NCBI GenBank assembly: GCA_028713655.1
Contig: JAQTNW010000041.1
Span: forward strand, 1-32,175
Source: Candidatus Methylacidiphilales bacterium
GTDB taxonomy: Bacteria; Verrucomicrobiota; Verrucomicrobiia; Methylacidiphilales; JAAUTS01
DNA length: 32,175 nucleotides
Direction of reading: 5' to 3'
Both the position numbers and the translations under genes were made by a program. The notes beneath the pieces are model-generated. The model had not been told where the DNA came from. It ran no database searches and saw only the letters and a program-made list of their open reading frames with translations. Positions 1-32,175 of this stretch are shown one piece after another (position 1 is the stretch's first letter; the number at the start of each line of letters is the position of its first letter).

Positions 1-233
1 AAACCGATACACATCCTCAATACGAAGTAACCACCATCACGTGCGCCTGCGGGGCCGTTTACACAACCCGCTCCACACGCGAAACCCTCCGCATCGGCAT
101 CTGCGCCGCCTGCCATCCCTTCTTCACAGGGACCCAGAAATTTGTCGATACCGCGGGCCGGGTCGATAAATTCAAGAAACGCTTCGGCAGCGTCAAAATG
201 TCCGAAACGACCAAGCAGAAGAAGAAAAAATAG
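1..233 (+). CDS. rpmE: 50S ribosomal protein L31, 5' end cut off by the window
   Basis: Component of the large ribosomal subunit. The frame read from base 3 to the TAG at 231-233 gives the L31 signature: a HPQYE start, the CACG and CAAC cysteine pairs, then CHPFFTGTQ, a [10 protein letters not shown] core and a lysine-rich tail. The four cysteines mark the zinc-binding (C+) form rather than the zinc-free paralogue. Only the first one or two codons are missing. The C-terminus carries a Lys-rich extension of about 14 residues beyond the KKRF where the E. coli protein nearly ends. A strong hairpin follows, so this is probably the end of its transcript. prfA lies downstream, a neighbour often seen with rpmE in bacteria. 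Confidence 0.95.
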
Positions 234-255
234 CGACGCCAGTTTGAATTTCGCG

Positions 256-294
256 ATGGCCGGGATATAACCATGTCCCGGCCATTTGCTTTTA
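256..294 (+). terminator. Rho-independent-type terminator after rpmE
   Basis: A perfect 10-bp inverted repeat, ATGGCCGGGA at 256-265 and TCCCGGCCAT at 276-285, has a 10-base loop and is followed by TTGCTTTTATTT. It lies 23 bases after the rpmE stop. The U-tract is interrupted, so termination strength is inferred. Confidence 0.75.
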
Positions 295-328
295 TTTCAA
301 CCGCTGTTTTAAACTTAAAATTCTTCAA

Positions 329-1402
329 ATGAACCTGGCTTCTCATCTCGAACGCTCGCAAAAACGCTTTGACGAGCTTGAGGATGCCATTGCCTCGCCG
401 GACCTCTATTCCAACTCCACCCGCGCCCAGGAGATCCTTAAAGAGCATGCCCAGCTCAAAAATCTCCTCGCCCTGCAGCAATCCCTGCAGCGCCTGGAAA
501 AAAACATCGCGGACAACAAAACCCTCATCGCGGAAGCCGGCGATCCCGAACTTGCCGCCCTGGCCCGGCAGGAACTCCCCGAACTCGAAACCGAAGCCGC
601 CAAACTCCGGCGCGACATGCTGGCCAACATCCTTCCGCCCGACCCCAATGATTCCCGCAACATCATTGTCGAACTCCGCGCAGGCACCGGCGGCGATGAA
701 GCCGCCATTTTCAGCGCCGACCTCTTTCGCATGTACAGCCGCTACGCCGAAACCGTCGGCTGGAAAATCGAAGTCATGGATTCCAGTCCCTCCGCCATGG
801 GCGGCTACAAGGAAATCATCTTTGCCGTGACCGGCCGTGACATCTTCAAAAAGATGCGCTTTGAAAGCGGCGTACATCGCGTCCAGCGCGTCCCCGCCAC
901 CGAAAGCCAGGGCCGCATCCATACTTCGACGGCCACCGTCGCGGTGCTGCCGGAGGCCAAGGAAGTCGATCTGGTGATCAAGCCCGACGAAATTCGCGTC
1001 GAAGTCTGCCGCTCCGGCGGCCCCGGCGGCCAGGGCGTCAACACCACCGACAGCGCGGTGCAGATCCTGCACATTCCCAGCGGAATGATTGTCCGCTGCC
1101 AGGACGGACGCTCGCAGCTCAAAAACCGCGACAAAGCAATGAACATCCTGCGCTCACGCCTTTTGGAGCAGAAACAGGCCGAAGAAAACGCCAAATACGC
1201 CGCCGCGCGGAAAAAACAAATCGGCAGCGGAGATCGGAACGAAAAAATCCGGACCTACAACTATCCCCAAAACCGGATCACCGACCATCGCATCAACTAC
1301 ACAATGTACAACCTCGCCGCGTTCATGGAAGGCGAGATTGACGAACTGCTCGATGCACTCCACGTCGCCGACGTCGAACTACGCCTCTCCGAATTGGATT
1401 GA
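329..1402 (+). CDS. prfA: Peptide chain release factor 1
   Basis: Recognises UAA and UAG stop codons in the ribosomal A site and triggers peptidyl-tRNA hydrolysis. The 357-residue protein is the normal RF1 length. It has the RF1-type stop-recognition segment RVPATESQGR (PAT, the PxT anticodon-like tripeptide of RF1, not the SPF of RF2) and the catalytic GGQ loop in GGPGGQGVNTTDSA, followed by the conserved CQDGRSQLKN segment. The chosen ATG gives the usual MNLASHLERS start. No Shine-Dalgarno sequence is visible in the bases before it, which are AT-rich. It sits 95 bases after rpmE, beyond a terminator, so it probably has its own promoter in that gap. There is no prmC immediately downstream. 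Confidence 0.97.
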   Translation: MNLASHLERSQKRFDELEDAIASPDLYSNSTRAQEILKEHAQLKNLLALQQSLQRLEKNIADNKTLIAEAGDPELAALARQELPELETEAAKLRRDMLANILPPDPNDSRNIIVELRAGTGGDEAAIFSADLFRMYSRYAETVGWKIEVMDSSPSAMGGYKEIIFAVTGRDIFKKMRFESGVHRVQRVPATESQGRIHTSTATVAVLPEAKEVDLVIKPDEIRVEVCRSGGPGGQGVNTTDSAVQILHIPSGMIVRCQDGRSQLKNRDKAMNILRSRLLEQKQAEENAKYAAARKKQIGSGDRNEKIRTYNYPQNRITDHRINYTMYNLAAFMEGEIDELLDALHVADVELRLSELD

Positions 1403-1649
1403 GTGGATCCATTTGTTTGTTCGATGGGGGCCTTATCGCAAGACCGGAGCTAAAGCGTTTCCATTTTAAATAGCCGCGACATCAAACTTATAGGGCTGAA
1501 TCTTTTCGTGGCTTGGGAACGATTGAAAACCATTCCTTCGCCTGATCGGGCCGGACCAGTTCTTTGTAGTTGGTTTCGATCATGGTAGTGGTCACGGAAC
1601 TCGGAGGAAATGCACACACCCCGAAGCGGTCGCCGCAGCGGCCTTTCCG

Positions 1650-1667
1650 CCCCTCTTGATAGAGGGG
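1650..1667 (-). terminator. Hairpin directly downstream of the tmRNA 3' end, part of a repeated sequence
   Basis: CCCCTCTTGATAGAGGGG forms a 6-bp perfect GC-rich stem with a 6-base loop, starting three bases beyond the tmRNA discriminator base. It could stop or help process the tmRNA precursor. No clean U-tract follows on the minus strand. The same 18 bases occur again at 11056-11073, so this may be a dispersed repeat that doubles as a terminator. Confidence 0.55.
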
Positions 1668-1669
1668 AG

Positions 1670-2022
1670 TGGAGGCGGCGGGAATCGAACCCGCGTCCTT
1701 AACCGAAGGAACGCCTGCCTCTACAAGCTTAGTGCCTGGTAATTTCTCAAACGCCGGTTTGCCCGGACACTCACGCCGGCGTTCCAGCCCCCAGTCAGTT
1801 CGTCCCGGAAAGCCGGTGGCCCGCTTCCCGAACCGTTCCGCTAATAGCGTCTTGTTCCCCCAGCGGAAGTCAGAGACAAGACGTCACGGCGTTATTAGGC
1901 CGCGAGAGCCAACTCTTCGTTAGCATTTAATTTTTTTGAGCCGGATTTTTAACGGGGCCAACCGACTCAATCCCCGGCTTGCCACAGGCGCACGTTCGAA
2001 AAAGTCGAAACCGGGCGCCCCC
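1670..2022 (-). ncRNA. ssrA: Transfer-messenger RNA (tmRNA)
   Basis: Rescues stalled ribosomes together with SmpB and tags the nascent chain for proteolysis. On the minus strand the 5' end GGGGGCG (2016-2022) pairs with the 3' CGCCTCC (1671-1677), with A1670 as discriminator. The T-arm reads GGACGCGGGTTCGATTCCCG, typical of tmRNA. The tag frame is 1892-1924: GCT AAC GAA GAG TTG GCT CTC GCG GCC TAA TAA, giving ANEELALAA and two stops; with the Ala donated by the charged tmRNA the tag is AANEELALAA. The ALAA end is the usual ClpXP/ClpAP degron. The genome does not encode CCA here (the bases after the discriminator are CTC), so CCA must be added enzymatically. Standard one-piece tmRNA, 353 nt before CCA. 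Confidence 0.96.
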
Positions 2023-2096
2023 TTCCAATGCGACTTCTGCATGTTTTACGTGCACAAACGCAATATTCCAATATAGTTCAACCCAGACCTTTGGCA

Positions 2097-2909
2097 ATGA
2101 AGATACGCCTTATTTTACCATCCTGCGCTCTGGCAGCCCTCGCCGCCGCTCTCCTTTTCCCCAATACCGCGTCGGCCCAGGTGGAGGATGAAAACCCCTA
2201 CGACCCTTCCCTCGGCCTGGCTTTTCCCTTAAAACAGGATACGGGCCGGGTCATCGTTTCACAAAAAGTCCTGCTGAATTACAACGTCATCCTTCAGCCG
2301 GGCTATGTCGCGCGGGTCATTTTCCAGCGCCCCGAAGCCCATGACCGGGATGTAGTCTTGAAAAACAAAAAGAAATCGCTCGAAGACACCTACTCCAGGC
2401 AGCCCACCAAACTCGACAGGCCGGATGCCAGCGCCCAGTCCGCAATCGCCCAGGCAGCCGCCCAACGCGCCAACAAAAATTATTGGAAGGATGAAATGCT
2501 CTTCCGCGGCTTGCTGCATAAAATGAACCTGGAAAATTATTTTCTGGTATTTGAGGTGCCGGGGTCGCCCGACCTGCTGGTCGAACAGCTCCAGTTGCCG
2601 GAAGACCTTTTGCTGGGCGAGATCGACGGCAAAATCTACGTCCTGACTCTCGCCAAGGAATCCATTGCGCGGAAAAAAGGCATTGTCTCGGGAGCCCAGC
2701 TCCTGGCCTATAACGGGGTGAATGTCAAATCGCTGGAGGATTTCCGCGACCGCTATCTGAAGGAAAAGGAAGAATACCGCAACGCCGGCAAACCCCTGAG
2801 CATGACCTTCCTGCTGAAGGACAAAACCGAACCCACGACCATCAATTTCAAAACACCGCATTCACTGGATGACAATCCCCTCCTGATGGATCTGCCGGGA
2901 CAAAAGTAG
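2097..2909 (+). CDS. Secreted protein with a C-terminal PDZ-like domain, function unknown
   Basis: A 270-residue protein starting with a clear signal peptide: Lys/Arg n-region, hydrophobic stretch, and an Ala-Ser-Ala-Gln cleavage region near residue 28. I chose the ATG at 2097 because it puts the signal peptide at the N-terminus; the in-frame ATG at 2028 would add 23 residues and lies 6 bases from the tmRNA 5' end. The middle is charged and rich in Lys, Gln and Ala (about residues 70-130). Residues 190-260 look like a degenerate PDZ fold: a hydrophobic strand, GIVSGAQLLAYNGVNVKSLE (the usual 'G-xxxG-xxLLxxNGxxV' pattern), then a helix and a final strand. It is probably periplasmic. There is no protease domain, so if it is a PDZ protein it would act by binding. 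It converges on the DUF423 gene 13 bases away. Confidence 0.75.
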   Translation: MKIRLILPSCALAALAAALLFPNTASAQVEDENPYDPSLGLAFPLKQDTGRVIVSQKVLLNYNVILQPGYVARVIFQRPEAHDRDVVLKNKKKSLEDTYSRQPTKLDRPDASAQSAIAQAAAQRANKNYWKDEMLFRGLLHKMNLENYFLVFEVPGSPDLLVEQLQLPEDLLLGEIDGKIYVLTLAKESIARKKGIVSGAQLLAYNGVNVKSLEDFRDRYLKEKEEYRNAGKPLSMTFLLKDKTEPTTINFKTPHSLDDNPLLMDLPGQK

Positions 2910-2922
2910 CCCGCATTTTTTA

Positions 2923-3291
2923 TCAACGCGGCGGGCGCTCTGCAATTTTGTCAGCATTCGCACCCAAAAGAATCAAGTAAGCCCAGCCGACAAGTAAAAG
3001 CAATCCGCCGAGTGGAGTGATTGCGCCGAGCCATTTGATTCCGGTCAAGGCCAGCGCATAAAGCGATCCGGAGAAAAGCACAATTCCGCCCGCAAAGAAA
3101 TAGAACGGCCGGCGGCCCGCATTCCAGCACGACAAAACCAAAAGCACCACGCTGTGCGCCAAGTGGTATAAGACGGCTGTTTTCCAAATTTCCACGGATT
3201 GGTGCTGTTCCAGCACGCGCTGCAACCCATGTGCGCCAAAGGCGCCCAAAGCCACTGCCAAAAAACCAAAGAGTGCCGCAATGCGAATCAT
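2923..3291 (-). CDS. DUF423 family inner-membrane protein (YgdD-like)
   Basis: A 122-residue hydrophobic protein with four predicted membrane helices. The family signature is clear: GFLAVALGAFGAHGL in the first helix, an IWKTAVLYHLAHS segment, then Gly-rich helices ending with a PLGGLLLLVGWAYL segment. DUF423 proteins are widespread and their role is unknown. The ATG at 3289-3291 overlaps the TGA of the upstream gene (TGATG), so translation is probably coupled to it. An upstream in-frame start at 3330 would add 13 residues inside the preceding gene and is less likely. It is the last gene of a minus-strand run that starts with vapB. Confidence 0.88.
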   Translation of the reverse strand: MIRIAALFGFLAVALGAFGAHGLQRVLEQHQSVEIWKTAVLYHLAHSVVLLVLSCWNAGRRPFYFFAGGIVLFSGSLYALALTGIKWLGAITPLGGLLLLVGWAYLILLGANADKIAERPPR

Positions 3292-3530
3292 CACTTTTTC
3301 AGGAGCAAGGAGGAGACCAACTGCTCCCATTCCGCTTTCAGGTCACCATTGAAAAAAGGTTTGCCAACTTTCCCATACCAATACCGGGCATTGCTTTCAT
3401 CCCCTTCCTTCCGATGCAAATAAGCATGGACCCAGTCGCCCTTTGCATCCTGCCACAGGGCCTGAAGCGGCAGGCCCAGGCCTTCCGGCATCGCGCCATC
3501 CAGCGTTTGTTGGAACTCCTTTAAATTCAT
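3291..3530 (-). CDS. Small conserved hypothetical protein (DAKGDW / HAYLHRKEGD family)
   Basis: A 79-residue soluble, acidic-aromatic protein. From memory, it resembles a small family with the ordered motifs ALWxDAKGDW, HAYLHRKEGD, NAxYWYxxxGKP and a C-terminal EWExLV; no function is known to me. In family members I recall, a stretch of about 15-20 residues lies between DAKGDW and HAYLHRKEGD. Here the two motifs are joined directly (DAKGDWVHAYLHRKEGD), so this copy appears to have an internal deletion. Its stop overlaps the DUF423 start (TGATG), and it begins 11 bases after the vapC stop, so it is probably in the vapBC transcript. Confidence 0.7.
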   Translation of the reverse strand: MNLKEFQQTLDGAMPEGLGLPLQALWQDAKGDWVHAYLHRKEGDESNARYWYGKVGKPFFNGDLKAEWEQLVSSLLLKK

Positions 3531-3541
3531 TCAATTATCAG

Positions 3542-3919
3542 TCATTTGATTGTCTTGAAAAAAAAGCGGACATTCGGAAGGTCTTTAAAATGCTCGTCCT
3601 GCGTCCAAAGAATTGCTTCATGGCGCATCGCTGTCGCATAAATAATGCCGTCCGCTAGCGGCAAAGGATGGCGCGCAGCCTCCAGGGCCAGCGCACAATC
3701 CAGGTCAATAAGCCGGCCGCTCTGCATCATGCTGGCGACTTGAAGCGCATCATTCTCGCCGCGCTCTCTAAGAACCTTTTTGAAGACCTCGTAAATTGAA
3801 ATGACTGGCACAAAAAGGTTCTCAGCGTTTTCGATGGGCGGCGCAAAAAACGAAGCGCGCTCACTGTCTGCGAAATATTCGAGCCAGCCGGACGAATCAA
3901 CCACGTTGGCAGTGCTCAC
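3542..3919 (-). CDS. vapC: PIN-domain ribonuclease toxin, VapC family
   Basis: Toxin of a type II toxin-antitoxin pair; VapC proteins are Mg2+-dependent endoribonucleases that usually cut tRNA or rRNA. The 125-residue protein has the four acidic PIN residues in their expected order: Asp8 (VVDSSGW), Glu44 (SIYEVFKK), Asp90 (LADGIIYATA) and Asp108 (WTQDEHF). All are present, so it looks intact and active. It starts with GTG, overlapping the vapB stop as GTGA, the usual coupled arrangement that keeps antitoxin in excess. The target RNA cannot be told from sequence. Confidence 0.92.
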   Translation of the reverse strand: MSTANVVDSSGWLEYFADSERASFFAPPIENAENLFVPVISIYEVFKKVLRERGENDALQVASMMQSGRLIDLDCALALEAARHPLPLADGIIYATAMRHEAILWTQDEHFKDLPNVRFFFKTIK

Positions 3920-4122
3920 AGGCGGTCATCGTCCCGTTCGATGCTTGTGTCCATGCCGCGGAGGAAGCCGCGCATCTGTTGAATCGAGCGAACAGGAATG
4001 AATTCTACTCTGTCGGCGTATCGTAAAACGCGAAACTTCTCGCCTGCGGTAAGATGCAAAGCCTCTCGGATGGCTTGCGGAATGACAACCTGAAATTTGG
4101 GTGAAAGGGTAACGGTATTCAT
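3916..4122 (-). CDS. vapB: AbrB/SpoVT-type antitoxin, VapB family
   Basis: A 68-residue antitoxin for the downstream VapC. The N-terminal 45 residues are a swapped-hairpin AbrB DNA-binding fold (VTLSPKFQVVIPQAIREALH, then LTAGEKFRVL). The C-terminal tail, from about residue 46, with the FLRGMDTS segment and the acidic run ERDDD, is the usual toxin-binding segment. It should dimerise, bind its own promoter and neutralise VapC. The start has no Shine-Dalgarno sequence, and the predicted transcription start is only a few bases upstream, so the message may be nearly leaderless. Confidence 0.9.
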   Translation of the reverse strand: MNTVTLSPKFQVVIPQAIREALHLTAGEKFRVLRYADRVEFIPVRSIQQMRGFLRGMDTSIERDDDRL

Positions 4123-4163
4123 ATCGATCAGGGTACCGTATGACGATTCTTATATCGATGCAA
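4121..4163 (-). promoter_or_regulatory. vapBC promoter with two ATATCGAT boxes (candidate VapB operator)
   Basis: Read on the minus strand, TTGCAT (4158-4163), a 17-base spacer and TACGGT (4135-4140) form a plausible sigma-70 promoter. The 8-mer ATATCGAT (plus strand) occurs at 4121-4128 and 4152-4159, 31 bp apart or about three helical turns. One copy covers the start region and the other overlaps the -35 element. This fits autorepression by an AbrB-type antitoxin but is inferred. Confidence 0.5.
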
Positions 4164-4376
4164 GCGGAAAAATTTACACCGGCCGCCGACCAAACCGTTC
4201 GCTTCGCGAACAACACTCAAGAACCAAAGCGGTGTCGCGCCCCACAGTCACGAGGCTTGCCACCGCACTCCATATCTTGCTGATCGGAGTATCCCGTTAA
4301 TCTTGATCCTAATATGTATATTTCTCTCTCGCCTCCGCGCGGAAAATATTTTCATTGCAGCCTTGCGCAAAGAAAA

Positions 4377-7300
4377 TTATTCCAGCAACCCCTGCAGTTC
4401 TTCCCAGCTCAGGCTGCGGATGAACGCTTCTTCGCTGACCAGGGTGTTGGCCACGAGTTCGCTCTTTTTCCTCTGGAGGTTCACGATCTTTTCCTCAACC
4501 GTTCCGCGCGCAATCAATTTATACGACGTGACAATTTTGCTTTGCCCGATGCGGTGCGCCCGTGCGGTCGCCTGTTCCTCCACCGCCGGATTCCACCAGG
4601 GATCGAAATGCACCACCATGTCAGCGCCGGTCAGATTGATGCCCGTGCCGCCCGCCTTCAGACTGATGAGAAACAGCGGGATCGTCGCATCGCCCTGGAA
4701 TTGAAGGATCTGGCCCTTGCGGTCCAGTGTTCCGCCATCCAGATAGCAATAGGTGATTCCGCGCTGCTTGAGCTGGTCCTCCAACAATTTCAACATGCTG
4801 ACAAACTGGCTGAACACCAGCATCCGGTGCCCGCCGTCCACCGCCTGGTCCAGCAATTCAAAAAAGTAATCCAGCTTGGCAGAGGGCTCCTTCCACTGCT
4901 GTTCCGGTTCCGCAGGCAATAAGCCGAGATGGCAGCAGACCTGGCGCAGCCGCATCAGGGCCGTTAGAATCGCCATGCGACTTTTTTCCTTCGACTGCCC
5001 GTTGGCGCCAGAATGGTCAAAGACGTTGCGACGGCTTTGTTCCAGAATTTTCTGGTAAACCATCTTTTGCTCCTCGGTCAATTCGCAGAAAGCCACATGC
5101 TCAAGTTTTTCCGGCAGCTCCTTTGCCACCTCGTTTTTCGTCCGCCGTAAAATAAACGGACGCACCCGCTCCCTGAGCCTGTTGTGCGCGGCGGCGTCGT
5201 TTTGTTTGCTGATGGGCACTTCATAACGCCGCTTGAAGTCCATGGCGGGTCCCAGATAACCCGGCATGAGATAGTCGAAGATCGACCACAGATCGAGCAG
5301 GGAGTTTTCAATCGGCGTGCCGGTCAGGACGAAACGGTGTTTGGCCTTCAGCATCTTGGCGCAGACCGCATTCTGGCTCGATCTGTTTTTGATGTGCTGC
5401 GCCTCATCCAACACCGCCATTGAAAATTCCGTTTCCTTGTACATCTCGATGTCGCGACGCAACAACGCATAGGACGTGATGATGATGTCGTGGTCTTTGA
5501 TCTTGTCGAATGAGGACTGCCGTTTCGCCCCATGCAACACAAGCGTACTCAGCCCCGGGGTGAAGCGCAACGCCTCGTCCTGCCAGTTCAAAACCAGGCT
5601 GGTCGGCGAGACTATCAGCGCGGGCCCCGTCTGCAGGCCGTTTTTCTTCCGGAACTCCAGGTACGCCAGCATCTGGAGGGTTTTCCCGAGGCCCATCTCG
5701 TCCGCCAGTATCCCTGACATGGAGTTACGCGCCAAGTGATGAAGCCAGCCGACCCCTGTCTTTTGATACGGCCGGGCTTTGGTTTCCAGCGAAGCCTCCA
5801 GGCCGATCTCGTCATACGACGTAATCTTCGAGGGCGGCTGCCATTGCGAACGCGCCGTCAACTGCCAACCGTTGGCCGCGAGCACATTCCCGAGATAAGG
5901 CGCATAACGCGTGCTGACTTTCATCCCCGACCCGGTTTGCTCCACCTGGCAGTCCCGTATCACTTCCTGGAATTCCCGGACCGACTGCGTCGGCAAGAGG
6001 GCAATACGCCCACTCGCCATGCGCTGGTGGCTGACGCCCATGTTCAGCAAACGCTGCACTTCGGCATGGGAAAGAGCCGATTTGCCGGATGCTTCCTTGA
6101 AATCGATATCCACGGAAAGCCAGTCTTCGCCGGAAGACGAAATGCTGACCTCGGGTTCGATCCGGTCGCACTTGCGCACCAGTTCCTGCAAGCGCGGCGT
6201 AAACGCGATTTTCCATTCCGAGGACCAGCGCGGCAAAATATTGGCCAGGAAAAATCCCACGCGCGATTCGCCGGTAAGCGCGTACAGCTCCGGCTGCCGC
6301 TGTCCGGGCAGGAATCCGGCTGACAAAATCTGCGAGATCACCCCCTGCTCGGCCTCCCGGTCCCGGATGAAATAGCGCCTCGGGTCCGCCGGGTCCGGCT
6401 TCCACTCCTCCTTCGACAACAATTCCGTGCTGGTGCCGCCCTTCAAAAGGAAACGGCCCTCTCCATAACCCGCCTCGATCTTGCAACTCAGTCCCGATAA
6501 CATCCCGTCCAGCGTGATGTGGATGGCGGGTTTGGTCTTGCTGAACTGGATGCTGCTGCAACCCTCGCCCATGACCAGTTCGGCCTGGCGCTCCAGGTGC
6601 GGGATTTCGTATTGGAAAAAGTGGGCCAGCTTCGCCCTCGGCACGATCATGTCCTTGGTCCGGAGCGAAAGATAACTCACGGGAAGGCCGTTGAGATATT
6701 CCAACTGATTGTTGTAAAACAGCCATTGGCCGTGGATGGACTGCAGGATCACGCCCTCGGTCCGGCGCGGCTCTTCCAGGTGCAGTTGCAGGTCGCCGTT
6801 TTCCAGCATGTTCATTTGCAGGCAGGTCCGGTGCTGCGCCCGCTTGATTTCAAGCCCTGACAATTTCCCGAGAGTCACACGCGGGTGGCCTGTCAGGCTC
6901 AGGAAAAATTCACCGAATTTTTTGGCGGAAAGCATCCACATTCCCCGCAGCTCCCCCTGACTCAAACGCCGGATCAGGTCCAGCGCTCCCGCATCCGCAT
7001 CCGAAACCGCATACACCGTGCGTTCCGGGCTCAAGAAATTATCCAGCGGCACCGGCGGCTGCTTGTCCAGCGAGGCTTCGCAGATGATCCGCATCTCGCC
7101 CGTATTCCAGGCTTCCAGGAATTTATGCGGCAGCAGGATTGAAAGCTCGAGTTGCCGGACGGCATCCGAGGCTTCGGAAAGCGGCAGATACCGCAAATCG
7201 GGAACGCATTGCCGTTTTTCAACCGATCCATTGGAAGCCGTATGCGGAAGGATTGCGGGAAGTTTGGCTACCTTGGGGTTGATGTATTCGAGCCCCAGGG

Positions 7301-7577
7301 CGATCACATGGGCGCAGACGGTGCCGTATTCGCGGGCCTGGCGGCAGGAACAAAGATTTTCCACGTCCGCCAGTCGGCAGCCCAGTTGAAGGCGCGCCTT
7401 GACGGAAGTCGTCCCCGTCTGGACGGTTCCCCGTAAAAGCGGCGGTTCATAGGCCACATCCAGGACTTTGCTGCTTTCCCACAGCGAAAGTCCTTCTTTC
7501 ATGGCCCGCCACCCCCCAATTTCCAGAAGGAGTTCCTTGGTGATGACCAGAGGATCACTCGAAACCGAACTAGGCAT
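4377..7577 (-). CDS. SWI2/SNF2-family ATPase with N-terminal SWIM zinc finger
   Basis: A DNA translocase-like ATPase of about 1066 residues. The N-terminus has a SWIM zinc finger (CSC at about 76-78 and CAH at about 88-90). A long middle region follows, as in bacterial SNF2 proteins, then the two RecA-like lobes. Lobe 1 has Walker A in ILADEMGLGKT (about 619-629), the Walker B box DEAQ (about 724) and LTGTPIENS. Lobe 2 has VFSQF, SLKAGGTGINLT and the arginine-finger motif ARAHRIGQ (about 1003). All motifs are intact. Bacterial relatives are often called HepA/RapA-like, but RapA itself lacks SWIM, so I do not use that name. I chose ATG 7577; an upstream ATG at 7613 adds 12 residues and would run through an inverted repeat. 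It appears monocistronic. Substrate unknown. Confidence 0.9.
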   Translation of the reverse strand: MPSSVSSDPLVITKELLLEIGGWRAMKEGLSLWESSKVLDVAYEPPLLRGTVQTGTTSVKARLQLGCRLADVENLCSCRQAREYGTVCAHVIALGLEYINPKVAKLPAILPHTASNGSVEKRQCVPDLRYLPLSEASDAVRQLELSILLPHKFLEAWNTGEMRIICEASLDKQPPVPLDNFLSPERTVYAVSDADAGALDLIRRLSQGELRGMWMLSAKKFGEFFLSLTGHPRVTLGKLSGLEIKRAQHRTCLQMNMLENGDLQLHLEEPRRTEGVILQSIHGQWLFYNNQLEYLNGLPVSYLSLRTKDMIVPRAKLAHFFQYEIPHLERQAELVMGEGCSSIQFSKTKPAIHITLDGMLSGLSCKIEAGYGEGRFLLKGGTSTELLSKEEWKPDPADPRRYFIRDREAEQGVISQILSAGFLPGQRQPELYALTGESRVGFFLANILPRWSSEWKIAFTPRLQELVRKCDRIEPEVSISSSGEDWLSVDIDFKEASGKSALSHAEVQRLLNMGVSHQRMASGRIALLPTQSVREFQEVIRDCQVEQTGSGMKVSTRYAPYLGNVLAANGWQLTARSQWQPPSKITSYDEIGLEASLETKARPYQKTGVGWLHHLARNSMSGILADEMGLGKTLQMLAYLEFRKKNGLQTGPALIVSPTSLVLNWQDEALRFTPGLSTLVLHGAKRQSSFDKIKDHDIIITSYALLRRDIEMYKETEFSMAVLDEAQHIKNRSSQNAVCAKMLKAKHRFVLTGTPIENSLLDLWSIFDYLMPGYLGPAMDFKRRYEVPISKQNDAAAHNRLRERVRPFILRRTKNEVAKELPEKLEHVAFCELTEEQKMVYQKILEQSRRNVFDHSGANGQSKEKSRMAILTALMRLRQVCCHLGLLPAEPEQQWKEPSAKLDYFFELLDQAVDGGHRMLVFSQFVSMLKLLEDQLKQRGITYCYLDGGTLDRKGQILQFQGDATIPLFLISLKAGGTGINLTGADMVVHFDPWWNPAVEEQATARAHRIGQSKIVTSYKLIARGTVEEKIVNLQRKKSELVANTLVSEEAFIRSLSWEELQGLLE

Positions 7578-7587
7578 TCTTTCAATT

Positions 7588-7605
7588 GTGCCAATACACT
7601 GGCAC
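7588..7605. promoter_or_regulatory. Inverted repeat just upstream of the SNF2 gene
   Basis: GTGCCA (7588-7593), a 6-base spacer and TGGCAC (7600-7605) form a perfect dyad 10 bases upstream of the chosen SNF2 start codon. It could be an operator or a leader hairpin. No further evidence is available. Confidence 0.35.
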
Positions 7606-7663
7606 GAATACAAGCGCGGATTCAGCGCTTAAAGAAACGCTTTTGAATTAAAACGGGACGGGA

Positions 7664-7824
7664 TTGGCCGCGAAAAAGCGCAAAAGTCGCAAAACTTGAG
7701 GAAAAGATTTTGTTACAAGAAAAAACGAGGTTTATTGAGGGATTTTCTTCTAAACATTGGTGTTCCCTATATTAAAAGTTGCTTGTTTATACCTTGCGTC
7801 TTTTGCCCTTTGCGACTTGGCGTT
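7664..7824. repeat. Degenerate intergenic repeat with inverted ends
   Basis: The left arm (7664-7696) contains CGCAAAAGTCGCAAAACTT. The right arm (7792-7822), read on the minus strand, contains AAGTCGCAAAGGGCAAAAG. Both belong to the 'cgcaaag/gcaaaag' class of low-complexity repeats seen in other gaps of this window, for example 21641-21671. The arms match only partly, so element boundaries are uncertain. Confidence 0.4.
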
Positions 7825-7834
7825 AAATATTTTT

Positions 7835-9073
7835 CTATCGTTCTGCCCGGTAAATCTTCGCCCAGAACCAGACCGCCCCGGCGGCGCCGCAAACCGCCGC
7901 GCCTATAAAATTCGCCTGCGGGCTCAGGCTCCACAGCCAGGCGCCCAGAAACGACCCGGTGGTCACCGTGCAATCCCGGATGAGATAATAGGCGCCATAG
8001 GTGCGCGCGCGCAGATGGGGCTCCGCCTGGGCGATGATCAGCGCCTTCCGCGCGGGCTCGCCAAATTCCTTCAGCCCGCGCACAACAAACGCCACGGCCA
8101 GCCATGTCCAGTTGTGCGCCCACAACAAGCTCAACGGGAACAGCGTGAAAAACACAAACGTCGCCATCACAAAGGGGCGCTGTCCGTGACGATCTGCGAG
8201 ATGGGCGACCGGGATATAGCAAAGCATCGCGGTAATCATCTCAATGGCAACGAGCCAGCCGTATTGCTCCGCGCTCATGCCCGCGTAGTTCATCGCCCAA
8301 AGAATGACAAACGCATAAGGCAGCCGTTCGCAGAACCGGATAAGAATATCGCTCACGAGCAATTCCCGCAGCGTCGGATTCAGGAACTGAATCACCTTAA
8401 AAAAGGAAATGCGCGCATCAGCGGATGAATCGGCCCCGGATGCTTTCTCGGTTTGGGGTTCGATCATGAACCATTGAAAAATCATGGTTGTCAGGCTCAG
8501 CAAGATGCAGCCGATCAGCGCAAATTTCACCCCTTGCTCCCACCCGTAATGCGTAATCAACCATCCGCCCAGCAGCGGCCCGATCATCATCGGCACCCGG
8601 CGTATCATCGATTGCACGCCCACGCCCATCGTGTGCCGGCTTTTATCCAGTGAAGCGGCGATGACGGAAAATGTCGCGGGCAGGGAGAAGGCGCTCCAGG
8701 CCAGAAAGAGAAAGGCTCCGACGATCAAGGCCAGCCAATGATGCCAGAACAGCACCAGGACATACCCGCCCAACGACAGCGCATTGAATAACAAGAGTGA
8801 TCGACGCTGTCCCCAGCGATCCGTCAACCATCCGCCGGGGTAGGCATAAACCGCGCCGAGAAGCGTTTGCAGCGCATCGAACAGCCCGATGATCAACACG
8901 CCCGCGCCGAGCGTTTGAAGATATTTGGGCGCAAACCCGAGCCAGAGCCTCTCGCCGGTCCCCGCCAGCACCAGCACCGCGAGCAGCAGCGTCGTGTTGC
9001 GCCGCAGCGCGAGATAATCGCCAATTTTTTGCCAGCGAGTCATGTCTGAGAATATTTCGGGAGCGCGGGTCAC
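7835..9073 (-). CDS. Major facilitator superfamily transporter
   Basis: A 412-residue secondary transporter with about 12 membrane helices. The MFS motif A after helix 2 is clear (GGWLTDRWGQRR) and is echoed in the second half (VAHLADRHGQRP), as expected for the duplicated 6+6 fold. A hydrophilic central loop (about residues 205-225) rich in Ser, Asp and Ala separates the halves. An inner start at 9043 (MTRWQKIGD) would remove 10 residues and also keeps helix 1. Substrate cannot be predicted; no linked enzyme or regulator suggests one. It is flanked by repeat-filled gaps and appears to be a single-gene unit. Confidence 0.88.
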   Translation of the reverse strand: MTRAPEIFSDMTRWQKIGDYLALRRNTTLLLAVLVLAGTGERLWLGFAPKYLQTLGAGVLIIGLFDALQTLLGAVYAYPGGWLTDRWGQRRSLLLFNALSLGGYVLVLFWHHWLALIVGAFLFLAWSAFSLPATFSVIAASLDKSRHTMGVGVQSMIRRVPMMIGPLLGGWLITHYGWEQGVKFALIGCILLSLTTMIFQWFMIEPQTEKASGADSSADARISFFKVIQFLNPTLRELLVSDILIRFCERLPYAFVILWAMNYAGMSAEQYGWLVAIEMITAMLCYIPVAHLADRHGQRPFVMATFVFFTLFPLSLLWAHNWTWLAVAFVVRGLKEFGEPARKALIIAQAEPHLRARTYGAYYLIRDCTVTTGSFLGAWLWSLSPQANFIGAAVCGAAGAVWFWAKIYRAER

Positions 9074-9374
9074 GGAGTCGCCTCGGAGACCGTCCCGCCT
9101 GCTCTGCCGTGCATCTTGCCCGGCAGTCCTGCATCTGCAAGGTTTTCATCTCATCTTGAAAAGAGACCAAGACATCTCTCAGGCTAAGACGCAGAGCAAA
9201 GGAAGATATTTTTAACCACGGACTCCGACACCCGTCGCGAGCAGGTGGACGCGGATAAACACGGATTTCGTGGGCAACAAACACAAACCCCCTTGTCTTC
9301 CCCCTTATCAGGGGGATGGTCAGTTTTAAGTTCCCCTGCGCCTTTCCGTTAACTAAAGTGCATTCGCTTTATTT
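9074..9374. other. Gene-free gap made of dispersed repeat fragments
   Basis: This gap holds no credible gene. It contains the 'agacgcagagcaaagg' type at 9187-9202, a 'taaccacgg...gcggataaacacgg' type at 9212-9264, a 21-mer at 9222-9242 that matches 25511-25531 at 19 of 21 positions, and a repeat at 9266-9317 listed separately. A promoter for the CPBP gene should lie in 9318-9374, but none stands out. Confidence 0.6.
9266..9317 (+). repeat. Dispersed repeat, copy A (second copy at 23881-23921, opposite strand)
   Basis: TTTCGTGGGCAACAAACACA begins the copy at 9266, and a hairpin CCCCCTTATCAGGGGG (9300-9315) ends it. The copy downstream of the kinase gene, read on the minus strand, has the same 23-base head with two changes and the same 16-base hairpin. 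Copy A has 12 extra bases between head and hairpin, consistent with slippage at the CCCCTT run. Confidence 0.75.
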
Positions 9375-10022
9375 ATGAATCGCATCACAAGCCACCCCGC
9401 ATTCCCATTTGTCTCTCCATTCGCCGTTTTCCTGGCCTTCCTCTCGATCGAAGGCTGGCACGAAGCCGCCATTTACCTTGTTTATCCCATCAAGACCCTC
9501 GCTGTTTTCATGCTGCTGCTCTATCTCTGGCGGCGCTTCCCAACAATTTGCTTCCCCAACGCCTGGCAAAGTGTCGGCATCGGCGTCGTTGTTTTTGTAC
9601 TCTGGGTTGGAGCGGGGCCTTTCCTGGCGCTCGGCGAACTCAAGGCGGTATTCAAACCCTTTTTGTTCGAAGATCAAAACGTCGCCTGGGGATTGGTCAT
9701 TGTCCGGATTTTTGGCGCCAGCCTTGTCGTGCCGGTCATGGAAGAACTATTCTGGCGAGGCTTTCTGATGCGCTACCTGATTCAGGATCGCTTTGAAGAA
9801 ATTGAACTCGGCACCTATCGCCCGTTTTCGTTCTGGGCCACCACCTGCTGTTTTGCCGCAGTACACGGCCCTTTCGCCCCGGTCGCTTTTATCACCGGAA
9901 TTGTGTACGGCTTCTGGTTCGTCAAAACCCGCAGTCTGGGCAACGTCATGCTGGCCCACGGAGTCACCAATTTGCTTCTGGGCATCTACGTCGTCCACAC
10001 CGGCAAATGGTTTTTTTGGTAA
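9375..10022 (+). CDS. CPBP-family intramembrane metalloprotease, exosortase-associated (CAAX protease-related) type
   Basis: A 215-residue polytopic membrane protein of the CAAX/CPBP (Rce1-like) family. The catalytic motifs are present: Glu123-Glu124 and Arg128 in MEELFWRGF, His164 in CCFAAVHG and His195 in AHGVTN. The spacing and the VVPVMEELFWRGFLMRYLI context resemble the CAAX prenyl protease-related proteins often linked with exosortase/PEP-CTERM systems (TIGR03008). Such proteins probably act in the inner membrane, perhaps on sorted surface proteins, but the substrate is not established. No exosortase gene lies in this window. The gene stands alone between two repeat-filled gaps, and no Shine-Dalgarno sequence is visible. 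Confidence 0.85.
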   Translation: MNRITSHPAFPFVSPFAVFLAFLSIEGWHEAAIYLVYPIKTLAVFMLLLYLWRRFPTICFPNAWQSVGIGVVVFVLWVGAGPFLALGELKAVFKPFLFEDQNVAWGLVIVRIFGASLVVPVMEELFWRGFLMRYLIQDRFEEIELGTYRPFSFWATTCCFAAVHGPFAPVAFITGIVYGFWFVKTRSLGNVMLAHGVTNLLLGIYVVHTGKWFFW

Positions 10023-10037
10023 AGCTCCCCACATGGT

Positions 10038-10130
10038 AAATTTGGAGTGCGGCGGCACGACGCCGCTTTCTATTACGGGCGACATGTCGCCCGTTTCCAA
10101 AGCGCAGACATGTCTGCGCACTCCAAAATT
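10038..10130. repeat. Palindrome-rich MITE-like element with terminal inverted repeats
   Basis: The ends are inverted repeats: AAATTTGGAGTGCG at the left (10038-10051) and CGCACTCCAAAATT at the right (10117-10130). Inside are a GCGGCGGCACGACGCCGC hairpin, a perfect 20-bp palindrome ACGGGCGACATGTCGCCCGT at 10075-10094 and a perfect 18-bp palindrome GCGCAGACATGTCTGCGC at 10102-10119. The two palindromes share the core GACATGTC. The size (93 bp) and absence of a coding frame suggest a non-autonomous or REP-like element. It lies just after the CPBP stop and could also end transcription. Confidence 0.7.
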
Positions 10131-10135
10131 CCTCC

Positions 10136-10166
10136 TTTTGTGATCCTTGCGCTCTTTTGTGGCCAA
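10136..10166 (-). repeat. Single arm of the 'ggccacaaaagagcgcaagg' repeat
   Basis: Read on the minus strand this is TTGGCCACAAAAGAGCGCAA followed by GGATCACAAAA. It matches the two arms of the element at 21692-21794 with only a few A/G differences. It sits directly before the hydrolase gene and 6 bases after the palindromic element. Confidence 0.6.
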
Positions 10167-10196
10167 TTCATTTGTTTCATGGTTAATTGATCCCTA

Positions 10197-11000
10197 ATGA
10201 AAATCGTCCGCTACCTCGATTCCAGCAATACCATCCGCTACGGCGCCCTCCAGCCTGACAACCACATCTTGGAACTGTCGGGAGATATTTTCACTGGGCT
10301 CCAACCCACGGGCAAGCCTGCGAATGTTCGCAAGCTGCTCGCTCCGCTGGCGCCAACCGCCATCCTTTGCATCGGGCTCAATTACCGGCTGCATGCGCAG
10401 GAAACCAATGCCGAGCTTCCCAAGCATCCCGTTCTGTTCATGAAGTCCAGCGCCGCCGTTCAAAACCCAGACGATCCCATTCTGATCCCCACGCATCTCA
10501 AGAGCGAAAAGGTGGATTATGAATGCGAACTTGTGGTGGCCATCGGCAAAACCTGCAAAAACGCCAGCAAGGAAAACGCCCTGGATTATGTGCTGGGCTA
10601 CATGTGCGGAAACGATGTCAGCGCGCGCGACTGGCAAAAGTACGGCGGCGGCGGGCAATGGTGCCGTGGCAAGACCTTCGACACCTTTGCGCCCCTCGGC
10701 CCCTGTCTTGTGACTCCGGATGAAATTCCAAATCCGAACGCACTTGGGATCAAGACGCTGCTGAACGGCCAGGTCATGCAACAATCCAACACAAACGACA
10801 TGATTTTCAGCGTGGCGGAGATCATTGCCTTCCTCAGCGGCAGCACGACCCTCCTGCCGGGCACCGTCATTTTCACCGGAACGCCCTCCGGTGTCGGCAT
10901 GGCGCGCAACCCGCATGTCTGGCTCAAGCCCGGGGACAACGTCACGATTGAAATAGAAAAGATCGGCGCTCTCAGCAACCCGGTTGCCTTGGAAAAGTAA
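10197..11000 (+). CDS. Fumarylacetoacetate hydrolase-family protein
   Basis: A 267-residue member of the FAH superfamily, which hydrolyses, decarboxylates or isomerises beta-diketo and 2-keto acids with a divalent metal. The metal ligands are in place: Glu109 and Glu111 in DYECELVV and Asp140 in GNDVSARDWQ. Other family segments are CIGLNYRLHAQET, KSSAAVQNPDDPI, and FTGTPSGVGMARNP near the end. The C-terminal layout (FTGTPSGVG, then LKPGDNV) matches the acylpyruvase/oxaloacetate-decarboxylase/ureidoglycolate-lyase-like subfamily rather than the longer eukaryotic FAH. No aromatic degradation genes are adjacent, so the substrate is open; a housekeeping role in oxaloacetate or acylpyruvate clearance is possible. 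It converges with serS. Confidence 0.9.
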   Translation: MKIVRYLDSSNTIRYGALQPDNHILELSGDIFTGLQPTGKPANVRKLLAPLAPTAILCIGLNYRLHAQETNAELPKHPVLFMKSSAAVQNPDDPILIPTHLKSEKVDYECELVVAIGKTCKNASKENALDYVLGYMCGNDVSARDWQKYGGGGQWCRGKTFDTFAPLGPCLVTPDEIPNPNALGIKTLLNGQVMQQSNTNDMIFSVAEIIAFLSGSTTLLPGTVIFTGTPSGVGMARNPHVWLKPGDNVTIEIEKIGALSNPVALEK

Positions 11001-11055
11001 GACAGGTTCACCGCAGGGCGTAAGAACACACCCCGTCCGGCAGCCGCCGGATCTG

Positions 11056-11073
11056 CCCCTCTTGATAGAGGGG
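11056..11073. terminator. Shared hairpin between the convergent FAH and serS genes
   Basis: CCCCTCTTGATAGAGGGG is identical to the hairpin after tmRNA at 1650-1667. Placed between two converging genes, it could end both transcripts, although there is no U-tract on either side. Confidence 0.5.
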
Positions 11074-11084
11074 ATTCAGCCCGA

Positions 11085-12356
11085 TTAAGCGATACGGTCC
11101 GCGCCGAAATACGGACGCAGCACCTCGGGGAGCAGCACCGATCCGTCAGCCTGCTGGAAGGTTTCAACCAACGCAATGAACAGTCGCGGCAATGCGGTTC
11201 CAGACCCGTTCAGGGTGTGGCAGAAGATGTTCTTTTTGTCCTCGTTCTTATAGCGCAGCGCCATGCGTCGCGCCTGGTAATCCTCAAAATTGCTGCACGA
11301 GGAAACCTCCAGATACGCTCCGGTGCCCGGCGCCCAGACTTCGATGTCATAGCATTTGGCCGCGCCAAAGCCGATATCACCCGTGCAAAGTTCGATCGTG
11401 CGGTAATGCAGCCCCAACAACTCCAGTGCGCGTTCGGCATTTTTGCGGAGTTTTTCCAACTCGTCGTAGGAGGTGGACGGCTCGACAATTTTCACCAACT
11501 CAACCTTGTCAAATTGGTGCACGCGGATCATGCCGCGGGTTTCGCGCCCCGCGCTGCCCGCCTCGCGCCTAAAGCAGGGCGTATAGGCGGCATAACAAAT
11601 CGGAAGCTGTTCCTTTTGCAGGATTTCCTCGCGGTGCAGATTGGTCACCGGAACTTCGGCTGTTGGCGCCAAAAACAAATCCTCGCCTTCCAGACGATAC
11701 ATGTCTTCCCGGAACTTGGGCAGTTGGCTCGTGCCGGTCATGCAGGCCTCCCGGACAATAAAAGGCGGCGACACCTCCCGATACCCGTGCTCGCGCGTAT
11801 GCAGGTCGAGCAGGAAATTCAGCAAGGCCCGTTCCAGCCGCGCGCCCTGTCCCGTGAAAACAAAAAAACCGCTCCCGGAAATTTTCGCGCCCGCCGCAAA
11901 GTCCACCAGCCTCAGCTTTTCCGCCAGTTCAATATGATCCAGCGGCTTGAAGACATAGTCCGGTTTTTCTCCAAACTCCGAGACCAGCGGATTGTCTTCC
12001 GAGTTTTGTCCAATCGGACATTTCGCATGCGGGAGGTTGGGGATGCGGAGCAGGATTTGTTCGAGCTTGCCGTCAATTGCCGCCACTTCCAGATCCAGCG
12101 CGGCAATCCGCTCCGATTTTTCCTTCATGCCCTGCAACAGGTCGTCGGCAGGCTGGCCTTTTGCCTTGCGGCCTCCGATTTCCTTGCTGATGGCATTGCG
12201 TTCACTCTTGAGTTTTTCAACCTCGGCGATTTGCGCGCGCCGTTGCTGGTCCGTTTCCAAAATTTGGGAAACAAGCAGTTCATCGCCCTTGCCACGCGTG
12301 GCCAGACGTTCCTTCACCAAGTCGGGGTTTTCCCGGACGAGCCGGATATCGATCAT
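11085..12356 (-). CDS. serS: Seryl-tRNA synthetase
   Basis: Charges tRNA-Ser (and tRNA-Sec where present) with serine. The 423-residue length is standard for the bacterial type. Residues 1-110 form the long antiparallel coiled-coil arm that grips the tRNA variable arm, rich in Glu, Lys, Ala and Leu. The class II core follows: the TAEVPVTNLHREEIL segment that binds serine, motif 2 CFRREAGSAGRETRGMIRVH, and motif 3 near the C-terminus (LNGSGTALPRLFIALVE). It begins with the family's typical MIDIRLVRENPDLVKE. No T-box leader is visible upstream. It is divergent from ppx, with 147 bases between the starts. Confidence 0.97.
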   Translation of the reverse strand: MIDIRLVRENPDLVKERLATRGKGDELLVSQILETDQQRRAQIAEVEKLKSERNAISKEIGGRKAKGQPADDLLQGMKEKSERIAALDLEVAAIDGKLEQILLRIPNLPHAKCPIGQNSEDNPLVSEFGEKPDYVFKPLDHIELAEKLRLVDFAAGAKISGSGFFVFTGQGARLERALLNFLLDLHTREHGYREVSPPFIVREACMTGTSQLPKFREDMYRLEGEDLFLAPTAEVPVTNLHREEILQKEQLPICYAAYTPCFRREAGSAGRETRGMIRVHQFDKVELVKIVEPSTSYDELEKLRKNAERALELLGLHYRTIELCTGDIGFGAAKCYDIEVWAPGTGAYLEVSSCSNFEDYQARRMALRYKNEDKKNIFCHTLNGSGTALPRLFIALVETFQQADGSVLLPEVLRPYFGADRIA

Positions 12357-12503
12357 AAGTCTGGAAATTAAAGGCTTCGCGTCCCCATCTGTCCAGCAGC
12401 AGTTTTTGGGCAGCGATCCATATCAATTGAACTTCCTTTTGACCGGCTTCCTTATAAGATCGCAACGCCATTAACCCATTCACAGCCTTTATACCCCTAC
12501 AAC

Positions 12504-13478
12504 ATGCCCGCATCCCCAAAACATTTCCGCGCCGCCGTCCTGGATATCGGCAGCAATTCGATCAAGTTCATGCTGGGCCACCAGGAAGGCTCCCACCTGT
12601 CCGTTTTCCAGGAAAAGGCCTTCACCACCCGGCTCGGTCATAAGCTGGCGCTAACTGGAAAAATCGGCTCCAAACCCGCGCGGGACACGCTCGCTGTGCT
12701 GCGCGCCTGCAAAAAGGAGGCGGAAGCCTTCGGCGCGGAAAAAATCATCGCCATCGGAACGAGCGCGCTGCGTTCGGCCTCCAATCGGGATGAAGTCCTG
12801 CTGCCTTCCAAAAAAATCATAGGCGGTCCCGTCCGTGTCATCAGCGGAAAACTGGAAGGCGAGTTGATCTACGCGGGTACGACATCCTTCCATAAATGGC
12901 AGGAGAAAGAGGTTGTCGTGATTGATGTCGGAGGCGGCAGCGTCGAGTTCGTTTATGGCCGGAAGGGAAAAGTATTAAAAAATAAAAGCCTGCCCCTGGG
13001 CTGCGTCCGGGTCCGGGATTCCCTGCTTCCCCATCAACCCGCTTCGGCGACACAGCTCTATGAGGCGATCGAAATACTGGCAAAAAAAATGACGGCAGGG
13101 TTTCAATCCTTCCTCGGTTTGGACGCGTTCCTTCTCGGATCGGGCGGTACAATGATGACGCTGACCGCGCTGCACCCCGCAAGTTATGCTCTTCCCGATA
13201 TCCACCATTACGAGGGCATGGCGATCCGCCAATTGGAAATGCAGGAGCGCCTTGAGTCCCTCGCCGTTTCTCCGCTCGCCGAACTCCGTTCCAACCCGCG
13301 CATCCCCACCCTACGCGCGGATGTCATCACGGCGGGCTGTTGCATCTTTTACACCGCAATGGAAGTGCTGGGCGCCAAAACGATTCATTGCGCCACGCGC
13401 GGCCTGCGCTACGGTGTCTGGCAGAAAATGCTGGCTCCCAACCCCTTTAAGTCGGTCCATTATGAAAATGTCCCATGA
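12504..13478 (+). CDS. Exopolyphosphatase / guanosine pentaphosphate phosphatase family protein, catalytic core only
   Basis: A 324-residue Ppx/GppA phosphatase of the ASKHA fold, which removes terminal phosphates from polyphosphate or from pppGpp. The phosphate-binding loops are clear: DIGSNSIKFML at 14-24 and VIDVGGGSVEF at 139-149, with SGKLEGELIY between them; in the last, only the second Glu of the usual GxEE pair is kept. GSGGT sits near residue 213. The protein is the short form and lacks the C-terminal HD domain of long Ppx enzymes such as E. coli PPX. The next gene, overlapping by 17 bases, supplies an HD-domain protein, so the two may form one functional unit. First gene of a five-gene operon. 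Polyphosphate versus pppGpp preference cannot be decided from sequence. Confidence 0.88.
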   Translation: MPASPKHFRAAVLDIGSNSIKFMLGHQEGSHLSVFQEKAFTTRLGHKLALTGKIGSKPARDTLAVLRACKKEAEAFGAEKIIAIGTSALRSASNRDEVLLPSKKIIGGPVRVISGKLEGELIYAGTTSFHKWQEKEVVVIDVGGGSVEFVYGRKGKVLKNKSLPLGCVRVRDSLLPHQPASATQLYEAIEILAKKMTAGFQSFLGLDAFLLGSGGTMMTLTALHPASYALPDIHHYEGMAIRQLEMQERLESLAVSPLAELRSNPRIPTLRADVITAGCCIFYTAMEVLGAKTIHCATRGLRYGVWQKMLAPNPFKSVHYENVP

Positions 13479-14100
13479 GGACGCGGCCGTATTCAAGGAG
13501 GCCCTCGCTTTGATGCGCAAGCTTGAACCCGATCCGGAACACGTCCTTCAGGTGCGGCGCATCGGGATCGCATTGTGGCGCGGCAGCCACAGCCTGCATA
13601 AATTGGCGCCGAGATTCCTCGCCTTATTCGAAGCCTCGGCGCTTTTGCACGACATCGGCTGGTCGCATTCCCCCAAGGACCAAGCCCACCACAAACATTC
13701 CGCCGAGTTGATTCTCAAGCATCCTTGGAAATCCCTGGCCCCCGAGGAAATCCGCATTGTGGCCCAAACAGCGCGCTACCACCGGAAAGGCCTTCCCAGC
13801 CTGTCTCATGTACAATTCCGCGCTTTAAGCATCAAATCCCGCCATGTGGCGCAGGCAAATGCGGCCCTGCTCCGGATTGCCGACAGCCTGGATCGCTCCC
13901 ATCGCCAGGCGATTCAAAAGGCCCGCATCAGCAAAGCTGAAACCGGCTGGGTCGTCACGGTATTGACAACGGAGCCGCTCCGTGCTGAAACGTATGGCTT
14001 TGAGAAGAAGAAAGACCTGTTTGAACGACATTTTAAAACCTGCATCCGGCTCAATCCCTTGAAAACCGACTCACTGCCGGATTGCCCGGTCTTGTCATGA
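13462..14100 (+). CDS. HD-domain protein, probable detached C-terminal partner of the Ppx/GppA protein
   Basis: A 212-residue protein with an HD-type metal-binding fold: ALLHDIGWSHS (the His-Asp pair) near residue 70, then KHSAELILKHPW and AQTARYHRKGLP. The order, with a second histidine-rich helix before an R-Y-H-R-K-G-x-P loop, matches the HD segment of long exopolyphosphatases. The last 50 residues form a small mixed domain (TGWVVTVLTTEPL, then FERHFKTCIRL) like the end of those enzymes. I chose ATG 13462; ATG 13468 is two residues later. It overlaps ppx by 17 bases, and its TGA overlaps the next ATG (ATGA). It may supply a regulatory or dimerisation surface to Ppx, or be a nucleotide phosphohydrolase in its own right. 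Confidence 0.82.
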   Translation: MKMSHEDAAVFKEALALMRKLEPDPEHVLQVRRIGIALWRGSHSLHKLAPRFLALFEASALLHDIGWSHSPKDQAHHKHSAELILKHPWKSLAPEEIRIVAQTARYHRKGLPSLSHVQFRALSIKSRHVAQANAALLRIADSLDRSHRQAIQKARISKAETGWVVTVLTTEPLRAETYGFEKKKDLFERHFKTCIRLNPLKTDSLPDCPVLS

Positions 14101-15275
14101 ACTGGCGGCTTCGAGTACTCTCGCTGCTGATCCTCGGCGTTTTTGCCGCGTTCTCGGTTTATTACTACCGGTATTACATCGCGCCCAAGGCGCAGGGGAT
14201 CATCCTGTTCGTGGTGCCCGGCTTGAGCCTGTACAATCTCGGCCTCACGGAAATTTCCGACTCTACCCAGCCCTTGAACGCGACGTTGCATTCCAACGGC
14301 GTCGCGATCGTTGATAACAATACGCTGCAACCTTATACCGCCGATGCGGTGTCCATCATGTCCTTCGTCTCCACCGGTGAAAAAGGCCTCCCAAACCAGA
14401 TGGGACTCGACGCCAACGGGGTTCCCCAGGACAATCTCCTCTACAAGGCCCAGCGCGCAGGCCGCACCATTGGAATCGTCGGCACCGGCTCCGTCACCGC
14501 GCCTCCGCTTGCCGCTTTTTATGCCCACGTCACCAATGCAAACCGGACGGAGGAACTGGCAAAACAAGTGTTCGATTCCACGGCGATCAACGTGATCCTC
14601 GGCGGGGGCGGCGACGCCATCGCATCCGTCAAAAGCGATGGCGGGCGCGACCTGCTCAAGGAAGCGGACTTGCGGGGATACAAGATTGTCCAGAACCGCG
14701 CCGATCTGGAGGATGTCCCGGCCTGGCGCACGAGGAAATTGTTAGGTATTTTTGCATCCCAAAAACTCCCCTATTACGATCCCCTGGCCGATGAATCCGG
14801 ACAGAATCCTTATCCCAGCCTGCCGGACATGACCCGCCGCGCCATTCAATGCCTCGAATTCAACCTCAACGGTTATTTTTTGGTGGTTCATCAGGGCCTG
14901 GTGGCGGATGCCCTCCGTGAAAACAACATCCCCAGGGTCATCAGTGAAATCCGGCAGCTCGACCTCGCCTTGAAAGAGGCCCGGGCCTACGCCGGAAAAA
15001 AAACGCTCATTCTCCTTTACTGTCCCTACGAGGTGCAGGGGCTTCCGCGCGGCAGCGGCCAGATTTTGGTCACCACGGAATCTGAAAGCGGACGCCGCCG
15101 CGCGTCCGAACCAGCCGAGGAACGGCATCCCCTCGTTTTTCTGGGGCCCTTTTTGCCCGAATTCCGGTCCTCCCTCGGATTCGGCTGGCTATCGGTCTAT
15201 AAACAAACAGGGGCGGTCGTTGAGGGTTTTATCAGCCCGGGCGACCTCAGCCATTTTATCGAGCAGCAGTTGTGA
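14097..15275 (+). CDS. Membrane-anchored alkaline-phosphatase-fold protein lacking the catalytic nucleophile (probable pseudo-enzyme)
   Basis: A 392-residue protein with one N-terminal membrane helix (about 8-28) and an outside domain that follows PhoA closely: PPLAAFYAHVTN, INVILGGGGDA, LLKEADLRGYKIVQ, KLLGIFASQKLPYY and a GYFLVV strand. The active site has gone. The PhoA segment D-S-A-A-S-...-S-T-G aligns without gaps to D83-A84-V85-S86-...-S92-T93-G94, putting Ala where the nucleophilic Ser should be. The first metal Asp (GDGMG) is Pro41 here. The E-G-...-D-...-H ligands become VVHQGLVADALRENN, and the TADH ligands become LLYCPYE. Losses at all sites while the fold is kept suggest a binding or sensing role rather than decay. 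The start overlaps the HD gene (ATGA), so it is co-translated with Ppx-HD. Its anchor places the domain in the periplasm. Confidence 0.8.
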   Translation: MNWRLRVLSLLILGVFAAFSVYYYRYYIAPKAQGIILFVVPGLSLYNLGLTEISDSTQPLNATLHSNGVAIVDNNTLQPYTADAVSIMSFVSTGEKGLPNQMGLDANGVPQDNLLYKAQRAGRTIGIVGTGSVTAPPLAAFYAHVTNANRTEELAKQVFDSTAINVILGGGGDAIASVKSDGGRDLLKEADLRGYKIVQNRADLEDVPAWRTRKLLGIFASQKLPYYDPLADESGQNPYPSLPDMTRRAIQCLEFNLNGYFLVVHQGLVADALRENNIPRVISEIRQLDLALKEARAYAGKKTLILLYCPYEVQGLPRGSGQILVTTESESGRRRASEPAEERHPLVFLGPFLPEFRSSLGFGWLSVYKQTGAVVEGFISPGDLSHFIEQQL

Positions 15276-15290
15276 CGGACCGCCCCCACC

Positions 15291-16058
15291 ATGACTCTGA
15301 CCGAAATCAAACAAGCCCTGGCAGCAAACCATTTGCGCCCGTTGAAAAGCCTCGGGCAAAATTTTCTTTTTGACCAAAACATCTGCCGCCAAATTGTGGC
15401 CTGGTTGAATCCCGAACCCGGTTCGGCGGTCGTCGAAATCGGACCGGGCCTGGGAGCGCTGACGGAGTTGTTGCTCGACCTGGATATCGGCCTCACCGTG
15501 CTGGAAATCGACAAGGGATTGGCCGCTTATTTGCGCCAAAAATTCCATCGCTTCGACAATTTCAAGCTGGCCGAGGGCGACGCCGTTGAAACATTGCACA
15601 CAGTTCCCTCCGCCTCGTGTGTGATAGGAAATTTGCCCTATAATGTTTCAACCCCCTTGCTGGTTTCCATGCTGGAACTGGACCCTCTGCCCCGGCATTG
15701 CGTTTTCATGCTGCAAAAGGAACTCGCGCAACGCCTTGCGGCGGCACCCCACAGCAAGGAATACGGCGCCGTCTCCATTCTGATCCAGTCCTATTACTCA
15801 ATCGAGACCCTCAAGTCGCTGAAAAGCAATGTGTTTTTTCCCGCGCCGGAAATTGATTCTGTCGTCCTGCGCATGGATCTGAAACCCGGCACGCCCGGTT
15901 TCAGCCCGGAGGAGAGGCGGGCTTTTTACGCTCTGGTGCGGCGCGGTTTTTCCCAGCGCCGGAAAAAACTTCGCAACCTGATTGAACTGGATTCCGACAG
16001 GCGGGCCGAGGAGCTTTCGGTGTCTGAATGGCAGGAGCTTTACCGGAAACTGAAATGA
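15291..16058 (+). CDS. rsmA: 16S rRNA dimethyladenosine transferase (RsmA/KsgA)
   Basis: Dimethylates the two adjacent adenines in the 3'-terminal hairpin of 16S rRNA, late in small-subunit assembly. The 255-residue protein has the SAM-binding motif I VEIGPGLGALTELLL, the acidic motif II in LEIDKGLA, the catalytic NLPYNVSTPLL (NLPY, motif IV), and the family's LGQNFLFDQNI start. The C-terminal domain ends with the QRRKKLRNLI segment expected for KsgA. It starts 15 bases after the preceding gene and its TGA overlaps the Nudix start (ATGA), so it is in the same operon. Confidence 0.96.
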   Translation: MTLTEIKQALAANHLRPLKSLGQNFLFDQNICRQIVAWLNPEPGSAVVEIGPGLGALTELLLDLDIGLTVLEIDKGLAAYLRQKFHRFDNFKLAEGDAVETLHTVPSASCVIGNLPYNVSTPLLVSMLELDPLPRHCVFMLQKELAQRLAAAPHSKEYGAVSILIQSYYSIETLKSLKSNVFFPAPEIDSVVLRMDLKPGTPGFSPEERRAFYALVRRGFSQRRKKLRNLIELDSDRRAEELSVSEWQELYRKLK

Positions 16059-16582
16059 AAACGGAAGAGCTCTTTGACATCGTCGATGAAAATGATGAAG
16101 TCATCGGCTCCGCGCCGCGCTCGGAAGTCCATGCCAAGGGGCTGCGTCACCGGGCCGCCCACATCTGGGTCTTCAATTCCAAAGGCGAAGTGCTGATCCA
16201 GTTGCGTTCGCCTCAAAAGGACCGCCACCCCTCCACCTGGGATTCCTCGGCAGCCGGCCATGTGGACAGCGGCGAAAACTATGACACGGCGGCGGCGCGT
16301 GAAGTCATCGAGGAACTCGGCATTCGCGATGCGGGGCCTTTGCGGGAAATCGGCTATGTTCGCGCCTGCAACTCCACAGGACAGGAATTTGTCAAAGTCT
16401 ATCAAACCACGCACGAAGGCCCCTTTCGCCCCTGCCCTGTTGAGATCGACCGGGTTCGATGGATCTCACCCGGCGAACTTGAAAAATGGATGGAAGAAAA
16501 GCCCGGAGAATTTGCGCCAGCCTTGCCTTATCTGTGGAATTTGTTAAGGATAAAGGATTCCGAAACAACCCAATTGGACTAA
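16055..16582 (+). CDS. Nudix hydrolase
   Basis: A 175-residue Nudix pyrophosphohydrolase. The Nudix box is complete: GHVDSGENYDTAAAREVIEE then LGI fits Gx5Ex7REUxEExGU exactly. The N-terminus (ELFDIVDENDEVIGSAPRSE) and the HRAAHIWVFNSKGEVLIQLR segment are typical of the YfcD/isopentenyl-diphosphate isomerase-like branch. It lacks the Cys of the Idi active site at the CNH-type position, so isomerase activity is unlikely. ATG 16055 overlaps the rsmA TGA, arguing against an upstream start. Substrate unknown; last gene of the Ppx-HD-RsmA operon. Confidence 0.9.
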   Translation: MKTEELFDIVDENDEVIGSAPRSEVHAKGLRHRAAHIWVFNSKGEVLIQLRSPQKDRHPSTWDSSAAGHVDSGENYDTAAAREVIEELGIRDAGPLREIGYVRACNSTGQEFVKVYQTTHEGPFRPCPVEIDRVRWISPGELEKWMEEKPGEFAPALPYLWNLLRIKDSETTQLD

Positions 16583-16609
16583 TCGCCCGGACGGCGACTG
16601 ATTTGCCAC

Positions 16610-16636
16610 TTGCGTCCCATCGCTTTGTTTTATAAT
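16610..16636 (+). promoter_or_regulatory. Candidate sigma-70 promoter of the response-regulator gene
   Basis: A perfect TATAAT lies at 16631-16636, inside an AT-rich patch. TTGCGT lies at 16610-16615, giving a spacer of only 15 bases. It lies 28 bases after the Nudix stop and is the best -10 match in the window's gaps. Confidence 0.5.
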
Positions 16637-16758
16637 TATTTCAATCATTCAGAATCTGTGCCAGCATGCGACATCCGCCAACGAAAAAACCCCTGCGCCG
16701 CGAATCCCGAAGGGGCCATGGCAAGAAGCCGGCTCACAGTTTTCGACGGACTTCCAAT

Positions 16759-17469
16759 ATGGAGAACAATACGGATAGAAAAAAGGTGATCCTGGTCGTC
16801 GATGACCAGGAAAATATCACTAAATTTCTTTGCCGGGCCATCCAGCAACGGTTCAAGACCGTTGAAACAGTCGGACTGTACGACGGTTACGATGCGCTGA
16901 ATTGGTTGGGGGACAACACGCCCGACATCGTCATCACAGATCTTCGCCTGCCCCGTTATGGGGGGCTGGAAATCATCATGAATACCATCAGCCGCGCGCC
17001 GCGTACGCCGATTTTTGTAATGTCCGCAGCCGCCTTGCTTGAAGAAATCCAACAGATGATGGGCGGACTGGACTGCATCCGGTTTTATGCCAAGCCATTT
17101 TTGGTGGAGAAAATGCTGGCGGACCTGGAAGACCTGTTGATCGGCGATCCCGACAGCGTGATTCAAGGCATCAGCCAAATCAGCCTGCTGCAGGTCATCA
17201 AGCTGGAAGACAAAACCTGCCGCCTCGATTTTGAGCAGGACGGTGTCTCCGGACGCATGTATTTTCTGCTTGGGGAATTAATGCGGGCCGAGGTGGGCGA
17301 TTTGCAGGGGCCCGAGGCATTTTTCCACATGATGGCGTTCAGGAAGCCGAAGATCAACGTGTACGACAACACCAAAACCCGCACCACGAATGTGCATGAA
17401 ACCATTGAAAACCTTTTGATCGAGCACTGCCGGAGGCTGGATCAGCCGGAAGATACCCCGGCGGCATGA
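16759..17469 (+). CDS. Response regulator: receiver domain plus DUF4388
   Basis: A 236-residue two-domain signalling protein. Residues 8-128 are a CheY-like receiver with the acidic pair Asp15-Asp16, phospho-acceptor Asp61 (ITDLRLP), Ser89 and Lys112 (YAKPF), so it should be phosphorylatable. Residues 137-200 are a DUF4388 (PATAN-like) domain, starting GISQISLLQVIKLEDK and containing GELMRAEVG and the FFHMMAF segment. DUF4388 domains occur in many gliding and surface-motility regulators, probably as protein-interaction modules; there is no DNA-binding domain. No histidine kinase is adjacent, so its partner is elsewhere. An in-frame ATG at 16666 would add 31 basic residues; I prefer 16759 because the receiver fold begins right after it, but a promoter TATAAT at 16631 makes the longer form possible. 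Confidence 0.85.
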   Translation: MENNTDRKKVILVVDDQENITKFLCRAIQQRFKTVETVGLYDGYDALNWLGDNTPDIVITDLRLPRYGGLEIIMNTISRAPRTPIFVMSAAALLEEIQQMMGGLDCIRFYAKPFLVEKMLADLEDLLIGDPDSVIQGISQISLLQVIKLEDKTCRLDFEQDGVSGRMYFLLGELMRAEVGDLQGPEAFFHMMAFRKPKINVYDNTKTRTTNVHETIENLLIEHCRRLDQPEDTPAA

Positions 17470-17482
17470 TCCGGCGCTTTGA

Positions 17483-18484
17483 TCACTCTGCGGATTTGCC
17501 GAAAAAATATTTCCGCACCCAAAGCACATAACCGATCCAGACCAGAAATCCGAAACCCAACATGGCCGTATAGGCGGGGGATTTGAAGAAGAGATCAAGA
17601 CTGTGCGGTATCAAAGCATCCGGCATTCCCATCAAGCGGTACATTTCGGAAAAATCGATTCTATGGAAGGTAACCACTCCCGATAGGCCGAAGAAGGCGT
17701 AAATCAGCAATGTACCGGCCCATGCCCATTTTTGCAGCCGGTAAAGCCCGCAGGCAAGCGCGAGCGCAACCACGGTGATGAAAGCCCAGATGGCCGCGCC
17801 GGCTGCTCCATGAAAAATGACGCCGAAAATCGGGATAATGAATGAATAGCAGGCAATCCACGGAAGGCTGAACAACGCACAGGCATTCAGCAGCACCAGA
17901 GCCAAAACGGGAAGCGGGCAGGCATCCGTCCAGCTCGGCGCCGGATTCCGGGTTTCACAGGTCCGCTTCACATCTTTTCCGCGGTACACCAGGACCAGGG
18001 CCCCGGGTATGACAACATAGATGAAGAAACTGAACAGGGCGCTAAACCCGAGGATGAAATAAATCATGGCTTCGGGAATTTGAACCTTGCTTCCGGATTG
18101 GGCCTGCGCCTGCGACATGGACTCCATCATCAAACTTTTCATTGCGCCAAAACCCAGGATAAAAAACAGGGCCGAAAACACTCCCATCACCAGGCCCATC
18201 CATCCCAGGATAAGAAGCAACGCACGCGCCCAGCGTTTGGCCAGAATGGAGCCGACACCCAGCCAGATGGCCCCGGCACCGAGCAACAAATAAAGGAAAA
18301 TCGGGGCGATCATCATTTTCATGGGATAAACCGGAGTATGCGGGCTGTATCGGGCGGCCACCTGTCCGAGCAGCATCAACGGGACAAACAAGAGACAAAT
18401 CGCCCCCCCGGCGATTTCAAGGGCGCCGAAAACTGTCAGCAGGGTTTTCTGATCTTTGAAAGAACCATCGGGGAGGGAATTCAT
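17483..18484 (-). CDS. Polytopic membrane protein, function unknown
   Basis: A 333-residue protein with seven or eight hydrophobic helices in two groups, separated by a charged loop that contains Cys and Arg (about 195-215). The first group has Gly/Leu-rich helices (FGALEIAGGAICLLFVPLML, then LLLGAGAIWLGVGSILA) separated by a Met-rich linker; the second has a small-residue helix (AAGAAIWAFITVVALALACG). I recognise no transporter or enzyme motif. The start was set at 18484 (MNSLPDGSFKDQK), shortly before the first helix; an upstream ATG at 18616 would add 44 unlikely residues through the opposite gene's start region. It converges with the response regulator (13 bases apart) and is divergent from the gene at 18573. 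Confidence 0.7.
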   Translation of the reverse strand: MNSLPDGSFKDQKTLLTVFGALEIAGGAICLLFVPLMLLGQVAARYSPHTPVYPMKMMIAPIFLYLLLGAGAIWLGVGSILAKRWARALLLILGWMGLVMGVFSALFFILGFGAMKSLMMESMSQAQAQSGSKVQIPEAMIYFILGFSALFSFFIYVVIPGALVLVYRGKDVKRTCETRNPAPSWTDACPLPVLALVLLNACALFSLPWIACYSFIIPIFGVIFHGAAGAAIWAFITVVALALACGLYRLQKWAWAGTLLIYAFFGLSGVVTFHRIDFSEMYRLMGMPDALIPHSLDLFFKSPAYTAMLGFGFLVWIGYVLWVRKYFFGKSAE

Positions 18485-18572
18485 ACCGGAACCTTGGACA
18501 AAATACCGTGGAATAAAAGCACAAACCGGCCTTGTCACTCCACAGTTACTACGCATAGTGGCCAGTCTGCTT

Positions 18573-19061
18573 ATGCATGCTTTTGAAATTTGGAACACCT
18601 TGTCGAAAGAACTCAATCACGAGATCCTGCAAGCCGCTTATTTGCATGAAAAACGGCTGTACCGGCATGTCGTACAGGATTTGTGCGAGGCCTTGCGCAA
18701 GCGCCCGCAGGCCATCCTTGAAATGCCCCGGGAAGCGCGCCATGAATTGTTCAAACCGCTGCTCGCGTTGCCCCAATTTAACACACTGGGCTCAAATCTA
18801 ATCATCCATTGGCTGGGCTCGGCCCATACGCCCATGCTGGCCCTTTTTCTGGATACAGTCGGCGTGGCTCACGACGGCAAGGGCTGTGCCGAATCCTTCC
18901 CGAAGGAAGTGGAATCCTCCCGTCTGGAAAAAGCCTGTGCAACGCTTTACGAAAAATATCCGGCGGAACAGGTGTCCCTGTATCTGAATTTATTCCCTGG
19001 CATCACAGGCACAGCCTGGGCCGGGCTGGAAAAACACATCCGGAAAAAACAACTTGGTTGA
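18573..19061 (+). CDS. Small soluble protein of a conserved family, function unknown
   Basis: A 162-residue, mostly helical, soluble protein starting MHAFEIWNTLSKELNHEI. It has internal motifs I have seen in unnamed proteins of Opitutae and related bacteria: an early YLHEKRLYRHVVQDL helix, ALPQFNTLGSNLIIHWL, a short D-x-x-G-x-x-H-D turn (DTVGVAHDGKG) and a final YPAEQVSLYLNLFP helix. The resemblance is from memory and unchecked. No catalytic signature is visible. The start at 18573 was chosen over 18456, which would lie inside the opposite-strand gene. It stands alone and is divergent from the membrane protein; the 88 bases between them must hold both promoters. Confidence 0.65.
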   Translation: MHAFEIWNTLSKELNHEILQAAYLHEKRLYRHVVQDLCEALRKRPQAILEMPREARHELFKPLLALPQFNTLGSNLIIHWLGSAHTPMLALFLDTVGVAHDGKGCAESFPKEVESSRLEKACATLYEKYPAEQVSLYLNLFPGITGTAWAGLEKHIRKKQLG

Positions 19062-19183
19062 ACCACGAAGACACCAAGACACGAAGTTTTTCTGAATTCC
19101 TCCTCCTCACTTCTCCGCACCCTGCGGCTTCCTGACCTCCATAGCCTTTGGCGACGGAGGTTGCGGTGAAAACTTTTGGCTTC
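19060..19183. repeat. Short gap with a 'gaaccacgaagacaccaagacacgaag' type repeat
   Basis: Bases 19061-19086 are AACCACGAAGACACCAAGAC followed by ACGAAG, the same low-complexity family as 25466-25499 and 23912-23946. The rest of the gap shows no gene. Confidence 0.55.
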
Positions 19184-19624
19184 TCAATTCCGGCGCGCTG
19201 GCCTGCGTTTCATGGCGAATATTTTCTTTAGCTCCTGCGGATGGCGTGCCCAGTATTCGACCAGGCGCTCCACCTTTTCCAGGCTTTCGGAACTGAGGTG
19301 GTGCTCGATCCCCTCGACGTCGCGGGCGATGATGTTGCGGTCCAGTTCCATGAGGGTGAAAAATTCGGTGAGAATGACGTGGCGGCGCTGGATGCGGCGC
19401 GCGATTTCACGCCCTTTGGCCGTCAGAGCCAGGCCCCGGTATTTTTCATAGCGCAGGAAGCCCAGTTTATCGAGGCGCTGCACCATGATCGAAACGCTGG
19501 ACCGGCTCAGGTTCAGGGCGGACGCAATGTCGGAGACACGGGCATAGCCCTTGATCTCGATGAGTTCGTAGATCCGCTCCAGGTAATCCTCGACGCTTTG
19601 CGAAATGCTTTTTTCAGCGGGCAT
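19184..19624 (-). CDS. mntR: Manganese-dependent transcriptional repressor (MntR, DtxR family)
   Basis: Represses manganese uptake when Mn2+ is plentiful. The 146-residue protein is close to Bacillus subtilis MntR: the winged helix GYARVSDIASALNLSRSSVS, the EKYRGLALTAKG wing, and the metal site residues Asp13, Glu16, His82, Glu104, Glu107 and His108 (VEGIEHHL), all in register. The Asp at position 13 rather than Met argues for a manganese sensor and not an iron sensor of the IdeR type. It lacks the C-terminal SH3 domain of DtxR/IdeR, as MntR does. It is divergent from mntH, which it most likely controls through the dyad in the shared promoter region. Confidence 0.93.
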   Translation of the reverse strand: MPAEKSISQSVEDYLERIYELIEIKGYARVSDIASALNLSRSSVSIMVQRLDKLGFLRYEKYRGLALTAKGREIARRIQRRHVILTEFFTLMELDRNIIARDVEGIEHHLSSESLEKVERLVEYWARHPQELKKIFAMKRRPARRN

Positions 19625-19690
19625 AGGGATTCACTTATATCAGATTCTTATCCGTGGTTAAAAACATGTTTTCCGGTTTGCGATCCGGTC

Positions 19691-19731
19691 AAAGTTTGTA
19701 TCCTTTTACAGAGTTTGTCTAATCAAACTTT
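19691..19731. promoter_or_regulatory. Candidate MntR operator between mntR and mntH
   Basis: AGTTTG (19712-19717), a 6-base spacer TCTAAT and CAAACT (19724-19729) form a perfect dyad. A further AAAGTTTG half-site lies at 19691-19698, the same as the inverted right half-site at 19724-19731. A TTGACT that could be a -35 for mntH begins at 19734, so a bound repressor would block it. No convincing -10 was found. Confidence 0.55.
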
Positions 19732-19782
19732 TCTTGACTCTCCAGCCGCCTGTGTGCAGTTTCATGATGTTCAAAATTTCTT

Positions 19783-21186
19783 ATGCCCCACACCAAACCT
19801 GCAGTTGAAGTAAAGATCGAACCCGGCTGGCGCAAACCGGCGGGACAGGCCTCTCTGTCGGAAGTTCATCGCAGCGTTGTCATTCCGACGACGGCTTCTT
19901 TCTGGCGTAAACTATTCGCATTCTCCGGTCCGGGCTTCCTTATCGCAGTCGGTTACATGGATCCAGGCAATTGGGCGACCGACCTTGCCGGTGGCGCACA
20001 GTTTGGATACACGCTGCTTTCCGTTGTCATGATCTCCAATCTCATGGCGATTCTGCTCCAGCACTTGTCCATCAAACTCGGCGTCGCCACCGGGCGCGAT
20101 CTGGCGCAGGCCTGCCGCGACCATTACTCGACTCCGGTCGTCTGGTTCCTTTGGATACTTTCAGAAATCGCCATCGGAGCCTGTGATCTGGCGGAAGTCG
20201 TCGGTTCGGCCATCGCCCTGCAATTGCTCTTCGGCATCCCTCTGGTCTGGGGTTGCGTCATCACAGCCGTGGATGTGATCGCCGTGCTGTTTTTGCAAAC
20301 CAGGGGGTTTCGTTATGTTGAAGCGCTGGTCATCACGCTGATCGCAACCATCGCCACCTGCTTCTCGGTGGAACTGTTCCTTTCCAAACCTCATGTCGGA
20401 CCCATGCTTCTCGGTTTCATTCCAAGCCCGGAAATTTTAAAAAATCAAAACATGCTCTACGTCGCCATCGGCATCATTGGCGCGACGGTCATGCCGCATA
20501 ATCTTTACCTGCACTCTTCCATCGTCCAAACACGCAAGTTTGAGCAAAACCCCGAAGGCAAACGCGAGGCCATCAAGTTCGCGACGATTGATTCAACCGT
20601 CGCCCTCATGTTCGCCCTGCTCGTCAACGGCGCGATCCTCGCGCTTGCGGCGGCGGCGTTTCACTGGTCAGGGCATCAGGATGTCGCGGAAATCCAGGAC
20701 GCCTACAAATTATTGAGTCCGCTGCTCGGCGTGAGCGGGGCCGGTATTTTATTTGCCGTTGCACTGCTGGCCTCGGGACAAAATTCCACGTTGACCGGCA
20801 CGCTGGCGGGACAAGTTGTGATGGAAGGTTTTGTGAACATTCGTCTTCGCCCATGGCTTCGCCGCTTGATCACGCGGCTCATTGCCATCGTTCCGGCGGT
20901 TTGCGTAATTGGATTTTTTGGCGAAAGCAAAACCACCGAATTGCTCGTGGCCAGCCAGGTTGTGTTGTCCATGCAACTTGGGTTTGCCGTGTGGCCGCTG
21001 ATCCAGTTCACCAGTGAAAAGGCCAAGATGGACGGACTCGCAAACCCGCTCTGGCTCAAAATTCTCGGCTGGACGACCGCCGCCATCATCATCATCCTGA
21101 ACATGAAGCTGCTTTTTGACACCTTCATGCCGAATTCGGTGCTGAAGCCGTTTTACGGATTTTTCGGTCTGCCGGGTCCGGGATAG
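19783..21186 (+). CDS. mntH: Nramp-family manganese/divalent-metal transporter
   Basis: A proton-coupled importer of Mn2+ (and Fe2+) in the inner membrane. The 467-residue protein has the helix-1 metal motif DPGN (Asp60-Asn63, in YMDPGNWATD) and the helix-6 motif MPHN (about 237-240, in GATVMPHNLYLHS), whose Asp, Asn and Met bind the metal. Eleven helices are expected. The hydrophilic N-terminus of about 40 residues is longer than in E. coli MntH. It is divergent from mntR and followed after 22 bases by a universal stress protein. Confidence 0.95.
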   Translation: MPHTKPAVEVKIEPGWRKPAGQASLSEVHRSVVIPTTASFWRKLFAFSGPGFLIAVGYMDPGNWATDLAGGAQFGYTLLSVVMISNLMAILLQHLSIKLGVATGRDLAQACRDHYSTPVVWFLWILSEIAIGACDLAEVVGSAIALQLLFGIPLVWGCVITAVDVIAVLFLQTRGFRYVEALVITLIATIATCFSVELFLSKPHVGPMLLGFIPSPEILKNQNMLYVAIGIIGATVMPHNLYLHSSIVQTRKFEQNPEGKREAIKFATIDSTVALMFALLVNGAILALAAAAFHWSGHQDVAEIQDAYKLLSPLLGVSGAGILFAVALLASGQNSTLTGTLAGQVVMEGFVNIRLRPWLRRLITRLIAIVPAVCVIGFFGESKTTELLVASQVVLSMQLGFAVWPLIQFTSEKAKMDGLANPLWLKILGWTTAAIIIILNMKLLFDTFMPNSVLKPFYGFFGLPGPG

Positions 21187-21208
21187 CTCAGCGCTGGAAA
21201 GGATTGTT

Positions 21209-21634
21209 ATGTATCATAAAATTCTAGTCCCACTCGAAAACACCGCAGCGGACCAAACCATCCTGAACCATGTCCGGCGCCTCGCCAAAATGACAGGAGC
21301 CAGGCTTTTGTTCCTTCATGTGGCCGACGGCTGGGTGGCCCGCAATTACGAACAGTTGAAGCTGGCCGAAAGCGAGGAGATCAAGCAGGACAGGGCCTAT
21401 CTTGAGAAACGGGTGAAGGAATTCAAGGGCAAGGGTTTTCGTGCAAGCGCCATCTTGGGCATGGGAGAACCGCCCGATGAAATTGTGCGGGTGGCATTGG
21501 AACAAAAAGTGGACTTGATCGCCATGTCAACCCACGGCCACCGCTTTATCAGCGATGTCCTGTACGGAAACACCGCCGACAAAGTCCGGCACCTGGTCAA
21601 TATCCCGGTGCTGTTGCTCAAGGTTAAAAAGTAA
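21209..21634 (+). CDS. Universal stress protein, UspA family
   Basis: A 141-residue single-domain USP fold (start YHKILVPLENT). The C-terminal nucleotide loop reads MSTHGHRFISDVLYGNTADK, where the usual ATP-binding pattern G-x2-G-x9-G-(S/T) is only partly kept (Ser for the first Gly, Asn for the final Ser/Thr), so ATP binding is doubtful. It has a good Shine-Dalgarno sequence (AAAGGA, 5 bases before the ATG). It follows mntH closely and is probably in its transcript; a regulatory link to metal transport is plausible but unproven. Confidence 0.9.
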   Translation: MYHKILVPLENTAADQTILNHVRRLAKMTGARLLFLHVADGWVARNYEQLKLAESEEIKQDRAYLEKRVKEFKGKGFRASAILGMGEPPDEIVRVALEQKVDLIAMSTHGHRFISDVLYGNTADKVRHLVNIPVLLLKVKK

Positions 21635-21925
21635 GATTTAACGCAAAGGGCATAAGTCGCAAAGCCGCAGGAAGAACAAAACAATTGTTTGTTGGCCACG
21701 AAAGAACACAAAGATCGCAAAACGAAAGCTGAAATGAAATTTGTAAAAATTATAGGGGATTGCTCTTTGGGTTCTTTGTGATCTTTTGTGGCAAGTCAGA
21801 TTTCGAACCTTGCTGACATTGAGTACGCTGCAGAAGTATTGCGGCTTCGGCTCGCGACGCATGTCGGGGTTCGCGGTTAAAATCTTTTTCGTTTCGTCCT
21901 TGTTGAAGGCTGCTACCTTTACCCC
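21635..21925. other. Gene-free gap with dispersed repeats
   Basis: The gap contains an 'acgcaaagggcataagtcgcaaagccgcag' segment (21641-21671) and the inverted-repeat element at 21692-21794. No gene or clear promoter is visible; the bases just before the hydrolase start contain no Shine-Dalgarno sequence. Confidence 0.55.
21692..21794. repeat. MITE-like element with about 30-bp imperfect terminal inverted repeats
   Basis: The left arm (from 21692) reads TTGGCCACGAAAGAACACAA followed by AGATCGCAAAA. The right arm ends at 21794; read on the minus strand it begins TTGCCACAAAAGATCACAAA and continues GAACCCAAAG. The arms agree at most positions, differing mainly A/G. The 40-base AT-rich centre has no coding frame. 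A third arm occurs at 10136-10166. Confidence 0.6.
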
Positions 21926-22849
21926 ATGCGCCTTTTATCCCGCTATTTCAAATGCCTCCTCGCCCTCGGGCTGTTTTTCCTGCTGGTGGCCGGCGGCGTC
22001 CTCTATTTCCTGTCCGACCTGCTCTCGGACATGGGTACCCAAATCCCCCCTGCGGCGCGCCCGGCAATCACCCCTTCGCGCATCGGCCTGGCCTTTGAAA
22101 CAGTCAACCTGCATACCCGCGACGGCGTGAATTTGGACGGCTGGTGGTTTCCAAAAGGATCGGATTCCGGAAAACCGGTGGTCCTGGTATTGCACGGTTT
22201 CGGCGCGGCCAAGGAACACATGATTAATTACATGTTACTGGCGCAGCAATACGGCTATCCGGCCATGGCTATTGACTTTCGCGGCCATGGCGACAGCGAC
22301 CCAAGCCTTTGCAGCTTCGGCTTCCATGAGCAGGATGATGTCCAAAGCGCCCTCGATTTTCTGGCCGAGAAAGGACAAAAGCGGGTCTGCCTCTGGGGCA
22401 CTTCCATGGGCGCCGTTACCGCCATCCTGACGGCAGCCAAGCATCCGCCCCAGGTTTGCGGGGTCATCGCCGATGCCCCGTTTGACACGCTGCACAACAG
22501 CATTGTGCATCACGCCCGGCTCTTTTACGGCCTGCCTGAATTTCCCCTCATCACCCTGGCTTTCCCGCGCATAGAGCAGAAAGCTCATTACCACATCCGC
22601 GATGTAAATCCCGCCGCCGCGCTTTCCCAGGTACAGATTCCCATTTTCTTTCTGGCCGCTCAAAACGACCAACGCATGCCCGTACCGCTGGTGCGCTCCC
22701 TCTATGAAAAGGCCGCCGAGCCCAAAAAATGGTATGTCATCCCCGGTGTGGGCCATGAATTCCGCCGCTTTGAACCCGAATTCCAACAGCAGATTGTCAC
22801 CTTCCTGGATACACTGAACCAGCCGGCCCTCAGTTCTCATGCCCCCTAA
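21926..22849 (+). CDS. Alpha/beta hydrolase, membrane-anchored
   Basis: A 307-residue protein with an N-terminal membrane helix (about 9-30) and an alpha/beta hydrolase fold. The triad is visible: Ser160 in WGTSMG, Asp248 in AAQNDQRMP and His277 in GVGHEF. The oxyanion loop is LHGFGAAKEH (about 89-98). It resembles bacterial proteins of the YqkD/BEM46-like type, with an N-terminal anchor and an outside catalytic domain; the substrate is unknown. It overlaps the kinase gene by 11 bases, so the pair is translationally coupled. Confidence 0.9.
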   Translation: MRLLSRYFKCLLALGLFFLLVAGGVLYFLSDLLSDMGTQIPPAARPAITPSRIGLAFETVNLHTRDGVNLDGWWFPKGSDSGKPVVLVLHGFGAAKEHMINYMLLAQQYGYPAMAIDFRGHGDSDPSLCSFGFHEQDDVQSALDFLAEKGQKRVCLWGTSMGAVTAILTAAKHPPQVCGVIADAPFDTLHNSIVHHARLFYGLPEFPLITLAFPRIEQKAHYHIRDVNPAAALSQVQIPIFFLAAQNDQRMPVPLVRSLYEKAAEPKKWYVIPGVGHEFRRFEPEFQQQIVTFLDTLNQPALSSHAP

Positions 22850-23870
22850 AAAATCATCCGGCTCCGCGTGGGGCGACAAAGAAACCCGCTTCTTCTACGG
22901 CCTCACTCCCGATCAAATCCTGGATGCCGTGGAAACCTTCGGGTTCCGCTGCACGGGCCGCTGCCTGCCCCTCAACAGCATGGAAAACCGCGTGTACGAC
23001 GTGGGGATCGAGATCGCGCAAAATTCCGGTCCGGAGGATGCGGCGCTTTCCGCCAAGGTTGCAAAGTTTTACAGACCGGGCCGCTGGACACAGGAACAAA
23101 TCCTCGACGAGCATCGCTTTCTGTTCGACCTGGAAGCGGACGAACTTTCCGTCGTACCGCCGCATCGCGACGGCAAGGGCGAATCCCTGCACCGAATGGA
23201 GGAAGCCGGAATCTGGTATGCGGTTTTTCCCCGCATCGGAGGCCGCAATCCGGACGAACTTTCTGACGTTCAACTGGAGCGCATTGGCCGACTCCTCGCG
23301 CGCCTGCACAACACCGGCGAAAAAAGCACAAAAAATTCACGCCTCGCTCTGGATATCGAAACCTATGGGTGGAAAAATCTGGACTATCTGGAGAGCAGCG
23401 GCGCACTGCCCGAAGACATTTCCCCCGATTATCACGAGGCGGTGGAACAGATTTGCGAGGAAGCGGAACCGCTTTTTCAGGAAGTGCGCATACAACGGAT
23501 CCACGGCGACTGCCATCTCGGCAACCTGCTTTGGCGTATCGATACGCCCTACCTTGTTGATTTCGACGACATGGTCACAGGGCCCTGCGTGCAGGACATC
23601 TGGCTGCTGACACCGGGGCGCGATGCGGAATCGCTCCGGCAACGGGAGATCCTGCTAGGCGGGTACGAAGCCATGCGCAGCTTCGATCCTTATGAGCTGG
23701 CTTTGGTGGAACCGTTACGCGCGCTGCGCTACGTGCATTTCAGCGCCTGGGTCGCCAAACGCTGGAAAGATCCCGCCTTCCCGAAGGCATTCCCCCACTT
23801 CACAGATCGCAACTACTGGCGGGATCAATTGCTCGACCTGCGCGAATGTTTGGAATGGATGGAACGGTGA
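22839..23870 (+). CDS. srkA: Aminoglycoside-phosphotransferase-fold protein kinase, SrkA/YihE type
   Basis: A Ser/Thr kinase of the APH-like fold (E. coli SrkA, formerly YihE/RdoA), linked with stress survival and countering MazF-type toxins in E. coli. At 343 residues it has the catalytic loop IHGDCHLGNLLW (about 221-232) and the metal motif VDFDDM (about 240). The early segment NSMENRVYDVGIE and the AKFYRPGRW lysine region are characteristic of this group. Its start overlaps the upstream hydrolase. In Proteobacteria srkA pairs with dsbA; here the partner is an alpha/beta hydrolase. A repeat with a strong hairpin follows the stop. Confidence 0.9.
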   Translation: MPPKKSSGSAWGDKETRFFYGLTPDQILDAVETFGFRCTGRCLPLNSMENRVYDVGIEIAQNSGPEDAALSAKVAKFYRPGRWTQEQILDEHRFLFDLEADELSVVPPHRDGKGESLHRMEEAGIWYAVFPRIGGRNPDELSDVQLERIGRLLARLHNTGEKSTKNSRLALDIETYGWKNLDYLESSGALPEDISPDYHEAVEQICEEAEPLFQEVRIQRIHGDCHLGNLLWRIDTPYLVDFDDMVTGPCVQDIWLLTPGRDAESLRQREILLGGYEAMRSFDPYELALVEPLRALRYVHFSAWVAKRWKDPAFPKAFPHFTDRNYWRDQLLDLRECLEWMER

Positions 23871-23880
23871 AGCTCCCTTT

Positions 23881-23921
23881 ATCCCCCTGATAAGGGGGTT
23901 TGCGTTTGTTGCCCGCGAAAC
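23881..23921 (-). repeat. Dispersed repeat, copy B (with terminator-like hairpin)
   Basis: The copy is inverted relative to 9266-9317. Its hairpin CCCCCTGATAAGGGGG at 23883-23898 lies 13 bases after the kinase stop, so it may serve as that gene's terminator. The head (to 23921) matches copy A at 21 of 23 bases. Confidence 0.75.
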
Positions 23922-23991
23922 ACGCGAAAATCACGAAAGGAAAGCGAGAACACTTTTATCCGCAGATTACACAGATTAACGCGGATGGAAA
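23912..23991. repeat. Low-complexity repeats of the 'cacgaaaatcacgaaagg' and 'cgcagattacacagatt' types
   Basis: Two fragments of repeat families follow copy B: ACACGCGAAAATCACGAAAG and CGCAGATTACACAGATTAAC. The first resembles 25466-25499. No gene lies here. Confidence 0.5.
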
Positions 23992-24007
23992 CGGGTATGG
24001 GCATGAG

Positions 24008-24107
24008 CAATCCCAAAGGGATTGAGGCCTCCAGCCCAAGGTTGTCCCGCGCAGCGGGGCTACCTTGGGTATGTGTTCGGAAATAAAAACAACCTCAACG
24101 AGGTTGT
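24008..24107. repeat. Three-hairpin intergenic element
   Basis: Three perfect stems lie in 100 bases: CAATCCC/GGGATTG at 24008-24024 (loop AAA), CCCAAGGT/ACCTTGGG spanning 24035-24069, and ACAACCTC/GAGGTTGT at 24089-24107 (loop AAC). The arrangement resembles intergenic elements I remember from Planctomycetes/Verrucomicrobia genomes. It could be a structured RNA or a REP-type DNA element. Confidence 0.55.
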
Positions 24108-24161
24108 GGCTGCTTTTATATCGATGAGAGCCGATTGGCCGCAACCACGTTGTTCAATATT

Positions 24162-24656
24162 TTAATATAGTTCGCCCGGCGGTATTTTTAAATCCGCTAG
24201 ATCAAGCAAGTATTTTGCTACTTTTCCCAAGGCTTTTTTGTGTTCTTCGGTCTTATCCTCAAATGGAATTTGACACTCAAAACCAATTGTAAATGTATTT
24301 TGAGTAATTCTGAGCGAGAGAAATGAGCCATCTAACATGCTCCTTTTGGGGTTCTCTAGAAACGCTTTCCTTAAATTTTGATCGTTAAATAATTTGATAA
24401 GAGGGAGAAGATCCTGTTCAGATATAATCTTAACAAAATGATCCTTTTTAGGATTTGCTTCCGGATCAGACTTTTGTGAAATAACATCTGTATTTAACGC
24501 AATCCTACCTTCTGAAGTGCGCAGAATAGTTTGCTTAATAACACCATTGAATGAGCGCCAATACTCAAGTTCAAATGTAGTGACAGTGCTTATCTCTTGG
24601 GCATTACCAGCGGACAGTGAAAATACACCGATCAGTATTGCGAAGATAATTTTCAT
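24162..24656 (-). CDS. Secreted or periplasmic protein, unknown, AT-rich
   Basis: A 164-residue protein beginning with a signal peptide (Met-Lys-Ile-Ile, hydrophobic core, cleavage region SAGNAQ at about residue 20). The mature part is charged and shows no domain I recognise. The gene is visibly richer in A+T than its neighbours and uses many AAA, ATT and TTT codons, suggesting later acquisition. An in-frame GTG at 24734 would join it to the hicA remnant; I take ATG 24656 because it places the signal peptide at the N-terminus. Confidence 0.6.
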   Translation of the reverse strand: MKIIFAILIGVFSLSAGNAQEISTVTTFELEYWRSFNGVIKQTILRTSEGRIALNTDVISQKSDPEANPKKDHFVKIISEQDLLPLIKLFNDQNLRKAFLENPKRSMLDGSFLSLRITQNTFTIGFECQIPFEDKTEEHKKALGKVAKYLLDLADLKIPPGELY

Positions 24657-24707
24657 CCCAACGTCTATTTGAGGGAATCTGCCCAGCCTAAAATCGTCTC
24701 GAACTAC

Positions 24708-24734
24708 CCCCGAGACGTCGCGTGGTGTTTTCAC
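24708..24734 (-). pseudogene. hicA: hicA toxin remnant, first nine codons only
   Basis: From a GTG that overlaps the hicB stop (GTGA), the frame reads MKTPRDVSG, which matches how many HicA toxins begin (as I recall them). The frame then runs into unrelated sequence (VVRDDFRLGRF) without the HicA dsRBD-like fold or its catalytic His. A 7-bp inverted repeat CGTCTCG/CGAGACG (24695-24717) spans the junction. Confidence 0.6.
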
Positions 24735-24949
24735 GCCGCCAGAACTTCATCCCGAACGAAGTGGAGCCGGATCACCTTGGGCATGGGACCGGGAACCGTA
24801 TCGCCAAAATGGCAATGTACCGCGTCTTTGACCATCTCGCGCAGTTCTTCCAAGGTATCCCCTTGGGTTGAGATGGCGTGACCCAGAGCCGTAGCCACAT
24901 AACCTCCATCCACCTCGTCTTCTGTCACCTCGAAAATGATCTCGCTCAT
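24731..24949 (-). CDS. hicB: HicB-family antitoxin, apparently orphan
   Basis: A 72-residue protein with the HicB partial RNase H-like fold (IIFEVTEDEVDGGYVATALG, then TLEELREMVKDAV). The sequence GGYVATALGHAISTQGD and the VIRLHFVRDEVLA end match short HicB antitoxins of the type that precede HicA. It lacks a C-terminal DNA-binding domain, like other short HicBs. Its partner hicA is reduced to nine codons, so it now has no toxin to neutralise at this locus. Confidence 0.8.
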   Translation of the reverse strand: MSEIIFEVTEDEVDGGYVATALGHAISTQGDTLEELREMVKDAVHCHFGDTVPGPMPKVIRLHFVRDEVLAA

Positions 24950-25037
24950 GGAGGTAATTTACGGGATTACCGGCGTCGTGGCAAGCGTTCCCCATTTATG
25001 GGATGCAGCGACCTTCGTGTAAAAATCTGTGCTTTTT

Positions 25038-25343
25038 TTAATGCCCGGAACAGCCGCAGCCGGGGGCGGGAGCGACATCCTTGTCGGTCGGGGAGACAAC
25101 GCCGTTCTTCAACAGCCACGCTTCCACTTCTTCACCGCTGACGTCAGCCAGCATCTGGCCGTTGATTTCAACACAGGGCGAAAGTTCCTGGCGGCTTTTC
25201 TGGATCATTTCCATGCGCTGGGCGGGGTCGCCGATGATGTCGCGATCCTCATATTCCAAATTGTACTTTTCAAAAACGGCGCGTACGCCGTTGCTCCAGC
25301 CGCAGCGTTGCTTTAAATAGGCGACTACCTTGGGTTTGCTCAT
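25038..25343 (-). CDS. Glutaredoxin-family protein with a CGWS site and a C-terminal CGC tail
   Basis: A 101-residue thioredoxin-fold protein. The active site is Cys14-Gly-Trp-Ser17 (QRCGWSN), not CPYC; a monothiol site resembles the CGFS glutaredoxins that carry Fe-S clusters. The cis-Pro segment is LSPCVEINGQ, and ADVSGEEVEAWL is the usual glutathione-binding end. The C-terminal tail is Gly-Cys-Gly-Cys-Ser-Gly-His, an extra pair of cysteines (about Cys96 and Cys98) that could bind metal. The start at 25343 was chosen over 25451, which would add 36 unrelated residues. Confidence 0.82.
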   Translation of the reverse strand: MSKPKVVAYLKQRCGWSNGVRAVFEKYNLEYEDRDIIGDPAQRMEMIQKSRQELSPCVEINGQMLADVSGEEVEAWLLKNGVVSPTDKDVAPAPGCGCSGH

Positions 25344-25421
25344 GGTCGTGTTTTCCTTTAAAATTTGCATAGGGACAAGATGGCCTAATAATTGGATTTG
25401 GCAAGGAAGGCTAAAAACATT

Positions 25422-25612
25422 TTTTAACCACGGATGGACACGGATAAACACAGATGGAAGGCATTTGAACCACGAACAGCACGAAAATCACGAACGAAGA
25501 TTAGGCACGAACTCCGACATACGTCGCGAGCGGGAACGCGCAAGATTCGAAAAATAGAGCGGGAATTTCTGTTTTCCTTCTGAATTCTGCATTCTGAATT
25601 CAGACTTCTTCT
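25422..25612. repeat. Repeat-filled gap before aspS
   Basis: In order: ACCACGGATGGACACGGATA (from 25427), GAACCACGAACAGCACGAAA with ATCACGAACGAAG (25466-25499), the 21-mer at 25511-25531 shared with 9222-9242 (19 of 21), and a run of TTCTGAATTC/TTCTGCATTC units at about 25578-25602. No gene is present. Confidence 0.6.
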
Positions 25613-25614
25613 TC

Positions 25615-27384
25615 CTACTCCCGGATCTGAATATAAAGGTCCCTTAACTGTTTGGGTTCGACTTCCCCCGGCGCCTGGCTCATGAGGTCCATGCCTTTGT
25701 TGTTCTTGGGGAAGGCAATCACGTCCCGGATGCTCTGGGAACCGGTCAGAATCGCCACCAGACGGTCCAAGCCCAGCGCAATGCCGCCATGCGGAGGCGC
25801 GCCATAACGCAAGGCCTGGATCATGTACCCAAACCGCGACTCGGCAATTTCCCTGGGAATTTTCAGCAGTTCGGTGAAAAGCTTTTGCTGCACGTCGGGC
25901 TGGTGGATACGAATGCTGCCACCGCCCAGTTCAACACCGTTGAGCACCAGATCATAATGCTGGCCGCGCACCGCGTGCGGATCGCTGTCGAGCTTCGGAA
26001 TGTCCTCCGCCACGGGTGAAGTAAACGGATGATGGGTGGCGATGAAACGCTGCGCGTCCTTGTCGTAGCTGAGCAGCGGGAAATCCACCACCCAATGAAA
26101 ATCAAAAATGTCCTTCTTCACCAGCTTGCCTGCTTTTTCCAACAGTTCGGCGCATTTGAGCCGGATCTGGCCCAGCACCTCGCACGCGGAGAGCCAGGCG
26201 TCGGCCCCGAACAAAATAAGGTCCCCATCCTCGATGTTGAGTTTGGATTGCAAGGCCTGCTTTTCGGCGTCGGAGAAAAATTTCACAATCGGCGATTTCC
26301 ACTGGCCGCCCTCCACCTTGATCCAAGCCAGGCCTTTCGCGCCCTGCGCCTTGGCGAGCTCGGTCAATTCCTCAATCTGCCCGGTCGTAATCACAGCCAG
26401 GCCTTTTGCGTTGATGGCCTTGACCACCCCGCCGCCATCGACCGTGCCGCGAAAAACCTTGAATGTGCTCTGGCGAAAATCTTCCGTCAAATCCGCCAGC
26501 TTCATGTCAAAGCGGCGGTCCGGCTTGTCGATGCCGTAGTTATCCAACGCCTCGCGAAATGTGATGCGCGGGAGCGGCAGGCTGACTTCAACTCCCAAAA
26601 CCTTTTTCCAGACCGCGGCGACCATTCCTTCGATCAACCGGTAAATGTCTTCCCGCTGGATGAAGGACATTTCCAAATCGATCTGGGTGAATTCCGGCTG
26701 CCGGTCGGCGCGCAGGTCCTCGTCGCGGAAACATTTGGCGATCTGGTAATAACGCTCCACTCCCGCCACCATCAGGAGCTGCTTGTATTGCTGGGGCGAC
26801 TGGCTCAGGGCGTAAAATTTCTTCGGGTTTAGACGCGACGGGACCAAAAATTCACGCGCGCCCTCCGGCGTGCTTTTGAACAGCACCGGCGTCTCGATTT
26901 CCAGAAATCCCTGACCGTCCAGATAATCCCGGACCGCCTTCGTCGCCTGATGCCGCACCCGCAGATTGCGGGCCATCTTCGGGCGGCGCAGGTCGAGATA
27001 ACGGTACTCCAGGCGCAGGTCTTCATTCACCGATTCCTCCTCAAGCGGGAACGGAGGCGTTTCGGAAGCATTCAAAATCTCAAGCTTGCCCGCAGCGAGT
27101 TCGACGTCCCCGGTGCCAAGGTTTTTGTTTTCCGTCCCGGTGAGTCGCGCAACCACCTCACCTGTGACCTGAATGACAAACTCGCTCCGCAACGTATGGG
27201 CTATTTCCGAAACTTCGGGCTGCAACTGGGGATTGAAAACCACCTGCGTGATGCCTTCGCGGTCCCGCAAATCGATGAAAATCACGCCGCCGTGATCGCG
27301 GCGGGAATGCACCCAGCCGGCGAGCACCGCTTGCTTGCCAATGTCGCTTTTTCGCAGCTCGTTACAATGATGAGTCCGTTGCAT
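25615..27384 (-). CDS. aspS: Aspartyl-tRNA synthetase, probably non-discriminating (Asp/Asn)
   Basis: Charges tRNA-Asp with aspartate. The 589-residue length fits the bacterial type with a GAD insertion. The N-terminal OB-fold reads GWVHSRRDHGGVIFIDLRDR, class II motif 2 is FRDEDLRADRQPEFTQIDLE, and motif 3 lies near the end (GGIALGLDRLVAIL). His31 and Gly83 match the two positions (H31, G81) reported for the non-discriminating Pseudomonas enzyme, where E. coli has Leu30 and Lys. The enzyme may therefore also make Asp-tRNA-Asn, to be amidated by GatCAB. It follows hisS by 49 bases. Confidence 0.95.
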   Translation of the reverse strand: MQRTHHCNELRKSDIGKQAVLAGWVHSRRDHGGVIFIDLRDREGITQVVFNPQLQPEVSEIAHTLRSEFVIQVTGEVVARLTGTENKNLGTGDVELAAGKLEILNASETPPFPLEEESVNEDLRLEYRYLDLRRPKMARNLRVRHQATKAVRDYLDGQGFLEIETPVLFKSTPEGAREFLVPSRLNPKKFYALSQSPQQYKQLLMVAGVERYYQIAKCFRDEDLRADRQPEFTQIDLEMSFIQREDIYRLIEGMVAAVWKKVLGVEVSLPLPRITFREALDNYGIDKPDRRFDMKLADLTEDFRQSTFKVFRGTVDGGGVVKAINAKGLAVITTGQIEELTELAKAQGAKGLAWIKVEGGQWKSPIVKFFSDAEKQALQSKLNIEDGDLILFGADAWLSACEVLGQIRLKCAELLEKAGKLVKKDIFDFHWVVDFPLLSYDKDAQRFIATHHPFTSPVAEDIPKLDSDPHAVRGQHYDLVLNGVELGGGSIRIHQPDVQQKLFTELLKIPREIAESRFGYMIQALRYGAPPHGGIALGLDRLVAILTGSQSIRDVIAFPKNNKGMDLMSQAPGEVEPKQLRDLYIQIRE

Positions 27385-27433
27385 AATCCAAAACCTTTAC
27401 TCCACTATCTTGTCCGCGTTCCGGCTCTTCAGC

Positions 27434-28672
27434 TCAACAGCCGGTCGGAACCAGCGCCGTGACTTTTCCTTCCTTCACATCCGGCCGCACGGTCACCTGC
27501 TCGCGCGTGGCCAGGGTTTTCAGCCCGCAAACGCCGTCCTGCGCGTATTCCTGCCCCACCACAAGGGCATGGCGATGGCCGCGTTCCTCGGCGGACTGAA
27601 ATTGCTTGCCGACTTTAGAGGGCGAGAGCGGATAGTCAACGCGATAGCCGCCCGCCCGCAGTTCCGAAACCAGCTTCAAGGCAGCCGGGCGCAGGGACTC
27701 GTCGGCGATGACCAGATAATAGGAGTCCGCGGGTTCCGACACATCGGCCAGCCCCTTGTCTTTCAGAAGCTCCGTAATGACGACATCCCCCATGCCGAAT
27801 CCGATGGCGGGCAGGTTTTCACCCGAGATCAAGCCGATCAGGTTGTCGTAACGCCCGCCGCCGGCGATGGCCCGGAATTTTCCGGACCGGTCATGCACTT
27901 CAAACACCACGCCGGTGTAATAGGCCAGGCCCCGCACAATGCGCAAATCAACCGCCACGGCATCCGCCAACCCTAACGCTTCGGTATGTTTCAACAGCGT
28001 GTCGAGCCGTTCGCTGCGGGCCCCCTGCTCCAACAGGGCAAGGGTCTTGTCCGCCAGAGCGCCCAGCTTTTTCCGCGTTTCTTCCGGCGGGTCGCGGTCG
28101 ATTTTGTCCAAGGCCTGGTAAAATTCGTACGTCTTTTCCTCCGGCACGCCGTTTTGTTCCAGGAACGAACGCCAGAATTCGCGGTCGCTCACGCGGATGA
28201 CATAATCCTTCCGGCTCAATCCCAAAGCCCGCAGGGAATGATCGAGCAAGGCCAGCAGCTCGGCCTCGGCTGCGAGCGATTCCTCGCCCATGATATCGCA
28301 GTTCCACTGGAAATGTTCGCGCAGCCTTCCGCGCTGGGCGCGTTCGTAACGAAACACCTGGGGAATGGCAAACCACTTCAACGGCTTTTTGTAATCGCGG
28401 TGCTTCGCTCCCGCAAGCCGGGCCAGCGTGGGTGTGATCTCAGGGCGCAACGCCACTTCCCGCCCGCCCTTGTCCACAAAATGATACAACTGGGCGACAA
28501 TTTCATCCCCTGACTTTTTTTTGTAGAGATCGAGCGGCTCCAGAGGAGGGCCGTCGTATTGGGAAAAACCAAACGCGCGCGCGCTGTCTTTCCATGCCTG
28601 GAAAATGCGCTCCCGCAAACGGCAGTCTTCCGGGTAAAAATCACGAAAACCGGATAAGCTCTGAAACGACAT
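27434..28672 (-). CDS. hisS: Histidyl-tRNA synthetase
   Basis: Charges tRNA-His. The 412-residue protein has the family pattern: MSFQSLSGFRDFYPED start, LRPEITPTLAR, the motif 2 loop VFRYERAQRGRLREHFQWN, the histidine-A segment RGLAYYTGVVFEV, and motif 3 GGGRYDNLI. The C-terminal anticodon domain is complete. It lies between HU/IHF (32 bases upstream) and aspS and is probably in the same transcript. Confidence 0.96.
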   Translation of the reverse strand: MSFQSLSGFRDFYPEDCRLRERIFQAWKDSARAFGFSQYDGPPLEPLDLYKKKSGDEIVAQLYHFVDKGGREVALRPEITPTLARLAGAKHRDYKKPLKWFAIPQVFRYERAQRGRLREHFQWNCDIMGEESLAAEAELLALLDHSLRALGLSRKDYVIRVSDREFWRSFLEQNGVPEEKTYEFYQALDKIDRDPPEETRKKLGALADKTLALLEQGARSERLDTLLKHTEALGLADAVAVDLRIVRGLAYYTGVVFEVHDRSGKFRAIAGGGRYDNLIGLISGENLPAIGFGMGDVVITELLKDKGLADVSEPADSYYLVIADESLRPAALKLVSELRAGGYRVDYPLSPSKVGKQFQSAEERGHRHALVVGQEYAQDGVCGLKTLATREQVTVRPDVKEGKVTALVPTGC

Positions 28673-28704
28673 GGAGATAAAGGGCCGAAGTTGCCCCGCC
28701 TGAA

Positions 28705-29034
28705 TCAGGCAGCCTTGCCGCTGCCGTCTGTGATTAGCTTTTGCGAAAGCTGGGCCACTTTGGCCTTCATTTCCTTGCCCGGCTTGAATTTGACGACCGC
28801 ACGGGGCGGAATGGGCACATCGCTCTGGGGTTTATTGGGATTCCGGCCGACGCGGGCCTTGCGGAGTTTGATCTCAAACACGCCGAAGTTCCTCAGCTCC
28901 ACGGTCTTACCGAGGGCGAGGCTTTCGGTCAGATAGTCCAATGTCTTCTGAATGACGTTCAGGACATCCTGCTGGACCATTCCGGTCTCATTGCTGATCC
29001 GGATCACTAAATCCCGTTTGGTTAAATTTGCCAT
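28705..29034 (-). CDS. HU/IHF-family DNA-bending protein
   Basis: A 109-residue nucleoid protein. The start TKRDLVIRISNETGM, the DNA-binding arm around GRNPNKPQSDVPIPPRA and the VKFKPGKEMKAKV end match IHF/HU. The 'GRNP' arm and 'IPPRAVVKFKPGK' are more IHF-alpha-like, but a single-subunit HU-type dimer is common in this group, so I give no symbol. It is the first gene of a likely transcript with hisS and aspS. No Shine-Dalgarno sequence is visible. Confidence 0.93.
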   Translation of the reverse strand: MANLTKRDLVIRISNETGMVQQDVLNVIQKTLDYLTESLALGKTVELRNFGVFEIKLRKARVGRNPNKPQSDVPIPPRAVVKFKPGKEMKAKVAQLSQKLITDGSGKAA

Positions 29035-29102
29035 GATGTTTCTGTGGTTGAATCACTTAGGAACAAATGGAACGGGAAGCAAGCAATTATTTTGCCTAAA
29101 TT

Positions 29103-29190
29103 AGCCCGGATGCCTCACGCGCTTCTGAAAACCTGCAGAGTGTCTTGCCGAAAGGCCAAGCGGAAATAGGGATGCACCCACATCCGGGCT
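29103..29190. repeat. Element bounded by 10-bp perfect inverted repeats
   Basis: AGCCCGGATG at 29103-29112 and CATCCGGGCT at 29181-29190 are perfect inverted copies with 68 bases between them. There is no coding frame inside. It lies between HU/IHF and rnhC. The GCCCGGATG core is typical of REP-like DNA. Confidence 0.5.
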
Positions 29191-29234
29191 GGAGATTCGG
29201 ATCGGAATCCATGACTGGCATTAGACATGGCCAA

Positions 29235-30158
29235 TCACTTGATAACGGCCCTTCCCGTTATTTCCCCAAAAGTTTTAAAGTGTTCCTTGGCAATTTTCCT
29301 CAGCCCGGCTTCGCCATGTTGCGCGAAAATTTCCCGGCCCTGGGCTTTGACCGCATCGCCCGCGCCCTTCAATAACTCGCGTTCCAGTGGTTCTCCCAAT
29401 TTTTCCAACCCTTTCAAAAATGCCGACCGAGCCAGGATGGAAGCGGCCGCAACCGCGATGTCAGCCTCCGCCTTGGTTCTTTGTTCCAGCCGGATCGATA
29501 TTTTTTTCCGGTTCAACTGGTTTTGCAGCACCTGCGGGTAGGCAAACTGGTCGGACAACGCACGCGGGCAGCCGGGCACTTTCGCCGCCAGATTTTCAAT
29601 CACCTTGGCATGTCCCCAGGCCAGCATCTGGTTCAGGTTGCGAAATTTGCCGTAGAGCTCGTTGTATTTTTCCGGAAAAATCGCCACCACCTCGCAATTT
29701 TTTCCGACGATCTTTCGAATCTGGTCCGCCAAATCATGGGCGCGTTTGGCGCTTGTAATCCGCTTGCTGTCCTTGATGCCCGCATCCAATAATTGCCTGG
29801 CGCTGATTTTTCCAACATAGGCGCCCGCAATGACGAGGGGGCCAAAAAAATCGCCCTTGCCTGCCTCATCAATTCCGAAATGAGGCTCAAACATTTCCGG
29901 GTTTAATTCTTCCTCATACCCGAGCCGAGCCTCTTCCAGCACGAACGGTTCCAGATAAAATTCAATGAATTCCTTCGCACCCTTGCCCTGCAGCACCAGT
30001 TTGCCGCTCTCATAATACTGGATGCTGCACTTGGCCTTGGCCGCGCGAAAGTGGCCGTAGGGCAGCGCCTCAAATTCAAAACTTTGCTCCTGCAGCAGGG
30101 CCTTGAGCTTCTTGCCTTGCGCCGGGCTGATGCTGTACGTAAAGCTCGCCGGATCCAT
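29235..30158 (-). CDS. rnhC: Ribonuclease HIII
   Basis: Degrades RNA in RNA/DNA hybrids. The 307-residue protein has the RNase HII/HIII core GIDEAGKGDFFGPLV (Asp97, Glu98) and the later DAGIKDSK (Asp130). The N-terminal 90-residue extension is a TBP-like domain that marks type HIII rather than HII, as do the GKG and the SILARSAFLKGLEKL end. ATG 30158 was chosen; an upstream start at 30200 would add 14 residues. The start overlaps mutY on the other strand at a CATG. Confidence 0.93.
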   Translation of the reverse strand: MDPASFTYSISPAQGKKLKALLQEQSFEFEALPYGHFRAAKAKCSIQYYESGKLVLQGKGAKEFIEFYLEPFVLEEARLGYEEELNPEMFEPHFGIDEAGKGDFFGPLVIAGAYVGKISARQLLDAGIKDSKRITSAKRAHDLADQIRKIVGKNCEVVAIFPEKYNELYGKFRNLNQMLAWGHAKVIENLAAKVPGCPRALSDQFAYPQVLQNQLNRKKISIRLEQRTKAEADIAVAAASILARSAFLKGLEKLGEPLERELLKGAGDAVKAQGREIFAQHGEAGLRKIAKEHFKTFGEITGRAVIK

Positions 30159-31197
30159 GCGAGAGCACGATAAACACCGATTGCCAAAGATCGATGCCAA
30201 AATCCGCCGCGCCTTTCACGAGCGGCTGGCGGCCTGGTATCGGAACAATCAGCGCCCCCTGCCCTGGCGGGAAAATTCCGGCGCGTATGCCGTGGCCATT
30301 TCGGAATTCATGTGCCAGCAAACCCAGATCGCCACCGTCCTGCCCTACTATGCGCGCTGGATGAAATCCTTTCCCGACTGGCGGGAACTGGCCGCCGCAT
30401 CCGAGGACAAGGTCCTGAAACATTGGGAGGGGCTTGGCTATTACAACCGCGTACGCAACCTCCACAAACTGGCAAAAACCGTCGTCCGCGACTTCAACGG
30501 CGTTCTGCCTTCCGAACTGGAAACACTCCGCTCGCTGCCGGGCATCGGCCCGTACACCGCCGGCGCCATTGCCTCCATCTCCTTCAACCAGCGGGCCGCC
30601 GTTCTGGACGGGAATGTGGAACGGGTGCTCAGCCGCGTGTTCAACCTGCCCTGGAATGTTACCCGGCCCGCTGTAAAAAAACTGCTTTGGCAACTCTGCG
30701 AAAGCCTGATGCCTGACAACCATTACGGCGCCCACAATCAGGCGCTCATGGAATTGGGGGCCTTGGTCTGCTCGCCTCATTCACCGCAATGCCTGCTTTG
30801 CCCGCTGAATGCTGTGTGCCGGGTTTCCGACCCCGAATCGCGCCCGGTCAAAACCAGGACCTCCATCACGCGTGAAAAACAGGAAGTCGCCGTGTTGGTT
30901 ACCGGCAAGAAAATCTGGTTGCTGGATCCCTCAATGCCCGGACGCTGGAAAGGTTTTTACCGGCTGCCGTTGTTTGACGAATCAATCATGGAGAAAAAAG
31001 TTCACATCGGGCGGGTTGCGTATTCCATCACCCGTTTCCGGGTGGAAGCGGACGCCTGGACCGCCAAGTGGAAAAAGCGCGTTTCGCTAAAAGGCCGCTG
31101 GGTTTCAGGTAAAGCTCTGGATCAAATCTCGCTCCCCGCGCCACACCGAAAAATCATCGGCCTTTGGCTGAAATCAGTGACCGGCGCGCGCAAATGA
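30157..31197 (+). CDS. mutY: A/G-specific adenine DNA glycosylase
   Basis: Removes adenine mispaired with 8-oxoguanine or G. The 346-residue protein has the catalytic Glu50 (SEFMCQQTQIAT), the helix-hairpin-helix LPGIGPYTAGAIASI, catalytic Asp151 (VLDGNVERVLSR), and the 4Fe-4S cluster at Cys205-x6-Cys212-x2-Cys215-x5-Cys221. A short C-terminal Nudix-like domain follows (about 235-340), as in MutY. The SEFMCQQTQ motif has Cys where Leu is usual. The ATG at 30157 makes the start codon overlap that of rnhC; a TTG at about 30181 is an alternative. Confidence 0.94.
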   Translation: MREHDKHRLPKIDAKIRRAFHERLAAWYRNNQRPLPWRENSGAYAVAISEFMCQQTQIATVLPYYARWMKSFPDWRELAAASEDKVLKHWEGLGYYNRVRNLHKLAKTVVRDFNGVLPSELETLRSLPGIGPYTAGAIASISFNQRAAVLDGNVERVLSRVFNLPWNVTRPAVKKLLWQLCESLMPDNHYGAHNQALMELGALVCSPHSPQCLLCPLNAVCRVSDPESRPVKTRTSITREKQEVAVLVTGKKIWLLDPSMPGRWKGFYRLPLFDESIMEKKVHIGRVAYSITRFRVEADAWTAKWKKRVSLKGRWVSGKALDQISLPAPHRKIIGLWLKSVTGARK

Positions 31198-31266
31198 ATC
31201 GGAGAGATTTGAGCGCCCCTTGGCTTTGATATTTGGGTAGGCCGGGTTTTCCCACGTTGTTCACTC

Positions 31267-31458
31267 GTGAGGCATATCGGAGTTGCCCTGTCCTGGCTCT
31301 CGCCCTACAGCAAGCGCAAGGGCCGTGTGATACTGGAAATGGACGAAAAGTCGTTCTACGGGCTGTTGCATGGCATTTGCGAGCGTTCCAAGGCGGAAGA
31401 CAGCGGCAAGCCCGAAGCCATGACAGGGCCTAACTCTTTAGATAGCTGCAGTACGTGA
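31267..31458 (+). CDS. Small open frame or gene fragment, unrecognised
   Basis: A 63-codon frame from GTG 31267. Its content looks coding: RHIGVALSWLSPYSKRKGRV, then ILEMDEKSFYGLLHGICERS, with varied polar residues. The last nine residues (PNSLDSCST) look different and overlap the end of the hipA remnant on the other strand, as if a junction lies near 31430. I do not recognise the family. It may be the remains of an inserted gene. Confidence 0.3.
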   Translation: MRHIGVALSWLSPYSKRKGRVILEMDEKSFYGLLHGICERSKAEDSGKPEAMTGPNSLDSCST

Positions 31459-31581
31459 TCGCAAACCAGCGCATACGGAGGCATGAAGTTGCGCGGGGAA
31501 GCCGGACGGAAGCTGTGCTTCAAGAGTCGCAAGGGCAGTTTCGGCCTCTGCGGCTACTTCCTCAAGTGCGGTGCGAGCCAT
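31438..31581 (-). pseudogene. hipA: hipA remnant: C-terminal tail only
   Basis: Reading down from ATG 31581, a 47-codon frame gives MARTALEEVAAEAETALATL then EAQLPSGFPAQLHASVCAGL and a short end. HipA-family kinases, as I recall them, end with a helix followed by 'LPxxFPxxLxxSVxxGL', so this looks like the last 45 residues of HipA. The kinase core and N-terminal domain are missing; the tail is joined directly behind hipB in another frame. Confidence 0.55.
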
Positions 31582-31817
31582 ATGTCTTGGCTCCAACCCT
31601 TGGAACGGGGAACAATTCGAAACTCCAAATCAAGAGCAGCCAAAACGGCCAGGATCGTTTCAATCCTGGTTGCCGGATTGCCGTTCTCGATGAGGGAAAT
31701 GGTTTCCTGGCGCAGCCCTGCCTTGGTTCCCAAGGCGCTTTGACTTAGGCCGCATTTCTTACGCATGCGTCGGATCAGATTCCCGATCTGTTTTGGATCA
31801 CGAGCTAAATTGCTCAT
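31554..31817 (-). CDS. hipB: HipB-like XRE-family antitoxin/regulator
   Basis: An 87-residue protein with a Cro/C1-type helix-turn-helix (about 20-45: LSQSALGTKAGLRQETISLI) and the HipB-style hydrophobic end (ILAVLAALDLEFRIVPRSK). The last residues (about GWSQDIWLAPHLRK) probably derive from frame-shifted hipA sequence after a deletion. ATG 31829 is an alternative adding 4 residues. The hipA partner survives only as a tail, so this regulator now acts without its toxin. Confidence 0.75.
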   Translation of the reverse strand: MSNLARDPKQIGNLIRRMRKKCGLSQSALGTKAGLRQETISLIENGNPATRIETILAVLAALDLEFRIVPRSKGWSQDIWLAPHLRK

Positions 31818-31838
31818 AAGGGAAAACATGTCCTAAAG

Positions 31839-31859
31839 CCGATAAAATGCCAATATCGG
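31839..31859. promoter_or_regulatory. Candidate HipB operator
   Basis: CCGATA (31839-31844), a 9-base spacer and TATCGG (31854-31859) form a perfect dyad 22 bases upstream of the ATG at 31817. A third TATCGG lies at 31908-31913. HipB of E. coli binds TATCC-N8-GGATA, a dyad of similar design. Confidence 0.45.
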
Positions 31860-31920
31860 AAATGGCACATAAAATGGAATTATGCGCTGAACGCTATAAT
31901 ACTAAATTATCGGAAGTGAC

Positions 31921-32010
31921 GCACAGTCTGTGCCGTTTCCCTGACTTCAGAAGCTTCTGGCGGGCGACGTGCTCCGCACGGCGCGTGACAGAAGGAATCG
32001 CGCAGCGATT
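31921..32010. repeat. Cluster of four short palindromes
   Basis: GCACAGTCTGTGC (31921-31933), CAGAAGCTTCTG (31948-31959), CGTGCTCCGCACG (31968-31980) and AATCGCGCAGCGATT (31996-32010) are four perfect dyads in 90 bases between hipB and the edge gene. No coding frame explains them. Confidence 0.5.
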
Positions 32011-32049
32011 AGAGCAGTTGCAGCCTATCACCTGATTATTCCTTTATTT

Positions 32050-32175
32050 TTAATCCCAATCTGTGTGTAAGCCGACAGAAAATTTAATCCGGTGGGCGTA
32101 ACTGTCGTTCGCTGTGGACTCCACCGAACCTCCAATGCCAAAAACCTGAGCGACACTAATACCAGCTCCCGCCTT
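32050..32175 (-). CDS. C-terminal part of a trypco2-like protein, cut off by the window edge
   Basis: The minus-strand frame from the window edge to TAA 32050-32052 encodes 41 residues, KAGAGISVAQVFGIGGSVES then TANDSYAHRIKFSVGLHTDWD. The pattern of a Lys-Ala-Gly-xxx-Ile-x-Val strand, a Gly-rich turn, and a THRI/AHRIKF-type strand matches, from memory, the end of the trypsin-co-occurring domain 2 (trypco2). Such domains occur with trypsin-like proteases and signalling NTPases in bacterial conflict systems. The upstream part lies outside the window. Confidence 0.5.
   Translation of the reverse strand, partial: KAGAGISVAQVFGIGGSVESTANDSYAHRIKFSVGLHTDWD

Follow-up and report, generated by a model that had tools for sequence, protein, structure and literature searches.

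Here we show that a class-level family of pseudo-alkaline phosphatases (pAPs) in the Verrucomicrobia belongs to the alkaline phosphatase family, has lost the active site of these enzymes, arose once, was passed on vertically and is maintained under purifying selection. The member that led us to the clade lies in a stretch of 32,175 nucleotides (the window), from the order Methylacidiphilales. We consider it probable that this protein crosses the inner membrane once and that its PhoA-fold domain, most likely periplasmic, is catalytically dead and has been kept for binding or scaffolding. The features of the window referred to below are as follows.

12504..13478, + strand: Ppx/GppA-type phosphatase without C-terminal domains; linkage to pAP not conserved across the order
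13462..14100, + strand: HD-domain protein (Ppx-GppA_III), with a 4-base overlap with the start of pAP; linkage not constant within the order
14097..15275, + strand: pAP, 392 aa; N-terminal membrane anchor (about residues 5–27), then a PhoA-fold domain without catalytic or metal-ligand residues
14097..14177, + strand: MNWR and hydrophobic anchor helix at the pAP N-terminus (helix 3–28 in the model)
15054..15164, + strand: pAP residues 320–356, low confidence (pLDDT < 50); in PhoA, the region after the 369/370 ligands
15291..16058, + strand: ksgA/rsmA, 16S rRNA adenine dimethyltransferase (TIGR00755, 230 bits), 15 bp downstream of pAP; adjacency conserved only within the own order
16028..16582, + strand: NUDIX hydrolase, last of the same-strand gene run; present also in the f3 and G001 loci

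Fold and membrane anchor of the window protein

The pAP reading frame is intact from its ATG at 14097 to the stop codon ending at 15275, as the initial annotation had it, and overlaps by four bases (ATGA) the HD gene, whose TGA ends at 14100. PF00245 is the sole Pfam match of the protein (105.3 bits, cut-off 24.4; profile positions 65–306), 56 PDB chains were matched by phmmer, the top ones all being alkaline phosphatases, and the AlphaFold2 model (alignment of 29 orthologues; pLDDT 84.9, pTM 0.84) gave E. coli PhoA (1ed8) as its top Foldseek match, with an E value of 3.6e-23 and a TM score of 0.72, the other top matches being PhoA entries too. The score against the PRK10518 equivalog of NCBIfam, 58.7 bits, is below the cut-off of 540. 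A single transmembrane helix is predicted, at the N-terminus (about residues 3–28), and the corresponding MKWR/MNWR-TM-FVxxR pattern recurs across the clade. Both the alkaline-phosphatase fold and the membrane anchoring suggested in the initial annotation are thereby borne out, and the pAP is, as judged from profile matches and the model, a member by descent of the alkaline phosphatase family with a PhoA fold and one membrane pass. It is homologous to E. coli PhoA, Vibrio AP and TAB5 AP (same fold, Foldseek TM about 0.7) and shares with them the GGG loop, the PSL..MT motif and the GYFLVV strand, but carries a membrane anchor where PhoA has a cleaved signal peptide.

Considering the descent from an exported enzyme and the very short, positive N-terminus, the domain is probably periplasmic. 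Since the charges flanking the anchor are positive on both sides (mean +2.4 before it and +1.75 after it), the topology is only weakly indicated.

Loss of the PhoA active site

Pocket residues are numbered after E. coli PhoA (from NC_000913.3), with positions assigned by sequence alignment, in which pAP residues past about 320 are less surely placed. None of the 12 PhoA active-site residues is kept in the window protein: positions 51/102/153/155/166/322/327/328/331/369/370/412 are occupied by P/A/A/P/A/H/A/D/R/P/Y/S. The Ser102 nucleophile is replaced by Ala84 and Asp51 by Pro41, both as read by eye in the initial annotation, which had also rightly found the 322/327/331 and 369/370 ligands to be absent; positions 153, 155, 166, 328 and 412 are changed in addition. 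In particular, the Zn1/Zn2 ligands D51, D327, H331, D369, H370 and H412 have become P, A, R, P, Y and S, and the Mg-site residues D51, D153, T155 and E322, together with Arg166, have become P, A, P, H and A. Compared with PhoA, the protein is left without nucleophile, Zn1, Zn2 and Mg ligands and Arg166, and its phosphomonoesterase activity has presumably been lost.

The same holds, to varying degree, over the clade. Across 68 pAP members aligned with 22 active-type PhoAs, at most five of the 12 active-site residues are retained, as against 10–12 in the active-type paralogues, and no member has the full PhoA site. Of the five Zn ligands tested, none is kept in 48 members, one in 19 and two in a single member, as compared with five out of five in all 22 active-type proteins. 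Core structural motifs (ILGGG, PSL..MT..AI..L, GYFLVV and LD.A...A..YAG) are preserved while the ligand positions vary: A, S, E, T, D, Q or others stand at position 102, and D, E, P or N at position 51. The initial annotation had raised the conservation of Ala84 and Pro41 across the lineage; both prove to be lineage-specific, and inside the own order P, N or D is found at position 51 and mostly E or A at position 102.

These patterns bear on whether the pAPs could still be enzymes, with a rebuilt or single-metal (Mg-type) site whose substrate at the membrane might be a phosphoester linked to lipid or glycan. In 25/68 members the residues D/E/N51, D153, T/S155 and D/E322 make up a plausible Mg-site set, 22 of these 25, such as that of G295, being outside the own order, and Ser or Thr stands at position 102 in 20/68, so that some relatives might bind metal or keep residual chemistry; moreover, YejM, another envelope protein from the wider superfamily of hydrolases, is reported to have a Mg-binding site and to be active as a phosphatase (PMC13333357, PMC7576196). 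However, the Mg set is wholly replaced in the window member (P41, A, P, H), nearly all members lack the Zn ligands at 327/331/369/370/412, Arg166 is retained in at most 1/68, and the pocket positions are free to vary between lineages. We consequently regard an enzymic role as unlikely.

Single origin, distribution and selection

When 384 genomes of the class were searched with a profile, against which full-length members, anchor included, score at least 265 bits, the clade was recovered in 103. Among 98 near genomes 59 have relatives, a count that takes in active paralogues, and in a phylum-wide sample of 388 genomes matches at E <= 1e-70 were confined to 11, all within the class Verrucomicrobia. 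No pAP relatives were found in the viral contigs searched. Active PhoA paralogues score lower against the profile and leave the anchor region unmatched, except for those of G077 and G101, which reach about 295 bits with a match starting at column 31 and have a complete active site.

In the maximum-likelihood tree (midpoint-rooted) a branch with support 100/99 separates the 68 members from the 22 active-type PhoAs, and the inner branching largely tracks families. Taking the active group as ancestral, for which its complete site is the natural reading, we conclude that the site was lost a single time and that inheritance has since been vertical.

The possibility that the gene is a decaying pseudogene was weighed against the coding sequences themselves. 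All catalytic residues are lost in the window protein and the gene is missing in some relatives: 12 genomes of family f8 (genera g12 and g15) have lost it, and it was not found in 3/5 genomes of genus g3, of the window's own family, which indicates that pAP is dispensable. The frame is also split in G001 (L039:5327-7441), but since ksgA is split there too, an assembly or sequencing fault is the probable cause. Against decay, essentially all carriers have intact frames of 350–500 aa with the fold motifs kept, and Nei–Gojobori dN/dS over twelve close pairs is 0.04–0.18 in 11/12 (0.41 in G004/G006), as expected of a conserved pseudoenzyme rather than a decaying gene. These ratios refute the pseudogene reading for the clade, and for the window gene we hold it to be extremely improbable. 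They confirm a class-level pAP family under purifying selection and, together with the fold, the lost site and the single clade, support the earlier proposal that the protein is kept for a non-catalytic role.

We suggest the following course of events, the order of loss being read from present-day sequences. The ancestor would have been an ordinary exported alkaline phosphatase, which once, in the ancestor of several orders of the class, would have acquired a membrane anchor that is not cleaved, and have lost its Zn sites. It seems that the Zn sites went first, and that the nucleophile and Mg-site residues may then have been lost piecemeal in separate lineages, with the window member at the extreme of loss. 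Purifying selection would thereafter have acted on a membrane-bound domain for binding or scaffolding, whose retained function is presumably to bind either a partner protein or a ligand in the envelope.

Other PF00245 proteins in the same genomes

PhoA is a homodimer, and the window's own genome encodes, besides pAP, a complete PhoA on C6, both of which would suit a pAP acting as a regulatory subunit that heterodimerizes with active PhoA. Yet pAP is the only PF00245 protein in 33/42 carrier genomes of the order (several genomes being incomplete), so that it is no obligate partner of active PhoA; we therefore reject this pairing and give a heterodimer hardly any credence.

A second variant of PF00245 was seen in G037 (L072:6404-7723), G031 (L153) and G124 (L152), in which PhoA ligands are systematically replaced. 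Its pattern, DSSEGREDNNDSD, has H331 changed to N, H370 to S and H412 to D with the acidic residues kept, and it may possibly be an alkaline phosphatase with different metals.

Gene neighbourhood

Immediately upstream of pAP, positions 12504–14100 of the window hold a split Ppx, that is, a Ppx/GppA protein without C-terminal domains and a separate HD gene matching Ppx-GppA_III. On the basis of this arrangement the initial annotation had advanced a periplasmic phosphate or polyphosphate sensor, or a scaffold for the Ppx-HD pair, and overlapping same-strand Ppx/HD/pAP genes do occur in the window, f3, f5, G001 and G017. The linkage is not conserved across the lineage, however. Ppx and HD accompany pAP in about a third of the order's loci and adjoin it only in parts of families f1, f3, f5 and f7; elsewhere they are far away or absent. 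They form a pair of their own apart from pAP in G014, G019, G036 and others, as in the f9 genomes (in G014 the pair is on C25 and pAP on C20), are unlinked to it in f2, and lie about 630 kb from it in the single contig of G012. In G004, of the same family as G012, Ppx is on a contig other than that of pAP and HD was not found; HD is also missing in G006. Each occurs without the other, as in G002 and G005 of the window's own family, where SerRS-Ppx is present without HD and without pAP. Furthermore, merely some 4–8 residues precede the anchor, and the pair and the pAP domain are probably on opposite sides of the membrane. Synteny and distribution lead us to reject a Ppx-HD partnership, and we think the sensor or scaffold proposed for it very unlikely.

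The downstream neighbour is more constant within the order. Besides the window, ksgA lies directly 3' of pAP on the same strand in 28/30 loci, spanning six families, the two exceptions being G013 (opposite strand) and G009 (none nearby). This linkage, along with the charges on both flanks of the anchor, could be taken to favour a cytoplasm-facing domain that cooperates with KsgA/RsmA in membrane-associated ribosome maturation. But ksgA, like Ppx and HD, was absent near pAP in all 44 loci examined outside the order (some of which end near a contig edge), though the protein is conserved there; active-type relatives such as that of G077 start with a signal-peptide-like N-terminus; and a ksgA neighbour can reflect mere operon inertia. 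A role with KsgA thus appears quite unlikely, and we retain the periplasmic binding or scaffold domain as the preferred reading.

The pAP neighbours outside the order share no theme, being heterogeneous housekeeping genes (iPGM, HemB/ALAD, rpoN, AcrB, TPR, Ham1, citrate synthase). A gene for cofactor-independent phosphoglycerate mutase, likewise an alkaline phosphatase superfamily member, lies near pAP on the opposite strand in up to 13 of these loci (families f17, f44, f41 and f31, e.g. L105:7606-9582; one representative was identified by Pfam). A scan for promoters and terminators gave sites no commoner than chance. Downstream of the gene run, window positions 16666–17469 encode a response regulator receiver domain fused to DUF4388, and positions 1–127 of the window recur without a difference at G000:C16:68827-68953, which is probably an overlap of contig ends in the assembly.

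Relation to known systems and significance

YejM (PbgA/LapC) of E. coli, an envelope protein from the hydrolase superfamily of EptA and LtaS, offers a works-like comparison only: it is an inner-membrane-anchored periplasmic phosphatase-like fold that acts as a regulator more than as a classical enzyme. It differs from pAP in having five transmembrane helices instead of one, and pAP, matching PF00245 alone, falls outside the sulfatase/EptA-type branch and is no member of that family. Given that a Mg site with phosphatase activity has been reported for YejM (PMC13333357), the likeness is a loose one. It is conceivable, though we are doubtful, that the pAPs are a class-wide, PhoA-derived envelope receptor or scaffold, independently comparable to YejM, in which a membrane-anchored sensor or adaptor presents an emptied pocket to a different envelope ligand in each order. 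The pseudophosphatases STYX and MK-STYX likewise keep a phosphatase fold under selection without catalysis and act by binding, but their fold (protein tyrosine phosphatase) is unrelated, and they are eukaryotic and cytosolic. Within the open-access literature we found no paper on inactive PhoA-family members, and pseudoenzymes of this family appear to be undescribed so far.

With the whole clade delimited, the pAPs offer a clear example of an active site lost step by step while purifying selection acted on the protein, for which the active sister enzymes of the same class serve as controls. Finally, annotation by PF00245 would label these proteins alkaline phosphatases, and such phosphatase calls in databases are probably wrong. 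Given that the dead pAP is the sole 'alkaline phosphatase' in at least 33 genomes of the order, inferences on the use of organic phosphate drawn from that annotation would be wrong for these organisms.
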